DNA of 64,000 nucleotides from the NCBI GenBank assembly GCA_024998595.1, contig JACOEK010000004.1, positions 62,001-126,000 on the forward strand, in the 5' to 3' direction. A program made the position numbers and the translations under genes. Under the pieces are notes generated by a model, which did not search any database, was not told where the DNA came from, and saw only the letters and a program-made list of their open reading frames with translations. Source of the DNA: Nitrospira sp. (GTDB lineage: Bacteria > Nitrospirota > Nitrospiria > Nitrospirales > Nitrospiraceae). Positions 1 to 64,000 of this stretch are shown in pieces (positions within the stretch are counted from its first letter, which is position 1; each line of letters starts with the position of its first letter).

Positions 1-426
1 CGCACTCTCGCAGCTTCGCAGGGCTGGCTCGTTTCTACAGTTCACGTTTATGATGACGAGTACTGGGAGCACCTTTGCTGCTCTGGCGGCACAGAGTTGC
101 ACGCGTTCTGTTCTCGCCCTCGCTTTTGGGAAGAGGAGTCACCCGACGACTTTCAGCGCATGTCCGGTTACGACACCAAGCTTTCACGCGTGGCTTCGGC
201 CCTTGGCATTTCATCGCAGGCCATTCAGCCATACGTCGTGGACGTTGACTCGTTGCCTAATCCCGAAGCGAAGGCGCATCACGATGACGCTTCCACGCTT
301 GGAGACTTCTGGGTCTTTGTTGATTTTTGGCGACGCATGGGTATCACCTATCCAACACCGCCCCAGAACCTCGCAGCCGTACTACGTCTTGGACTCAATG
401 TCAGCAAGGCATTACCAGTGGGTTAA
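1..426 (+). CDS. Hypothetical protein, 5' end outside the window
   Basis: Reading frame 1 is open from the first base and ends at a TAA at 424-426, so the gene is cut by the left edge; 141 residues are visible. The visible part is acidic and aromatic-rich (a DDEYWEH stretch near residue 19, FWVFVDFWRR near residue 106) with no signal peptide or membrane segment in view. The frame begins well upstream of the first in-frame ATG, and the peptide before that ATG has the same character as the rest, so I do not place a start at the ATG at 97. I do not recognise the family. It is followed 78 bases later by another small hypothetical on the same strand, so the two may be co-transcribed. Confidence 0.55.
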   Translation, partial: RTLAASQGWLVSTVHVYDDEYWEHLCCSGGTELHAFCSRPRFWEEESPDDFQRMSGYDTKLSRVASALGISSQAIQPYVVDVDSLPNPEAKAHHDDASTLGDFWVFVDFWRRMGITYPTPPQNLAAVLRLGLNVSKALPVG

Positions 427-504
427 CAGGGGCGCTGTAGTGAATCTATATCGCATTGCGGCGCCCTCGCTGGATCTCTGTCTGCTGGAAAGAGGTTTGG
501 CGTC

Positions 505-897
505 ATGAACACTGGCGCTCAAGTCACCTTCACCTCTGACTTTTTCAAACCCATCCCCGGCGAGGAGGAGCACACCAATCCCGAGTGTTATGGCCAGGCT
601 TTAGCACATTGGCTGGCCGATCGGCTTCGGGAGCGGGGGGTGTCCGTGGAGGGAGTCATTCCGGAAGATTTTGGATGGGTGGTGATGGTCTCGCGTAAAC
701 CTTTTATGCTGTGGCTTGCTTGCAGCAACACCGAAGACAGCACAAACGAATGGATAGTCTATCCCGTCGCGGAATTATCTGTGCTGCAGCGCCTGTTGAA
801 GTGCGTTGATCCGACGCCAGAGGTCGAACGCTTGAGCGCCCACCTTGCCCAGCTGGTGCCCTTAATTCCAAGCATCACGAACGTCGTCTGGGAGTGA
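505..897 (+). CDS. Small hypothetical protein
   Basis: A 130-residue protein starting at ATG 505, with GAAAGAGG at about 488-495 as a well-placed ribosome site. It looks soluble: no signal peptide, no membrane helix. It holds a tryptophan-rich centre (EDFGWVV, then PFMLWLACS) and a C-terminal helical part (LSVLQRLLKC..., LAQLVPLI). I do not recognise a domain. Amino-acid composition and the ribosome site support a real gene. It lies just downstream of another unrecognised gene and 122 bases before a PAP2 phosphatase. The general size and pairing resemble small accessory genes such as immunity proteins, but nothing in the sequence proves that. Confidence 0.6.
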   Translation: MNTGAQVTFTSDFFKPIPGEEEHTNPECYGQALAHWLADRLRERGVSVEGVIPEDFGWVVMVSRKPFMLWLACSNTEDSTNEWIVYPVAELSVLQRLLKCVDPTPEVERLSAHLAQLVPLIPSITNVVWE

Positions 898-1019
898 TGC
901 TTCCATTCCGCCGGCCCTCAGACTACGGAGAGTCCGATTCGAATCGATTCCTTTCGCTTTTCCGCTCACCTTGCATCGAACCATTTGACTGATTCCGTCT
1001 GACCATTTATCGTCGCGCC

Positions 1020-1598
1020 ATGGGTGTAGACGAGATTCTCTTTCGTGGCATCAACGGCGTGGCGGGGCACTCGAGCCTGCTCGACTGGATCGGAGTCGAA
1101 CTGGCCAAGCCGGGCAATTTGCTCTATCCCATCTTGCTGGCCGCGGCCTATTGGGCTTGGGTCAATTGGCGTGAATGTGTGATCGGCGGGGCGTTGCTGG
1201 CGGGCGTGGTCGGCGCGACGGATGCGCTGGGGACTCAACTAAAAGGCTGGGTTCAGCGCCCGCGCCCCTGTGTGACACTTGCCGACGTGCACCAGCTGCT
1301 CGGTTGCGGCGGCGCGTTCTCCTTTCCTTCTAACCATGCCGCGAACACGGCCTCGGCGGCGGCGTTTTTTCAGGTGTTGTATCCCAAGTCAGGTTGGATC
1401 AGCTGGCCCTTGGTGGCCGCGATCGGCGTTTCGCGCGTCTACATCGGGGCGCACTATCTGACGGACGTGATCGGGGGTTGGATCGTGGGAGGGCTGGTCG
1501 GTGCATCTGTCGCCTACTTCCTGCGCCGCTGGTCTCGCTTCCGGCCGGTTGCTGAGCAGACTCCTACCGAGCAGGTCCAGGCGAACTCAATCTCCTGA
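1020..1598 (+). CDS. PAP2-family membrane phosphatase
   Basis: A 192-residue integral membrane protein of the type 2 phosphatidic acid phosphatase family, likely acting on a lipid phosphate such as undecaprenyl diphosphate at the outer face of the inner membrane (substrate is inferred). All three family motifs are present: K75-x6-R82-P83; P103-S-N-H106, where the usual PSGH glycine is Asn; and S138-R-x5-H145-x3-D149, with H106 and H145 as the catalytic pair. Several hydrophobic segments surround them (about 33-50, 55-68, 128-140, 151-168). ATG 1020 has no clear ribosome site. It runs towards the leftward CobW gene, with only 5 bases between the two stop codons. Confidence 0.85.
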   Translation: MGVDEILFRGINGVAGHSSLLDWIGVELAKPGNLLYPILLAAAYWAWVNWRECVIGGALLAGVVGATDALGTQLKGWVQRPRPCVTLADVHQLLGCGGAFSFPSNHAANTASAAAFFQVLYPKSGWISWPLVAAIGVSRVYIGAHYLTDVIGGWIVGGLVGASVAYFLRRWSRFRPVAEQTPTEQVQANSIS

Positions 1599-1603
1599 CG
1601 TAG

Positions 1604-2569
1604 TTACTCTGCCAGGCAGGCGAGGAGGGAAGCTCGACAGCGGTCCTGATCGTAGTCGCGTCCGATTAGCACCAGGACATGGTCCGGTTCATCGAGCAGC
1701 ATGACCGGTGCGACGGTGCTGGTACGCGGCGGAAAGAACTGGAACTCCTGCAGCTCCGGCTCGCCCTCAAACCGGAAAAACCCCTTCGCTCGGTCCATTC
1801 CTTCCGGCAATGACTTCGTCCATTCCATGAACTTTTTGCGATCGAGCGGCTTCGGCAATCGAACGGTCGTCACCATCGGGTGGTGAGCCGCACGACGGTC
1901 CTGCGCCTTGCCCGGTGCCGGTGGTTTGCCGAATTGCACGTTTGTCGGGCGCGAGCCGATTGCTGGCGCAGCGAGCAGGGCTGTGACGTCGAGCCTGGCG
2001 TGATTGGTTTCCCATAGCCGGCCGTGCGGGTTCAGGCGTGTGATGGTCTCGCGGAACTGTTCCCAATGGCCGGGTATGTAGAGGTCGCGTTTGTTGAGGA
2101 TCACATCATCCGCGTACCGGATGGCATTCCGCGTGACGAGTTCCGCCATGCCGGTTTCCGGCAGCGGTACGGGATGCAGCATGGCAAAAATCCGCTCGAG
2201 CTTGACCATGCGTGAGACGTAGGCGTCGGTCACCGCATCGACCACTTCCGCCGGGTCGGCCATCCCTGAGCATTCCAGAATGATCACGGTGGATTCATAG
2301 TCCTGCACTAGTTGGGCGATGCTCCAGGCGAGATCGTCTTTGGTATCGCAGCAGATGCAGCCTCCCGCAAGGTTCAAGACCTGTTCCGCGATGGTGCCCG
2401 CGCGCGGGCCGTCGATACTGACCTCGCCCGCTTCGTTCATGAGCACACCGACCTTATGCCCCTGGCCGTTCCAATGTTCGAGGAGGCGCATGAGCAAAGT
2501 CGTTTTGCCGGCGCCGAGTGATCCGCAGAGCATGTAGAAGGGGATGGGGAGAGTCTGTGGCTGAGTCAT
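1604..2569 (-). CDS. CobW/P47K-family GTPase, probable metallochaperone
   Basis: A 321-residue G3E-family GTPase. Walker A is GSLGAGKTT at residues 16-24, the metal-binding CxCC motif follows as C71-I-C73-C74, then ECSGMADP (99-106) and the guanine-specificity motif NKRD at 159-162. The C-terminal part (from about 230) is the usual CobW C-domain region. Family members hand Zn or Co to client proteins or act in metal homeostasis. The frame stays open upstream to 2731, but the extra residues are Pro/Arg-rich and lie within the CDF gene, so I take ATG 2569 (ATG 2593 is the alternative). Its place directly behind a CDF metal exporter supports a role in zinc or related metal handling; the client is unknown. 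Confidence 0.85.
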   Translation of the reverse strand: MTQPQTLPIPFYMLCGSLGAGKTTLLMRLLEHWNGQGHKVGVLMNEAGEVSIDGPRAGTIAEQVLNLAGGCICCDTKDDLAWSIAQLVQDYESTVIILECSGMADPAEVVDAVTDAYVSRMVKLERIFAMLHPVPLPETGMAELVTRNAIRYADDVILNKRDLYIPGHWEQFRETITRLNPHGRLWETNHARLDVTALLAAPAIGSRPTNVQFGKPPAPGKAQDRRAAHHPMVTTVRLPKPLDRKKFMEWTKSLPEGMDRAKGFFRFEGEPELQEFQFFPPRTSTVAPVMLLDEPDHVLVLIGRDYDQDRCRASLLACLAE

Positions 2570-2643
2570 GCGGCCCATTGTAGCTGCTGACATCGTGTGA
2601 CGGCTAGGTGGCTGTGGAGTAGGGGTGCGGGAGCACCATCCGC

Positions 2644-3621
2644 CTAATGATGGCTGTGCAGAAATTCCGAATGGGAATGTTGGTCCGTGAGTCTGGAAAG
2701 GTCGCAGTGGACGGCTTCGGGGTGGCAGCATTCGGTTTCGAGCTGGATCGTCAGGTGTTTGATCTTGAATTCGCTGGTCACCCGATTGCGGATCGCCTGG
2801 AGGAGGTCGGTCGTTAAAGCCTGATCGTCGCCGTCGACTTGCACGTGGGTGGTCATCATGATGAGGCGTGGTTCAACCGCCCAGATGTGGAGGTCATGGA
2901 CGTTCTTCACGCCGGGGATGGATTCGATGGTCGCGGCGACTTGAGCCGGGCTGACGCCGGGCGGGGTCGACTCCAACAGGACCTCAAGTGATTCTTTAAA
3001 GAGCGGCCAGGCTCCTCTGACAATCGCCAGCACGACGAACAGGCTCACCAACGGGTCGAGTACCGACCAACCGGTCAGCATGATGATGCCACCACTGACG
3101 ACGACACCGAGCGAGACCCAGGCATCACTCAGCATGTGCCAGAAGGCGCTGCGGATATTCAGGTCATCCTTTGCGCCGTGCTGGAGTAGCAGCGCGATGG
3201 AGAGATTGGCTGCAAAGCTGATCAACGCAATCAGCATGACCCATCCTCCCGGGACTGGGACGGGGGCCATGAGACGTTCGATGCTGACGAGCGTGATGCC
3301 GCCGGCGGTGAGGAGCAGGATGAAGGAATTGAGAAACGCGGCGACGATTCCTGCCCGATGATAGCCGAAGGTGCGGCTGTCAGTGGCCGGTCGCGCTGTC
3401 AGCACGTGGGCATAGAGCGCGAGGAATAGGGACCCTTGATCCACAAGATTATGCCCTGCGTCTCCAATCAGGCCGATGCTATTGGTCAAAAAACCGCCGG
3501 CAAATTCCGCGACGACAATGACAGCATTGACGGCTAAGGCGATTCTGAGTTGGGAGCGAAGTTCATGGTAGGTGTGGGGAAGCATCGACTTCAGTGTCTC
3601 ATGAGAGACTGAGGAGGGCAA
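2644..3621 (-). CDS. Cation diffusion facilitator (Zn/Co/Cd exporter type)
   Basis: A 325-residue CDF transporter that would expel divalent metal from the cytoplasm in exchange for protons. The first metal-site half is GDAGHNLVD with H57 and D61; the second is H162-x3-D166 (HMLSD). This His-Asp/His-Asp arrangement is the one seen in zinc-type CDFs, rather than the Asp-Asp of YiiP-like ones. Six hydrophobic segments lie between about residues 25 and 205, followed by the cytoplasmic dimer domain (about 215-295) and a C-terminal tail rich in His and Cys (CCHPEAVHC, HSHSEFLHSHH) that probably binds metal. It precedes the CobW-type GTPase on the same strand, 74 bases apart, so the two are likely one operon. 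Confidence 0.9.
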   Translation of the reverse strand: MPSSVSHETLKSMLPHTYHELRSQLRIALAVNAVIVVAEFAGGFLTNSIGLIGDAGHNLVDQGSLFLALYAHVLTARPATDSRTFGYHRAGIVAAFLNSFILLLTAGGITLVSIERLMAPVPVPGGWVMLIALISFAANLSIALLLQHGAKDDLNIRSAFWHMLSDAWVSLGVVVSGGIIMLTGWSVLDPLVSLFVVLAIVRGAWPLFKESLEVLLESTPPGVSPAQVAATIESIPGVKNVHDLHIWAVEPRLIMMTTHVQVDGDDQALTTDLLQAIRNRVTSEFKIKHLTIQLETECCHPEAVHCDLSRLTDQHSHSEFLHSHH

Positions 3622-3715
3622 GCCGTTGTGAGGTCTTCAAGTGACCGACGCGGATGGCGCCCGGGGGGTCTGTCAGGATGCAATGGGTGAGCGAGAAGAC
3701 GGGTGAGTGGCCGTG

Positions 3716-5500
3716 TTACTGCGGCATGGCGAGGGCTTTGAGTTCCTCGCCGGTGATCGTTTCTTTTTCCAAAAGCACCTGGGCCGCATGCCGCAGCGAG
3801 GCCTCCTGGGCTTTGATGAGATCCCGCGCCCGTCCGTACTGCTCATCGATCAAGAGTCGAACTTCGCAATCGATCTCCCTGGAAGTGTGCTCACTGTAGT
3901 CGCCCGGCGTTTGGGATGGACCGGTTTGCAGAAAGACGGATTGCCGGTCCCGCTCCAAGCTGACCTGGCCGAGTTTTTCGCTCATGCCGTAGGCTTTCAC
4001 CATGCTCTTGGCGATATCGGTGGCCTTACGCAAATCGTCCTGTGCGCCGGTGGAGACTTCGCCGTAGATGACTTCTTCCGCCGCGCGCCCGCCCAACAGG
4101 ATAGCGATGCGGTTCTTGAGCTCGGACACCGTCATCAGAAAGCGGTCTTCGGTCGGAAGCTGCATGGTATAGCCGAGCGCGGCGATACCTCGAGGGATAA
4201 TGGAGATTTTGTGGACCGCGTCGCCGCCTGGAATGGAAAGGGCCATGAGCGCATGGCCGACCTCATGGTGCGCGACGCGGGCCCGCTCCATTTTATTCAG
4301 CACTCGATTTTTCTTTTCCAGCCCACCGATGACGCGCTCGACCGCCTCCTGCAGTTCAGCCAGACTCACCGTGTCCTTGCCGCGCCGCACGGCCAGCAAG
4401 GCCGCTTCGTTGAGAAGATTTGCCAGGTCGGCGCCCACGAAGCCGGGCGTCATGGCTGCGATGGTTTCGAGATCCGCCTGGTTCGCGAGGGTGATGCTGC
4501 GGGCGTGCACTTTCAGGATTGCGAGCCTGCCGATTTTATCGGGCCGGTCCACAAGTACTTGGCGGTCGAAGCGGCCGGCTCGAAGCAGGGCGGGATCCAA
4601 AATCTCCGGGCGGTTGGTGGCGGCTACAAGAATAACGCTGACACGGGAGTCGAACCCATCCATTTCAACCAGCAGTTGGTTCAGGGTCTGTTCCCGTTCT
4701 TCATGGGCCATGGGGCCAACCCCGCGTGCCTTGCCCAGCGCATCGAGCTCATCGAGAAAAATGATGCAGGGCGCCTTGCTCTTGGCCTGCTCGAAGAGGT
4801 CGCGGACGCGGGCCGCGCCGACCCCGACGAACATTTCCACGAACTCCGACCCGCTGATCGAAAAAAACGGCACGCCGGCTTCGCCTGCCACGGCCTTGGC
4901 GAGCAGCGTCTTGCCCGTGCCCGGAGGGCCGACGAGCAGAATGCCCTTGGGGATCTTGCCGCCGAGACGCCGGAACTTTTCCGGTGTCTTGAGGAACTCG
5001 ATGATTTCTTCCAGTTCCTGCTTTGCTTCATCGACGCCCGCCACGTCGGCGAAGGTGACCTTGACTTCATTCTCCACATAAATTTTGGCTTTGCTTTGCC
5101 CGACCGTCATGAAGCCCTGGCTCTGGCCCATGCGGCGGAGCAGAAACCACCAGACGCCGAAGAACAGCACGATCGGCAGAATCCAGGACAGCAGGTCGCG
5201 AAACAGCGTGCTCTCGATGACCCCGGTCACCTTCACCTGATGTTCCGCCAGATTTCTGAGCAAATCCGGATCTTCGATTCGAATCGTGTTGAAGACCTTG
5301 TCTTCCTTGAGTTTCCCGTGAATGATCTGCGGCGAGACCGCGACTTCGGTGACCTTTCCCGCCGCCACGGATTCCTTGAACTCGCTGTAGGGAATTTCAG
5401 TGGGATTGAAGAACGAAGGGAGAAACGTTTGAAGCAGGATCAGCACCCAAAGGGCGATGAACATGTACCAGATGGAAAATTGCCGTTGTTTAGGATCCAT
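3716..5500 (-). CDS. ftsH: ATP-dependent zinc metalloprotease FtsH
   Basis: A 594-residue membrane-anchored AAA+ protease that degrades misfolded or regulated membrane and cytosolic proteins. Two N-terminal membrane helices (about 11-28 and 103-121) flank the periplasmic domain. The AAA domain has Walker A GPPGTGKT (191-198), Walker B IIFLDELD (246-253) and the second region of homology up to RAGRFDR (308-313). The protease domain has the zinc motif H412-E-V-G-H416 and the third ligand in GAQDDL (485-490). The pore motif FVGVG is intact. Length is slightly below E. coli FtsH because the C-terminal tail is short. It reads leftwards, with 94 bases before the CDF gene and about 100 bases after the upstream exported-protein gene. 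Confidence 0.96.
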
Positions 5501-5601
5501 AGAATAATTGTCGAATCGGTGATTGGGGTTTCTGTTGATGGTTCCCGAACTTCGTCAGGTTCCACACCATCACCATACCATGTGGCAGATCATCCCATGG
5601 G

Positions 5602-6468
5602 TCAATTCTTCCTGGGGCGGAGCCGTTCGGAGAGCACCGGGTATTGCGCCGAGGCGACGCCGAAGTTGCCGGTGGAGACGTCGGCCACGATCACGCGCAG
5701 GGTCATTCCATCGGGGGCGTCTTTGGAGATCGGCACGAAAAACGGCGCTTCGAACCGACTTTTCTCCCCGGCGTAGAACATCTGCAGCCGCTCGACGATG
5801 CGGTCCCCGATCAGCAGTTCGGCATAGATATGCATCTTGCGGGAGTCCCAGTCACTGTGCGGCCGGACCAGGGCGCCGGAGAGTGTCCGCACCGAGGCTC
5901 GCAGCATCACATCTTCCTTGGCGATCAAGGGCTCGCCGGGTTTGGGATGTTCTACCTGCACGAGGTAGCCGTAGAGGTGCAGCACGATACCGTCGTTGGT
6001 CAGGTCGTGGCCCGGGATCAACAGCACGGTGGTGCTCGCTCGCTGCAAAGCTTGAGGATAGGCCAACGGCCCTTCAGCCGTAATTTCCACCAGGGTCGGG
6101 CGGGAGAGTTCGAGCGTGGCGCTGAACGCGGCCGCAGGGCGGCTGCTGTAGACCGGTTCGTCCATGAGGTGAGGGGTCCGCATGATCTGGGTCTGGTCGC
6201 CCGGTTCGCCCTGCTGCGAGCCTGAGGCCAGCAACTGGCCGGTCGCCACATCGGTAATCGTCACGCGCGCGCCGCCGACCTCATGCCCCAGGACAAGTGA
6301 TCGGTGTGCGACCACCCGCACCAGTACGGTCGTGGGAAGAGGATCGTTGTAGTGGGCTTTACTTTCGAGCTCGGATTCGGAGGGCTCCGGCGTAAACGCG
6401 GCACTCATGCTGCTGAGCAGCACGAGCAGGCCGGTTCCGATCAGCCGGGTGAGAAAGGTGCGAGTCAT
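5602..6468 (-). CDS. Exported protein of unknown function
   Basis: A 288-residue protein with a clear Sec signal peptide (two basic residues, then a hydrophobic core up to about residue 22 and an SAAF cleavage region), so probably periplasmic. The mature part is mostly predicted beta structure without Cys pairs or enzyme motifs I recognise; phrases such as GGARVTITDVATGQLLASG (about 64-82) resemble carboxypeptidase-regulatory-like or Ig-like beta-sandwich repeats. Its ATG overlaps the TGA of metG (ATGA at 6465-6468), which indicates translational coupling to metG. Function is unknown; a structural or adhesion-like accessory role is only a guess. Confidence 0.8.
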   Translation of the reverse strand: MTRTFLTRLIGTGLLVLLSSMSAAFTPEPSESELESKAHYNDPLPTTVLVRVVAHRSLVLGHEVGGARVTITDVATGQLLASGSQQGEPGDQTQIMRTPHLMDEPVYSSRPAAAFSATLELSRPTLVEITAEGPLAYPQALQRASTTVLLIPGHDLTNDGIVLHLYGYLVQVEHPKPGEPLIAKEDVMLRASVRTLSGALVRPHSDWDSRKMHIYAELLIGDRIVERLQMFYAGEKSRFEAPFFVPISKDAPDGMTLRVIVADVSTGNFGVASAQYPVLSERLRPRKN

Positions 6469-8453
6469 TTCACTTTGGTGCCTGGCTCCACATCTTCGAC
6501 GAAGGTGGCGAGCCCTCGCACTTCGCTATCACCCGCCGCGAGTACCATCCCCTGCGATTCAATACCCATGAGCTTCGCCGGTTTGAGGTTGGCCACGATG
6601 ACGATGGTTTTTCCGATCAGGGCTTCCGGCTCATATTTCTTGCCGATGCCGGCGACGATCTGCCTCTGCTCGCTGCCGAGGCTGACCTGGAGTTTGAGCA
6701 ACTTCTCGGATTTCGGCACGCGCTCCGCGGCCAGCACTTTGGCGGCCTTGAGTTGAATCTTCATGAAGTCGTCGATGCTGATCTGGGCCGGCTGCGCAGG
6801 CGCGGCGGCCGGCGTGGTGACCGGAGCCGCGGATTGTGGTGCAGCAGGGGCTGCGGTCGAGGCAGCGGCAGTCGGTTGCGGAGATGCGGGTGTCTCACTC
6901 ACGGGTTTGGCTCCTTGTGGTTTGGATTCGATACGGGGAAACAGTGAAGTTCCTTTAGCGATTGTGCGGCCTCGGAGGTCCTTCCAATCTGTTGCAGCAT
7001 CAAGAGAGAAGGAAGGATTCCAGCCTAGTCCAATTTGTCTGAGAATTTCCTCGCACTTGCTTGGCATAAAGGGATGCAGAATTATGCCGAGTGTCTTCAG
7101 GACAGCAGCAAGATGAAACAGGACTTCATCGAGCTGAGCTTTTGCATCTGGTTGCTTCGCAAGTTTCCAGGGGGCAGTTCTATCGATGTATTGATTTGTC
7201 GATTGCACAAGGTCCCAGATGGCTTCGAGGGCCTTTGTGAAATTCAGCAGAGCTAGGTAGCCGATGACGGATCCGACCATCCCGCCAGCCTTATCAGAAA
7301 GATCCTGCGTCGGATTCCCCTGTGGAATAACACCTCCGGCGAACCGCTCTATCATCGTGAGGCTCCGGCTCAGCAGGTTCCCAAGGTCGTCTGCCAGATC
7401 GCTATTCATTCGGCCAGCTAATGCCGTTTTAGAAAAATCACCGTCATAGCCGAACGGCACTTCACGAAGCAGAAAATAGCGAAAAGCATCCCCGCCGAAT
7501 TCATCGATCATTTTATTCGGATCCACGACGTTGCCGCGGCTCTTGGACATCTTCTCGCCGTCCACCGTCCACCAGCCATGCGCAAAGATGGAGTGCGGCA
7601 AGGGCTGCCCCAGCGCCATCAACATGGTGGACCAATAGACGGCGTGGGTGGTGAGAATATCCTTCCCGACGAGATGGACGTTGGCGGGCCAGTAACGCAA
7701 GCCGGCCGGTTGTTCCTGCGGCAGGTATTCCAGCGCCGACATGTAATTCACGAGCGCGTCGAACCACACGTAGGTGACATAGTCTTTGTCGAACGGCAGT
7801 TCGATGCCCCACGAGAGCCGTGATTTAGGTCGTGAGATCGAGAGGTCACCGAGCTTTTGCGTTTTGAGAAAGCCCAAAACTTCGTGTCGGCGTGACTCTG
7901 GGCGAATGAAATCTTTATGTGCCCATATGTGTTCGATCAGCCGCTCCTGATACTGCCCCATCTTGAAAAAATAATTGTGCTCGCTCAGCTGTTCGATGGG
8001 CCGTTTGCAATCAGGGCAGAGGCCGCCGACCACATCTTTTTCTGTCCAGAACCGCTCATCGAACGTGCAATACCAACCAGTGTAGTCAGCCTTGTAAATC
8101 AACTGTTTATCGTAGAGCTGCTGAAGGTATCGTTGAACCACTGTCTGGTGTGGTTTGTCGGTGGTGCGGATGAAGGCGCTGTGAGCGATGTTCAACCGTT
8201 GCCAGAGGTTTGTGAATTGCGGCGCCAGCCGGTCACAGTGGGTCTGCGGATCGATGCCGGCCTTGGCGGCGGCCTGCTGAACTTTCTGGCCGTGCTCATC
8301 CAGACCGGTGAGGAAAAACACGTCGCGTCCACGCAAGCGCCAGTAACGGGCGAGGACATCCGCGGCGACGGTGGTGTAGGCGTGGCCGATGTGCGGCACG
8401 TCGTTGACGTAGTAAATCGGTGTCGTGATGTAGAAGGTCTCGTGAGTCGTCAT
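6465..8453 (-). CDS. metG: Methionyl-tRNA synthetase with C-terminal tRNA-binding domain
   Basis: A 662-residue class I aminoacyl-tRNA synthetase charging tRNA-Met. HIGH is at 21-24 and KMSKS at 301-305. The zinc-knuckle region has C129, then C146-P-D-C149, with Asp132 at the place of the usual second Cys. The helical anticodon-binding domain ends near residue 510. A disordered Ala/Pro/Thr/Gln-rich linker (about 513-557) leads to an EMAPII/Trbp111-type tRNA-binding domain (about 558-662), which in this family supports dimerisation. The gene is downstream of holB (45 bases) and overlaps the next gene by 4 bases, forming a leftward tmk-holB-metG operon. Confidence 0.96.
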   Translation of the reverse strand: MTTHETFYITTPIYYVNDVPHIGHAYTTVAADVLARYWRLRGRDVFFLTGLDEHGQKVQQAAAKAGIDPQTHCDRLAPQFTNLWQRLNIAHSAFIRTTDKPHQTVVQRYLQQLYDKQLIYKADYTGWYCTFDERFWTEKDVVGGLCPDCKRPIEQLSEHNYFFKMGQYQERLIEHIWAHKDFIRPESRRHEVLGFLKTQKLGDLSISRPKSRLSWGIELPFDKDYVTYVWFDALVNYMSALEYLPQEQPAGLRYWPANVHLVGKDILTTHAVYWSTMLMALGQPLPHSIFAHGWWTVDGEKMSKSRGNVVDPNKMIDEFGGDAFRYFLLREVPFGYDGDFSKTALAGRMNSDLADDLGNLLSRSLTMIERFAGGVIPQGNPTQDLSDKAGGMVGSVIGYLALLNFTKALEAIWDLVQSTNQYIDRTAPWKLAKQPDAKAQLDEVLFHLAAVLKTLGIILHPFMPSKCEEILRQIGLGWNPSFSLDAATDWKDLRGRTIAKGTSLFPRIESKPQGAKPVSETPASPQPTAAASTAAPAAPQSAAPVTTPAAAPAQPAQISIDDFMKIQLKAAKVLAAERVPKSEKLLKLQVSLGSEQRQIVAGIGKKYEPEALIGKTIVIVANLKPAKLMGIESQGMVLAAGDSEVRGLATFVEDVEPGTKVK

Positions 8454-8498
8454 GGTTCGTCGGATGAAGATAGCAAGATGCCGATGGGGAAAGCTAGG

Positions 8499-9530
8499 TT
8501 ATCGTGACCGGTCCACGGGGTCTGGCGGGGTAAGTAGTTGCCGGACTCGGAGCAGGATGGTTTCGAGCGCGATCTGCACGTTCAGGTTTCGATTCGCCTG
8601 GCGTTCCATTTTTTCGAGGTCGCCGATCAGATTCAGCAGGTCGTCGATGTTGATGTGTGCCGCCAGCGTCTGCATGCCGGCTCGTTGTTCCAGGTTGAGG
8701 ATGTGGTCGGAGCCGGCGCCAACGGCGATGAGCAGGATGTCGCGCAACCATCGAAGCAGCCAGTCGAAGGCTTCTGCCGCCCGGTCGCCTTTGGCCAGCG
8801 CTTCCGCGGCGGCCAGAATGGTGGAGAAGGATTGCAACCCTTTGGCTGAGAAAATCGCCGCGAATTCCTTCTGGCTCGTGCGGGCCTGTTCGAGATCGCA
8901 TTCCAGCGCCCGACCCAATTGCCCGTCACTGAGCAGGGCCAGGAAATGTGCATCGGCGGGAGGCAGTTCGCGTTTGAGAATCACGGCGGCTTCCACCTGC
9001 GTTTGTGCCGGTGCGATGAGTCGCAATGCCTGGCAGCGCGAGCGAATGGTCGCCGGCAGGGCATAGGGTCGGCTCGACACCAGAATGAACAGGCTGTGGT
9101 CGGGCGGTTCTTCCAGCGTCTTGAGCAGCGCGTTGGCCGCGCCGATGGTCATGCGATCCGCCTCGTCGATCAGGCAGATCTTTCGATCGCCGATCAGCGG
9201 GCGATAGATCATCTGATGTTCGATGTCGCGGATGGATTCAATCTTGATTTGGGGATTGGCCATTTCCTGATCGGGTTCGATGACCAGAAAGTCCGGGTGC
9301 GTGCGCGCGTCTACCTGCAGGCAGGCACGGCAGGTACCGCAGGCGTCCGGCTGCCGGTTGTCGGAAACCGTCTCGCAGAGCAACGTTTGCGCCAGCCGCA
9401 GGGCCAGCAGGCGTTTGCCGATGCGATCTTCACCATGGAAGAGGTACGCATGGGCCAGACGGTTCTGCAGAATCGCCGATCGCAGCAGGGCTTTGGCGTG
9501 CTCGTGTCCGATGATGTCAGCGAAGGGCAT
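8499..9530 (-). CDS. holB: DNA polymerase III delta-prime subunit
   Basis: A 343-residue clamp-loader ATPase-fold protein. The P-loop position reads GEDRIGKR (33-40), lacking the usual G-x4-GK-[ST] form, which is typical for delta-prime, a subunit that does not hydrolyse ATP. Four zinc ligands follow (C52, C64, C67, C70), then IDEADRM (121-127) as degenerate Walker B and the conserved SRC motif at 164-166, which supplies the arginine finger to the neighbouring subunit. The C-terminal collar domain completes the protein. Its start overlaps the end of tmk by 14 bases, so the two are translationally coupled. Confidence 0.92.
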   Translation of the reverse strand: MPFADIIGHEHAKALLRSAILQNRLAHAYLFHGEDRIGKRLLALRLAQTLLCETVSDNRQPDACGTCRACLQVDARTHPDFLVIEPDQEMANPQIKIESIRDIEHQMIYRPLIGDRKICLIDEADRMTIGAANALLKTLEEPPDHSLFILVSSRPYALPATIRSRCQALRLIAPAQTQVEAAVILKRELPPADAHFLALLSDGQLGRALECDLEQARTSQKEFAAIFSAKGLQSFSTILAAAEALAKGDRAAEAFDWLLRWLRDILLIAVGAGSDHILNLEQRAGMQTLAAHINIDDLLNLIGDLEKMERQANRNLNVQIALETILLRVRQLLTPPDPVDRSR

Positions 9531-10242
9531 GGTGGACCTGTGCGGCGCGGGAGGTGGCGGCGTGCGGCGCTGCCGTGTGACTGTCGGCGCGATGAACTCG
9601 GTGAAGCATCGGTGCGACGATTCGGGCGACTGCGCGGGCGACGGTCTCTTTGGATGCGCGCGCGGGAACGACTTTCATGCGCGTGGGATGACGCTTCGCC
9701 AGGTCGAGGAAACCGGAGCGAACTTTTCGATGGAACCGGAGTGACTCGCCGTCGAGCCGGTTGAGTTCTGTGGCAGATCGCCGCCGCGCCAGGCCGGTGG
9801 CCACAGGAAGGTCGAAGAGCAGCGTCAGGTGAGGCGTCACGGCGTGAGTCGCGAGCCGGTTGAGTCGTTCGAGCAGGGGCACATCGAGCCCGCGGGCATA
9901 GCCCTGATAGGCGAGGGTCGAGTCGCTGAACCGGTCGCAGAGCACGATGGCGCCGCGGGCGAGAGCCGGCTCGATCACCTGGGCCACATGTTGGCGGCGA
10001 GCGGCGAACACCAGAAAGGCTTCAGTCTCGGCTGCAACCGGTTCGTCGGCGCGATCAAGGAGGACCGATCGGACTTTTTCCGCGAGAGGCGTTCCGCCCG
10101 GTTCCCGGGTCTCCACGGTGACGTGCCCCTGGCTACGTAGGTATTCTCCCAGGAGCCTCGCCTGGGTGGATTTTCCACACCCCTCGATGCCCTCCAGCGT
10201 AATGAACAGACCTCGGGGTGGTCGGCTGCGTTGTCTCATCAT
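9517..10242 (-). CDS. tmk: Thymidylate kinase
   Basis: Makes dTDP from dTMP and ATP in DNA precursor synthesis. 242 residues from ATG 10242; ATG 10239 gives the same protein minus one Met, and an upstream frame extension to 10344 is not supported by composition. P-loop GIEGCGKST at 18-26, the substrate-binding DRF at 103-105 in DRFSDSTLAYQG, and a basic LID stretch (RRRSATE) are present. About 30 residues longer than typical Tmk because of a His/Ala-rich C-terminal tail (HRADSHTAAPHAATS region). It is the first gene of the leftward tmk-holB-metG set and is divergent from the DUF502 gene, with about 130 bases between them that should hold both promoters. Confidence 0.92.
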   Translation of the reverse strand: MMRQRSRPPRGLFITLEGIEGCGKSTQARLLGEYLRSQGHVTVETREPGGTPLAEKVRSVLLDRADEPVAAETEAFLVFAARRQHVAQVIEPALARGAIVLCDRFSDSTLAYQGYARGLDVPLLERLNRLATHAVTPHLTLLFDLPVATGLARRRSATELNRLDGESLRFHRKVRSGFLDLAKRHPTRMKVVPARASKETVARAVARIVAPMLHRVHRADSHTAAPHAATSRAAQVHHALR

Positions 10243-10374
10243 TTGGATCTGAAAAATGCCCGGAGAACGAGGGCGGAATCCTATTCCAAGTGATTGAAAA
10301 TAGCAAGAAAAGGCTTGCGACGACTGGTGCAAGCCCAGTATCATGACGTTCTACCCAGGACCCCTCAGCCACGC

Positions 10375-11049
10375 ATGTTAAAAGCATCGCTCAAACGTTA
10401 TTTTCTCACCGGTTTGCTGGTCATGATTCCCATCTGGGGCACCGTCCTGATTCTGAAGACGCTGTTCGTCAGTCTGGATGGTATTCTCGGCGACGCCGCG
10501 GCGCGGTTGGTGACCCCGGGTTACTACGTGCCCGGCCTGGGCATCATCGCGCTCATCCTGCTCATTTTCATGACCGGGCTGTTTGCGGCGAATTTTATCG
10601 GCCGCCAGGTCGTGCGGCAGTGGGAAAGTTTGCTCAATCGCGTGCCGGTGGTCCGCGGGATCTACTCCACGATCAAGTCGATGATGGACATTCTGTCGTT
10701 CGCGGAGCGCGAAAGTTATCGCCGCGTGGTGCTGATTCAGTTTCCCAAGAACGGTCACTACTGTTTCGCATTTGTGACCGGCGTGACGAAAGGCGAAATG
10801 CAGCAGCTGTCCCCGGACCCGCTGGTGCATGTCTACGTACCGACCTCGCCCAATCCCACGTCCGGTTACTTTCTCCTGGTGCCCGAGCCTGAAGTGATTG
10901 CCGTCGACATCACGGTGGAAGAAGCCATGAAGCTGATTGTGTCGGGAGGGCTCTATACCCCGACGCCACCATCGGGTGCCGCGTCGCAGGCCGGTGGAAA
11001 AACTTGGACACCGATCAAGCAACCTGATGCAGGCGTACAGGTCGGCTGA
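10375..11049 (+). CDS. DUF502 membrane protein
   Basis: A 224-residue inner membrane protein of the DUF502 family. Two hydrophobic helices (about 11-29 and 54-72) precede a long soluble domain with the family signature RVPVVRGIYSTIKS (about 89-102) and PTSPNPTSGY near residue 160. The C-terminal tail (about 195-224) is Pro/Gly/Ala-rich and probably disordered. ATG 10375 is chosen because the hydrophobic N-terminus begins right after it; an in-frame ATG at 10294 would add a basic leader lying over the tmk promoter. Function of the family is not established to my knowledge. It is followed 51 bases later by glmU. Confidence 0.85.
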   Translation: MLKASLKRYFLTGLLVMIPIWGTVLILKTLFVSLDGILGDAAARLVTPGYYVPGLGIIALILLIFMTGLFAANFIGRQVVRQWESLLNRVPVVRGIYSTIKSMMDILSFAERESYRRVVLIQFPKNGHYCFAFVTGVTKGEMQQLSPDPLVHVYVPTSPNPTSGYFLLVPEPEVIAVDITVEEAMKLIVSGGLYTPTPPSGAASQAGGKTWTPIKQPDAGVQVG

Positions 11050-11100
11050 TCGCCATATCGCCGAACGCACCCTGTGTCGATTACGTATGGTGACACATCC

Positions 11101-12714
11101 ATGACTGATGCATCTCGCGACAAAACCTTGTCTTCCTCCATTCCCGGGCTGGGCGTCATCATCATGGCGGCCGGGCTCGGCAAACGCATGAAATCGACGT
11201 TGGCCAAAGTGCTCCATCCCGTGGCGGGCCGTCCGATGGTGCGGTACGTGCTGGACATCGCCTGCGGTCTGGCGGAGCAAGGTGTGGCGGTGGTCGTCGG
11301 ACATCAGGGCGCCGATGTGCGTAAGGTCGTCGAAGCGGTCGGTGGCCAGGTGGCCGTCGCGGAGCAGACGAAACAGTTGGGCACAGGCCATGCGGTGCTG
11401 CAAGCGCGGCCGGTGTTTACCGGCGTCGCACACCGCCGCCCGACTCGCTATCTGATCCTGAACGGCGACACGCCTTTGTTGACGGAAGCGACGGTGCGGG
11501 AACTGCTCGCGATGTATGATACGCAAGGGGCGGCCGTCACGCTGTTGACCGCGGTGCTCGACGATGCCTCCGGCTATGGGCGTGTGATTCGCCACCGTCG
11601 CGAGGAATGGCTGCAGGGAGCCGCGGACAACAGAGTCCAGAGCATCGTTGAAGACAAGGATGCCTCTCCCGCCGAGCGAAGCGTGCGCGAAATCAACGTC
11701 GGGACCTACGTCGTCGACGGGGAATTTCTTTTTCCGGCGCTCGATAAGCTCGATCCCCGCAATGCGCAAGGTGAGTATTACCTGACGGACATTGTGCAGA
11801 TGGCGGTGCAGCAGGGACGTGCCGTTTCGGCGTTACGTCTGCGGGACCTCGACGAAGGACTGGGAATCAATAGTCGCGTGCAGTTGGCGGAGGCGGAGGG
11901 CGTCATTCGCCGACGGATCCGGGACCGGTGGCTGGAGGCGGGCGTCACGATGCGGGATCCGGCGTCCACGTGGATCGATGCCGAGGTGACCATCGGGCGC
12001 GACACCCTGTTGTACCCGAACGTGACGCTCGAAGGCCGGACGGTGATCGGGGAAAACACGGTCGTGCATTCCGGCTCGCGGATTACCGATTGTACCATCG
12101 GCAACCGAGTTGAAATTTTAGACCACTGCATTTTTCGCGAGTCGCAGGTTGAGGACGACTCCCACCTCGGACCGTTCGTGCATTTGCGGCCGGGGGTCAT
12201 GGTGCGACGTAAGGGAAAGGTCGGCAATTTCGTCGAGATGAAGAAGACGGAGCTGGGCGAGGGATCGAAGGCCAACCATTTGAGTTATCTCGGCGATGCG
12301 ACGATCGGCAAAGGCGTAAACATCGGTGCCGGCACGATTACCTGCAATTACGACGGCTACAAAAAGTTTCAGACGGTCGTCGGGGACAGCGTGTTCATCG
12401 GCAGTGATGTGCAATTGGTTGCGCCGGTGACAGTGGGCCAAGGTTCAGTGATCGCTGCCGGCGCCACCGTGACCCAGGATGTGCCGGTGGATGCCTTGGT
12501 GATTTCGCGCGTGCCCCAAGTGACGCGCGAGGGATGGGCTGCCAGGCGGCGCGCCTTGCAGAGCGGACAGGTGCCGCCTCCTGCGCCGAAGCCAGTACCG
12601 ACCGTGAAGACCAGCAAGGCCGCGTCGCCCGCGAAGGCAGCACCCAAACCGAAGGCTGCGACCCGTGCCGCTAAGAAGAAGCAACCGGCAGTTCAACGTT
12701 CGAAACGGAGGTAA
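11101..12714 (+). CDS. glmU: Bifunctional GlcNAc-1-P uridyltransferase / GlcN-1-P acetyltransferase
   Basis: Makes UDP-GlcNAc, precursor of peptidoglycan, LPS and probably the glycan encoded further right. 537 residues from ATG 11101; GTG 11074 is an in-frame alternative and neither has a strong ribosome site. The pyrophosphorylase signature is at 23-39 (AAGLGKRMKSTLAKVLH; the usual Pro before KVLH is Ala). The left-handed beta-helix hexapeptide region begins near residue 295 and includes the GNFVEMKK and NYDGYKK stretches of the acetyltransferase. A basic Ala/Pro/Lys-rich tail of about 55 residues (from about 483) extends beyond the usual 450-460 length. It is directly followed by glmS (9 bases). 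Confidence 0.95.
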   Translation: MTDASRDKTLSSSIPGLGVIIMAAGLGKRMKSTLAKVLHPVAGRPMVRYVLDIACGLAEQGVAVVVGHQGADVRKVVEAVGGQVAVAEQTKQLGTGHAVLQARPVFTGVAHRRPTRYLILNGDTPLLTEATVRELLAMYDTQGAAVTLLTAVLDDASGYGRVIRHRREEWLQGAADNRVQSIVEDKDASPAERSVREINVGTYVVDGEFLFPALDKLDPRNAQGEYYLTDIVQMAVQQGRAVSALRLRDLDEGLGINSRVQLAEAEGVIRRRIRDRWLEAGVTMRDPASTWIDAEVTIGRDTLLYPNVTLEGRTVIGENTVVHSGSRITDCTIGNRVEILDHCIFRESQVEDDSHLGPFVHLRPGVMVRRKGKVGNFVEMKKTELGEGSKANHLSYLGDATIGKGVNIGAGTITCNYDGYKKFQTVVGDSVFIGSDVQLVAPVTVGQGSVIAAGATVTQDVPVDALVISRVPQVTREGWAARRRALQSGQVPPPAPKPVPTVKTSKAASPAKAAPKPKAATRAAKKKQPAVQRSKRR

Positions 12715-12723
12715 CGACACCCT

Positions 12724-14556
12724 ATGTGTGGCATCGTCGGCTACGTAGGAAATCAGGATGCAGTCCCGATTTTGTTGAACGGGTTGTCGAAGCTGGAGTA
12801 TCGAGGGTACGACTCGGCCGGCGTGGCGATCCAACGCGGAGACAAGATCGATATCCGGCGCAGTGTCGGAAAGCTGATCAATCTTCAGAAGTCGCTGGAG
12901 CAGAAGCCGATTGCCGGCATGTGCGGCATCGGCCATACGCGCTGGGCGACGCACGGGAAGCCCTCCGAGCAGAATGCGCATCCGCATCGTTCCGAGAGCT
13001 GCGTGCTCGTACACAACGGCATCATCGAGAACTACGTCGAGCTCAAGCAGCGTCTTATCAAGGACGGGTACAAGTTTCAGTCCGAGACGGATACGGAAGT
13101 CGTAGCGCACTTGATCGATACCCATATGAAAAAGGGCAAGCTGCAACTGGCGGATGCGGTTCGCGCAACGGCGAAGGAAATTCGAGGCAGTTATGCCATC
13201 GCGGTGATCTCGGAGCGCGAGCCCGGCCTGTTGATTGCGGCGCGGTCCGGTTGCCCGCTGGTCATCGGCCGCACCGCCGATGCCTCGTTCGTCGGCTCGG
13301 ACGTCATGGCGATGCTCTCCCACACCAGGGATGTGACGTTCCTGGAAGAGGGCGATGTCGTCGAGGTCACGGCGGCAGGCGTCACCTTTACGGATCTCGA
13401 CGGGCGGGCCGTAACGCGGAAGAAAACCAAGGTGACCTGGGATGCGTCCGCAGCGGAAAAGAGCGGGTATCCCCATTTCATGTTGAAAGAGATTCACGAA
13501 CAGCCCCAGACGATTCTGGATACTATTCGGGGCCGCTACTCCTATGAGAGCGGGGAGGCCGACCTGCCGGATATCGGACTGACCCCCAAGCAGTTTGCCG
13601 ACGTGGGGCGCATCTGGATCGTGGCCTGCGGCACGAGCTGGCATGCGGGCCTGGTGGGAAAGTATTTGCTGGAGGAAATGGTCCGCACGCCCGTGCAGGT
13701 CGATATCGGCAGTGAATTCCGATATCGCGACCCGTTGATCGAAAAGAACGATCTGTTCATCACCATCTCGCAGTCGGGTGAAACGGCCGACACCCTGGCC
13801 GCTGCCCGGGAAGCGAAGCAAAAGGGTGCGCGCGTCGTGTCGATCGTGAATGTCGTGGGCAGCACCCTGGCCCGCGAGTCTGACGGCGTCTTGTATACGC
13901 ACTGCGGCCCTGAGATCGGCGTCGCCTCGACGAAAGCGTTTACCAGTCAGTTGGCGGCGCTGTATATGCTGGCCCTGCATCTCGGCCGTGTACGGGGCGT
14001 CCTGAGTGTGGCCGACGGGAAGGCCTGGCTGGATCGCCTGGTCACGGTGCCGGCGTTGGTGAAGCATGTGTTGGGTCGTGAGGCGGAGATTCTCGCCATC
14101 GCGAAGCGGTACTATAAGAAGCCGGACTTCCTGTATCTGGCGCGCGGCATCAACTTTCCGATCGCGCTTGAAGGCGCGCTGAAGCTTAAGGAAATTTCCT
14201 ATATCCATGCGGAAGGGTATGCCGCTGGAGAGATGAAGCATGGGCCTATCGCCCTCATCGATAAGGACATGCCGGTGGTGGTATTGGCGCCCCGTGACCG
14301 GTTATATGAAAAGACTGTCAGCAACCTCATGGAGGTCAAGGCGCGCCGGGCTCCGGTGATTGCCTTTGTGGCGGAAGGTGAACGCGAGTTGGGCAAGATC
14401 GCCGACGCGGTCTTCACCATTCCCGATGTGCATCCATTGCTGTCGCCCATACTCTTTACGATTCCGCTGCAGTTGCTGGCGTACCACATTGCGGTGCTGC
14501 GCGGAGAAGATGTGGATCAGCCGAGGAACTTGGCGAAAAGTGTAACAGTGGAATGA
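12724..14556 (+). CDS. glmS: Glucosamine-fructose-6-phosphate aminotransferase (isomerising)
   Basis: Makes glucosamine-6-phosphate from fructose-6-phosphate and glutamine, the first committed step to UDP-GlcNAc. 610 residues. The sequence opens Met-Cys-Gly-Ile-Val-Gly, with Cys2 as the glutaminase nucleophile; HTRWATHG and HNGIIENY belong to the class II amidotransferase domain (to about 215). Two SIS sugar-isomerase domains follow, with TISQSGETADT near residue 348, STKAFTSQ near 402 and the C-terminal LAKSVTVE that closes the active site in this family. No glmS ribozyme is visible upstream, because only 9 bases separate it from glmU. Pairing glmU-glmS puts both ends of the UDP-GlcNAc pathway in one transcript. 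Confidence 0.97.
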   Translation: MCGIVGYVGNQDAVPILLNGLSKLEYRGYDSAGVAIQRGDKIDIRRSVGKLINLQKSLEQKPIAGMCGIGHTRWATHGKPSEQNAHPHRSESCVLVHNGIIENYVELKQRLIKDGYKFQSETDTEVVAHLIDTHMKKGKLQLADAVRATAKEIRGSYAIAVISEREPGLLIAARSGCPLVIGRTADASFVGSDVMAMLSHTRDVTFLEEGDVVEVTAAGVTFTDLDGRAVTRKKTKVTWDASAAEKSGYPHFMLKEIHEQPQTILDTIRGRYSYESGEADLPDIGLTPKQFADVGRIWIVACGTSWHAGLVGKYLLEEMVRTPVQVDIGSEFRYRDPLIEKNDLFITISQSGETADTLAAAREAKQKGARVVSIVNVVGSTLARESDGVLYTHCGPEIGVASTKAFTSQLAALYMLALHLGRVRGVLSVADGKAWLDRLVTVPALVKHVLGREAEILAIAKRYYKKPDFLYLARGINFPIALEGALKLKEISYIHAEGYAAGEMKHGPIALIDKDMPVVVLAPRDRLYEKTVSNLMEVKARRAPVIAFVAEGERELGKIADAVFTIPDVHPLLSPILFTIPLQLLAYHIAVLRGEDVDQPRNLAKSVTVE

Positions 14557-14562
14557 GGTGTA

Positions 14563-14641
14563 AAGGAGGGACTTCCCTGCTCGCGCAACGCGCGGCCTCG
14601 GAAGGCCCTCGTTGGACGCGCGCAGTAGGAGCCCCTTCCTT
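14563..14641. repeat. GC-rich imperfect inverted repeat between glmS and gatC
   Basis: A 79-base element with nested symmetry. The outer arms are AAGGAGGG (14563) and CCCCTTCCTT (ends 14641). Inside them CGCGC-AACG faces CGTT-...-GCGCG, and the centre is a perfect hairpin GGCCT-CGGA-AGGCC (14594-14607) with a four-base loop. It fills almost the whole glmS-gatC gap and is far more structured than other gaps in the core region. It resembles a REP-type palindromic unit or a transcribed structured RNA; I see no second copy in this window. It is not followed by a T-run, so a simple intrinsic terminator is less likely. Confidence 0.6.
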
Positions 14642-14673
14642 CGCACCATTCCGGTATGAATAAGGAGTGAAGA

Positions 14674-14967
14674 GTGGAGATCACGAAGCAGGAGGTTGAA
14701 AAGGTGGCCAAGCTGGCACGGCTGGCATTGAGCGAGGCGGAAACGACGGCCTTCTCCAAACAGTTGAATCAGATTGTGGCATATGTCCAGAAGCTCAAGA
14801 CCTTTTCCACGGAGGACGTGGAGCCGACATCGACTGTGCTGGGGCAAACCAATGTCTTTCGTCCGGATCAGGTGCAGGCATCCCTCTCGTCGGAGCAGGC
14901 GTTAGGGAATGCTCCCGATGCGGAGGCGCAGTGTTTCCGGGTGCCGAAAATCATTCAAGAATCTTAA
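14674..14967 (+). CDS. gatC: Asp/Glu-tRNA(Asn/Gln) amidotransferase subunit C
   Basis: A 97-residue subunit that stabilises the GatCAB complex, which converts mischarged Glu-tRNA-Gln or Asp-tRNA-Asn to the correct form. GTG start at 14674, preceded by AAGGAG at 14662-14667. The family pattern is clear: ITKQEVEKVAKLARLALSE at the N-terminus, LNQIVAYVQKL in the middle, DVEPTSTV and FRVPKIIQES at the C-terminus (usual ending FxVPxVl). It is separated from gatA by panD. Presence of GatCAB suggests that the organism uses the indirect route for at least one amide tRNA. Confidence 0.94.
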   Translation: MEITKQEVEKVAKLARLALSEAETTAFSKQLNQIVAYVQKLKTFSTEDVEPTSTVLGQTNVFRPDQVQASLSSEQALGNAPDAEAQCFRVPKIIQES

Positions 14968-14992
14968 GTGACGTAAGGAGTACGAGCCGACT

Positions 14993-15358
14993 ATGTTTCG
15001 ACAAATGTTGCGGGCGAAGATACATCGAGCGACGGTGACCGAGGCCTGTCTTGAATATGAAGGCAGCCTCACGGTGGATGAAGATCTGTTGGATGCGGCG
15101 GGTATTCTGCCGTATGAAGCGATCGTCTGTTCCAATCTCAACAACGGCGAGCGGTTCATGACCTACGCGATGAAGGGCAAGCGGGGTGGAGGCGAGATCG
15201 TGTTGAATGGACCGACTGCCCGCAAGGCCGCGGTGGGCGATCAGATCATTATTTTCTGTTACGAATATTATAGCGACGAAGAGATTAAGCGGCATAAGCC
15301 GAAGATTATCCTGGTCGACGGAAAAAACCGGATTGCCCGCAAGGTGGCGAAGCGCTGA
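14993..15358 (+). CDS. panD: Aspartate 1-decarboxylase
   Basis: Makes beta-alanine from aspartate for pantothenate and CoA synthesis. 121 residues, normal length. The proenzyme cleaves itself at G24-S25 ([11 protein letters not shown]) to create the pyruvoyl cofactor; K9 (LRAKIHRA), Y58-type tyrosine region and the NGER motif (51-54) fit the family. It sits between gatC (25 bases) and gatA, and its TGA overlaps the gatA ATG by one base (15358), so panD and gatA translation are coupled. This is an unusual insertion of a vitamin gene inside the gat operon. Confidence 0.95.
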
Positions 15359-16833
15359 TGGCATTGACGGTGATACATAAGATGACGCTGGCCGAGTTGC
15401 AGCGGAAGTTTACCGCCGGCGACGTGACGGCCACGGAGATCGTGCGCACCTATTTTCTCCGGGTGGCGCATGTCGAGCCCAAAGTGAACGCCTACCTCAC
15501 GCAGTGTAAAGACGCGGCGGTTGCGCAGGCGGAACGGCTCGATCAGTCGTTGAAAGGCTGGCGCAAAACGACGCCTCTGATGGCCATGCCGCTGGCAGTG
15601 AAAGACAATATCTGCACGGAAGGTGTGCGCACGACCTGCGCCTCCCGGATGCTGGAGACGTTCGTGCCGCCCTATGATGCAACGGTTGTTGCCAAGCTTC
15701 GGGCTCAAAATTATCTGCTGCTTGGGAAAACCAACCTGGATGAATTTGCGATGGGATCATCCACGGAAAATTCGGCCTTCGGCGCCAGCCGTAATCCCTG
15801 GAACATCCAGACCGTTCCCGGAGGGTCCAGCGGCGGGTCTGCAGCCGCCGTCGCGGCGGATGAATGTGTGGCGGCTTTGGGTTCGGATACTGGCGGATCC
15901 ATTCGACAGCCGGCGGCCTTTTGCGGCGTCGTCGGACTGAAGCCGACCTATGGTCGCGTCTCCCGGTACGGGCTGGTGGCCTTCGCCTCTTCGCTGGATC
16001 AGATCGGTCCCATCACGAAGGATGTCACGGATGCAGCCATTCTGTTGGGAGCCATTGCGGGCCATGATCCCCGTGATTCGACGTCGGCGAATGTCCCGGT
16101 TCCCGATTATCTCAAGGCCCTCAAACGGAAAGATTTGAAGCGCCTGAAAGTCGGTGTTCCTGCCGAATACTTTGCCGACGGCCTCGACCCTGAAGTAGAG
16201 CAGGCCGTTCGCACGGCTATTGAGGGATTACGGGAGCTGGGCGCCGACATCCGCGAGATTAAACTGCCGACGACGGATGCCGCGGTTGCCACCTATTATG
16301 TCATCGCCACCGCAGAGGCCAGCTCGAACCTGGCCCGTTACGACGGGGTCAAGTTCGGCCTGCGGGCAGGCGACAGCAAAGACCTGCTCGAGATGTATCT
16401 CAAGACCAGGGCGGAAGGTTTCGGGCCGGAAGTGAAGCGCCGGATCATGCTGGGGACCTACGTATTGAGCGCCGGGTACTATGACGCCTACTATGGCAAA
16501 GCGCAGGCGGTGCGGACGTTGATCCGCCGGGAATTTGAAGCCGCCTTTGAGACAGTTGATCTGATCGTGACTCCGGTGACTCCGACCACGGCGTTCAAGT
16601 TCGGGGAGAAGGCGCAGGATCCGTTACAGATGTATTTGTCCGACATCTATACGATCTCCGCGAATCTGGCTGGTCTTCCCGCCATCTCGCTTCCTTGCGG
16701 ATTCAGCCAAGCGGGAATGCCGATCGGGCTCCAGCTGATCGGCCGACCGTTTGAGGAGGAAACCCTGTTACGCGGGGCCCATGCCTACGAGCAGGCCACA
16801 AACTGGCGGTTGAAAAAGCCGCTGGTGCGGTAA
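15358..16833 (+). CDS. gatA: Asp/Glu-tRNA(Asn/Gln) amidotransferase subunit A
   Basis: The glutaminase subunit of GatCAB, of the amidase-signature family; it releases ammonia from glutamine, which is channelled to GatB. 491 residues. The catalytic triad Ser-cisSer-Lys can be placed as K82 (LAVKDN), S157 in PGGSSGGS, and S181 in DTGGSIRQP. The substrate-binding CxxYYxx-type region is seen as [12 protein letters not shown] near residue 374. It starts inside the last codon of panD and is followed by two small genes and then gatB. Confidence 0.96.
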
Positions 16834-16851
16834 GCCTGAAAGGGAGTCCCT

Positions 16852-17253
16852 ATGATTGTGGAAGTCGCCGCTATTCTGGTCGCGATCGCCTTCGCGGTGC
16901 TGGTCGGGTACTTGGTGCCGGTGCTGATTCAAATGCGAAGGACGGTCGCGGAGGCCGAGGTGCTGGTGACTAAGCTCAATGCCGACCTCCCGATCCTGGT
17001 AGCGGAATTACGAGCGATGAGCCAAAACCTGAACGATCTGACCGAACAGGCTCGGGGCGGGGTGGAGCATGCGGCCGTGTTACTGCACGCCGTGGGCGAA
17101 GTGGGCGAATCGGTCAATCAGGTGCATAGTTTGGTGCGAGGCTCCGGAGGGACGTTGCTGGCCAATGTGGCGAGCGTCGTGGCGGGGCTTCGCGCAGCAA
17201 AGCAAGTGATGACGGAACGGTTGAAAGAGGGAGGACATCACAATGGCGGATAA
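16852..17253 (+). CDS. DUF948-type membrane-anchored protein
   Basis: A 133-residue protein with one N-terminal membrane helix (about 4-26) and a long helical, probably coiled-coil, remainder (TVAEAEVLVTKLNADLP, LRAMSQNLNDLTEQ). This layout matches the DUF948 family, often found beside YtxH-like genes. It starts at ATG 16852 after a GGGAG ribosome site and overlaps the next gene by 11 bases. The role of the family is not well established; association with envelope stress has been suggested for YtxH-type partners. Its place within the gatA-gatB interval is probably transcriptional convenience. Confidence 0.78.
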   Translation: MIVEVAAILVAIAFAVLVGYLVPVLIQMRRTVAEAEVLVTKLNADLPILVAELRAMSQNLNDLTEQARGGVEHAAVLLHAVGEVGESVNQVHSLVRGSGGTLLANVASVVAGLRAAKQVMTERLKEGGHHNGG

Positions 17254-17563
17254 TCACGGTCCATCGTCGGCGGCGGTTCTGTTGGGATTTTTGAGCGGCG
17301 CGGCATTAGGGGCGGTGGCGGCGATCTTATTGACGCCGCGAACCGGACCAGAATCCCGCGAGATGTTGCGGGGCTATGCGCGGCGTGCGGAAGACGGGTT
17401 GCGGGATTTGGTCGGAGAAGCGGGAGAACGGTTCGAGGGTGCAGTGGAAGAAGGACGCGACTTTATCGAATCGAAGAAATCCGTCTTGCGAGAGGCCTTT
17501 GATGCAGGGCGTGATGCCATGCGGCGGGAGCGGGAGCAGTTCACTAAGGGAGAGCAGAGTTGA
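17243..17563 (+). CDS. YtxH-like protein
   Basis: A 106-residue protein with one N-terminal hydrophobic segment rich in small residues (about 9-31, [20 protein letters not shown]), followed by the family TPRTG motif and a charged amphipathic helical region with heptad-like Glu/Arg spacing. This fits YtxH-like proteins of the general-stress type in other bacteria. It overlaps the DUF948 gene upstream and the gatB start downstream, so all three are coupled. ATG 17243 follows GAGGGAGG at 17227-17234. Molecular function is unknown. Confidence 0.78.
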
Positions 17564-18993
17564 GCGTGACCTACGAAGTCGTCATCGGCGTGGAAGTGCA
17601 TGCGCAGTTGCGCACACAATCCAAGTTATTCTGTCCCTGTGGGACCACGTTTGGTCGAACAGCGAATTCGCAGACGTGTCCCGTTTGTCTGGGATTGCCC
17701 GGAAGTCTGCCGGTCATCAATGAGAAGGCCGTGGAGATGGCCGTGCGTGCCGGACTGGCGATGAACGGGACGATCGGCGTGCGGAATCGCTTCGCCCGTA
17801 AGAACTATTTTTACCCCGACTTGCCCAAGGGTTATCAGATTTCCCAGTATGAGGCGCCGATTTGCGAACATGGGTGGATCGAAATCGCCGCCGGCGGGAC
17901 TACCAAACGCGTGCGCATCAGACGCGCCCATTTGGAAGAGGATGCCGGAAAAAATCTGCACGAAGCCGGCAGCGGCATGAGCCTGGTGGATTTGAATCGC
18001 GCCGGGACGCCGCTGCTTGAGATCGTGACCGAGCCGGACTTGAGTTCGTCCGAAGAGGTTGTTGCGTACCTCAAGGCATTGCGCGAACTCTTGATGTACC
18101 TCGATGTCTGCGACGGGAATATGGAGGAAGGCAGCTTTCGTTGCGAGCCGAACCTCTCGCTGCGCCCCGTTGGTCAGACGGCCTATGGAACCAAAGTGGA
18201 GTTGAAGAACATCAACTCGTTCAAGTTTGTGAAGGATGCGGTTGACTACGAAATCAAACGGCAGACCAAGGTGCTGAGTGAGGGCGGGAAGATTTACCAG
18301 GAGACCAGGCTCTGGAATCATGAGCGCGGGGAAACGGCCGTAATGCGCAGCAAGGAAGAGGCGCATGACTACCGGTATTTTCCGGACCCCGACCTGGTCC
18401 CCTTGGAGATTTCGGCCGAATGGATCGAGCAGTTACGCGAGGGATTGCCGGAGCTGGCCTCGGCAAAACAGCAGCGGTTTATTGCGGAGTACGGCATTCC
18501 TGAATACGACGCGGGGATTTTGACGTCCAGCAAAGCCCTGGCGGTGTATTTTGATGCCTGCGTGAAACTGTATCCCCATCCCAAGACCGTCAGTAATTGG
18601 GTGATGGGCGAACTGTTGCGTGAATTGAACCATGCCGGCCTTGAGGCGGATGCCTCGCCCGTGCCGCCCGAGCGGTTGATCGAGTTGCTCATGCTGGTGG
18701 ATCAAGGTGTGGTCAGTTTGAAGGTGGCCCGGGACATCTTTCCGGACGTATATGCCTCGGGAAAATCGCCGGCGCAGATCGTTCAGGACAAGGGGCTTAC
18801 GCAGGTATCGGATGAAGGGGCATTGGTGTCAATAATTGATGAAGTCTTGAAGAACAACCCTGCTCAGGTGGCGCAATTTAAAGAAGGCAAACAGCAGGTG
18901 CTGGGTTTTCTTGTCGGTCAGGTCATGAAGGCCTCAGGCGGCAAGGCAAATCCGGGTAAGGTCAATGAGTTGTTGAAGAAAACATTGGGCTGA
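17560..18993 (+). CDS. gatB: Asp/Glu-tRNA(Asn/Gln) amidotransferase subunit B
   Basis: The kinase-transamidase subunit of GatCAB, which phosphorylates and then amidates the tRNA-bound Glu or Asp. 477 residues from TTG 17560; GTG 17566 is the alternative and would remove two residues. Family stretches are clear: [13 protein letters not shown] at the N-terminus, the zinc cluster (CPCG, then [12 protein letters not shown] near residues 26-51), [18 protein letters not shown], and the GatB/YqeY tail domain from about residue 330 to the end. TTG overlaps the stop of the YtxH-like gene (TTGA), giving direct coupling. With gatC and gatA this completes the complex in one 4.3 kb stretch. Confidence 0.96.
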
Positions 18994-19026
18994 GAAGTGA
19001 TGCGAGGCCGGGCAGCGGCGAACTAG

Positions 19027-20361
<1,335 letters not shown>

Positions 20362-20366
20362 CCACC

Positions 20367-20729
20367 GTGATCATTAAGCCGAACCGTGGGCGCGACTGGT
20401 TGGATTGGCAGCGGAAGCTCTGTTCTGCCGGAAAGTGGATAGGGCTCGGAGCGCTGTTCCTGATGATGGGCGCGCTGTTGTTCGGGGAGATGGGCATTTC
20501 CCGGTATCTGCATTTGCGCGAGCATGCGGAACAATTGGATCACGAGCTTGCCGATTTACAGCGGTTGAACGGCGAATTGCGCGCGGATCTGGACCGTGTG
20601 CAGTATGACTCGACCCGCATCGAAGAGCTGGCTCGCGAGCGGTTGGGCTATGTGCGAAAAGGCGAAACTGTGTATCAACTTGCGCCGCTTGGAGAAAAGG
20701 AACGGCTCCCGACCGTCAAAACACCATGA
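20367..20729 (+). CDS. FtsB/DivIC-like septum formation protein
   Basis: A 120-residue bitopic membrane protein starting at GTG 20367, five bases after eno. One membrane helix (about 24-44) is followed by a leucine-zipper-like coiled coil (LREHAEQLDHELADLQRLNGELRADL broken over about 49-76) and the family end motif with IEELARERLGYVRKGE (about 86-101). This matches FtsB/DivIC, which joins FtsL and FtsQ to build the divisome; the position right after eno is also the usual one for ftsB in proteobacteria. The TGA overlaps the era ATG by four bases (ATGA at 20726-20729). Confidence 0.85.
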   Translation: MIIKPNRGRDWLDWQRKLCSAGKWIGLGALFLMMGALLFGEMGISRYLHLREHAEQLDHELADLQRLNGELRADLDRVQYDSTRIEELARERLGYVRKGETVYQLAPLGEKERLPTVKTP

Positions 20730-21610
20730 AGTTCGGAAGTGTAGCCATCATCGGGCGCTCGAATGTCGGGAAATCGACACTGCTGAATCAGTTGCTGAAG
20801 GAAAAAATCGCCATCGTTTCCGACAAGCCGCAAACGACCAGGACGCGGATCCTCGGGGTGGCGCATGTGGAAGGGGCGCAGATCGTCTTTCTCGACACGC
20901 CGGGGTTTCACGAGCCGCACCACCTGCTGAACCGGCGGATGGTGCGTACGACGTTGGATACATTCGACGATGCTGATGTGCTGTATGTGGTCGTCGAAGC
21001 CACATCCCAGCCCGGCCCCGGTGATCTGGCAGTGGTCGAACATGTGAAGCAGGCGGTCGCCAAGCAGGCGCGGCCGGTGGTGCTTGTGATCAACAAAGTC
21101 GATCTGGTGAACAAGTCGCGGCTGCTTCCTCTCATGGAACAGTATCTGCGCCTGTTCCCTTGGACGGAAATGGTGCCGGTCTCGGCGCAAACCGCCGACA
21201 ATACCGATCGACTGTTGTCGGTGACGGTGTCGCTTCTGGCCGACGGCGAAGCCACCTACAGTGAGGAGATGATCACGGATCAATCCATGCGGACTCTTGC
21301 AGCCGAGCTGATCCGCGAAAAGATTCTTCAGCAGACCTACGAAGAGATTCCGCACTCGGTGGCGGTCGAAATCGAAGAGTTTGTGGAAACCAAAAAACTA
21401 ATCAAGATCGGAGCCGTCGTGATCGTCGAGAAGGAATCGCAAAAGGGGATTCTGATCGGCAAACAGGGCGAGCGGCTCAAGTCTGTGGGGACGGCAGCAC
21501 GTCAAGATATGGAACGGCTGTTCGGGACGAAAGTGTTCGTGAAATTGTGGGTCAAGGTGCGCGAATCGTGGCGAGAGGACGAACAAACCCTCGCGGAGTT
21601 AGGTTATTAA
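20726..21610 (+). CDS. era: GTPase Era
   Basis: An essential GTPase that binds 16S rRNA during 30S assembly. 294 residues. G1 is GRSNVGKST (10-18), G3 is DTPG (57-60), G4 is NKVD (123-126). The C-terminal KH domain carries GILIGKQGERLKSVG, which binds the 3' end of 16S rRNA, and the ending has KLWVKVRESW. The start overlaps the ftsB-like stop by four bases. It is followed by mgtE; era and recO close to one another are common in other bacteria, and here mgtE lies between them. Confidence 0.96.
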   Translation: MKFGSVAIIGRSNVGKSTLLNQLLKEKIAIVSDKPQTTRTRILGVAHVEGAQIVFLDTPGFHEPHHLLNRRMVRTTLDTFDDADVLYVVVEATSQPGPGDLAVVEHVKQAVAKQARPVVLVINKVDLVNKSRLLPLMEQYLRLFPWTEMVPVSAQTADNTDRLLSVTVSLLADGEATYSEEMITDQSMRTLAAELIREKILQQTYEEIPHSVAVEIEEFVETKKLIKIGAVVIVEKESQKGILIGKQGERLKSVGTAARQDMERLFGTKVFVKLWVKVRESWREDEQTLAELGY

Positions 21611-21716
21611 CGACCTTACCATCCAACCGCCTGAACCGACGCGACTCCCCGAGAAGGAGCCGCTCGGGAAAGATGCGTCTCGCGACGCCGCCGGTAACGG
21701 GCAGGCGAAATCCGAC

Positions 21717-23054
21717 GTGCGCCTGGTCTCCATCCAACGACTCTTGCGGCGGGGGGCGATTACCAATCTGGCGAAAATGCTGGCGCGCATGCACCCGGCG
21801 GATATCGCCAACGTCATCGACCATCTCTCCTCGCAGAAAGAAAAGCGGGAAATTTTTGAGTTGGTGCGTGGAGATGTCAAGCGCGGCCAAGTGCTGAGCG
21901 AATTGGACGGCGAGAGCATCACCCTGGTGCTGTCCGATCTGCTGCCGTCCGATGCTGCCTGGCTGCTGAAAGATCTCGGCTCCGACGATATCGCGCATAT
22001 TCTGAGTGTGATTCCGAACGATCGCGCGAAGGAGATCCTGGCGCTGATGCGGACGGAAGACTCCACGGAGATCGCTGACCTGCTGAAGTATCCCAAGGGT
22101 ACGGCCGGCGGCATCATGACCACGGAGTTTTTTGCCCTGTTCGAGGATGCCACGGCGCAGGAGGCGATTCGCCGCCTGCAGCAGGCGACCGACGCCGAAA
22201 TGGTGTTCTACATTTATGTGACTGATAAGGAAGACCGTCTGGTCGGGGTGTTGTCTCTTCGCCAATTGTTGACGGTTCCTCCAGCCACTCCGCTCAAGAA
22301 CATCATGACTCGAGACCTGATCAGTGTCGCGGTCGACATGGACCAGGAGGAAGTGTCGCGTCAGGTGGCGAGTTATAACTTGCTGGCGATTCCAGTCGTC
22401 GAGAAAGACGGAAAATTGGTCGGCATCATCACGGTTGACGACGTCGTGGACGTCATCCGCGAAGAGGCAACCGAAGACATGTTAAAGATGGCCGGCGCCA
22501 TTGAAGAGGACACGATGTTCAAGTCCTCCAGCATGGCCGCCGCGCGTGTCCGCTTGCCCTGGTTGTTCACCAATCTGGTGGGGAGCCTGCTTTCCGGGAT
22601 GCTCCTCTGGATGTTCCGGTACACGATTCAGGAAGTCGTCGCCATCGTCAGTTTCATTCCCGTGATCGCGGCAATGGGGGGCAATGTCGGTCTGCAGTCC
22701 TCCACGCTCATCATTCGGGGGCTCGCGACCGGTTTGGTGGAACTCACCGATGTCTGGAAGATTTTCTTCCGTGAAGCGAAGATCGCGTTCCTGATGGGGA
22801 TTGCCTGTAGCCTCATGCTGACGGTTGTCGGCTGGTTGTGGCACCAGGTGTTTCTCGGCATGGTGGTCGGGGTGTCGCTCATTACAGCCTTCCTCGTCTC
22901 GACAAGCATGGCGACGGTGATGCCGATCGTCTTGAAGCGAATGGGCGTAGACCCTGCGGTCGCGGCCGGTCCGTTTGTGACGACGGCCAACGACATCACC
23001 GGGATTGCGATTTATCTCACCTTGGCGACGATCTTCCTCGAGCAGATTCGATAA
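21717..23054 (+). CDS. mgtE: Magnesium transporter MgtE
   Basis: A 445-residue Mg2+ channel gated by intracellular Mg2+. The N-domain (about 1-110) has the helical repeat with LARMHPADIANVIDHL; two CBS domains follow (about 115-235, with GTAGGIMTTEFFAL and IMTRDLISVAVDMDQEEV); the plug helix leads to five membrane helices (about 265-440) with GGNVGLQSSTLIIRGLA and the pore region AAGPFVTTANDITG, whose Asp is the Mg2+ ligand. GTG 21717 is taken as start. The frame is open without a standard start back to 21603, immediately at the era stop, so a longer N-terminus from a rare start (ATT 21606) is possible. Confidence 0.9.
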   Translation: MRLVSIQRLLRRGAITNLAKMLARMHPADIANVIDHLSSQKEKREIFELVRGDVKRGQVLSELDGESITLVLSDLLPSDAAWLLKDLGSDDIAHILSVIPNDRAKEILALMRTEDSTEIADLLKYPKGTAGGIMTTEFFALFEDATAQEAIRRLQQATDAEMVFYIYVTDKEDRLVGVLSLRQLLTVPPATPLKNIMTRDLISVAVDMDQEEVSRQVASYNLLAIPVVEKDGKLVGIITVDDVVDVIREEATEDMLKMAGAIEEDTMFKSSSMAAARVRLPWLFTNLVGSLLSGMLLWMFRYTIQEVVAIVSFIPVIAAMGGNVGLQSSTLIIRGLATGLVELTDVWKIFFREAKIAFLMGIACSLMLTVVGWLWHQVFLGMVVGVSLITAFLVSTSMATVMPIVLKRMGVDPAVAAGPFVTTANDITGIAIYLTLATIFLEQIR

Positions 23055-23108
23055 CGATGCGGCCCAGGCCTCCTCGTTCCCATGTAACTTTCGACGCAGG
23101 GTGATGGA

Positions 23109-23867
23109 ATGCCGCTGTTGAAGACGGCTGCGATCGTGCTGCATAGCCGGAAGTGGGGCGACGCCGATCGGATTGTCACGTGTTACACACTGCGGGTGGG
23201 GAAACTCCGTGGGGTCGCGCGGGGCGCGCGGCGGCTGAAGAGCCGCTTAGGCGGTATGATCGAGCCGTTTACCCTCTGCCAGCTGGATCTGTTTGAAAAG
23301 CCCGGAGACTCGTTGTACCGCATCTCGCAGGTGGCCCTGGATGAACCGTTTGTGAAGCTCCGCAGCGACCTGACATTGATGACTGCCGCTGGACGGATGG
23401 TCAATCTCGTGGGCGCCGTCATGGCTGAGGGTGATGCCGAACCGCGCGTCTTTGAGATGTTGGAATCGGGGTTGCGTACATTGCTGGAGAGTCGGGACGC
23501 GGCGTGGACCACCTTGTTGTTTCAGATTCGTCTGCTGGGTATCACCGGATTTCGTCCGCAAACCGAACAGTGTGCGACCTGCGGACAAGTGCAGCGAACC
23601 GTCCTTCCGCACTTTTCCCCTCTGGCCGGGGGCATGGTGTGTGAGCGGTGTGCGAGTCGTCAGCCGTTTCGGTGCACGGCCTTGTCCCGTGGCAGCGTAG
23701 CCTTTCTCCACCAAGCCTTACACATGCAGCCGGCGCTGTTGAGCCGGTTGCACGCGGCGGGGCAAGTGCGTGCCGAAGTCGAATCGGTGATTGAGAGTTA
23801 TGTCACGGTTGTGGCAGGCCGGCGTTTGCCGGCTGTGGATTTTTTGACCAGCGGGAGCCCCTCGTGA
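23109..23867 (+). CDS. recO: DNA repair protein RecO
   Basis: Works in RecFOR loading of RecA onto single-stranded DNA. 252 residues. The N-terminal OB fold has the family opening KTAAIVLHSRKWGDADRIVT (split over residues 5-24) and GKLRGVARGARRLKSR (31-46). The zinc site is complete: C155-x2-C158 and C178-x2-C181. ATG 23109 follows a GGG-rich stretch 54 bases after mgtE. Ordinary length and context. Confidence 0.94.
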   Translation: MPLLKTAAIVLHSRKWGDADRIVTCYTLRVGKLRGVARGARRLKSRLGGMIEPFTLCQLDLFEKPGDSLYRISQVALDEPFVKLRSDLTLMTAAGRMVNLVGAVMAEGDAEPRVFEMLESGLRTLLESRDAAWTTLLFQIRLLGITGFRPQTEQCATCGQVQRTVLPHFSPLAGGMVCERCASRQPFRCTALSRGSVAFLHQALHMQPALLSRLHAAGQVRAEVESVIESYVTVVAGRRLPAVDFLTSGSPS

Positions 23868-23878
23868 GAGGCCCTTAT

Positions 23879-23915
23879 GGTGAGGGTCACCAAGTCTGTT
23901 ATCAGCATGTGATAA
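23879..23915. promoter_or_regulatory. Two small hairpins between recO and the DUF971 gene
   Basis: ATGGTGA-GGG-TCACCA (23879-23891) and TTATCA-GCATG-TGATAA (23899-23915) lie in the 64-base gap. The second hairpin ends on the two A residues that begin the AAGGGAG ribosome site of the next gene, so its formation could limit translation. No T-run follows either, so termination is not indicated. Confidence 0.35.
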
Positions 23916-23931
23916 GGGAGCGTTGATCGTT

Positions 23932-24288
23932 ATGGGTGAAATGGTGCTCGAACCCACCGATATGGAATGGGTAGAGAAGGGTGTGTTGAGCATTACGTGG
24001 AGTGATGGTCACAAGGCACGCTACCCGGTCCGGTACCTTCGGCAGCATTGTCCCTGCGCCGCTTGCACGGATGAATGGACGGGTGAACTACGCCTCAAGC
24101 CCGATGATGTGCCGCTCGTCATCATGCTGCAAGATATTCAGGCGGTGGGACGCTATGCCTTTCAGTTTACGTGGAGTGATGGGCACGACACAGGCATTTA
24201 CTCCTATTCGTTCCTTCGCCGGTTGTGCCAGTGTGATGTCTGTCAGCCGGTGAAACCGGTGGAACCACGCTCTCGACGGTTGCTGTGA
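23932..24288 (+). CDS. DUF971 / GBBH-like N-terminal domain protein
   Basis: A 118-residue protein of the DUF971 family, the fold also found at the N-terminus of gamma-butyrobetaine hydroxylase and linked to iron-sulfur carrier Mrp/ApbC in some proteins. Two WSDGH motifs (near residues 22 and 82) frame the family pattern ARYPVRYLRQHCPCAACTDEWTG and SYSFLRRLCQCDVC; Cys pairs (CPCAAC, CQCDVC) may bind metal. ATG 23932 is preferred over TTG 23923 because AAGGGAG (23914-23920) lies at a suitable distance. Role is likely Fe-S or zinc-related, by family association only. Confidence 0.85.
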   Translation: MGEMVLEPTDMEWVEKGVLSITWSDGHKARYPVRYLRQHCPCAACTDEWTGELRLKPDDVPLVIMLQDIQAVGRYAFQFTWSDGHDTGIYSYSFLRRLCQCDVCQPVKPVEPRSRRLL

Positions 24289-24334
24289 CCGATGCGGACG
24301 GTGTTCAGCGTCTGAAAAGGGAAAGGCGGATCGG

Positions 24335-24796
24335 ATGAACGTCTATAGACTTGCTTCCCTGGGAGTGTGGCTGCTGATCGGCCTCGTATCCACGGGCTGT
24401 TCCGGAATGCCTCCGCTTGATCAACAGAAGCGGCTGGTTCAGGCAGGCGACTTTCGCATTCAGCAGTTGACCCCACCGGCCTTTGTCGAAACCTGGGGCG
24501 AGCCGACCTACACGCATCAGCAGTTTACGCATTTTTTCGGCATGCCGGATGGTCGATTGATTCCCCAGGCACGCATGGCGCTCGGCGAATCACCACAAGG
24601 ATGGGAAACGGGTCTGGCTGCAGGTGATGCGTTCTTTATGGCGTATGCGGATCGCGGATACTACCTGGTGTTTCTCGAAGGCGTGCTCGTGTACCATGAG
24701 GCCATGACAGCCGAGAAGGTCCACCTTGTCGGTAAGACCTGGAAGTTTGAATCTCAGTTCAAGACGCGGCTTGAATCATCCCCCGGTATGAAATAG
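24335..24796 (+). CDS. Putative lipoprotein
   Basis: A 153-residue protein with an N-terminal hydrophobic segment and a lipobox LVSTGC (Cys22), so a probable lipid-anchored envelope protein. The mature part begins SGMPPLDQQ and has two-domain alpha/beta character without motifs I know; an AYADRGYYLVFLEGVLVYHEAM stretch (near residues 109-130) is likely a beta-hairpin. ATG 24335 follows GGAAAGG at 24319-24325. It sits between the DUF971 gene and glgA on the same strand. Function unknown. Confidence 0.75.
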   Translation: MNVYRLASLGVWLLIGLVSTGCSGMPPLDQQKRLVQAGDFRIQQLTPPAFVETWGEPTYTHQQFTHFFGMPDGRLIPQARMALGESPQGWETGLAAGDAFFMAYADRGYYLVFLEGVLVYHEAMTAEKVHLVGKTWKFESQFKTRLESSPGMK

Positions 24797-24802
24797 GCGG
24801 CA

Positions 24803-26344
24803 GTGTCTTCGCCCATGAACCCCACTCCGGATCAGTCTCCCCTCAACATTTGCATGGTTGCGTCAGAGGTCGTGCCGTTGGCCAAAACGGGCGGCCTCGC
24901 CGATGTCGTCGGAGCATTGGCGGTCGAATTCGCCAAGCTGGGACACGATGTCTGCGTGATGGTGCCGGCGTATCGACACATCGATGAGCTTGGGTATCAG
25001 ATGACGGAGGGTGTCCACTTGCCTGTTCCTACCGGGCAAGGTGTGATTGATGCCCGTGTACAGGAAATCTTCGCGCCGCCGCTACAAGTGAAAGGCCCAG
25101 GGCGCCTGCGCGTATTCGTCGTTCGACATGATCCGTTTTTTTCACGGCCAGGCCTATACCAAGAAGCTGGCCGCGACTATCCCGATAATCTGGATCGGTT
25201 CGCGGGGTTCTCCCGGGCCGTGATGGAGATGTTAGTTCATCTCGGCGAGAACGATGGCTGGCAAGCGGACGTTCTGCACGTTCACGATTGGCAGGCCGCT
25301 CTCTGTGCGGTCTATTTGCGGACGATCTACCAGGGGCGACCGACATTGAGCCGCACCCGTAGTGTGTTCACCATACATAACCTCGGGTATCAGGGGTTAT
25401 TTCCCGCGACGCAGTTTCCATTGACGCGGCTGCCGCCGCACCTGTTCACGCCTCCCGCACTCGAGTTTTATGGTCACGTCAATGTGTTGAAGGGCGGGCT
25501 TGTCTTCGCGGATCTCCTGACGACGGTCAGCCCGACCTACAGCCAGGAAATCCAGACCCCCGAATATGGGTGCGGTCTGGAGGGGGTTATCACCGAGCGC
25601 AGAGAGGTGTTGTCTGGAATTGTGAATGGAATCGATACGGATGCCTGGAACCCGGCGACGGATCCACACGTAGTTGCTCCCTATAGCGTATCCGACCTCT
25701 CGGGGAAGGTTCGCTGCAAAAAGGCGCTTCAACGAGAATTGGGACTTCGTCCGCTTAAGGGGCCGCTGCTTGGAGTGATTGCCAGGCTCACCAGTCAAAA
25801 AGGAATTGATCTCGTCATCGACGTGCTTCCCGATCTCATGGAACTCGATCTACAGGTCGTGATTCTCGGGACCGGTGACCCGCACTATGAGCAACAGGTG
25901 CGTGAGTTGGCTGATCGCTATCCCGGGAAAATTGTCGTCCGGAATGTGTTTGATGAAGGGTTAGCCCATCGAATTGAGGCCGGGGCGGATCTGTTCCTCA
26001 TGCCTTCCCGCTATGAGCCTTGTGGCCTTAGTCAGTTATACAGTCTGCGTTACGGAACAGTTCCCGTCGTGAGAAAGACCGGAGGCTTAGCGGATACGGT
26101 CGTCGGCTATACGCCGCGAGCCTTCAAGGAGTCCCGGACCACAGGTTTTAGTTTCACGGATTCCAGTTCCGCGTCGCTCCTCACCTGTGTGTTACTCGCC
26201 CTGTCTGTGTATCGGAAAAAAGCGGACTGGCACCGCATCGTAAGGACAGGAATGGAGCAGGACCTCTCATGGAGTCGATCGGCGGCGATCTATCTGCAAC
26301 TGTTCCGAGACGTGGTTTCTCGAGAGGATGAACGGAAAGCGTAG
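24803..26344 (+). CDS. glgA: Glycogen synthase (ADP-glucose type)
   Basis: A GT5 glycosyltransferase that extends alpha-1,4-glucan from ADP-glucose for storage. 513 residues from GTG 24803; ATG 24815 is the alternative. The nucleotide-sugar signature K-T-G-G-L-A-D-V-V-G is at 28-37. The C-terminal half has GVIARLTSQKGIDLV, the catalytic region SRYEPCGLSQLYSLRYGTVPVVRKTGGLADTV in two parts, and the family end. No other glycogen genes are in the window. It closes the rightward core block and faces the leftward lipoprotein gene 29 bases later. Confidence 0.93.
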   Translation: MSSPMNPTPDQSPLNICMVASEVVPLAKTGGLADVVGALAVEFAKLGHDVCVMVPAYRHIDELGYQMTEGVHLPVPTGQGVIDARVQEIFAPPLQVKGPGRLRVFVVRHDPFFSRPGLYQEAGRDYPDNLDRFAGFSRAVMEMLVHLGENDGWQADVLHVHDWQAALCAVYLRTIYQGRPTLSRTRSVFTIHNLGYQGLFPATQFPLTRLPPHLFTPPALEFYGHVNVLKGGLVFADLLTTVSPTYSQEIQTPEYGCGLEGVITERREVLSGIVNGIDTDAWNPATDPHVVAPYSVSDLSGKVRCKKALQRELGLRPLKGPLLGVIARLTSQKGIDLVIDVLPDLMELDLQVVILGTGDPHYEQQVRELADRYPGKIVVRNVFDEGLAHRIEAGADLFLMPSRYEPCGLSQLYSLRYGTVPVVRKTGGLADTVVGYTPRAFKESRTTGFSFTDSSSASLLTCVLLALSVYRKKADWHRIVRTGMEQDLSWSRSAAIYLQLFRDVVSREDERKA

Positions 26345-26373
26345 GGGCGTTCGTTTGAGCGAGGGCTGTGAAG

Positions 26374-26862
26374 CTACCGCAGAGCCGCCTGAAGTGTCAG
26401 TTCAAGTTGAGCAAGCCGCTCCCGAGCCTGTGTCGTGTAGTAGCCATAATCAGATTCCGCGTGGCCGTGCAACACTTCTCGAAATTGATTTCTTGCCAGG
26501 TCCACCTCGCCGGCTGACATGGCCAGGGTCCCCGCATGTAAGCTGCAGGATGCTGCCATGGCGTGAACATCCACAGCCAGGCGGGTGGCAGGCTGGCTGA
26601 CCATATTTTTCAGACCGGCAGGCAGGATGGTTTCGAGTGGCGAATGCGTGGTTTGAGCACGGCTGACATCGCGCAATTTGCTTGAATCCAACAAGGCCGC
26701 TTGGCTGTCTTCGGCCGAGAGACAGTGGGTGTAGGTGCTCCATACGTCCATGAATCGGACATTGTCATAACGCACTGAAGTGACGGCCGGGTTAGCTTGG
26801 CATCCCACGGCTGTGAGAGCCGTGAACAGGAGGACCATTTGTCGTAATCTTGGATGTCGCAT
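26374..26862 (-). CDS. Putative lipoprotein
   Basis: A 162-residue protein taken from ATG 26862 (ATG 26880 adds six residues). The signal peptide ends in a lipobox LTAVGC followed by QANPAV, so it is probably anchored in the outer or inner membrane. The rest is mainly helical, with an SLHAGTLAMSAGEVDLARNQFREVL stretch (in two halves around residues 110-135) that looks like a TPR-like helical pair ending in YYTTQARERLAQLEL. No enzyme motif. It is convergent with glgA and marks the end of the GC-rich core block. Confidence 0.75.
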   Translation of the reverse strand: MRHPRLRQMVLLFTALTAVGCQANPAVTSVRYDNVRFMDVWSTYTHCLSAEDSQAALLDSSKLRDVSRAQTTHSPLETILPAGLKNMVSQPATRLAVDVHAMAASCSLHAGTLAMSAGEVDLARNQFREVLHGHAESDYGYYTTQARERLAQLELTLQAALR

Positions 26863-27405
26863 GGTGCCAGTCTTTCTCAAGCAATCTGCCTGGTCTTATC
26901 CAGGTAAGCCGTAAATGAGCAAATCTCGCGCCACTCATCGCACGTGTAAGTTGTTGAATAATTGTCACGTACTCTCGACCTGCTGGGCAGGTGCTGTCTC
27001 AATTAGATTCCACTGTGGGGAATACGACACGGATCATGAGACCAGTGGAAGCTGTTGGTGTCCGGCGGGGCATGTTCCGAGATAGGGGACGTACTGGATG
27101 TTGCCAACTTGTAGCTGGCCCCTCGCAATGAAGCCTGCGTTGAAGGGGGTCGGCGACAATCGTTCACCAGACTTCTTTGCAGTGAAGAATCGGTAGCGTC
27201 GGACCTTCCGGCTCGGCTACTATCTGCACGTTGTGAAGGAAATTTGCAGGCATTGGCAGATGACGACATGCGCTTCTTGAACTCATGCAGGTAGGCAGAG
27301 GGAGTGATTCTTCCTGGCGAATTCTGGGTAGCGACTAATAGTGTAGGACTTGATGGCCCCCTTGTGATACGAAGAATATCTCGACGAACGGTATAGAACT
27401 TCTTT
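26863..27405. other. Intergenic region between the core block and the phosphonate genes
   Basis: About 540 bases without a convincing gene. A 145-residue leftward open frame across 27003-27440 has serine- and arginine-rich, non-protein-like composition. Visible elements are two short hairpins near the lipoprotein gene, CCTGG-TCTTAT-CCAGG (26889-26904) and ACCTGC-TGG-GCAGGT (26978-26992), and ACTA-A-TAGT at 27334-27342. Promoters for the leftward lipoprotein and the rightward pepM must lie here, but I cannot place -35/-10 boxes with confidence. Base composition changes to more AT-rich across this stretch. Confidence 0.5.
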
Positions 27406-27420
27406 GAGGAAAGGTTCCTC
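27406..27420 (+). promoter_or_regulatory. Hairpin over the pepM ribosome-binding site
   Basis: GAGGAA-AGG-TTCCTC is a perfect six-base stem with a three-base loop, ending five bases before the pepM ATG at 27426. The left arm GAGGAA and the loop AGG are the only purine-rich ribosome site candidates, so in the folded form the site is paired or confined to the loop. This could lower translation unless opened by a ribosome, protein or temperature. Seen in sequence; regulation is inference. Confidence 0.5.
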
Positions 27421-27425
27421 CGCCC

Positions 27426-29060
27426 ATGAATTCGAGACAACCGCTGACTAAAACCCGCCAGTTTCGAAACTTACTCCTCTCCGAGCAGTTGGAGTTTATT
27501 TGCGAGGCACACAATGGACTCAGTGCCAAAATCGTGGAGGAGGCAGGGTTTCCGGGTATTTGGGCCAGCGGTCTCTCTATTTCTGCCCAGTTCGGCGTGC
27601 GAGACAACAATGAAGCGAGTTGGACCCAGGTTCTTGAGGATCTGGAGTTTATGTCCGATGCCACCAAGATTCCGATCCTCCTCGACGGTGATACGGGATA
27701 TGGCAATTTCAACAATATGCAGCGGCTCATTCGTAAGCTGGAACAGCGCAACATTGCTGCGGTGTGCATCGAGGACAAACTGTTTCCCAAGACCAATAGC
27801 TTTTTGAAGGGCGATGCGCAGCCGATGGCCGATATGCATGAATTTTGCGGGAAGATCAAAGCCGGCAAGGACGCGCAAACCGATCCCGACTTCTGCATCA
27901 TCGCCAGAGTCGAGTCGTTTATCTGCGGTTGGGGCCTGACCGAGGCGTTGCGCCGAGCGGAAGCGTATCACCAGGCCGGAGCCGACGGTATCCTCATTCA
28001 TAGTGCGCTTGCTGTCCCTGATGAGATCCTGGCCTTCAAGCGGGAATGGGGTAATCGATGTCCCGTTGTGATCGTCCCAACGAAATACTATTCCACGCCT
28101 ACGGATGTCTTTCGGCAGAACAGCTTTTCTATGGTGATTTGGGCGAACCACATGCTTCGGGCTGCCGTGTCGATCATGCAGAAAACTGCGCGTGCCTTGA
28201 AGCAGAGTGAAAACCTTCTGTCCATCGAGGACAAGGTGGCTCCGGTGTCCGAAATATTCCGTCTGCAGAATGCTGCGGAGCTTTTGGAGGCCGAGGAACG
28301 CTATCTTCCCAGGGGTGCCGAGGGCACGTCAGCGGTGGTTCTGGCCGCTTCCCGAGGTGAAGAACTGGGGGGACTGACTGCGGAACAACCTAAGACCATG
28401 GTCAAGATCCAGGGGGCGCCGATCCTGTCTCACATTGTCGATGCCTACAATGCCGTCGGAATGAAGGATATTCTTGTCGTGCGTGGATATAAAAAAGATG
28501 CCGTTAACCTCCCCAACTTGACCTATGTCGACAATGATGATTTTTCGCAAACCGGCGAGTTGGCGTCTCTGTCTTTGGCGCTGCGATCCAGGAAGGGGCT
28601 TTTTCAGCCGACGATTATTTCGTACGGTGACGTGTTGTTCAATAAGTACATTCCGCAGGCGCTGTGCCAAGAGCCGGATGATTGTGTGATATTCGTCGAT
28701 AGCAACTGGCAGGATCAAACCAGTTACGCCCGCTTGGGAGGTTTTGCCGAGTGTACGCTTCCGAATTCACGGAAGGCCTTTAATGCGAAAGTCTATCTCA
28801 AGCAATTAGGGGATCGTGTTCCGCCAGACGCCATTCACGGGGTTTGGATGGGATTTCTGAAGCTCTCTTCCGCCGCCGCCAGTGATATCAACAATGTCAT
28901 CCTGGAGATGCTGACTGACCCGGAGAATCGTAAAGCTGGCATTCCGCACTTGCTGCAGGAGCTGTTGCGGCGAGGATATCCCATCCGGGTGTTGTATACC
29001 GTTGGACATTGGCTGGATATCAATAGCCTTGACGATGTGGTGCAGGCCGGAAATTTCTAA
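27426..29060 (+). CDS. pepM: Phosphoenolpyruvate mutase fused to a nucleotidyltransferase
   Basis: A 544-residue two-domain protein. Residues about 10-290 are PEP mutase, which rearranges phosphoenolpyruvate to phosphonopyruvate, the entry to nearly all C-P bond biosynthesis. The diagnostic EDKxxxxxNS is exact at 116-125 ([10 protein letters not shown]), with the Mg-binding DGD at 87-89. Residues about 300-544 are a sugar-nucleotidyltransferase-fold domain with the signature [20 protein letters not shown] (306-325) and a metal-binding Asp at 402 (SYGDVL). Such fused domains are known to activate phosphonates as CMP derivatives (phosphonoalkyl cytidylyltransferase, PntC type). It leads into ppd. 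The product here is presumably a CMP-phosphonate; the exact phosphonate is not determined by the sequence. Confidence 0.93.
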
Positions 29061-29075
29061 TGCGCACTCTTCGTG

Positions 29076-29103
29076 GAAGCCGTGGCCGTTTCTCAACGGC
29101 TTC
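29076..29103 (+). promoter_or_regulatory. Hairpin between pepM and ppd
   Basis: GAAGCCGT (29076-29083) and ACGGCTTC (29096-29103) form a perfect eight-base stem with a 12-base loop, 16 bases after the pepM stop. No T-run follows (AATAGTC), so it is not a classical terminator. It may reduce read-through or protect the upstream mRNA end, setting the pepM:ppd ratio. The 112-base gap has no gene. Confidence 0.45.
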
Positions 29104-29172
29104 AATAGTCAACTTTGGATAACTCTAGTTGTATCGCCTATTCATGACGGTCTTGGTCTGGAGAAATAGAGC

Positions 29173-30312
29173 ATGATTGATCCTCGGGAATTTGTCGAAT
29201 ACCTCCAGGCAAACAGTGTTGAATTCTTTGCGGGAGTGCCTGATTCGCTGCTCAAGGAATTGTGCGCTTGCTTGGAGCAGGTGCCTGAGGCCGGCCAGCA
29301 TATCATCAGCGCCAATGAGGGCGGCGCCGTAGCGCTTGCGCTGGGTTACCATCTCGCGACACGAAAAATACCATTGGTATATTTGCAAAATTCCGGGCTA
29401 GGGAACATCATCAACCCGCTATTATCCCTGGCTGATGCGGAGGTGTACTCCATCCCTCTCTTGCTTGTCATTGGTTGGCGAGGCGAGCCGGGTGTACATG
29501 ATGAGCCCCAACATAAAAAGCAGGGGCGTGTCATGCTTTCTATGTTGGAAGCCATGGAGATCCCGTATTCCATTTTAGGCCCGGAAATGAATGATGCCGG
29601 GGGCTCGGTAAGTGAGGCACTGGCCTATGTCCGAAAAAACAACGCTCCGTTTGCGCTCCTCGTAAAAAAGGGGACGTTCAGCACCTTTACCGGCCACAAG
29701 AAGAAAGCGGCCGCGTTTGAATTGACTCGAGAAGCGGCGATTCAGCAGGTTCTGGGATTTTTGGATGAGCGTGATGTGGTCGTTTCCACAACCGGCATGG
29801 CCTCTCGCGAAGTATATGAGTACAGGGAGAGGAAAGGCGAAAGCCACGAGCGGGATTTTTTAACGGTTGGCGGAATGGGGCATGCTTCTCAGATCGCCTT
29901 GGGCGTTGCCCTTCAGCGACCGGACCGTTCCGTCTATTGTCTGGATGGAGATGGCGCTCTTCTCATGCACCTGGGGGCCCTCCCTATTACGGGAGTGAAG
30001 AAGGCAGGAAACTTTAAACACATTGTTTTGAATAATGGGGCGCACGATTCTGTCGGTGGGCAGCCGACAGTGGGGCTCACTACCGATATTCTTGGGATCG
30101 CCCGCGCCTGCTCCTATCAGGTGGTAATGCAAGCACAAACCTCGCAGGAACTGGAATCCTGTCTCCAGGAGGTAAAGCGATCGAAAGGTCCATGCCTATT
30201 GGAGATTTTGATACGCTGTGGGGCCAGAAAAGATTTGGGGCGCCCTGCCAGTACTCCAGTTGAGAATAAGCACGCTTTCATGGATTTTATTCAGGGCAGG
30301 GCTAATGTCTGA
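29173..30312 (+). CDS. ppd: Phosphonopyruvate decarboxylase
   Basis: A 379-residue thiamine diphosphate enzyme that decarboxylates phosphonopyruvate to phosphonoacetaldehyde, the step that makes the PEP mutase reaction irreversible. The TPP-activating Glu is in SANEGGAVALALG (Glu49). The TPP-binding motif runs from G259-D-G261 (LDGDGALLMHLG) to N287-N288 (VLNNGAHDSVGGQPT). Length and the HDSVGGQPT stretch match Ppd rather than sulfopyruvate decarboxylase or acetolactate synthase. It follows pepM by 112 bases. No aminotransferase, dehydrogenase or other aldehyde-using enzyme of the usual third step lies next to it. Confidence 0.93.
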   Translation: MIDPREFVEYLQANSVEFFAGVPDSLLKELCACLEQVPEAGQHIISANEGGAVALALGYHLATRKIPLVYLQNSGLGNIINPLLSLADAEVYSIPLLLVIGWRGEPGVHDEPQHKKQGRVMLSMLEAMEIPYSILGPEMNDAGGSVSEALAYVRKNNAPFALLVKKGTFSTFTGHKKKAAAFELTREAAIQQVLGFLDERDVVVSTTGMASREVYEYRERKGESHERDFLTVGGMGHASQIALGVALQRPDRSVYCLDGDGALLMHLGALPITGVKKAGNFKHIVLNNGAHDSVGGQPTVGLTTDILGIARACSYQVVMQAQTSQELESCLQEVKRSKGPCLLEILIRCGARKDLGRPASTPVENKHAFMDFIQGRANV

Positions 30313-30341
30313 AATCGGGCGAGCCAGTCAGTAGTGGGGCG

Positions 30342-30377
30342 CGGTTCCCATCTTTCATGAAGGATTTTTGCGAACCG
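30342..30377 (+). terminator. Probable terminator after ppd
   Basis: Thirty bases after the ppd stop, CGGTTC (30342-30347) pairs with GAACCG (30372-30377); inside it ATCTT-TCATGA-AGGAT forms a second stem directly followed by TTTTT (30365-30369). The inner stem plus T-run looks like an intrinsic terminator for ppd and protects against transcription into the convergent luxR gene. The inner stem has one G-T pair. Confidence 0.45.
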
Positions 30378-30512
30378 ATTGCACCGCGTGGTCGGGACAT
30401 TTCCTGCTCAATGTTCAAGCGTGGGTGCTCATGTCTCGAATGTTGACACGAACAATGTCGGAAGGATTTGATCGGAAATTGATGACCCAATGAAGTGATG
30501 AGGTCTCCAGGA

Positions 30513-31124
30513 CTACGACTTGAAGATCTGAACGAGAACCCCTGTCCTGGTCGTAGAGTTTGTTTTTCTCATGATGTGTTTGATGTGTTCTTTGACGGTC
30601 TGCTCGGTAATCTTCAGCGCATTCGCTATTTCCTTATTCGTCCAACCCTTAGCAAGGTTTTCAACCACCGATTGCTCTCTATTTGTCAGCTGAAATCGTT
30701 CCTTGGCTTGATCCGTGTTAAGCTGCTGCCGGCGACCCAACTCTTCCAGTGTGACTACAAGGCGTGCGTATTGAATACCGCCTCGGTCCGGAAGTCCAAA
30801 ACCTCGAAGAAGCACAGGCTGGTTTGGGTTTCCCGCGATTTTTTTGACCTCAAATTGCTCCCAGTCCTTTGCCTCCGTGCGAACCTGGAGTGCTTTCAGG
30901 ATTTCGGTGCAGAGCTCAGTAAGCGCTGAGGGGAGCACTCCTTGAGCCGCTTTCGCTGGAGCACCACCGTTTTCGGCCATATTGATGAGCTTAGACAGTT
31001 CAGCCGCTTGTCGGTTCATATGCAGAAGCTGCATGGACGAGGATAGAACGACAATTCCTGCGCCACAGCGCTGGTCGGCCAAGTTGTCCGCGGTTTCCTG
31101 CGAGGTTATAGCGATTTGAGCCAC
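30513..31124 (-). CDS. LuxR-family transcriptional regulator
   Basis: A 203-residue regulator. The C-terminal third (about 145-200) is a GerE/LuxR winged helix-turn-helix: LTNREQSVVENLAKGWTNKE (146-165), then IANALKITEQTVKEHI and RKTNSTTRTGVLVQ. The N-terminal part (about 15-130) looks like a small PAS-type sensor (GAGIVVLSSSMQLLHMNRQAAEL), without an autoinducer-binding domain or receiver aspartate that I can recognise. It is convergent with ppd and divergent from the polysaccharide export operon 472 bases away, so it is a good candidate to control one or both. Ligand unknown. Confidence 0.88.
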   Translation of the reverse strand: MAQIAITSQETADNLADQRCGAGIVVLSSSMQLLHMNRQAAELSKLINMAENGGAPAKAAQGVLPSALTELCTEILKALQVRTEAKDWEQFEVKKIAGNPNQPVLLRGFGLPDRGGIQYARLVVTLEELGRRQQLNTDQAKERFQLTNREQSVVENLAKGWTNKEIANALKITEQTVKEHIKHIMRKTNSTTRTGVLVQIFKS

Positions 31125-31596
31125 GGCGATACTCCGTAAGATGCTGAATGTTTCTCGACAACTGGTCGATTTCTGATACCTTAAAGTATGTGAGCGTTAC
31201 TAGTAATGCTACATAATACTTTCGAGGTAGTCAAATTATACCTTTGAGGGGGCGGTCAGTACATCATTGGTATTGTCGAGTGGGACTATTGATTCTATAC
31301 TTCAAAACGGTAGCGAACTGCTTTAGTATAAGAATAAATTTCAAATCGCTGACAGCTGTCCACTCCTCGCAGTTGATCGTTTTAAAAAGGCACTCGTTCC
31401 TAATAAACCGTGAGCCGCCAGGTTTCTTGCTAATTAAACAATGAGTTAAGGATTTTTTTCGGCGTCCACATGGGCATGTTTGTGTCATCGACGGTTGCAA
31501 GTCTTCTCATGAAATCTGATCGATAAGTCTCACGTTAGGGTATTGCCTTAAGATTGCTGCAAATGGCCAATTCGAATTTCTTCAGGAGAATAAGTC
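31125..31596. promoter_or_regulatory. Divergent promoter region between luxR and the export operon
   Basis: A 472-base AT-rich stretch without genes. Near the luxR end are two adjacent near-perfect palindromes: ATACCTTAAAGTAT (31176-31189, one mismatch pair) and AGCGTTACTAGTAATGCT (31193-31210, one mismatch pair). At the other end TTGCCT-N5-TTGCT (31543-31558) has sigma-54 spacing but lacks the -24 GG. A clear AGGAG at 31583-31587 serves the first export gene. The rest shows nothing I can name. Confidence 0.55.
31193..31210. promoter_or_regulatory. Candidate operator palindrome upstream of luxR
   Basis: AGCGTTACTAGTAATGCT is an 18-base inverted repeat symmetrical about CTAG, broken only at the fourth base pair. 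It lies 69 bases upstream of the luxR start. The size and symmetry match sites bound by dimeric LuxR-type proteins, so autoregulation or control of the divergent operon is plausible. No second exact copy was seen in the window. Confidence 0.45.
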
Positions 31597-32295
31597 ATGA
31601 AAGTTAATTTCGTCTTTGGCGTCATGATCCTTGCTGGAAGTTGTGTCAATCTGGCGTTTGCCGGCCCATTTGACCAGGTGCCTAAAATTAGTCTGGTTGC
31701 AGGTTCTTCTGCAGCAACACCCCCTTCAGGTGCGCGCCACGGAGATGGGGCAGAGAAGTCCTCTCTGACCGTGACGCCGGATTACATTATGGGCCCGGAA
31801 GATGTTCTGGAAATTACCGTGTGGAAAAATGCGGATCTTTCGAAGCAGGTCCAGGTTCGGCCTGACGGAAGAATTTCCCTCCCCTTAATTGGTGACGTTT
31901 CTGCGGTGGGACGTACCGCTGCACAGCTAACGGAAGAAATCTCTGCACGCTTGAAGTCATATATGGAAAACCCAACGGTCTCAATCCTGGTTCGTGAAGT
32001 GAACAGCTATCAGATTTATGTTCTGGGAGAGGTGAATGCTCCAGGGAAGTATCCGTTGAAAAGTAAGACCACATTGCTGCAAGCCATAACTATTGCTCAT
32101 GGTTTTACCCAAGTGGCCGCCCGTAACAAGATCGTAGTCTTTCGATTTGGAAAAGATGGCGAGGGGTTGAACAAAATTAAGGCCAGTTATGATGACATCG
32201 TGCTCAGGGATGGGTCGGATCAAAATATCGAACTCAAACCGGGGGATCAGATTGTTGTACCCTCGGAAACTATGGTCGTATTGCCATCCAGGTGA
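31597..32295 (+). CDS. Polysaccharide export protein (Wza-like, SLBB domain)
   Basis: A 232-residue exported protein with a signal peptide (hydrophobic up to AFA at about residue 22, then GPFDQ) and no lipobox Cys. The Poly_export domain begins at about residue 60 with MGPEDVLEITVWKN and contains VRPDGRISLPLIGDV; the SLBB domain follows from about 130 with YQIYVLGEVNAPGKYPLKS. Family members form or feed the outer-membrane channel for capsule or exopolysaccharide. It is first in the assembly operon and followed by a closely related paralogue. It is shorter than E. coli Wza and lacks the C-terminal membrane helix, so the outer-membrane pore may be formed by the barrel protein two genes on. Confidence 0.9.
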   Translation: MKVNFVFGVMILAGSCVNLAFAGPFDQVPKISLVAGSSAATPPSGARHGDGAEKSSLTVTPDYIMGPEDVLEITVWKNADLSKQVQVRPDGRISLPLIGDVSAVGRTAAQLTEEISARLKSYMENPTVSILVREVNSYQIYVLGEVNAPGKYPLKSKTTLLQAITIAHGFTQVAARNKIVVFRFGKDGEGLNKIKASYDDIVLRDGSDQNIELKPGDQIVVPSETMVVLPSR

Positions 32296-32356
32296 TTGTT
32301 GTTAGTTGGGTTGTAGCGACGACATGTCGTACCGACGAGCCAAAGGAGTGAAGGAA

Positions 32357-32980
32357 GTGAAAACTTTCGGTTGCAGATGGTTGCGGGGGGGGGTATGTAT
32401 TGTTTTTAGTGCGATCCTCGCCCTCCCTGGATGCTGGATAGGTAATGAACAAATAGATTTTAACGTTACCTATATCCCGCCGAATGAGTTTTTGTTAGGC
32501 CCTGAAGATGTTCTTGTAGTAAATGTGTGGAGAAATCAGGAGCTTTCTCGAGAAGTCATTATTCGGCCTGACGGGAAGATTTCCATGCCCTTGATTGGAG
32601 ACGTTCAGGCGGCTGGAATGACATCGAACGTCTTGGCAAAGCGAATTGCTGATGGACTGGCGGAGTTCATGTCAAATCCAACAGTCTCAGTCCAAGTCAA
32701 AGAGGTTAACAGTTACTACGTATATGTGCTTGGAGAGGTCTCGAAGCCAGGTAAGGTTCCTCTAAAATCATATGCTACAGTTTTGCAAGGCATATCATTG
32801 GCTGGAGGCTTTACGACGTTTGCCTCGAGAAATAAGATCCATGTATTGCGAGTCGTTCCAAATGGTCAAGGTCAACCAAAGCAGGTTCAGATCCCGGTTC
32901 CATATGAAGACATTCTGCAAGGCAAGAATTCGGAGGGAAATTTTTTCCTCAAGGCTGGTGATGTCATTGTTGTGCCGTGA
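32357..32980 (+). CDS. Second polysaccharide export lipoprotein (SLBB domain)
   Basis: A 207-residue paralogue of the preceding protein. I take GTG 32357, with AAAGGAG at 32342-32348; ATG 32324 and GTG 32348 are in-frame options. The signal peptide ends in LALPGC (Cys about 26), so unlike its neighbour this copy is a lipoprotein. It has the same blocks in the same order: LGPEDVLVVNVWRN, IRPDGKISMPLIGDV, NPTVSVQVKEVNSYYVYVLGEVSKPGK and ASRNKIHVLR. The two copies probably arose by tandem duplication and may form a mixed or stacked export complex. The end overlaps the start of the barrel gene by 20 bases. Confidence 0.88.
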   Translation: MKTFGCRWLRGGVCIVFSAILALPGCWIGNEQIDFNVTYIPPNEFLLGPEDVLVVNVWRNQELSREVIIRPDGKISMPLIGDVQAAGMTSNVLAKRIADGLAEFMSNPTVSVQVKEVNSYYVYVLGEVSKPGKVPLKSYATVLQGISLAGGFTTFASRNKIHVLRVVPNGQGQPKQVQIPVPYEDILQGKNSEGNFFLKAGDVIVVP

Positions 32981-34571
32981 TCAGTTTCTGAGGATGTGTA
33001 AATTAGCTTTGATGAGTGTGGCACTGGTTCTTGTGTCGTGTTGGTGCGTGTCCGAATCTGCTGCTCAACAAATACGTGTCGTGCCGTCAATTTCTGTCCT
33101 CGAGCAGTACGACAGCAATGTGTTTTTTACTCCGAAATCTCAGTTAGCGGCGGGGACGAAAGCCGATGATCTCATTACGACGTTCACGCCTCAGCTGAAC
33201 TTTATGCAGAATAATAACCTCGTAAAAACGAATCTTTCACTGGGCGCAATTGTTCAGAAGTTTGCCCATAATTCCGAGCTGGATAACGTGGGGTTCAACG
33301 CATCGGGTGGAGTGGATCTCTCTCAGGCCGTGAACAGAGTTTTGCCGAGGATGAAAGCGTTTCGCGTGTTTGGAACATACCAGTATAGCCCTTCTGCTCC
33401 AGCCTTTGGCGCTGGCGGTCTAGGGGGAGGATTCGGAGTTGGAGGTGGTGGAGGGTTCGGGACGGGTGGGGTTGGAATTTCCGGACCCGTGGACTCTGGA
33501 CTTCTTACCCAACGCATTCGAACCACCATGTATAGTGCTGGTCTTGCAGATGCATATTCCCTTTCCCCCACTACGGACTTCCAGACCACATACACCTATT
33601 CCCAGTTGAGTTTTGGTGGTTCGTTTACTCCGACTTCCGCGACGGCAGGTCCAGCAGCACAAACGGTATTTGACACAACTACACATTCCATTACAGCTGG
33701 CCCGTCATCAAGGATCACCGCCATCGACACGTTGACGGTTAAGTATATGTTTACCCAAACTTCGCAGGCTCAATTTGGCGATTATACGATGCATGGCGGA
33801 AATGTTGGATGGGGACGCGTCTGGACAAAAGAATTAAGTTCTTCACTCAATGGTGGACTCACGCTTATTGAGCCAATTCCAGACTCTTCCGCTGCTGGCG
33901 GGCAGCGACGAGTTCCGGCCACTATGTTTCCCACTGGAGGGTTTAGTTTGACGTATGCTTCAGGTTCGTCATTTCTCCGAAAGTTGGGCAGCGATATACA
34001 AGAGATGACGGGAACCGGTGGATCCCCTTCTATGGGTGGAAACTTCCTTCCCCTTCTCTCTGGAATGAACATGCCGGGAGGTATTGCGTCTCCTGGATCC
34101 TATCGAATAACGCTTCTATATAATTTAGGTGTGTTCCCCAGCTTCGTTCAATCAGCGGGCCCGATCTATACGCATACTGTTTCCTTGGCCAGTGCAGCAG
34201 GAATCACTGACAAACTGACGGCTCAAGCACTTTTCAATGTTGCGCGAAGCAGTTTTACCTCCGAGTCAATTGGCACTACTTTTACGACCTACGGTACGAC
34301 GGTATCTCTAAATTATCTTATTACCCCCACATTTACCGCGAGACTTAGCCATCAATGGCTGATGTTCGACAATCAAACTAGCGGTCTTAGTGCAGGGGAT
34401 TTAGGATTCTCCAAACATGTTATTCTTTTGGGATTTACATACGCCTACGCGCCGCGTGGTGATTTCTTCCGTTCCGGTGCCTTTTGGGAAGGTGCTTCTG
34501 GTACGTCGTCATCGTCTGTGGATGCAGGAGCTGGCAAGTCCGGATCAGGAGGGGTAGATACAAAGAAATGA
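32961..34571 (+). CDS. Outer-membrane beta-barrel protein of the exopolysaccharide locus
   Basis: About 536 residues from ATG 32961, which has AAGG six bases before it; ATG 32994 is the alternative. A signal peptide ends near AAQQ (residues 34-37). The mature protein starts with VVPSISVLEQYDSNVFFTP, as in outer-membrane proteins of XrtA/PEP-CTERM exopolysaccharide loci, and goes on as alternating beta-strands with aromatic ends (YMFTQTSQAQFGDYT, FTARLSHQWLMF, ILLGFTYAYAP). A run of Gly with few other residues occupies about 150-171 and may be a flexible surface loop. Likely the outer-membrane port for the glycan. The TGA overlaps the kinase ATG by four bases. Confidence 0.78.
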   Translation: MSLLCRDQFLRMCKLALMSVALVLVSCWCVSESAAQQIRVVPSISVLEQYDSNVFFTPKSQLAAGTKADDLITTFTPQLNFMQNNNLVKTNLSLGAIVQKFAHNSELDNVGFNASGGVDLSQAVNRVLPRMKAFRVFGTYQYSPSAPAFGAGGLGGGFGVGGGGGFGTGGVGISGPVDSGLLTQRIRTTMYSAGLADAYSLSPTTDFQTTYTYSQLSFGGSFTPTSATAGPAAQTVFDTTTHSITAGPSSRITAIDTLTVKYMFTQTSQAQFGDYTMHGGNVGWGRVWTKELSSSLNGGLTLIEPIPDSSAAGGQRRVPATMFPTGGFSLTYASGSSFLRKLGSDIQEMTGTGGSPSMGGNFLPLLSGMNMPGGIASPGSYRITLLYNLGVFPSFVQSAGPIYTHTVSLASAAGITDKLTAQALFNVARSSFTSESIGTTFTTYGTTVSLNYLITPTFTARLSHQWLMFDNQTSGLSAGDLGFSKHVILLGFTYAYAPRGDFFRSGAFWEGASGTSSSSVDAGAGKSGSGGVDTKK

Positions 34572-36922
34572 ACACGCGCACTTTGTCTCCAGAAGATTAT
34601 TGGCGAGCGGTTGTCAGTCGAAAGTGGCTGGTAATTTCCGCAATTCTGGTATCGCTAAGCATTGCCGGCGCGGTTTGTGCGCTCATGCCAAAGATGTATC
34701 AATCAGCAACAAAGATGTGGTTTGAAGGTGCGAAGATCGAAGAGTCAATAGTGAGTGGGCCCAATCCTGCGGGGATGGGGTATGCTCCCACTCTCGATGA
34801 CCGCGTCATGGAAGTGCGGCAGTTTGTGATGGGGCGAAAGACGCTCGGACAAATTGCGGGAGAGTTTGGCCTATTTGGGTATGAAAAAGATCGACCTGAC
34901 GGTGTAGATTCAGAAAATGCGGTTCGAGCGATGCGCGGATCTATCAAAGTTGAACCTACTAAGGACAAACTATTCATCACTCTATCATTCTCCAACGAAG
35001 ATCCGATTATTGCTAGGGATGTTACTTCACGACTCAGCGACCTTTTCATCGAGGAAACGCTCAAGGACCGGGAACGAGGGGTGGAGGCGGCCGAGGATTT
35101 TCTCGGGCTTGAATTGAAGCATGCCAAGTCCGAGCTTGAAGCGAAGGAAAAGATTATTTCAGAGTTCAAACAACTGCATCTCGGTGAGCTTCCTCAGCAG
35201 ATAGATGCCAACCTTCGCAAACTGGATCGCCTGCAGGAAGATATGCGGTCGCAAAGTGAGCAGTCCCAGAGCTTGTCCAGTCGCTTAATTCAGATTGATA
35301 AATCTATCAAAGATTATGAGGAGACTGGAGAAATAGGTAGTGATTCTCCCATAGGAGGCGCAAGCAAGCGGAATAAAGATCCGCGGTTGGGCAGAATCAA
35401 GGAATTGGAGCGGCGCCTCGTTGAGCTCTCGTCTATGTATAAGGAGACGTATCCTGACCTGGTACAAGTCAAGGAGGAAATCAGGAAGCTCAAGGAAATG
35501 ACGTCAGCTCAATATCGTGACCTGTTGCCCGAGAGTGACGAAGCGGATGAGCCAATCGCGAATAAGAAATCCAAGCGAAAGGCGATTGATCCGTACCATG
35601 CCGAACTCTTGAAACAGAGAGAGGATATCGTACTTGAATTGGATGCCCTCAAGCGTCGCCAAGCACATATTTCAAGTGAAATTTCTCAATATGAGCGAAG
35701 AGTCGAGCATACTCCTGAGCGGGAGCAGAGGCTGAAGACGCTTGAGCGAGATTATGAAAACCTTCAGAAAAATTATCAGTCGCTCTTAGATAAAAAACTC
35801 AGTGCCGGCATGCAGAAGAGCTTAGCGCAGGGACGTAAGGGGGCTAAGTTTAGCATCGTGGATCCAGCCTACACCCCCGTTGTTCCCGTTGTTCCCAATA
35901 TTCCAATCATTATGGCCGCTGGACTGGTCTTGGGCTGTGCCTTAGGTTTCGGAGGTGCGGTGGGCTTAGAACTCATGGGACGAGGATTCCGATCTGCTGA
36001 GGAGGTTGAGGTTACCTTGGGCTTGCCGGTAATTGCGTCTATCCCTCTCTATGAAAGCGCCTTTGGGGGATCAATGCAAACTGTTCGAGCACTCTCTGGA
36101 AAAAATCGCGCCTCTGCATTGTTGCTCCCAGGCAGTGCTCAGAAAGGCGACGACAATATTCCTGTGGCGGGTAGCCTCACGGCTACAACGGGTAGAGGCA
36201 GGGGCCAAAATGGGCAATTACATAGTCCAACTCCAGGGTTGGAGTTAGTATCGATGTGGCGTCCACTTTCATTCGTGGCTGAGCAGTATCGAGTCGCGGC
36301 AACCCGTCTCGAGCTAATGACTGGAGATCGAAAAAGCACTGCCATTGTGGTCACGAGTGCAGTAATGGGGGAGGGAAAGTCCTCCACAGCGCTTAATTTG
36401 GGCTATGTCCTGGCCAAAGATCTCGACCGTAGAACCATTGTGATCGATTGTGACCTCAAGCGGCCGATGCAGCATATTTACGCAGGAGTTTGGCAGCATC
36501 CGGGTTTGGTGGAGGTGTTACGTGGCACAAAGGCCGTTGAGGATTGTGTCCAACGACTAGGCGAGACGGGCCCCTGGATTCTCCCCGCGGGAGCGGTTGG
36601 AGATAATCCGCTCGCGCTCTCAAAGATGCACCAGTTGGCTGATTTGATTACTGACCTTAAAGAGCGGTTTGATTATGTAATCATTGACGCACCGCCCGTG
36701 CTGCCGCTTGCAGATATGCAAGTTCTAGCGAGTATGGGCGATCTTCTTGCGTATGTTGTGAAGGCAAGCATGACTGGACGTGATGTGGTACAAAAAGCGC
36801 TAAAGGCCATCGGCGATACAACGAATGTGGGGGTCATATTAAACGGTTTAGATGCCCACACGACTCCCTACTATATGCAACAAGAATATTATCGTGAAGC
36901 CCATCATGAACAGCTCAAGTAA
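34568..36922 (+). CDS. Wzc-type polysaccharide co-polymerase with tyrosine kinase domain
   Basis: A 784-residue inner-membrane protein. An N-terminal Wzz domain has the first membrane helix at about 20-40; a long periplasmic coiled-coil region (about 180-430, with LGRIKELERRLVELSSMYKE) leads to the second helix near 440-465 (IPIIMAAGLVLGCALGFGG). The cytoplasmic BY-kinase domain has Walker A GEGKSS (601-606), Walker A' TIVIDCDLKRP and Walker B DYVIIDAPPVLPLAD. The C-terminus holds a tyrosine group (YYMQQEYY) for autophosphorylation. It controls chain length and export. The ATG overlaps the barrel gene stop; the end overlaps the sugar transferase gene by 17 bases. Confidence 0.92.
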   Translation: MNTRTLSPEDYWRAVVSRKWLVISAILVSLSIAGAVCALMPKMYQSATKMWFEGAKIEESIVSGPNPAGMGYAPTLDDRVMEVRQFVMGRKTLGQIAGEFGLFGYEKDRPDGVDSENAVRAMRGSIKVEPTKDKLFITLSFSNEDPIIARDVTSRLSDLFIEETLKDRERGVEAAEDFLGLELKHAKSELEAKEKIISEFKQLHLGELPQQIDANLRKLDRLQEDMRSQSEQSQSLSSRLIQIDKSIKDYEETGEIGSDSPIGGASKRNKDPRLGRIKELERRLVELSSMYKETYPDLVQVKEEIRKLKEMTSAQYRDLLPESDEADEPIANKKSKRKAIDPYHAELLKQREDIVLELDALKRRQAHISSEISQYERRVEHTPEREQRLKTLERDYENLQKNYQSLLDKKLSAGMQKSLAQGRKGAKFSIVDPAYTPVVPVVPNIPIIMAAGLVLGCALGFGGAVGLELMGRGFRSAEEVEVTLGLPVIASIPLYESAFGGSMQTVRALSGKNRASALLLPGSAQKGDDNIPVAGSLTATTGRGRGQNGQLHSPTPGLELVSMWRPLSFVAEQYRVAATRLELMTGDRKSTAIVVTSAVMGEGKSSTALNLGYVLAKDLDRRTIVIDCDLKRPMQHIYAGVWQHPGLVEVLRGTKAVEDCVQRLGETGPWILPAGAVGDNPLALSKMHQLADLITDLKERFDYVIIDAPPVLPLADMQVLASMGDLLAYVVKASMTGRDVVQKALKAIGDTTNVGVILNGLDAHTTPYYMQQEYYREAHHEQLK

Positions 36923-37973
36923 GTCCGAACAAGAGCTTAGCCTAGAGCCATTGGCTACCCACCAGCCGATCGTTTCCGTGTCGGTTAGCTTTCCAAAGTT
37001 CACACGACGTGTGTTGATCCTTGGGGTTGGGCCCCTTGCCAGAGATCTCTGCCAGACCTTGCTTTCAAAACGTACCGGCTTCACAGAAGTGGTGGGGTTT
37101 CTTGATAAGGATGCCAGTCGTGTCGGTGAGCGTTTAGTAAACCCAAGCATCATCGGTACTTACGATCAATTATTTGAGATTGCAGAGCGCTACCAGGTTC
37201 ATACTGTGGCAGTCTGTTTGGAAGATCGTCGTGCGGTGTTACCTGTTCAAACGCTGCTAGATATGAAGGCTATGGGGCGCGATGTGGTCGATGGCCATTA
37301 TCTGTATGAGGAGGAGTCCGGCCGCCTTTCAATCGATCACTTAAAGCCCAGCGCTCTTATTTTTTCGACCGGATTTCGTCGTCGATTAGTCACCATGCTT
37401 TTGAAGCGAGCTCTCGACGTTGTGGTTGCAATCATTGGGATGATCGCGCTGTTGCCGCTTGTGGTAGTTTTGTCAATCCTTATCAAGGTGGATTCATCCG
37501 GCCCTGTTTTTTATAGGCAAATGCGAGTCGGGTTGCGGGGCCGCCCGTATATGATTTGGAAATTCCGCTCAATGCGTCAAGACGCGGAGCAAAGTGGGGC
37601 ACGATGGGCATCGAGCGAAGATCCGCGTGTGTCTAGGGTGGGGCGTTGGATCAGAAAGTGGAGACTCGATGAACTCCCTCAGTTGATCAATGTCATGAAA
37701 GGCGAGATGAGTTTGGTCGGCCCCCGTCCTGAACGACCGGTATTTGTCCAAGAACTAAGGAATACTATACCTTACTACGATTTGAGGCATACGGTTCGCC
37801 CGGGAATTTCCGGGTGGGCACAAACACGTTTTCGTTATGGTGCGTCGAAAGAGGATTCACACGTCAAATTGCAATATGATCTTTTTTATGTGAAAAACTT
37901 GTCACTGGCTTTGGATCTGCGAATTGTTATTAACACAGTCAAAGTCATGTTGATGGGTGAAGGGGCGCGGTAG
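36906..37973 (+). CDS. Undecaprenyl-phosphate sugar-1-phosphate transferase
   Basis: A 355-residue initiating transferase that puts the first sugar phosphate on undecaprenyl phosphate. The N-terminal half (about 33-150) is a Rossmann-like domain (VLILGVGPLARDLCQ, VVGFLDKD) as in WbaP/WcaJ-type proteins; the membrane anchor is near 168-190; the bacterial sugar transferase domain follows with SSGPVFYRQMRVG, WKFRSMRQDAE, DELPQLINVMKGEMSLVGPRPE and RHTVRPGISGWAQ. The N-terminal layout without the usual four helices fits the form in XrtA/EpsH-associated loci. ATG 36906 lies inside the end of the kinase gene. Confidence 0.92.
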   Translation: MNSSSKSEQELSLEPLATHQPIVSVSVSFPKFTRRVLILGVGPLARDLCQTLLSKRTGFTEVVGFLDKDASRVGERLVNPSIIGTYDQLFEIAERYQVHTVAVCLEDRRAVLPVQTLLDMKAMGRDVVDGHYLYEEESGRLSIDHLKPSALIFSTGFRRRLVTMLLKRALDVVVAIIGMIALLPLVVVLSILIKVDSSGPVFYRQMRVGLRGRPYMIWKFRSMRQDAEQSGARWASSEDPRVSRVGRWIRKWRLDELPQLINVMKGEMSLVGPRPERPVFVQELRNTIPYYDLRHTVRPGISGWAQTRFRYGASKEDSHVKLQYDLFYVKNLSLALDLRIVINTVKVMLMGEGAR

Positions 37974-37981
37974 AGGAATCT

Positions 37982-38908
37982 ATGCCTGACTCAATTCCGA
38001 GACATTCTCTATCATTCGACGTCGAGGAGCATTTTCAGGTTTCAGCGTTCGAATCTCCAATGAGACGCAGGCATTGGGAGCAATTTGAGAGTCGCGTAGA
38101 GAGCAATACAGATAAATTGCTGGGCTTGTTGAACCAGAGAGGTGTTCATGCCACTTTTTTTGTTCTCGGATGGGTGGCAGAGCGATATCCCTCTTTGGTT
38201 AGAAGAATTGCATCTTCAGGACATGAAGTTGCCTCCCACGGCTATGCTCACGAACTCATAACTGCACAAACGCCGGTAGCATTTCGAGAAGACATTCGAA
38301 AGGCCAAAGGAATACTCGAGGGTATTCTCCAACAGCCGGTGTTGGGCTATCGTGCGCCTAGTTTTTCCATCACTAAGGATACAATGTGGGCGATTCAAAT
38401 TCTTATTGAAGAAGGGTATGTCTACGATTCAAGCATTTTTCCTGTAGTACATGATCGTTACGGAGTACCATCCGCAAATCCTCAGGTGCATCAACTGTCG
38501 ACTCCGGCAGGGATTCTGTGGGAAGTACCACCTTCTACTGTCAAGTGCTTGGGGGTGAGACTACCTATTGCTGGAGGAGGGTACTTTCGTTTTTACCCAT
38601 ATGCGGTTCTGCGCGCACTCTTGCGTAAGTTGGAAGGCGAAGGCTCTCCGTTAGTGATGTACATGCATCCATGGGAATTTGATCCAGATCAGCCAAGAAT
38701 GGAAGGGTCAATGGTCTCCCGACTACGACATTATCTGAATCTTGATAAGACAGAAGGTCGAATGCGGGCGCTTCTTCAAGATTTTTCTTTTGCTCCCATC
38801 CGACGTGTGTTTCCACAAATCGAACAGATGCAAGACAATCTGATTATTCCGCCCATTACAAGAAATGCATCGATGCATGCATGCACCTCGTCTGCATCTC
38901 TGAATTAG
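37982..38908 (+). CDS. NodB-type polysaccharide deacetylase (XrtA/PEP-CTERM locus type)
   Basis: A 308-residue carbohydrate esterase family 4 protein likely to remove acetyl groups from GlcNAc-type residues in the glycan. The opening LSFDVEEHFQVSAFE (10-24) with catalytic Asp13 is typical of deacetylases found in XrtA-type loci. Metal ligands are H86 and H90 (SHGYAHE); RAPSFSI and the later YMHPWEFDP give the remaining motifs. It has no signal peptide, so it may act in the cytoplasm or on lipid-linked intermediates. It is 8 bases after the sugar transferase gene, and a 520-base gap follows, so it ends the assembly operon. Confidence 0.9.
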   Translation: MPDSIPRHSLSFDVEEHFQVSAFESPMRRRHWEQFESRVESNTDKLLGLLNQRGVHATFFVLGWVAERYPSLVRRIASSGHEVASHGYAHELITAQTPVAFREDIRKAKGILEGILQQPVLGYRAPSFSITKDTMWAIQILIEEGYVYDSSIFPVVHDRYGVPSANPQVHQLSTPAGILWEVPPSTVKCLGVRLPIAGGGYFRFYPYAVLRALLRKLEGEGSPLVMYMHPWEFDPDQPRMEGSMVSRLRHYLNLDKTEGRMRALLQDFSFAPIRRVFPQIEQMQDNLIIPPITRNASMHACTSSASLN

Positions 38909-39428
38909 AATTGAGACCTCCATTTCTGTGATTGCCTTCAGGACTGGTCACAGTACCGTAGGTGGATATCTTTTGAACTGTCATGGTCTTCCGAGTATTC
39001 ATTGTCTCCCGAGTATAGAGGGTCTTTCGAGGCTCTCGCTTGAGTCGCACTTCACTGTTCGAGTATGGGCAATGGGTGGTCCCTTCGGATAAGGGAGACG
39101 GGAGGCTATTCTCCTGTTCGATTTTTCTTCTCAGACTGATTTGTGTCGGTGTCTTCTTTTGAAGACTGTATCCAAGTTGGGAAGTTCAGTTGCCTGCCCA
39201 GAATCAGTGCGTACTACCCATCCCAAGGCAGTTCGTTCCGCCAGACAAGGCTCCTTTTTCGACCTTCTGTGCTACTCTTATGTTGGAGACGTCGCCTGCA
39301 GGTATGAATGCCATTTATATAGACCGTTGTGTCCTTGCCCCAGCTGTAATTCGTCGGACTATGCGACATAACATTCCGTGTGGCGACATCCTGTCGGTCA
39401 TGAAGAAATCTTACAATTGGGAGCAACG
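38909..39428. promoter_or_regulatory. Intergenic region with short direct repeats and hairpins before wzm
   Basis: A 520-base gap dividing the assembly operon from the ABC exporter. It contains three copies of a YCGAGTAT core at 38991-38998, 39009-39016 and 39059-39066 (spacings 18 and 50), with a weaker TTTCGAG at 39027-39033. Two hairpins follow: CCCTT-CGGAT-AAGGG (39081-39095) and GTCTTC-TTTT-GAAGAC (39151-39166, perfect). The repeats may be regulator sites for the wzm promoter. Open frames here are short and not protein-like. Confidence 0.5.
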
Positions 39429-40274
39429 ATGGAATCTGCAGTAGCGCAAGAACATTCTTGCGCCCTAGTGATTGAACCGAGAACAGGATATGTTCAGGTT
39501 GGTTGGCGCGAACTATGGGCCGCGCGGGAGCTGTTTTATTTTCTGGCGTGGCGAGATCTCAAAACGCGTTACGCGCAAACTGCCATTGGCGCTGGTTGGG
39601 CGCTTATGCAGCCCCTCCTGAGCACCCTCATTTTTACCCTCGTGTTCAGCTATTTGGCCAAAGTGCCATCAGATGGACTGCCTTATCCGCTATTTGCGTT
39701 TGCCGCCATTCTCCCATGGTCGTTGTTTGCCAGAAGTCTCGAGCGCAGTACGTTGAGTGTGGTGACCGAAGGTGGCTTAATCAAAAAAGTTTATTTCCCT
39801 CGTCTAATTATTCCAATCTCCGCTACATTTATCAATCTTGTCGATTTTGCTATAGGTTTCTTAATTCTCATTGGAATGATGGTGTGGTATCAGGTAGTCC
39901 CTCAGTGGACAGTCCTCTTCCTTCCATTGTTTGTGGCGGTCGCGTTACTTACCGCTTTGTCCGTGAGCCTATGGCTTTCAGCGCTGAATGTGAAATACCG
40001 GGATGTGGCTTCAATTGTTCCGTTGATGACTCAGTTGTGGATGTTTGCCTCACCTGTGCTGTACCCGGCATCTTTGGTGCCGGAATCTGTTAGGTGGTTT
40101 TATGGCCTCAATCCAATGGCAGGAGTCATTGAGGGATTTCGATGGGCGTTGCTCAGCAAGGCCCCTCCTGATTGGAGCATGGTCAGCGTGAGTCTGGGTG
40201 TCGTGGCGTCGTTACTGATTGGAGGAGTGATGTTTTTTCGGAGGGTGGAGCGGACCTTCGCCGATGTGATTTAG
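39429..40274 (+). CDS. wzm: ABC-2 polysaccharide exporter permease
   Basis: A 281-residue inner-membrane permease of the ABC-2 family with six hydrophobic segments (about 51-70, 80-100, 120-145, 155-185, 195-215, 240-260) and the family opening WRELWAARELFYFLAWRDLKTRYAQT followed by LGxxW-type GAGWALMQPL. It exports lipid-linked polysaccharide or O-antigen with the ATPase encoded directly after it (no spacing: TAG then ATG). ATG 39429 is chosen because GGGAG at 39419-39423 is well placed; an upstream in-frame ATG at 39378 lacks such a site. Confidence 0.92.
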   Translation: MESAVAQEHSCALVIEPRTGYVQVGWRELWAARELFYFLAWRDLKTRYAQTAIGAGWALMQPLLSTLIFTLVFSYLAKVPSDGLPYPLFAFAAILPWSLFARSLERSTLSVVTEGGLIKKVYFPRLIIPISATFINLVDFAIGFLILIGMMVWYQVVPQWTVLFLPLFVAVALLTALSVSLWLSALNVKYRDVASIVPLMTQLWMFASPVLYPASLVPESVRWFYGLNPMAGVIEGFRWALLSKAPPDWSMVSVSLGVVASLLIGGVMFFRRVERTFADVI

Positions 40275-41549
40275 ATGGGCAGCGGTACTGCAGTCAGGGT
40301 CGAGGGGTTATCAAAGCGTTACCGTTTGGGCGCGACCCACGCGCCAGACGGATCCTTGGCCGGTGCGCTGGCACGCGGCGTGCGCCAGTTGGTCGGCCGA
40401 CGCGCCGCCCCGCCGCCGGCCGACGACAGCCTCTGGGCCCTGCGCGACGTCTCCTTCGAGATCAAAAAAGGCGAAGTCTTCGGGGTCATCGGCACCAACG
40501 GGTCTGGCAAGAGCACTCTCCTCAAGATCCTCTCCCGCGTGACGGAGCCGACCAAGGGACGGGCAATCATCAACGGGCGCTTTTGCGGGTTACTGGAAGT
40601 CGGTACGGGCTTCCACCCCGAGCTGACCGGCCGTGACAACGTGTTCATGAGCGGGGCGATTCTTGGCATGAAGCGGGAGGAAATCGCCCGCAAGTTCGAT
40701 GAAATCGTGGCCTTCGCCGAAGTGGAACAGTTTATCGACACGCCGGTCAAACATTACTCCAGCGGGATGTATGTCCGCTTAGGCTTTTCCGTGCTGGCCC
40801 ACATGGATCCGGATATTCTGATCGTCGACGAGGTACTTGCCGTGGGGGACGTGCGCTTTCAGAAGAAGTGCATGGGGAAGATGGAGGATGTGGGGCAGCA
40901 TGGGCGGACGGTCATTTTAGTGTCCCACGACATGCCGGCGATCACGCGCATGTGTTCCCGGGCCATTCTACTCAACAAGGGGACGGTGGTGGAGGCCGGG
41001 CCGGCGCACGACGTGGTGAATCACTATCTGCATGCCGGGCATATCCAGCCCTGTGCCGAGTGGCCGAACCCGGCTCAGGCTCCGGGCAATGACTCGGTTC
41101 GCTTGCGGGCGGTGCGGGTTAAAACCGAAACGGGACAAGTGACGGATGTCATTGATATTCGAAAGCCTATGCGAATAGAGATTGAGTATGACATCCTCAA
41201 GCCGGGACAAATGATTGTCGCGCAATTTGGTTTCAATACGGAAGAAGACGTGATCGCCTTCATTGTCAACGACCGAGACCCTGTATGGTACCGACGTCCA
41301 CGTGCAGTGGGTCGATACATTAGTACTGCCTGGATTCCAGGAAACTTTCTTTCTGAAGGTACGATGGTTGTCGGGGGAGGGCTTTTCTCCGAAGATCCTT
41401 GGCATGAGCATTGTGATGTGCCAAGAGTTGTGGGTTTTCGGGTAGTTGATCCAGGGACGGGTGATACGGCCCGAGGCGATGTGACGGGACGCTGGGAGGG
41501 AGCAATAAGACCGCTACTGAAGTGGACCACCGACCACGCACCATTTTAG
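40275..41549 (+). CDS. wzt: ABC polysaccharide exporter ATPase with C-terminal glycan-binding domain
   Basis: A 424-residue Wzt. ATPase domain: Walker A GTNGSGKST (73-81), signature YSSGMYVRL (161-169), Walker B ILIVDE (181-186). From about residue 275 a separate beta-sandwich domain (RLRAVRVKTETGQVTDVID..., ending GAIRPLLKW) corresponds to Wzt_C, which in known systems recognises the terminal modification of the glycan. The ATPase part is strikingly GC-rich: 49 of 60 bases from 40381 are G/C, against 27 of 60 from 41161 in the C-terminal part. The two domains thus seem to differ in origin. An Ala/Arg/Pro-rich insert (about 24-50) precedes the P-loop. Confidence 0.92.
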   Translation: MGSGTAVRVEGLSKRYRLGATHAPDGSLAGALARGVRQLVGRRAAPPPADDSLWALRDVSFEIKKGEVFGVIGTNGSGKSTLLKILSRVTEPTKGRAIINGRFCGLLEVGTGFHPELTGRDNVFMSGAILGMKREEIARKFDEIVAFAEVEQFIDTPVKHYSSGMYVRLGFSVLAHMDPDILIVDEVLAVGDVRFQKKCMGKMEDVGQHGRTVILVSHDMPAITRMCSRAILLNKGTVVEAGPAHDVVNHYLHAGHIQPCAEWPNPAQAPGNDSVRLRAVRVKTETGQVTDVIDIRKPMRIEIEYDILKPGQMIVAQFGFNTEEDVIAFIVNDRDPVWYRRPRAVGRYISTAWIPGNFLSEGTMVVGGGLFSEDPWHEHCDVPRVVGFRVVDPGTGDTARGDVTGRWEGAIRPLLKWTTDHAPF

Positions 41550-41570
41550 AAATTCGATGTTACATACACG

Positions 41571-41627
41571 TTTACCATTTCTTGAAGAGTATTGGAACGC
41601 TGGGGCAGTGTTTAGAGGAATGGTAAA
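41571..41627. repeat. Inverted repeat after wzt
   Basis: TTTACCATT (41571-41579) and AATGGTAAA (41619-41627) are exact nine-base inverted copies 39 bases apart in the 173-base gap between wzt and rfbF. The distance is too large for an ordinary terminator. It may be a regulator site pair or a remnant of a recombination end. No other feature is visible in the gap, apart from GGAGG at 41710-41714, which serves rfbF. Confidence 0.35.
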
Positions 41628-41722
41628 GACCCTGTTCGATGAATCATCATTCCTTCCCTATTGGCTAAGCGAATTTTGACGAGCTGAATTGGCAGTAGAC
41701 TCTGATTGTTGGAGGTATACAC

Positions 41723-42493
41723 ATGAAGGCGGTGATTCTAGCTGGCGGGTTGGGGACTCGATTGTCTGAAGAAACCGTGCTCAGACCCAAACCGATGGTA
41801 GAAATTGGTGGGAAGCCGATCCTTTGGCACATCATGCAAATACACGCGGCTCACGGAATCACCGAATTCGTGGTGGCGTTAGGGTATAAGGGCGAAATGA
41901 TCAAAGAGTATTTTTTAAACTTCTTCGCGATTAACAATGATCTGTCAGTTGATCTTTCGACAGGCGCGACCACAATTCATGATGGGAACCAACCGAAGTG
42001 GGTCGTTCATCTTGCTGATACCGGACAGACGACCATGACCGGTGGGAGGGTGAAGCGACTGCAGAAATGGCTTCGCGGGGATGAAGCTTTTCTGCTGACC
42101 TATGGCGATGGAGTCGCTGATATCGATATGAGCCAGTTGCTGGAATTTCATCGCTCGCACGGTAAGCTAGCAACTATGACTTCGGTTCGCTCTCCTGCGA
42201 GGTTTGGGCGCATCGGTTTTGAGGGAGATCGTGTGACCGAATTTTTTGAGAAGCCGGAATCAGGTGAAGGTTGGATCAATGGGGGATTCTTTGTGCTCAG
42301 CACAAAGGTCTTGGACTTTATCGATGGCGATGACACAGTGTGGGAGCGCGACCCTGTTGAACGATTGGCCCACGCGGGCGAAATGATGGGTTTTAAACAC
42401 TATGGATTCTGGTCCTGCATGGATACCTTAAAAGAAAAAACGTATCTTGAGGAATTGTGGAACTCCGGAAAAGCCCCTTGGAAAGTTTGGTAA
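41723..42493 (+). CDS. rfbF: Glucose-1-phosphate cytidylyltransferase
   Basis: Makes CDP-glucose from CTP and glucose-1-phosphate, the entry to CDP-linked 3,6-dideoxyhexoses and branched sugars. 256 residues, the normal length. The nucleotidyltransferase signature AGGLGTRLSEET (7-18), with RPKPMVEIGGKPI (21-33), is the RfbF/DdhA form; the C-terminal half shows WINGGFFVL, and GFWSCMDTLKEK as in known enzymes. It begins a tight run with the next two genes (6 and 10 bases). The expected partner CDP-glucose 4,6-dehydratase is not recognisable beside it. Confidence 0.93.
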   Translation: MKAVILAGGLGTRLSEETVLRPKPMVEIGGKPILWHIMQIHAAHGITEFVVALGYKGEMIKEYFLNFFAINNDLSVDLSTGATTIHDGNQPKWVVHLADTGQTTMTGGRVKRLQKWLRGDEAFLLTYGDGVADIDMSQLLEFHRSHGKLATMTSVRSPARFGRIGFEGDRVTEFFEKPESGEGWINGGFFVLSTKVLDFIDGDDTVWERDPVERLAHAGEMMGFKHYGFWSCMDTLKEKTYLEELWNSGKAPWKVW

Positions 42494-42499
42494 CCAGAG

Positions 42500-43696
42500 G
42501 TGTTAGCTGATTTTCTAATCATCGGCGGCGGGGTAATCGGTCTGAATATCGCCCGACATTTGAAGCGGCTTTACCCTGGATCGTCCGTACATCTTTTAGA
42601 AAAAGAGGCAAATTGCGGATTACACGCCAGTGGCCGCAATAGTGGTGTGCTGCATGCGGGATTTTATTATTCGCCAGATAGCCTCAAGGCAAAATTTACA
42701 TGGCAGGGCAATCGTCTGCTGACAGAGTATTGCGAATCTAAAGGAATTCCTCTGAATAAGTGTGGAAAGCTCGTCGTGGCCAAAGACCGGACCGATCATG
42801 CAGGTCTTGATGAACTTGCCCGGAGAGGAAAGCTGAATGGGATTCCGCTGGAATCGATTTCAGAGGCCGAGGCCAAGGCGATTGAGCCGCGGGTAAAGAC
42901 CTGTGAACGGGCTTTGTTCTCTCCGGCTACATCAACAGTAGACCCAACTCTGGTGATGGAAGCGATGAAGAACGATGCGCTCAATGAGGGCGTGCAGATT
43001 CACTGCGGAGTTCGCTATCAGGAATCTTCACAGAATCGTGTGGTAACGACGGCCGGAGTTTTTGACGTTGGGTACGTGGTCAATGCAGCCGGCCTCTATG
43101 CCGATCGTATTGCCCGCGAGTTTGGATTCTCGGAGCACTACCGCATTCTTCCTTTCAAAGGTTTATATCTATACTCCAGCGAACCGGCCAAAGCGATTCG
43201 AACAAATATCTACCCCGTACCGGATTTGAAGAATCCTTTCCTGGGCGTGCATTTCACCGTAGCTGCCAGCGGAAAGATTAAGATCGGACCTACTGCCATA
43301 CCGGGACTGTGGCGGGAACACTATGGCGGAGTCGCAAATTTTCGCTGGAATGAATTAGTCGAGGTGGCGCTCAGGGGGATGGGGCTTCTGGTGACATCGA
43401 ATTTTGATTTTAAGACTCTTGCGATGCGCGAAATCACAAAATACTCAAAAGCCACAATGGTTTCTCTGGCGAGCCAGTTAGCCGAGGGAATCAAGCCTGA
43501 GCACTATCAAATCTGGGGCAAACCCGGCATTCGCGCGCAACTTGTCGATATCAAGAAGCGGAAGCTAGAAATGGACTTTGTTTTGGAGGGTGACAGGCAC
43601 TCAATGCACGTTTTGAATGCGGTTTCTCCTGCCTTTACCTGCTCGCTTCCGTTTTCGGAATACGTATGTCAGAAGATTACAGCCACACTAAAATGA
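42500..43696 (+). CDS. FAD-dependent oxidase, L-2-hydroxyglutarate oxidase-like
   Basis: A 398-residue DAO-family flavoprotein. The FAD-binding motif is IIGGGVIGLNIARHL at 7-21, followed by ASGRNSGVLHAGFYY (43-57), a stretch typical of LhgO-type L-2-hydroxyglutarate oxidases, and FKGLYLYS and GVHFTV later. LhgO oxidises L-2-hydroxyglutarate to 2-oxoglutarate. Here it lies between a CDP-glucose synthase and an SDR gene, so it may act on a sugar-pathway hydroxy acid instead. GTG 42500 is the only reasonable start. Family assignment is good; substrate is uncertain. Confidence 0.82.
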   Translation: MLADFLIIGGGVIGLNIARHLKRLYPGSSVHLLEKEANCGLHASGRNSGVLHAGFYYSPDSLKAKFTWQGNRLLTEYCESKGIPLNKCGKLVVAKDRTDHAGLDELARRGKLNGIPLESISEAEAKAIEPRVKTCERALFSPATSTVDPTLVMEAMKNDALNEGVQIHCGVRYQESSQNRVVTTAGVFDVGYVVNAAGLYADRIAREFGFSEHYRILPFKGLYLYSSEPAKAIRTNIYPVPDLKNPFLGVHFTVAASGKIKIGPTAIPGLWREHYGGVANFRWNELVEVALRGMGLLVTSNFDFKTLAMREITKYSKATMVSLASQLAEGIKPEHYQIWGKPGIRAQLVDIKKRKLEMDFVLEGDRHSMHVLNAVSPAFTCSLPFSEYVCQKITATLK

Positions 43697-43706
43697 GAGA
43701 CATCCG

Positions 43707-44759
43707 ATGAAAATCCTGATCACAGGTAATATGGGTTACATTGGTCCAACTGTTGTGAAGCGGTTAAGAGCCTCTTATCCAGGCGCGACCCTCATAGGTC
43801 TGGATATGGGGTATTTCGCCACATGCTTGACAGCCAGTCACTACCTTCCTGAGTGCAGAGTTCATGTGCAACTGTTTACAGACGTGCGGTCTGTGGACAA
43901 AGAGATGCTCATTGGCGTCGATGCTGTCGTATACCTTGCCGCCATCTCCAATGATCCCATGGGAGCCTCCTTCGAGGCGGTAACGCTGGACGTCAATCAC
44001 CGTGCTGCAATTGCCTTGGCTGAGCAAGCACGGGCAGCCGGCGCTAAAAGTTTTGTTTTCGCCTCAAGCTGTAGTGTGTATGGATTTGCGGAGGGCGGGG
44101 CGAAAACTGAACAGTCCGAAGTGAATCCGCTGACGGCCTATGCAAAATCAAAGGTTGGTGCGGAGAAAGATCTTGCCGCACTTGCAAGCCCGAACTTTAC
44201 GGTTACCTGTCTGAGATTTGCCACCGCGTGCGGAATGAGTGAACGGCTGCGTTTGGACTTAGTTCTCAATGATTTCGTCGCCAGCGCAGTGACGGCTAAA
44301 AAGATCACAATTCTTAGTGATGGTACCCCGTGGCGTCCATTAATTCACATTCGGGACATGGCCAGGGCGATTGATTGGGGTGTGCAGCGAAAGTCTGGGG
44401 CCGGTGGGGAATTTGTGTCGGTTAACGTTGGTAGCGATGGGTGGAATTATCAGGTGCGAGATTTGGCTGATGCCGTGTCAAAAGCTATTCCGAATGTGGA
44501 AATTTCTATCAATCAGAACGCTCAGCCTGATAAACGGTCCTACCGCGTGAGCTTTGAAAAGTTTCGTCGCTTGGCCCCTCAGTATCAACCCGAAATGGAT
44601 TTGGATGCCGCAATCGTGGATTTGAAAACGGGGCTTGAAAAAATGGGATTTGCGGATCGAGAGTTTCGAAACTCACATCTCATTCGGCTCAATATGTTGA
44701 AAAATCTTAAGGTACAGGGATGTTTGTCTGAGGACCTCCGATGGATTCCCAACAGTTGA
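43707..44759 (+). CDS. NAD-dependent epimerase/dehydratase (extended SDR)
   Basis: A 350-residue SDR-fold nucleotide-sugar enzyme. The nucleotide-binding motif is TGNMGYIGP (6-14), the active site has SSCSVYGF with Ser and the YAKSK pair (Tyr, Lys), and the substrate side has WRPLIHIRDMARAI. It is probably a 4,6-dehydratase, 4-epimerase or 4-reductase in the CDP-sugar branch started by RfbF, but the sequence does not decide which. It follows the FAD oxidase by 10 bases. A 113-base gap separates it from the methyltransferase. Confidence 0.85.
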   Translation: MKILITGNMGYIGPTVVKRLRASYPGATLIGLDMGYFATCLTASHYLPECRVHVQLFTDVRSVDKEMLIGVDAVVYLAAISNDPMGASFEAVTLDVNHRAAIALAEQARAAGAKSFVFASSCSVYGFAEGGAKTEQSEVNPLTAYAKSKVGAEKDLAALASPNFTVTCLRFATACGMSERLRLDLVLNDFVASAVTAKKITILSDGTPWRPLIHIRDMARAIDWGVQRKSGAGGEFVSVNVGSDGWNYQVRDLADAVSKAIPNVEISINQNAQPDKRSYRVSFEKFRRLAPQYQPEMDLDAAIVDLKTGLEKMGFADREFRNSHLIRLNMLKNLKVQGCLSEDLRWIPNS

Positions 44760-44872
44760 AGTTCCCCACGACAGGTAAGTCTCTTCGTGGGTAAATCAGA
44801 GTGGTAGGTCGTTTGATAAACTCCTGTGAGTCTCAGTGATCCTGGAAGGCAAGGGTGAGGGAGGCGATGGTT

Positions 44873-46177
44873 ATGAAGCGCATGACTCGATCAATGCTGA
44901 GTAAAAAAAAGTCCTCTAAACCGAAGCGGCCGGTTACTCTGCGTCCTGGCTGCGCCTGTCGGTTTTGTGGAGTTTCTCTCGATAAGACTTTCATCGATTT
45001 GGGCATGTCGCCCCTAGCCAATTCCTATATCAAGGCGGATGAGTCCAATCGAATGGAGCCATTTTACCCACTGCATGTCTATGTCTGCAGTGAGTGTCTA
45101 CTCGTGCAACTCGAAGAATTCACGAGTCCTCAGAGCATTTTTGGGGACTACGCATATTTCTCCTCGTATTCGGAGAGCTGGTTGGATCATGCGAAGCATT
45201 ATGTCGAGAAAGTCAGCGACCGGTTCGCCCTTGGGCCACGGCACCATGTCGTGGAGATCGCGAGTAATGATGGCTATCTCCTGCAGTATTTCGTTCAACG
45301 TGGCGTGCCAGTGTTAGGGGTCGAACCGGCAGGGAACGTGGCGGCTGTAGCAAAGCAAAAAGGGATTCCCTCGGTCGTAAAGTTTTTTGGAGTCAAGACT
45401 GCTCGCGAATTGGCCAAGAGGAAAAAGCGGGCCGATTTGTTGATCGGCAACAATGTGTTGGCGCACGTGCCTAATATTAATGATTTCGTCGGAGGTTTGA
45501 AGATTCTTCTGAAGCCGAAGGGCGTCATTACGATGGAATTTCCTCACCTCATGCAGCTCATGGCGGAAAACCAGTTTGACACCATCTATCATGAGCACTT
45601 TTCGTATTTTTCCCTACTTGCTGTGGAGCGGGTTTTTGCCAAGCATGGGCTTACTCTGTTTGATGTGGATGAACTTCCCACGCATGGCGGCTCCCTCCGG
45701 ATTTATGCACGACACACTAAAGATATCTCTAAGCCAGTGGGCTCGCGAGTGACTGAGTTGCGACGGAGAGAGGACCAGGCGGGTTTTGGCACATTGCAGC
45801 ACTACCTCAGTTTTGCGTCTCAGGTGGAGACGACAAAGCGAAAATTGCTGACCTTTCTCATCGAAGCGAAGGAAAAAGGGAAGTCGGTGGTTGGTTATGG
45901 TGCTCCGGCAAAAGGAAATACGCTGCTCAATTATTGCGGAGTTCGTACTGACTTTCTCGATTATACGGTGGATCGTAGCCCGTATAAGCAAGGGCAATTG
46001 CTTCCCGGAGTACGAATTCCCATTTTTCATCCAGATAGAATCAAAGAAACGAAACCAGACTATGTGCTCATCCTGCCTTGGAATATACGCGACGAGGTGA
46101 TGCAGCAGATATCGTATATCAGGGAATGGGGAGGACAATTTGTTGTGCCTATTCCGGAGGTCAAGATTCTGTCGTGA
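44873..46177 (+). CDS. SAM-dependent sugar C-methyltransferase
   Basis: A 434-residue protein of the NovU/TylC3-type family that adds a branch methyl to a 4-keto nucleotide sugar. The N-terminal zinc-binding part has CACRFCG (near residues 25-31) and the pair CSEC (near 72-75); the Rossmann part has the SAM-binding VVEIASNDGYLL (about 125-136) and the C-terminal third (from about 335, VVGYGAPAKGNTLLNY) is the usual second domain. ATG 44873 is preferred: GGGAGG at 44859-44864 stands eight bases before it; GTG 44855 and ATG 44867 are in-frame options. Overlaps the next gene by four bases. Confidence 0.88.
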   Translation: MKRMTRSMLSKKKSSKPKRPVTLRPGCACRFCGVSLDKTFIDLGMSPLANSYIKADESNRMEPFYPLHVYVCSECLLVQLEEFTSPQSIFGDYAYFSSYSESWLDHAKHYVEKVSDRFALGPRHHVVEIASNDGYLLQYFVQRGVPVLGVEPAGNVAAVAKQKGIPSVVKFFGVKTARELAKRKKRADLLIGNNVLAHVPNINDFVGGLKILLKPKGVITMEFPHLMQLMAENQFDTIYHEHFSYFSLLAVERVFAKHGLTLFDVDELPTHGGSLRIYARHTKDISKPVGSRVTELRRREDQAGFGTLQHYLSFASQVETTKRKLLTFLIEAKEKGKSVVGYGAPAKGNTLLNYCGVRTDFLDYTVDRSPYKQGQLLPGVRIPIFHPDRIKETKPDYVLILPWNIRDEVMQQISYIREWGGQFVVPIPEVKILS

Positions 46178-46704
46178 ATTTTCGAGAGACGACGCTCAAG
46201 GGGGCGTTTACCATTGACCTGGATCGAGTTACGGACGAGCGGGGATTTTTTGCGCGGAGTTGGTGTGTCAAGGAGTTCGAGGCCCACGGTCTGGAAACCA
46301 AACTTGTGCAGTGCAATGTGTCCTTCAACAAGTTGCGAGGTACACTGAGAGGCATGCATTACCAGGTTGCTCCTGCTGCCGAGGTAAAAGTTGTGCGGTG
46401 TACCCAGGGGGCAATTCATGACGTAATTGCCGATCTTCGTCCCGAATCTCCAACGTATAAGCAGACATTCTCAGTACTTCTTTCGGCTGATAATCGGCGC
46501 ATGCTCTATGTCCCTCAGTGTTTTGCGCATGGGTTTCTTACTCTAACTGATGATGCAGAAGTCTTCTACCAGATGTCTGAATACTACGTCCCTGAGTGTG
46601 CGAGAGGATTTCGATGGGACGATGCGAATTTCGGAATCTCCTGGCCGGATCAGATCCAAGTCATTTCTGAGAAAGACCGGGGTTATCCTGGTTTTGTAGG
46701 CTGA
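46174..46704 (+). CDS. dTDP-4-dehydrorhamnose 3,5-epimerase-like protein
   Basis: A 176-residue cupin-fold RfbC-family protein. DERGFFARSWC, CNVSFNKLRGTLRGMHYQ and QCFAHGFLTL are the family blocks, with the catalytic His in GMHYQ (about residue 61) and the later YYVPECARGFRWDD. GTG 46174 overlaps the methyltransferase stop (GTGA). In pathways with a C-methyltransferase, such epimerases act on 4-keto-6-deoxy sugars after methylation; here the substrate would be CDP- or dTDP-linked, which cannot be told from sequence. No RfbA/B/D genes for dTDP-rhamnose are in the window, which favours the CDP-sugar reading. Confidence 0.87.
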   Translation: MNFRETTLKGAFTIDLDRVTDERGFFARSWCVKEFEAHGLETKLVQCNVSFNKLRGTLRGMHYQVAPAAEVKVVRCTQGAIHDVIADLRPESPTYKQTFSVLLSADNRRMLYVPQCFAHGFLTLTDDAEVFYQMSEYYVPECARGFRWDDANFGISWPDQIQVISEKDRGYPGFVG

Positions 46705-46709
46705 AGGCT

Positions 46710-48059
46710 ATGGAAGTTGAAAACATCAAGGGTGTATTGGCTACGACTGAAGAAGGCCGCGCCCTTCACGAGCTCATGAGAGTGCTGTTTCCGATTTGCA
46801 GGAGTATTACCGGAGAAGGGGTTCGCGAAACATTGCGCCACCTTCAACAGCATATTCCTCTCAAAGTTCAGGAGGTGCCGAGCGGAACCCAGGTATTTGA
46901 TTGGACTGTTCCACTGGAGTGGAACATTCGGGATGCCTACCTTGCCACGACGCGAGGCGAGAGGGTTATAGACTTTCGCGAGAACAACCTCCATGTCGTG
47001 AGTTACAGTGTGCCCGTGAGGGGAAGGTTTAAGCGAGAGGATCTCGATGGGCATCTCCATTCTCTCCCGGACAAGCCAGACTGGATTCCTTATAGAACGT
47101 CCTACTACAAAGAGAACTGGGGATTTTGTCTTCCACATCGCCGGTTAGCCGAATTGACCGAACCTGAGTATGAGGTGTGTATTGATTCGTCTCTCCTGCC
47201 TGGCCATTTGAGCTATGGAGAACTGTTGCTCCCAGGGGCGACAGAAGAAGAGATCTTAATTTCATGTCACATATGTCATCCATCCCTTTGTAACGACAAT
47301 TTGTCGGGGGTTGCGGTCGCTACCTATTTGGCGAAGGCTCTACAAGGGATGGCTCGGAGATTTTCGTATCGCTTTGTATTTATTCCAGGCACCATTGGCT
47401 CAATCACATGGTTGGCTCAGAATCGGGAACGAACGCACTTTATTCGTCATGGAGTTGTCCTGACAGGTATTGGGGATTCAGGACATGTGACGTATAAGCG
47501 CAGCCGCCAAGGAAACGCTGATGTGGATCGAGCAATTGTTCACGTATTAAAGCATTGTGGAAAAGAGCACCGGGTCGTAGATTTTTCTCCCTATGGGTAT
47601 GATGAACGGCAATACTGTTCGCCGGGCTTCAACCTTCCCGTTGGATGCTTTATGCGAACGTCTCATGGAGAATATGCGGAGTATCATACGTCAGCGGACA
47701 ATCTCGATTTTGTTGTGCCACAGGCGCTCCATGAATCGTTGGAAATTCTTCTGCAGGTAGTATACGTGCTCGAAAATAATATACGCCCTATCAGTACCAA
47801 CCCTCATTGTGAGCCTCAACTAGGAAAGCGTGGCCTGTATCGAGCCATTGCAGGACAGAAAGAAGGCGCACAAAGAGAAATGGCTCTACTTTGGGTACTG
47901 AATCTATCCGACGGAAAGCATACGTTGTTGGACATTGCCGAACGGGCGGACACTCCATTTGAAGTCATTCACGCTGCCGCCCAGGCATTGAGGAATTGTC
48001 ACCTGATAGCGGAATCGAAGGAGCCGTTGACTCAGAGGCATGGAGGGGACGGGTTATGA
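46710..48059 (+). CDS. DUF4910 aminopeptidase-like protein
   Basis: A 449-residue protein matching the DUF4910/DUF2172 family: an M28-type aminopeptidase-like fold with an inserted beta domain and a C-terminal winged helix (about 385-440). Probable metal ligands lie in ISCHICHPSLCNDNLSG (near residues 188-204) and in the HTSADNLDFV stretch (near 328-337). The start LHELMRVLFPICRSITGEGVRET is family-typical. Such genes recur in bacterial polysaccharide loci, where they are thought to act on amino- or acyl-modified sugars; the activity is not established. Overlaps the dioxygenase gene by four bases (ATGA). Confidence 0.85.
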   Translation: MEVENIKGVLATTEEGRALHELMRVLFPICRSITGEGVRETLRHLQQHIPLKVQEVPSGTQVFDWTVPLEWNIRDAYLATTRGERVIDFRENNLHVVSYSVPVRGRFKREDLDGHLHSLPDKPDWIPYRTSYYKENWGFCLPHRRLAELTEPEYEVCIDSSLLPGHLSYGELLLPGATEEEILISCHICHPSLCNDNLSGVAVATYLAKALQGMARRFSYRFVFIPGTIGSITWLAQNRERTHFIRHGVVLTGIGDSGHVTYKRSRQGNADVDRAIVHVLKHCGKEHRVVDFSPYGYDERQYCSPGFNLPVGCFMRTSHGEYAEYHTSADNLDFVVPQALHESLEILLQVVYVLENNIRPISTNPHCEPQLGKRGLYRAIAGQKEGAQREMALLWVLNLSDGKHTLLDIAERADTPFEVIHAAAQALRNCHLIAESKEPLTQRHGGDGL

Positions 48060-48979
48060 ATACAGTCTATTATGATGCCCAAGTCACTGATGAGGTTCGC
48101 CGACAGCGGTTATTTGATGGTCAGCTGTTTGTGTACTCACCTCGCCCATCGTCGGTGGCACTGGTTGAGTTTGCCAAGACGTTGATTAAGGAGGCATTTG
48201 CTCCACACGATCCGGAAAAAGCTCAATACCATATGTCGGTTGAATCGTATGCCGATGTGTTGGGCAAGTTAAAGCCGCAGTTTATTCACCATCCTGAATC
48301 GAAGCGCCATCTTCAGTCGCTATTACAAGAATTGGGCTGCGACCTTCAAAAAACTTACTTTGATGTACCTAAAATGAGGAGTTCAACGAGTGATAACTAT
48401 TTGACCACGGGGATAGCCTATGCATGGCATCCCCACCGCGATACCTGGTATTCCGCTCCGATGTTTCAAATAAACTGGTGGATTCCCATTTATGATATTC
48501 AGGCTGATAATGCCATGGCATTCCACCCCAGCTATTGGAACGTACCTGTTGCGAACACGTCGAATGGATATAATTACTATTTGTGGAATCAGCAGCATCG
48601 TGGTGGGCATGTCTCCCAATTCATCAAGCAAGATCCTCGCCCCCTTCCACGTCCTTCTGAAGCGCTCGAACTGAATCCTCAAGTTCGATTGATCGTTCCG
48701 GCTGGGGGCATCATTTTGTTCTCTGCCGCCCAAATGCATTCAAGTGTTCCCAATACGTCCGGAAGGACGAGGTTCAGCATCGATTTCCGATGTGTCAATA
48801 CGGATGATGCCGTGGGTAGGCGCGGCGCGCCTCGAGTCGATGAAGAGTGCACAGGGACCACGATGCGGGATTACCTACGCGCGGCAGATCTTTCACATAT
48901 TCCCGATGAAATTGTCGCGTTATACGATGATGAAACCGGGCGTTCGGGAGAACTGATCTACGCTCCAAAAGGATTGTAA
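48056..48979 (+). CDS. Fe(II)/2-oxoglutarate dioxygenase-like protein (PhyH type)
   Basis: A 307-residue protein with the 2-His-1-carboxylate iron site of the phytanoyl-CoA dioxygenase family: H127-x-D129 (WHPHRDTW) and distal H228 (QMHSSVPN), with R237 or R239 in SGRTRFSIDFR likely to hold 2-oxoglutarate. Strands around FQINWWIPIYDI (138-149) are the jelly-roll core. ATG 48056 overlaps the DUF4910 stop. It probably hydroxylates or oxidises a sugar, acyl group or small precursor of the glycan. The FAD oxidase at 42.5 kb, which may produce 2-oxoglutarate, is in the same block. Confidence 0.82.
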   Translation: MNTVYYDAQVTDEVRRQRLFDGQLFVYSPRPSSVALVEFAKTLIKEAFAPHDPEKAQYHMSVESYADVLGKLKPQFIHHPESKRHLQSLLQELGCDLQKTYFDVPKMRSSTSDNYLTTGIAYAWHPHRDTWYSAPMFQINWWIPIYDIQADNAMAFHPSYWNVPVANTSNGYNYYLWNQQHRGGHVSQFIKQDPRPLPRPSEALELNPQVRLIVPAGGIILFSAAQMHSSVPNTSGRTRFSIDFRCVNTDDAVGRRGAPRVDEECTGTTMRDYLRAADLSHIPDEIVALYDDETGRSGELIYAPKGL

Positions 48980-49938
48980 TGACCCAAACCAAAGAGGTCT
49001 GTCTCACGACGGACCTCAAGACATGGAGCGGGCAGAGAGTGCTGATCACCGGGGGAACCGGTTTTCTTGCATCCCATTTGTGTCGTCGATTGCTTGAAGC
49101 AGGGGCAGAGGTCCATGCGACTTCACGCCAGGATCAGGTTTCCGGTTCGGAATCCCTGCGTTGGTGGAAAACGGACCTTTCCTCTGCGGAAGACGTGCGA
49201 TCGCTATTTGCTGAGATACAACCGTCGGTTGTTTATCATCTGGCGGGGTTTGTGGGAGCTAAGCCCGATCTACAACTTGTATTGCCGACTTTTGAAAGTT
49301 TGCTGGCAAGCACGATTCATATCATGATTGGAGCGACAGAATTCGGCTCCAGACGTATTGTCTTGAGTGGATCGCTCACTGAACCCGGTCCTTCTGGTCT
49401 ATATCCCGTCCCAAGTTCTCCCTACGCCGCTGCCAAATGGGCTGCTAGTGCATATGGACGCATGTTTCATGCGCTGTATCAAGCCCCCGTGGTGGTGGCA
49501 GTTCCATTTATGACATTTGGTCCCAGGCAGGACACAGGTAAGTTAGTGCCATCTGTTATCTTAAATTTTCTGAAGGGCGAAATTCCCAGATTATCCAGTG
49601 GGCTTTGGGAGGCCGACTGGATTTACGTCGGCGATGTCATTCAAGGATTTATTGCTGCGGGGATCGTCCCTGGTATTGAAGGTGCCACAGTGGAATTGGG
49701 TTCAGGGGCAAAGCTGACCACTAGAGGAATGGTCGAGCAAATTGCTGCGCTAATGCAAACTCCGATCAAGCCCGTATTCGGGGCAATTCCTGATCGTCCG
49801 CGGGAGCCAATTCGGATTGCTGACACGATAGAGACAAGAAGGGTATTAGGATGGACACCCACGACATCTCTGTCGGAAGGATTGCGGCAGACTATCCAAT
49901 GGTATGAAAAGCAAATATCTGTGGGGAAGCCTCGATAA
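48979..49938 (+). CDS. NAD-dependent epimerase/dehydratase (extended SDR)
   Basis: A 319-residue SDR. The nucleotide-binding motif is TGGTGFLASH (24-33); VYHLAGF is the usual fourth strand; the catalytic set is SGS with PYAAAKWAAS (Tyr and Lys in YxxxK). It resembles 4-reductases or 4-epimerases in deoxysugar pathways. The extra N-terminal 17 residues before the Rossmann start are normal for some CDP-sugar enzymes. ATG overlaps the previous stop (TAATG). Exact reaction is undecided; it could give the last reduction of a CDP- or dTDP-4-keto sugar. Confidence 0.84.
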   Translation: MTQTKEVCLTTDLKTWSGQRVLITGGTGFLASHLCRRLLEAGAEVHATSRQDQVSGSESLRWWKTDLSSAEDVRSLFAEIQPSVVYHLAGFVGAKPDLQLVLPTFESLLASTIHIMIGATEFGSRRIVLSGSLTEPGPSGLYPVPSSPYAAAKWAASAYGRMFHALYQAPVVVAVPFMTFGPRQDTGKLVPSVILNFLKGEIPRLSSGLWEADWIYVGDVIQGFIAAGIVPGIEGATVELGSGAKLTTRGMVEQIAALMQTPIKPVFGAIPDRPREPIRIADTIETRRVLGWTPTTSLSEGLRQTIQWYEKQISVGKPR

Positions 49939-49943
49939 GGCTT

Positions 49944-50933
49944 ATGCCCAACAAGGCTTTAAAATGGTATGCGAAGCGGCTTATCCGGCGATATTCACCT
50001 GATTTGGTGAGCCAGTGGTTGCTAGGTAAGGATTCACAGGTCTATCACCTCTGGTCGATCGGCATTGTTACTGGTTCCTCTCCAACTCACCTTCGACATG
50101 CCGGTTCTATTAAGAATCCCGTTCTGACTCGAGAGCATGTGACCGATGTGCGCGCTCTATTTGTCGCGGATCCCTTTATGATTCAGGTAGGGGATACGTG
50201 GCATATGTTGTTCGAAGTCTATAATTACGATACGGATCGCGGAGAGATTGGCTGGGCAACCAGCCCGGATGGCTTTGTATGGACTTACCAGAAGATTGTG
50301 CTGAAGGAGCCCTTTCATCTGTCCTATCCTTACGTATTCGAGTGGCAAAATCGATTTTACATGGTCCCGGAAAGCCATCAGGCCAAAAGTGTGCGCTTGT
50401 ATGAGGCCAAACGTTTTCCCACAGACTGGGTTTGTACGGATGTGTTGCTGACCGGAGGGTGCTTCAATGACAATTCAATATTTCACCATGGTGAGCACTG
50501 GTGGATGTTCAGTGAGACCAACTCTGCGCTGATTCATGACACCTTACGGCTGTACTATGCAGATGTCTTGTCCGGACCATGGCGTGAACATCCGTCTTCC
50601 CCTATTGTCGAAGGAAATCCCCACATCGCTCGACCTGCTGGACGAGTGGGCTTGTTTTCCGGTCGACTCATGCGATTTGCGCAGGACTGCTTTCCGGTGT
50701 ATGGAACCTCGGTTCGAGGGTTTGAGATCACCGATCTCACGCCCAAAACCTATCGAGAGTGTCCGCTCTCGACGCGCCCGCTATTGGGCGCCGGGTGGCG
50801 ACACTGGACTCAAGGAGGCATGCACCATATTGATCCGCATCATCTAGGCGAGACCCAGTGGATAGCTGCGGTGGATGGATGGCGACCAGTTGGGTGGTTG
50901 GTCCCTGAAGGGTGGGAGCAAACATCATGTTGA
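49944..50933 (+). CDS. Beta-propeller protein resembling the N-domain of GINT1-type transferases
   Basis: A 329-residue soluble protein with a repeated five-bladed propeller pattern: ADPFMIQVGDTWHMLFEVYN (about 72-91), SYPYVFEWQNRFYMVPES (about 128-145), DNSIFHHGEHWWMFSETN (about 173-190), and a fourth and fifth blade ending LFSGRLMRFAQDC and TQGGMHHIDPHH. This is the GH43-like fold found as the N-terminal domain of glucosamine-inositolphosphorylceramide transferases and in many bacterial glycan loci. The conserved Asp in ADPF and Glu in PES could be catalytic or sugar-binding. Located between an SDR and a glycosyltransferase gene it overlaps by 7 bases. Role unproven. Confidence 0.75.
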   Translation: MPNKALKWYAKRLIRRYSPDLVSQWLLGKDSQVYHLWSIGIVTGSSPTHLRHAGSIKNPVLTREHVTDVRALFVADPFMIQVGDTWHMLFEVYNYDTDRGEIGWATSPDGFVWTYQKIVLKEPFHLSYPYVFEWQNRFYMVPESHQAKSVRLYEAKRFPTDWVCTDVLLTGGCFNDNSIFHHGEHWWMFSETNSALIHDTLRLYYADVLSGPWREHPSSPIVEGNPHIARPAGRVGLFSGRLMRFAQDCFPVYGTSVRGFEITDLTPKTYRECPLSTRPLLGAGWRHWTQGGMHHIDPHHLGETQWIAAVDGWRPVGWLVPEGWEQTSC

Positions 50934-52135
50934 AACGGGTACGACGATACTTGCAACGATATCAGTGGTATCTCTGGATGCGCGAACTCGTTCCTGCTGT
51001 CTGCGGTGTCCGCCGACAGTTTCATGGTGGTGTCATCTCTTTGCACGCCGCCGGAAATCCACACGGCAATGTGCTCATCTCCTATGACAATGGGGGATTG
51101 TTGTGCAAGATGCAGGGAAAGCCAATTCCGACGAGTCATCCGCAGTACTACAAGACCATGGTGATGGCTCAGACCTTTGTCGATATAGGCTATGATGTCG
51201 ACGTCATTCACTGTGAGAATCACAAGTTCGTTCCCTGGAAGTCCTATGACGTAGTGGTTGATACCCGCTTTAACTTGCAACGGCTTGCCTCCTATTTGCC
51301 ATCGAGTTGTATCAAGATATTGCACTGTGACACGGCGCAGCTGGTCTTTCAGAATGTCGCCGAGATGACTCGCGTATTGGCGCTTCAGCACCGAAAAGGC
51401 GTCACTCTTCCTTTGAACCGCCTGGAAATTCCGCATCTAGGTGTGGAACAGGCGGACTACCTCACGACCTGCGGCAATGAATTTACGATGAATACCTTCG
51501 CGTATTCAGGGAAACCAATTTTCCGCCTGCCCATGCTTGCTCAGAGAATGTGGCCTTGGTCGGAAACAAAAGACTTTGATGTATCGAGGCATCGATTTCT
51601 GTGGTTCGGAAGCCGGGGAATGGTTCACAAGGGACTGGATCTGGTTCTAGAAGCCTTCGCCCAAATGCCTGAATGCCAGCTGACTATCGTGGGGCCAGTG
51701 CACGACGAGCCAGAGTTTGTGGACATCTATCGAAAGGAATTGTTTCACACACCCAATATTAAATGTGTGGGGTGGCTTGATAAGTCCAGCGAGGATTTTA
51801 GGACTATCCTAGAACATTCGGTTGCCCACGTGTTTCCATCGTGCTCAGAAGCTGGCGCCGCAGCGGTGATAGAAACGATGGCTGCAGGGGTCATTCCCCT
51901 GGTGACGCATGAAGCGTCTATTGATGTCGAAAACTTTGGGGTTCTTTTACAGGATGCCTCAATCGAAACCATTGTTCGCCAAGTGAGAGAGGTCGCTGCA
52001 ATGCCGGCAGATGAGTTAGGGCGCAGAGCGCAAAAAGCGTGGGAGGCAGCTCATTGCAATCATACGCCGGAAAAATTTGAGCGCGCGTACCGTGAGACGA
52101 TGGAGATGATATTGGCAAAGCACGGTAAACGGTAG
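50927..52135 (+). CDS. Glycosyltransferase, GT4-like
   Basis: A 402-residue GT-B glycosyltransferase. The N-half is divergent (ISYDNGGLLCKMQGKP, with SHPQYYKTM), while the C-half has the group 1 pattern: WFGSRGMVHKGLDLVLEAF, LTIVGPVHDEPEF, KCVGWLD, and PSCSEAGAAAVIETMAAGVIPLVTHEA with the E-x7-E-like donor-binding glutamate. ATG 50927 lies 7 bases inside the previous gene, with GGGAG at 50914-50918. Donor and acceptor are unknown. Confidence 0.85.
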   Translation: MLKRVRRYLQRYQWYLWMRELVPAVCGVRRQFHGGVISLHAAGNPHGNVLISYDNGGLLCKMQGKPIPTSHPQYYKTMVMAQTFVDIGYDVDVIHCENHKFVPWKSYDVVVDTRFNLQRLASYLPSSCIKILHCDTAQLVFQNVAEMTRVLALQHRKGVTLPLNRLEIPHLGVEQADYLTTCGNEFTMNTFAYSGKPIFRLPMLAQRMWPWSETKDFDVSRHRFLWFGSRGMVHKGLDLVLEAFAQMPECQLTIVGPVHDEPEFVDIYRKELFHTPNIKCVGWLDKSSEDFRTILEHSVAHVFPSCSEAGAAAVIETMAAGVIPLVTHEASIDVENFGVLLQDASIETIVRQVREVAAMPADELGRRAQKAWEAAHCNHTPEKFERAYRETMEMILAKHGKR

Positions 52136-52239
52136 GCACAGATGTTTGAGCGCGTGCGTTGCCGGTGGTGTCCACAGTACTGAAGTGCTGCTCAGGCTGA
52201 GAGAGGGATTTTTGATGAAGAGGGCTGGGGTGGCCTCGA

Positions 52240-53691
52240 ATGACTAGTATTGGCCAGCGGTTGGGCCGATTAGCGAATATTTTGCTCCTGTTGGGGGCTG
52301 CAAGTTGCCTGCTCTTGTTCGCGACCATGGTGTGGCAGCATGGCATGTCCTTGCGCTACATGGTGTTCCTCCTGCTCTCCCTGGTGTTCGTGTTTGGAAC
52401 TCGAATGCCTGAGTCTTTCAAGATCAATGGTGTGTTGTGCGGGATGTCACTTGCGATTGCGGTGTACGGGGTCGAGTTGCTCCTCGCATATTCCGGGTCG
52501 GCAATCGCCGCATTGGGCGCACAAGCATGGTTGAGCTTTCCTCAAGATGCAAACCCTCGGGTTGCGGCTGAACGGATGAGGACGGTTCATGAGACCCAGC
52601 AACATTTTGACACTCGATCGAGATTGGAAGTGATTCTTGATATGAGGGCACGGGGTATCAATGCATTTCCGGATGTGTTTCCGATGGTCCTTTTCGAACC
52701 AGCCTCCGGAATATCTATTCAATCTTCGCTGGTCAGCAATGGTGAAGAGTTTTTGCCCGTCGCCGGAATGGCTACGACCACGACAGTGTTTTGCAATGAA
52801 AGCGGCGAGTACGTGGTATATGAAAGCGACGAACATGGGTTTCACAACCCACGAGGAATTTGGGCGAAGCAGTCAGCTGAAATTGTCGCGCTCGGAGATT
52901 CATATACTCATGGAGTGTGTGTGCCCTCCGACAAAGGATTTGTGGCCGTCGTTCGCTCGCAGCATCCCAAAACGATAAACTTGGGTGTCAATGGTCATGG
53001 GCCGTTGACGAGTTTGGCCACACTCAAAGAATATGGGCCGATTCTCAAGCCGAAACTCGTTTTGTGGTTCTACTATGAAGGGAATGATCTGCGTGACCTC
53101 GATGGGTGGGAAAAGAACTCGCTGTTGTTGCGTAAGTACTTGACCGCTTCCTTTTCGCAGCATTTATTCGCACGACAGGCCGAAATTGACGAGAAATTAA
53201 GGGCCTTCCTGGATGCCGCCATGGCAAAAGCTGCGGCACCGGTCTCTCTCGAGAAAGTCCTCAAACTGCAACACCTTCGTCAGACTGTGCAACTATTTTA
53301 CGAGCGGCGTCCGACCGAACAGGGGTTGCCGGCCGAGTTGGTGGAATACTTGCGTCATACAGGTGCACCGGCTGCGCCCGAAGACCTTCAGCTGTTCGAG
53401 AATATATTGGGTGAGGCTCAGGCTACGGCGAGTATGTGGAGTGGGCAGGTGGTCTTTGTTTATTTGCCGACTTGGGAACGGTACCGCATTCCTGAGACGG
53501 CTAGTCAGGATCGTGACAAGGTACTCAAAATTGTCGATCGGCTTGAGCTTCCGTTAATCGATCTGCACCCTGTTTTTAGTGCGCAGTCGGATCCCTTGGC
53601 GCTTTTTCCCTTCAGACGATACGCACACTATAACGATGCCGGCCACAAGTTGGTCGGTGAAGAAGTGATTAGACGGTTGGCCAAAATGTAG
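52240..53691 (+). CDS. Membrane-anchored SGNH hydrolase-like protein
   Basis: A 483-residue protein with three N-terminal hydrophobic segments (about 11-30, 38-54, 66-84) and a large probably periplasmic domain. SGNH blocks are visible: GDSYTHG (219-225) with the serine nucleophile, NLGVNGHGP with Gly and Asn, and a terminal HYNDAGH with the catalytic Asp/His pair. A helical stretch (about 315-375) is inserted. Such proteins add or remove acyl groups in polysaccharide loci. ATG 52240 stands 104 bases after the previous stop, with no strong ribosome site. Confidence 0.83.
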   Translation: MTSIGQRLGRLANILLLLGAASCLLLFATMVWQHGMSLRYMVFLLLSLVFVFGTRMPESFKINGVLCGMSLAIAVYGVELLLAYSGSAIAALGAQAWLSFPQDANPRVAAERMRTVHETQQHFDTRSRLEVILDMRARGINAFPDVFPMVLFEPASGISIQSSLVSNGEEFLPVAGMATTTTVFCNESGEYVVYESDEHGFHNPRGIWAKQSAEIVALGDSYTHGVCVPSDKGFVAVVRSQHPKTINLGVNGHGPLTSLATLKEYGPILKPKLVLWFYYEGNDLRDLDGWEKNSLLLRKYLTASFSQHLFARQAEIDEKLRAFLDAAMAKAAAPVSLEKVLKLQHLRQTVQLFYERRPTEQGLPAELVEYLRHTGAPAAPEDLQLFENILGEAQATASMWSGQVVFVYLPTWERYRIPETASQDRDKVLKIVDRLELPLIDLHPVFSAQSDPLALFPFRRYAHYNDAGHKLVGEEVIRRLAKM

Positions 53692-53816
53692 GCGCTCCAT
53701 GCATGTACTTCAGGCCGGAAATGTGAGTTGGATGGGCAGCTGGTAGACCTCTTCAGTGGTGGTCATCCCTACGCCTCTCTACGATCAGGAACGTTATTAA
53801 AAGTGGACAGAATGAG

Positions 53817-54656
53817 ATGGTGCCTGTGCCGCAAAAAAAAGTAGCTGTGGTCGTTCCTATGCACAATCGGAGCACCCTGACGCTCGACGAGGAGATCTCT
53901 TTTCGGCATCTCACGCACTACCTGGGTTCGTATGACAAGTATCTGGTTGTGCCGGATAGTCTGCAGGTGAGTTTGCCGGGCTGCGCCCTCAAGCGATTTG
54001 GGATGGAGTATTTTGGCAGTGCTATTGCCAATACGCGGCTGTTGCTCTCTGAGCATTTTTATCGATCTTTCAGTGAGTACCAGTACATTCTGATCTATCA
54101 CCTAGATGCCCTGGTCTTTTCTGACCAACTCACTGCATGGTGTGACGCGGGATTGGACTATATCGGCCCGCCTTGGATACCTTGCGCCGACAGCCCGTGG
54201 GTAAAGGAGTCGCGAGTCGGAAATGGCGGCTTGTCGTTGCGGAGGATCGACAGTTTTCTTAAGGTTTTTCAATCGAATGTGTATTGGATGGACCCGGAAG
54301 GCTACTGGAAGGAAAAATATGCGGGGATGCCCGCCTACCTCAGATGGCTAAACACACCCAAACGCCTGATGAAGCGTTTGCTGCGATTCAATAGCGTGCG
54401 GCTAGAGATGTCCCAGTGGCACCTCCGGCCTGACGGGACAAAAAACGAAGATCATTTTTGGTCCGATCGAGCGAAACATTATGTTCCGGAGTTTAAGGTT
54501 GCCTCAGTCGAAGATGGTTTGCGCTTTGCCTTCGAAGTAGCGCCGCGTCTGTGTTACGACATGAACCACGGTCAGTTGCCATTTGGCTGTCATGCTTGGC
54601 CCCGATACGATCGCGGCTTTTGGGAACCACATCTGCTTGCTTCCCAGGCTGAGTAA
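53817..54656 (+). CDS. DUF5672-type protein, probable glycosyltransferase
   Basis: A 279-residue soluble protein matching DUF5672, a GT-A-like family common in polysaccharide loci. The opening VAVVVPMHNRSTLTLDEEISFRHL and the middle YILIYHLDALVFSDQL hold the probable nucleotide-sugar or metal site (DALVF; the D-x-D form is reduced). WVKESRVGNGGLSLRR and ENHFW-like NEDHFW are family hallmarks, as is the terminal FGCHAWPRYD. ATG 53817 has a weak ribosome site. No partner overlap; 125- and 288-base gaps on either side. Confidence 0.8.
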   Translation: MVPVPQKKVAVVVPMHNRSTLTLDEEISFRHLTHYLGSYDKYLVVPDSLQVSLPGCALKRFGMEYFGSAIANTRLLLSEHFYRSFSEYQYILIYHLDALVFSDQLTAWCDAGLDYIGPPWIPCADSPWVKESRVGNGGLSLRRIDSFLKVFQSNVYWMDPEGYWKEKYAGMPAYLRWLNTPKRLMKRLLRFNSVRLEMSQWHLRPDGTKNEDHFWSDRAKHYVPEFKVASVEDGLRFAFEVAPRLCYDMNHGQLPFGCHAWPRYDRGFWEPHLLASQAE

Positions 54657-54944
54657 GGATGCCTAGAAGGAAATGCTAATAATGACAATGAGCTTGAGCG
54701 GATCCGGCTTATTAAAGACAATAGAGTCCTGAACTACTGCGTCGCAAACGAAGTGCAAGGAAGAGAGGGGCGATTCCAAGCGGGTCGTTAGCCGTCTGCT
54801 GGCCCCTTGTGCAGCTTGCCGAAAATGCGAGGCCCTGCACGACACCGGAAGTGATGGCCTTACAAATACACCTAGCACGGGCCTGAGTTGACTCAAAGAC
54901 TCGTAAGGCGATGGTTTCAGAACAGGGGAGGGAGTGAGTACATC

Positions 54945-56015
54945 ATGAAACGAATGCTCGTCACCGGTTCATCTGGCCTTATTGGCTCTGAAGTATGTGC
55001 CTATTTTCATGGTCAAGGCTGGATGATCCACGGCGTAGACAATAACACTCGAGCGACGTTTTTCGGTCCGCAAGGTGATACGCGATGGAATCAACGCCGG
55101 TTGCAGGCTGATTTGAAGAATTTTCGGCATCATGAGCTGGATATTCGGGACCGCCAAGGAGCATTGACGCTTATTCAGGAACTCCAGCCGGATGCCATTG
55201 TGCATACTGCGGCTCAGCCTTCGCATGACTTGGCCGCGAAGATTCCGTTTGACGATTTTGATACCAACGCCGTGGGAACGATCAATCTGCTTGAAGCGAC
55301 CAGGCTACACACTCCCGGAACGATATTTGTGCATATGTCGACCAATAAGGTGTACGGGGACGCTCCCAATGAATTGTCTCTTGTAGAGCAATCCAAACGA
55401 TGGGACTACGCCTCTCCCAATGATGTCGACGGAATTACCGAGCACATGCGCATCGATCAATCCAAGCACTCTCTTTTTGGTGCATCAAAAGTAGCGGCGG
55501 ATATCATGGTGCAGGAATATGGGCGTTATTTTGGAATGAAAACCTGCTGTTTACGGGGCGGTTGTCTTACAGGGCCTAATCATTCTGGTGTGGAACTGCA
55601 TGGCTTCCTCAGCTATCTGGTCAAATGCAACTTGGAGGGTAAGAAGTACAACATCTTCGGTTATAAAGGAAAACAGGTTCGCGACAATATTCATTCTCTC
55701 GATGTCGCGCGATTCATTCACACATTTATCGAAAACCCACGAAGCGGCGAAGTGTACAACTTGGGCGGCGGGCGTGGAAATAGTTGCTCGATTTTAGAAG
55801 CGTTCGAAATGATTGAAGCGGTCTCCGGGAAGAAGATGTTGTACGAGTATGTCGATAAAAATCGAGAAGGCGATCACATTTGCTACATCAGCAACTTAAA
55901 TAAGATGACCACGCATTATCCCACGTGGGGGATCACAAAGACCTTGAAACACATTTTTGAGGAAATTCACCAGTCGTGGTTGCGGCGAACCGTTGCGGCA
56001 AATGTGAGCAACTAG
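54945..56015 (+). CDS. CDP-tyvelose/paratose 2-epimerase-like SDR
   Basis: A 356-residue extended SDR. The nucleotide motif is TGSSGLIGS; the active site has STNKVYGD and the second conserved block [39 protein letters not shown] and [14 protein letters not shown] are characteristic of CDP-paratose 2-epimerase (tyvelose pathway) and its relatives, which act at C2 of CDP-hexoses. With RfbF this supports a CDP-deoxyhexose in the glycan. ATG 54945 follows GGGAGGGAG at 54926-54934; the open frame extends upstream but with no better start. The 288-base gap before it has no gene. Confidence 0.87.
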
Positions 56016-56034
56016 CCCCCTGACCAAGATTTCA

Positions 56035-57291
56035 ATGAGAGACACCCTACACGTGACGAAGGTCCTGGTAATCTCGGGAGCGTATCCGCCGATGCATGCA
56101 GGGGAGGCTACGAATACGTACCACCTGTGCAAGCAATTGGTTCAGCGTGGAATTGATGTGCAGGTGCTCACCTCCGTTGGAAATGTCGGAACCGCTGATT
56201 CTCGAATTCATGTGCATCCCATCATGCAAAATTGGGGCTGGACGGAGTTGCTCCGCGCTCGGACGTTTCTTAAACGCTGTGCGCCTGATGCGGTGTTTCT
56301 CATGTACATTGGCCTGATGTATAAGTGCCATCCGATGGTGACTTTTCTTCCCACGCTCTCCAAAAAGCTTTTTCCGAATGTGCCGTTTGTCACGCGCTTT
56401 GAGAGTGCGTTTGCCGGAGCCGATCCCTCGAAGACAGGATTCCTATCTCGCGGATTTCGAAAATTGATGGTGCGCTGGGCCGGGCGAGATGTGGTCTACA
56501 GCTCGGGGACATTGCTGCGCGATAGCGATTCCGTCATCGCTTTGTGCGAACGTCATCGTGCCATGTTGATCGAAGAATGGCCCCCTGTAAGGCCGAAAAT
56601 TGCCCTTATTCCTCCTCCTCCGAATCTATTTATTGCCTCAAATGACGGAGGGGTGGCCCGCGAGCGTGGACGGAAACGATTGGGTGTCCAGCCTAAGGAT
56701 TTCGTCGTGACATTTTTCGGATATCTTTATCCGATTAAAGGAATCGAAACTCTGTTGCGCGCGTTTGCAACCATTTCTGCACAACGACCTGAGGCAAAAC
56801 TTCTGTTTATTGGGGGAAAAGTTGATCTAGATGTCGCGGGAGGCGCATCATATTTTGACGAGATGCAAGCCCTTGCAAAGACCTTGCACATAGACGAACG
56901 GACGACATGGACGGGGGCATTTAAGTCTGATGAGGAGGATGCCTCGCTGTTGCTGCATGCATCTGATGTGTGTGTCCTCCCGTTCCTCGAAGGCGTGCAA
57001 TTAAACAATAGCTCCTTTGCATCGATGGTTGCACATGGTTTGCCAATCATTGTGACGCGTGGTCCCCTGATGGATCAGGCGTTTATCCATGGAGAGAATG
57101 TTCTGACGTGCGAACCGAAGGATCATCAAGCCGTAGCCGGGCTGTTGTTGGAGGTGATGGATCAGGCAGACTTGCGTGACCGCCTTCGCGCCGGTGCGTT
57201 GAAGCTTGCAGCCGAGTGGTTTTCATGGGATACGGCGACGGAGAAAACTCTGGCAGCTTTGCGACCCCGGCTGTCGGGTAAGGTGACGTAG
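56035..57291 (+). CDS. Glycosyltransferase, GT4
   Basis: A 418-residue GT-B enzyme. The N-terminus has VLVISGAYPPMHAGEATNTYHL (about 10-31), the acceptor-side glycine-rich loop; the C-half has VTFFGYLYPIKGIETLLRAF, LLFIGGKVD and PFLEGVQLNNSSFASMVAHGLPIIVT, where the usual EAMA-type block is replaced by SSFASMVAHG. It begins 19 bases after the epimerase gene, and lies in the same run as the next two glycosyltransferases. Substrates unknown. Confidence 0.88.
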   Translation: MRDTLHVTKVLVISGAYPPMHAGEATNTYHLCKQLVQRGIDVQVLTSVGNVGTADSRIHVHPIMQNWGWTELLRARTFLKRCAPDAVFLMYIGLMYKCHPMVTFLPTLSKKLFPNVPFVTRFESAFAGADPSKTGFLSRGFRKLMVRWAGRDVVYSSGTLLRDSDSVIALCERHRAMLIEEWPPVRPKIALIPPPPNLFIASNDGGVARERGRKRLGVQPKDFVVTFFGYLYPIKGIETLLRAFATISAQRPEAKLLFIGGKVDLDVAGGASYFDEMQALAKTLHIDERTTWTGAFKSDEEDASLLLHASDVCVLPFLEGVQLNNSSFASMVAHGLPIIVTRGPLMDQAFIHGENVLTCEPKDHQAVAGLLLEVMDQADLRDRLRAGALKLAAEWFSWDTATEKTLAALRPRLSGKVT

Positions 57292-57316
57292 GTCGTTTTT
57301 CTGGGTAAGCTCACCC

Positions 57317-58246
57317 ATGCCTCGCGTATCAGTCGTGATCCCGACATTCAACTGTGAACGATTCATTGGGCGGACTATCGAATCGGCGCTGAGGCAGACT
57401 TATCGCGATTTTGAAATTATTGTCGTCGATGACGGATCCACCGATGCCACCCAAGCAGTGCTCGCACAGTATGGTAAAGCATTCCATTACATAAAGCAGG
57501 CGAATCAGGGCGCTTCTGCCGCACGAAATGCTGCTCTCGCCATTGCAACCGGAGAATATATTGCGTATCTCGACGCTGATGATTTATGGGTCGTCGACAA
57601 GCTGGCTCGTCAAGTGGAGTATCTCGACGCACGTCCTGCCTGCGGGTTTGTCCACACAGAAGTCGCAGTGATCGATGAACAGGATACTGTGCTCCATGCG
57701 TGCTTTAATCAGGAAACCGGAAGGGCGGTTCCGCAAGGGCGATGCCTCGGAGACATACTGCAGCGCTCTCATATCCAAACGTTGACGGTTCTCGAACGAA
57801 GAAGTGCGTTTGAACGTGCAGGGAAGTTCGATTTGCGTTTGCCGGTAGCCCAAGATTATTTGCATTGGATTCAGGTTGTTCTGCAAGGGTATGAGGTTGG
57901 GTATTTGCCTAATCCCTTGGGCCAATATAGGTGGCGGGCAGGCAGTCTTATGTCTAGTCAACGTCGGTTGCTGGGTGACTTTACGAAGATTTATGAGATC
58001 CTTCTGAATGAGCACAAGCTTGAACGAACCCATGGAGTTGCGATACGGCAGCTGGTCGATACGCAACTGTATGCTAATCAGCGACAGCTCGCCTATCTAG
58101 AGCGACTGGAATGTTCAGGAGCAGTAGCTCGTCGTCGCCTTCGGCACTTGGTTCGACAGTGGCCTTTCCGTCTTGAATTGTACATGGATCTGGCTAAGTC
58201 CTATATCAGGAATCGCAACCTTCACGCGCCGGTCAATCCGTCCTGA
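57317..58246 (+). CDS. Glycosyltransferase, GT2
   Basis: A 309-residue GT-A inverting transferase. VSVVIPTFNCERFIGRTIESAL (4-25) and VVDDGSTDAT (36-45) bind the nucleotide; AYLDADDLWV (near 76-85) holds the metal-binding DAD motif. The C-terminal third is helical and has no membrane segment. Cytoplasmic assembly of the glycan repeat is likely. Its TGA overlaps the next ATG (TGATG at 58244-58248). Confidence 0.9.
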   Translation: MPRVSVVIPTFNCERFIGRTIESALRQTYRDFEIIVVDDGSTDATQAVLAQYGKAFHYIKQANQGASAARNAALAIATGEYIAYLDADDLWVVDKLARQVEYLDARPACGFVHTEVAVIDEQDTVLHACFNQETGRAVPQGRCLGDILQRSHIQTLTVLERRSAFERAGKFDLRLPVAQDYLHWIQVVLQGYEVGYLPNPLGQYRWRAGSLMSSQRRLLGDFTKIYEILLNEHKLERTHGVAIRQLVDTQLYANQRQLAYLERLECSGAVARRRLRHLVRQWPFRLELYMDLAKSYIRNRNLHAPVNPS

Positions 58247-59460
58247 TGCAGCCATCATCGCGCGAAGACAATCACGCGTTAGAAACCGCCTACACTATGA
58301 ATATTCTGTTGGTCACGCCCTGGCGTCCGTCCTTAACTGGTGGGATCAGTACTGTAGTGGCCCGCCTCACCGGGGAATTCGAAAAAAAAGGGCACAGGGT
58401 AACTATCTTTGTCGCCGACCGCGAGAATCGTCTTCGGCAAATTGAGACACTGAAAAATACCCCGGTATTCGGCATGTATTTGCGTTCTCCTGTGTCGCCC
58501 GATCATCCGATCCGGGCGGTCATCATGTACTACTTGTGGTTTCCACTCACAGTGATACAACTTTTGTGGTTCACGCGGCGCACTCGCTTAGATGCGATTT
58601 TGATTCAGTATCCCCTGCCTGCGATGTATTATTTTGGGATAGTGAAGCGATTATGGAGGGGGATTTTGTTCGTGACCTATCAGGGGAACGATGCTCACGA
58701 CCTCTCTCTATGGAATCCGCGGGAGCAGCGACTGGTCCGGTCCTTACTGGAAAATGCAGATATGGTGCTGGGCGTTTCGCGAACGCTCTTGTCTAAAGTC
58801 GAATCAGCATTCAAAGGTATCCAGTTCAAGCGAAGGCAACTGCTGCCAAATGGTGCACCCTTGGATGTCATTGAAGCGGTCGACGGAGGATCGGTTGATC
58901 CATCCTTGCCAATAAATTATCTCTTGACTGCCGGGCATCTGATTCACAGAAAAGGGATCGATATCGTCATCGCTTCATTGCGGGAAGCTAAGCAACGAGG
59001 TGTGTGCCTTCATTTGGTCGTTGCTGGAGACGGGCCTGAACGAGAAAGCTTGGTTCGTCAATCAGATGAGTTGGGAGTGGCTGACCAAGTGACTTTCTTG
59101 GGGAATCAAACTCACGAGCAGGTCCTTCGCCTAATGAAATCATGTCTGGCGTTTGTCTTGGCTTCGCGGGCGGAAGGGATGCCGCTGGTCATCGCGGAAG
59201 CTATGGCCTGTGGAAAAGCCGTTGTTGCGAGCAATGTTGATGGTGTTCCTGAAATCGTGCAGGATGGCATAACCGGAATTCTGGTACCCCCAAACAATCC
59301 TGACGCACTGGCAGCCGGTCTGATCCGGTTGTGCGCGGATTCCGCCCTTCGAGAGACACTTTCCACGCGGGGAAAGGAATGGGCCTGCCGCGAGTACAAC
59401 TGGGAGGGCATTGCTGCTCGCTACCTTGGTTGCATTAACGAATGTCAGAGCGTTTCATAG
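58246..59460 (+). CDS. Glycosyltransferase, GT4
   Basis: A 404-residue GT-B transferase. ATG 58246 is coupled to the previous stop; ATG 58297 (MNILLVTPWRPSLTGGIST) is where family similarity begins, so the first 17 residues may not be made. The donor domain shows TAGHLIHRKGIDIVIASL, LVVAGDGPERESLV, VTFLGNQTHEQV and SRAEGMPLVIAEAMACGKAVVA, with the E-x7-E donor motif complete. A 124-base gap with a hairpin follows. Confidence 0.9.
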   Translation: MQPSSREDNHALETAYTMNILLVTPWRPSLTGGISTVVARLTGEFEKKGHRVTIFVADRENRLRQIETLKNTPVFGMYLRSPVSPDHPIRAVIMYYLWFPLTVIQLLWFTRRTRLDAILIQYPLPAMYYFGIVKRLWRGILFVTYQGNDAHDLSLWNPREQRLVRSLLENADMVLGVSRTLLSKVESAFKGIQFKRRQLLPNGAPLDVIEAVDGGSVDPSLPINYLLTAGHLIHRKGIDIVIASLREAKQRGVCLHLVVAGDGPERESLVRQSDELGVADQVTFLGNQTHEQVLRLMKSCLAFVLASRAEGMPLVIAEAMACGKAVVASNVDGVPEIVQDGITGILVPPNNPDALAAGLIRLCADSALRETLSTRGKEWACREYNWEGIAARYLGCINECQSVS

Positions 59461-59485
59461 CCTCGGTCAGAGAAAATATCCCTTA

Positions 59486-59502
59486 GAAAATGCAGCATTT
59501 TC
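59486..59502. terminator. Short AT-rich hairpin after the glycosyltransferase run
   Basis: GAAAATGC-A-GCATTTTC is a perfect inverted repeat of eight bases, 25 bases after the GT4 stop. In RNA it would fold as GAAAAU-GCAGC-AUUUUC. There is no T-run beyond the TTTT inside the arm, so termination is possible but weak. It marks the boundary before the carbamoyltransferase gene. Confidence 0.35.
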
Positions 59503-59584
59503 GCTTCCGCAGTGCGCTGCAAGCCGATTCGAGTGCTAGACTGATTGTGAGTGAAGTCTCTCCTTCTACCGTCGGGGGCAAAGC

Positions 59585-61429
59585 ATGAATATCCTTGGTA
59601 TTTCGGCGTTTTATCATGATAGTGCGGCGTGCCTGGTGCGTGATGGGGAAATCATTGCCGCGGCCCAGGAAGAGCGCTTTACCAGGAAGAAGCACGATCC
59701 GGGATTTCCTCACAAGGCGGTTGAGTATTGTCTTCGGGAAGGAAATATTGGCCTGAAGGATGTTCGCCACCTCGTGTTTTATGACAAGCCATTGGTGAAA
59801 TTTGAGCGTTTGTTAGAAACCTATCTCGCATTTGCCCCTCGCGGAGTTCAGTCTTTCGTGGCTGCTATGCCGGTCTGGTTGAAAGAAAAACTGCTGCTGA
59901 AGAGTCTGCTTCAAAAGGAATTCTTAGTTCATGCACCTGAGATGACCAGCGCATCACTGCCGCAGATCCTGTTCTCGGAACATCATGAGTCACACGCCGC
60001 GTCGGCGTTTTTCCCATCCCCTTATGAAAAGGCGGTCGTGTTGTGTATGGACGGAGTGGGAGAATGGGCCACCACGTCAGCTTGGCTTGGGCAAGGGAAC
60101 TCACTGACGCCGCTCTGGGAAATTCCATTTCCACATTCTATCGGGCTCCTCTACTCCGCCTTTACGTACTACACGGGCTTCAAGGTGAACTCCGGGGAGT
60201 ACAAGGTCATGGGCCTTGCTCCGTATGGAGAGCCGAAGTATGTGAAAGCCATTTATGAGCATCTATTGGATGTAAAGCCGGACGGAACATTCCGTTTGAA
60301 TATGGACTATTTCAATTATTGCACTGGTCTCACCATGACGGGCAACCAATTTGATAAAGTCTTTGGCGGACCGCCTCGCAAGCCGGAATCGAAGCTCACC
60401 CAGCGCGAAATGGATCTCGCGCGATCAGTCCAGGAAGTGACGGAAGAAGTGATGTTGCGACTGTCGCGCACTCTGCATCGCGAGACCGGCGCGGACTACA
60501 TGTGCATGGCTGGTGGCGTAGCGCTTAACTGTGTCGGTAATGGACGTATTCTTCGAGAGGGGCCGTTTAAGGGACTCTGGATACAACCGGCGGCAGGTGA
60601 TGCAGGCGGTGCACTGGGAGCTGCATTGACGACGTGGCATCAGTTTGAACAGCAACCTCGTACAGTCGTTCCGGGGAAAGATAGTATTAAGGGGTCGTAT
60701 TTGGGACCCTCGCATACCAATGAAGAAATCGAAACATACTTACAAAAAACCGATGCTCCTTATGTCAGGCTCGATGAAAATCACTTGTATGCACGGGTAG
60801 CCGAGGAACTGGCTGCGGGAAAGGTTGTAGGTTGGTTGCAAGGACGGATGGAGTTTGGCCCTCGTGCCTTGGGAGGGCGCAGCATCCTTGGGGATGCCCG
60901 CAACAGGGATATGCAGTCGGTGATGAATCTCAAGATTAAGTATCGCGAATCGTTTCGTCCATTTGCGCCGTCAGTGTTGCGTGAACGCGTATCCGACTAT
61001 TTCGTCCTGAACGCGGACAGTCCGTATATGTTGCTGGTGGCTCCGGTGGTCGAAAAACGACGCCTTCCGGTCAGTTCGACGCAGGATGAGTTGTGGGGAA
61101 TTGAGCTGTTAAATATTCCACGATCTGACATCCCTGCCGTCACTCACCTTGACTACTCGGCCAGGGTGCAAACTGTACATCAAGACACAAATCCACGCTA
61201 CTACGCATTACTGAAGGCATTTGAAGCACAAACTGGGTATGGTGTGCTGGTGAATACGTCTTTCAATGTGCGAGGAGAGCCAATTGTCAGCACGCCTGAG
61301 GATGCCTACCGCTGCTTTATGCGAACGGAAATGGATGTTCTTGTCCTTGAGAATTGCGTATTACTGAAAACGGAGCAAAAACCTCTTGAGGGTGATTCAG
61401 ATTGGAAGAAAGAATTTGAACTCGATTAG
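59585..61429 (+). CDS. NodU/CmcH-family carbamoyltransferase
   Basis: A 614-residue enzyme that transfers a carbamoyl group from carbamoyl phosphate, through carbamoyl-adenylate, to a sugar or other hydroxyl group. The N-terminal domain opens [22 protein letters not shown] and has [18 protein letters not shown] (His residues for the first reaction); the second part has [15 protein letters not shown] and [13 protein letters not shown]; the C-terminal YrdC-like portion has [16 protein letters not shown] and [11 protein letters not shown]. Full length and intact. In this context carbamoylation of a glycan sugar is the natural reading. Confidence 0.92.
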
Positions 61430-61464
61430 CCACAGGCTGGGGAACACGAAGGAGGGAGCGATTC

Positions 61465-62475
61465 ATGAGAATTTTGATCACGGGCGGCGCAGGGTTTCTC
61501 GGTAGTCACCTGTCTGAACTTCTGATCGGACAGGGCCATGATGTCATTGCGCTTGATAATTTAATCACGGGACGCGCAGAGAACATTGCGCACTTGATTG
61601 GAAGTCCCAAGTTCAGCTTTGTGAAATACAATGTCTGCGACTATTTGCATGTGGATGGCCAACTGGATGCTGTGATGCACTTCGCATCTCCTGCCAGTCC
61701 CCAAGATTACCTCGAGATGCCGATTGCTACATTGAAAGTAGGCGCGCTTGGGACACATAAGGCGCTAGGATTGGCGAAAGCGAAGGGCGCTCGCTTCCTG
61801 TTGGCCAGTACCTCCGAGGTTTACGGTGACCCGTTGCTTAATCCCCAGCCAGAAACGTACTGGGGGAATGTCAATCCCATCGGGGCGCGGGGCGTGTATG
61901 ACGAGGCAAAGCGATTTGCTGAGGCGATGACGATGGCGTACCACCGCTACCATGGGGTGGATACGAGAATTGTTCGGATATTTAATACCTATGGACCAAG
62001 AATGCGGCCCAAAGACGGCCGGGTCGTTTCAAACTTTATCGTGCAGGCACTTCAGGGAAAGCCGTTGACGGTGTTTGGAGACGGCTCTCAGACGCGCAGC
62101 TTTTGCTATGTCGATGATTTGGTTCGTGGTATCGTTGCGCTATTGATGGTGAAATCAGACAAGTCCGTTGCGGAACGCACCGATCGCACGAAATTTCTCA
62201 CCCAGAAACCGGACGCGATATTTGACAGTATTCATGACCCAGTGAATATCGGTAATCCGCGAGAACTCACGGTTCGTGGAATTGCGGAGATTATCTTGAA
62301 ATTAACCGGTTCAAAAAGCGTAATAGAAGAACGGCCTCTTCCCGCCGACGATCCAAAAGTGCGGCGGCCGGATATCACCAGAGCGAAGAGTCTTTTGGGC
62401 TGGGAGCCTAAGGTGGAGCTTGAGGATGGTATCAGAAAAGCCACGGAGTATTTTCGTCAGGTCGTCGTGAAATAA
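61465..62475 (+). CDS. UDP-glucuronate decarboxylase-like SDR (UDP-xylose synthase type)
   Basis: A 336-residue [14 protein letters not shown] (6-16), [42 protein letters not shown] with catalytic Tyr and Lys, [10 protein letters not shown] and [14 protein letters not shown] match UXS, which makes UDP-xylose from UDP-glucuronate. A segment of about 25 residues ([18 protein letters not shown] and onward, about 232-255) is inserted before the NIGNP motif and is not usual in UXS. ATG 61465 follows AAGGAGGGAG at 61450-61459, a strong ribosome site. UDP-glucose dehydrogenase, needed to make its substrate, is not in the window. Confidence 0.88.
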
Positions 62476-62526
62476 TCCACGCGTAACATCGATCTAGGAC
62501 CAGCGGCAAGGAGACGGATAACCTCA

Positions 62527-64000
62527 ATGTGTGGGATCGCGGTGGCCATAGGGCTGAATGGACGGCCGGTGGAGCGAGCGGCTGTGGAACGGATGGCCAA
62601 GAGCTTGCTTCATCGAGGTCCTGACGATGGCGGCATCTACGTAGATGGTGCTGTCGGGATGGGGTTTCGTCGGCTCTCAATTCTTGATTTATCCGAAGCC
62701 GGTCATCAACCAATGATCAGTCAGGATGGGCAGTACGTCCTGGTGTTCAACGGCGAGATATTCAATTATGTCGAGCTTCGCGATGAACTCCGTCAGCTGG
62801 GTTATCAGTTTCGATCGAGCGGAGATAGCGAAGTCTTGCTTGCTGCCTATCGAGAGTGGGGCCGAGAGTGCCTGCCGAGACTCAACGGCATGTGGGCGTT
62901 TGTGATTTATGATCGCCGACATCGACGCCTTTTTGGGTCACGTGATCGATTTGGCGTCAAACCGCTCTACTACAGCCGTGATAACACGGTGATACAATTT
63001 GCCTCAGAGATCAAGGCGTTGCGTGCCTCGGGGTACCAACGGTCAGGCATCAACTGGCGAACGGCTTCCAGGTTTCTGTTGGAAGGACGTCTAGACAGCC
63101 GTAACGAAACGTTCTACGAGGGAATTGAGCAGATTCCTCCAGGCAGCGGATTTGAGGTTGGGTTAGACGGGGCGTGGCACCAGTGGGCGTTCTGGTCCAT
63201 GGATGCTCTGCCCCGTACCGTCACCACTAATCCCGCCGAGACCTTCGCGGACCTTTTCGAGGATTCAGTCCGTATCCGTATGCGAAGTGACGTGCCGGTG
63301 GGGGTGTGTCTTTCCGGAGGACTCGATTCAACAGCGATTATTTGCGCGGCGGCGCGTCATCGTGATGAGAGTGCGGGGGCGCAACCGGAGTCTCTCCAGG
63401 CTTTTTGCTATATGGCCAAAGAGTTTGATGAGTCGAAGTATATAGCGGATACCCTGGTCCAAACCCATGCCCAACTCAGGCAACTCGAAACAAGCCCTGC
63501 CGATTTGTGGAATGATTTGCGCAAAGTCCTCTGGTTTCAGGACGAACCTGTGCATACCATGACTGCTGTGGTCGGTTATCAGCTCATGCGTCTCGCGGCC
63601 TCCCTCGGAATTCGTGTCGTCTTGAATGGACAGGGGGCCGACGAAACGATTGGTGGGTACTCGAGCTATTTTCAGGATTATTGGGTGTCTCTCCTTCAAC
63701 AAGGGCGTGTGAGTGCCGCATGGCAGGCAGTGACAGCCTATACCGAAGCGCATGGAGGAAATTCTCGCGCGCGCATGACTGCGGCGGCCAGCCGTTGCCT
63801 CTCATGGGAGATGTATAAGATCGGTAGGTACCGCACATGGGCTCAGTCCAGGCGGCAGGCTCGTATACGCCAGAACCCGTGGTTTTCAGGAGACTTAACC
63901 AACCATTTTATTAGCGAAGACTTGCCGCCAAGTTCAGCAGCTCTGTCGACGTCATTGAAACAGTCGGTTGTATCGGCTCCTTTACCGTTATATCTTCGCA
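62527..64000 (+). CDS. asnB: Asparagine synthetase B-type glutamine amidotransferase, 3' end outside window
   Basis: The frame is open from ATG 62527 to the right edge; 491 residues are visible of a family usually about 600-650 long. Cys2 (MCGIAVAIG) is the glutaminase nucleophile; LLHRGPDDGG, FNGEIFNYVELRDEL and RDRFGVKPLYY belong to the amidotransferase domain (to about 200). The synthetase domain has the ATP pyrophosphatase P-loop SGGLDST (262-268) and LNGQGADETIGGY (near 369-381). In polysaccharide loci such proteins often amidate uronic acids or other carboxylates rather than make asparagine. Preceded 51 bases upstream by the UXS-like gene, with AAGGAG at 62508-62513. Confidence 0.9.
   Translation, partial: MCGIAVAIGLNGRPVERAAVERMAKSLLHRGPDDGGIYVDGAVGMGFRRLSILDLSEAGHQPMISQDGQYVLVFNGEIFNYVELRDELRQLGYQFRSSGDSEVLLAAYREWGRECLPRLNGMWAFVIYDRRHRRLFGSRDRFGVKPLYYSRDNTVIQFASEIKALRASGYQRSGINWRTASRFLLEGRLDSRNETFYEGIEQIPPGSGFEVGLDGAWHQWAFWSMDALPRTVTTNPAETFADLFEDSVRIRMRSDVPVGVCLSGGLDSTAIICAAARHRDESAGAQPESLQAFCYMAKEFDESKYIADTLVQTHAQLRQLETSPADLWNDLRKVLWFQDEPVHTMTAVVGYQLMRLAASLGIRVVLNGQGADETIGGYSSYFQDYWVSLLQQGRVSAAWQAVTAYTEAHGGNSRARMTAAASRCLSWEMYKIGRYRTWAQSRRQARIRQNPWFSGDLTNHFISEDLPPSSAALSTSLKQSVVSAPLPLYLR

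Follow-up and report, generated by a model that had tools for sequence, protein, structure and literature searches.

Pathways of phosphonate biosynthesis that begin with PepM are mostly used for the tailoring of cell surfaces, and about one third of PepM enzymes carry a nucleotidyltransferase fusion (Rice 2019, PMC6697681). Of the two enzymes assayed in that study neither is PepM-fused: Ari1348 is a separate PntC, and Tde1415 is a PntC fused to AEPT. In Tde-PntC the GxG(T/S)R signature carries Arg15, and the substitutions R15A, K25A and K153A each leave less than 10% of the activity (Rice 2019, PMC6697681). In Nitrospira, 'phosphonate' biosynthetic clusters are reported in all Nitrospira MAGs of one study (PMC9765116). 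Since PepM fusions are common and Nitrospira clusters were noted earlier, the system described here is a find of a known kind, and the initial annotation went too far in presenting it as novel. Among the papers available to our literature search there was no study of the phosphonate pathway in Nitrospira.

The window analysed in this work is a stretch of 64,000 nucleotides from a Nitrospira genome of 4.23 Mb, which is 99% complete and has one PepM. This PepM is part of a nucleotidyltransferase fusion of 544 amino acids (27426..29060, plus strand), which we call type A. Its PEP mutase domain (residues 13-283, 27462..28274, plus strand) scores 383.3 bits with TIGR02320, above the cut-off of 319.55, and the nearest solved chain of the fusion is the PEP mutase 1m1b (E 1.6e-127, residues 7-296). 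The exact PEP mutase motif that had been claimed is present: residues 116-125 (27771..27800, plus strand) match EDKxxxxxNS, and K118, N124 and S125 are invariant in 80/80 type-A relatives by column tally. Judging from the family and these residues, the fusion would convert PEP to phosphonopyruvate. The second half of the protein (residues 302-544, 28329..29057, plus strand) is a nucleotidyltransferase fold, as was also proposed; PF12804 (NTP_transf_3) matches residues 303-425 with 44.6 bits (cut-off 27), and the structure model matches solved nucleotidyltransferases. Intact congeneric copies of the fusion are 84-96% identical, and its closest named relatives come from Nitrospira MAGs, with an identity of up to 94% over the full length.

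Downstream of the fusion lies Ppd, a single chain of 379 amino acids (29173..30312, plus strand), which by its distribution is accessory. It was described as a complete phosphonopyruvate decarboxylase and we agree: it scores 489.9 bits with TIGR03297 (cut-off 312.5), covers model positions 2-360 of 360 and has both TPP domains (PF02775 and PF02776). The matches of the fusion, of Ppd and of the modelled second half are all well outside what chance would give. The proposal that PepM and Ppd together would commit PEP to phosphonoacetaldehyde is likewise supported (PMC6697681). An Rfam scan over the whole window gave zero matches, and promoter and terminator scans around the genes gave no useful excess over shuffled sequences. 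An antisense ORF at 27003-27440 was dropped because it shows no conservation. A small conserved gene at 26374-26880 (minus strand) has a lipoprotein-like signal, TAVGCQ, is 64-85% identical in 13 related loci and matches no Pfam family; it is outside the phosphonate pathway.

It is questionable whether the fused domain provides the 'built-in nucleotide activation' that was suggested for this locus. Our model of the domain (247 residues, pLDDT 92, pTM 0.90) has its best solved match in the T. denticola PntC domain 6pd2 (Z 27.6, rmsd 2.2, 226 residues). GlmU and LicC rank behind it (Z 25.5 and 25.4), and with a Z gap of about 2 the likeness to PntC is only a leaning. In the model of the full-length fusion (pTM 0.50) the domain arrangement is unusable. 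The nucleotide-binding signature (residues 306-325, 28341..28400, plus strand) is altered and has SRGEE, in general form SRGxE, instead of the canonical GxG(T/S)R, with S309 replacing the first Gly and E313 replacing the catalytic Arg. In a column tally over 80 type-A relatives, Ser or Ala stands in place of the first Gly, and none of the 80 has the catalytic Arg, its position being taken by Glu, Ala or Asp. K323, the catalytic Lys of the PK motif, is kept in 80/80. Compared with PntC enzymes, the domain therefore has the PF12804 match, the LicC/PntC fold and the Lys, and lacks the GxG(T/S)R signature with its Arg. Because of this missing Arg the built-in activation is doubtful, the more so as an unlinked locus encodes a PntC-like enzyme that is intact. 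The main activation is probably not carried out by the fused domain, whose signature is diverged and conserved. The conservation of the change, together with the presence of R310 three positions before the lost Arg in 79/80 relatives, makes a shifted working site possible, so that the domain may be atypical rather than dead. Its rate of change exceeds that of the PepM part (83 vs 95% identity within the closest group). A decay of the domain, which this pace could indicate, was not borne out, since in G033, G041 and G057 it changes no faster than the intact stand-alone nucleotidyltransferase.

This stand-alone enzyme belongs to a second locus, which is found in the same genome at G000:C6 ~518.3-526.3 kb, on another contig than the window. 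The gene run comprises a split TPP decarboxylase, an AEPT-like transaminase, a nucleotidyltransferase, a CDP-alcohol phosphotransferase, an HpnL-like protein and two glycosyltransferases, and the same arrangement is kept in those Nitrospirales genomes that we examined. The AEPT-like protein scores 344.8 bits with TIGR03301, just under the curated cut-off of 360.8, and its best solved relatives are AEP transaminases (E 4e-54); we liken it to these only in the sense that it might work like one. The best solved relative of the nucleotidyltransferase is PntC (E 2.5e-14 over the full length), and it reads GVGKR with the catalytic Arg in place. For the phosphotransferase it is the CDP-alcohol phosphotransferase AF2299 (E 6.6e-18). 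The split decarboxylase reaches neither the Ppd nor the sulfopyruvate decarboxylase cut-off. A catabolic reading of the AEPT gene was considered and rejected. A search of the own genome found no PhnJ (C-P lyase) and only weak sub-threshold matches to phosphonatase, which makes catabolism less likely. Two paralogous small secreted-looking proteins (L010:9080-10165, minus strand) accompany the AEPT locus in those f1 genomes that were examined, and a relative of one of them adjoins a type-B gene, described below, in G050.

In sister genera (G029, G030, G032, G034), and also in G064, G079, G111 and G211, a second kind of PepM-like fusion is found inside the remote-type AEPT locus. This type B (L061:9828-11489; also L082, L083, L084, L192-L194 and L196) is separated from the decarboxylase pair by one or two small genes and is about 36% identical to the window fusion where measured. 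It has EDNxxPKRCS for EDKxxxxxNS; the motif is EDNVYPKRCS, in general form EDNxxxxRCS, and the Trp, Asp, Glu, Arg and His common with PepM are kept. A Cys in this position is typical of methylisocitrate lyases. Type B scores 273-287 bits with the PepM model, below the cut-off of 319.55, and forms a separate, fully supported clade in our tree. Without the PepM motif, it may not form phosphonopyruvate. Second 'PepM-like' matches in L175 and L178-L181 were tried as type B and rejected, as they lack the PepM motif, have Cys-Gly there and resemble lyases from the superfamily at large. When assigned by best E-value, about 135 of the 217 genomes have type A and about 61 have type B. If the two were independent, about 38 genomes should have both; none is confirmed, with second partial matches in G097 and G209. 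G116 has two full copies, both of which pass the canonical PepM cut-off. The replacement of one type by the other is seen even within one genus (g6).

A PepM-type fusion, A or B, is found in 141 of 154 good genomes. Of these 154, 139 have both PepM and the phosphotransferase, 5 have the phosphotransferase only, 2 have PepM only and 8 have neither. This joint absence compares with 0.8 genomes expected (Fisher p 8e-9, where genomes are treated as independent, which they are not), and the eight genomes fall in five genera. Synteny in two of these eight, G065 and G154, shows that the decarboxylase and AEPT are kept and that the nucleotidyltransferase, the phosphotransferase and the HpnL gene are absent at the locus. 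AEPT is retained in 12 of the 13 PepM-less good genomes, so the decarboxylase and AEPT may have a separate substrate. Seven genomes (G065, G096, G135, G154, G156, G204 and G205) keep AEPT and have neither PepM nor the nucleotidyltransferase and phosphotransferase. Four PepM-less genomes that are 90-95% complete (G110, G132, G138 and G173) keep the nucleotidyltransferase and phosphotransferase, and missing sequence could explain the absent PepM. Type A also occurs in other phyla (Spirochaetota, Pseudomonadota, Gemmatimonadota and a cyanobacterium), and the genes that come after it there are mostly those for Ppd, AEPT and a nucleotidyltransferase.

We consider it reasonably probable that the window encodes the first half of a pathway for AEP tailoring, that the completing enzymes act in trans and that the acceptor is a lipid or a lipid-linked glycan. 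PepM would isomerise PEP to phosphonopyruvate, which either the adjacent Ppd or the remote split TPP-enzyme pair would convert to phosphonoacetaldehyde. The remote PhnW-like transaminase would then form 2-aminoethylphosphonate (AEP), and the stand-alone remote PntC-like enzyme would activate it to CMP-AEP. The CDP-alcohol phosphotransferase would transfer AEP to the lipid or lipid-linked glycan, which the HpnL-like protein perhaps carries across the membrane. We infer each chemical step, the acceptor and the cooperation of the two loci from what was directly observed, namely gene content, conservation, linkage patterns, mutual exclusion, co-loss, residue changes and predicted fold. The two halves probably belong together because type B is found in the remote locus of sister genera, types A and B exclude each other, PepM and the phosphotransferase are lost together and type A in other phyla sits in clusters with Ppd, AEPT and a nucleotidyltransferase. 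Several points speak against the split model: the loci are on different contigs, AEPT is kept in most PepM-less genomes, four of which also retain the nucleotidyltransferase and phosphotransferase, AEPT is below its cut-off, the split decarboxylase is below both of its cut-offs and type B is without the PepM motif. As the completing genes apparently lie elsewhere in the genome, the adjacent exopolysaccharide genes are probably not the main partner.

The initial annotation had assigned them this role, with PepM, the fused nucleotidyltransferase and Ppd making a CMP-phosphonate that decorates the exopolysaccharide of the adjacent XrtA operon, which we regard as unlikely. The candidate partner genes are XrtA/PEP-CTERM-type export and assembly genes (31597..38908, plus strand), recognised by TIGR03013 (415 vs 393 bits), TIGR03006 (378 vs 276 bits), Poly_export twice and a chain-length/kinase match. 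They were said to follow immediately; their start at 31597 is 1.28 kb downstream of Ppd, and a LuxR-type regulator (30513..31124, minus strand, PF00196 GerE), which is not part of the pathway, lies between. The gap and the intervening minus-strand gene place PepM-Ppd outside the exopolysaccharide operon. Conserved linkage to the glycan genes had been named beforehand as a test. Counting named loci with enough flank, exopolysaccharide genes and Ppd are downstream of the fusion in 6/6 complete loci of at least 87% identity, which belong to one Nitrospira clade, and this adjacency speaks for the XrtA model. Among 31 other Nitrospirales loci, however, any of these exopolysaccharide genes are nearby in 0/31 and Ppd in 6/31. 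The linkage is clade-specific and not a conserved unit. The fusion is found elsewhere in G001, G004 and G007 of the same genus, in G033 of a sister genus and in another family, with alternative neighbours such as a dicarboxylate symporter, acyl-AMP ligase/acyltransferase, SecA, aldo/keto reductase and AlgH-like genes, and Ppd is missing beside many of its relatives. A Pfam scan of 29 window proteins (some other genes were scanned with NCBIfam only) recognised neither an amino-transferase step nor a transferase of the LicD, CDP-alcohol phosphotransferase or EptA type, and the lack of the catalytic Arg in the fused domain also argues against the model, even if this domain is nearest to PntC in its fold. 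Since PepM clusters lie among polysaccharide genes in G055 and, outside the phylum, in L165, L170 and L172, the acceptor may nevertheless be a glycan. Of the phosphonate-decorated surface glycan that had been predicted, the surface tailoring stands as the usual fate of such pathways (PMC6697681) and the glycan as a possible acceptor; the operon link is clade-restricted and no phosphonate transferase was recognised among the window proteins covered by the Pfam scan. In G055 (L092:3459-10211), a canonical-motif PepM fusion and a stand-alone nucleotidyltransferase share one gene run with a polysaccharide deacetylase, a sugar transferase and a gene that resembles nucleotide-sugar dehydrogenases. 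In the polysaccharide region of the window itself, the gene at 49944-50933 (plus strand) matches GINT1_N, the N-terminal domain of glucosamine inositolphosphorylceramide transferase 1 (E 2.3e-55).

Another explanation, which we find quite improbable, is that the remote locus is unrelated to phosphonates and acts for example on sulfopyruvate or another oxo acid, with PepM-Ppd working with unrecognised enzymes. The retention of AEPT in PepM-less genomes, together with the decarboxylase in the two of them that were examined, fits this explanation, and so does the beta-like decarboxylase subunit, which has its highest score with the sulfopyruvate beta model (188 bits, below the cut-off). However, the presence of a PntC-like enzyme together with a CDP-alcohol phosphotransferase calls for a phospho- or phosphono-substrate, and the co-loss with PepM and the type-B fusion inside the remote-type locus would be difficult to reconcile with it. 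The product could also be 2-hydroxyethylphosphonate, formed by reduction of phosphonoacetaldehyde and activated by the fused domain with its different signature. Such an activation is known from the Fom1 fusion (PMC6697681), and the window has no transaminase beside Ppd. Moreover, seven distinct genomes of one family of the order have an aldo/keto reductase gene at 23-152 bp from the fusion, and one more has it just behind Ppd. In the Nitrospira loci tested, the window among them, no such gene was found, and the relatives of type A in other phyla are accompanied by AEPT. The known phosphonoacetaldehyde reductases are also of another enzyme class; they are metal-dependent alcohol dehydrogenases and not aldo/keto reductases. 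We hold this product to be highly improbable. The aldo/keto reductase genes beside the fusion (L057:6422-7264, minus strand; L059, L147-L149, L151, L158 and L159) may encode a phosphonoacetaldehyde reductase.

Under the split AEP pathway that we prefer, the layout over two loci would explain why cluster-based mining misses the second half. Nitrospira are dominant nitrite oxidisers in soil and wastewater, and a phosphonate pathway that is nearly order-wide would mean that they supply reduced organic phosphorus steadily. The signature change furthermore allows a specific and cheap test of the role of the commonest PepM fusion partner. A bolder suggestion, which we put forward tentatively and with some doubt, is that type B is a genuine phosphonopyruvate-forming replacement of canonical PepM across Nitrospirales and that the type-A fused domain is a diverged non-cytidylyltransferase with another role. 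If this were true, the motif used for counting phosphonate producers would miss a whole clade, and the idea of nucleotidyl activation by fusion would need revision.

The locus resembles several known systems. The Nitrospira clusters of PMC9765116 come from the same genus, and the accessible part of that paper gives no analysis of the pathway, a second locus or the fusion. The remote 484-aa protein shares with AF2299 and IPCT-DIPPS (4o6m, 4mnd) a CDP-alcohol phosphotransferase domain with DxxDGxxAR...GxxxDxxxD, and the two-domain IPCT-DIPPS model matches both of its parts. In contrast to these proteins its N-terminal domain is diverged, and the adjoining gene supplies an intact nucleotidyltransferase. 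The T. denticola PntC-AEPT (6pd1/6pd2) is the nearest solved structure for our model of the fused domain and also, among solved chains, the one that the remote stand-alone enzyme matches best in sequence. The fused domain is 20% identical to it, has Glu in place of the Arg15 that the stand-alone enzyme keeps, and is not fused to AEPT as the T. denticola PntC is. There is also a likeness with the PepM-PF12804/PntC clusters of Rice 2019 (PMC6697681), which share the PepM fused to a MobA-like nucleotidyltransferase, EDKxxxxxNS, Ppd, AEPT and a second stand-alone nucleotidyltransferase. Unlike in those clusters, the fused domain in the window has SRGxE and not GxG(T/S)R, the decarboxylase of the second locus has two subunits, the transfer would probably be carried out by a CDP-alcohol phosphotransferase and not by LicD, and the genes are split over two distant loci.
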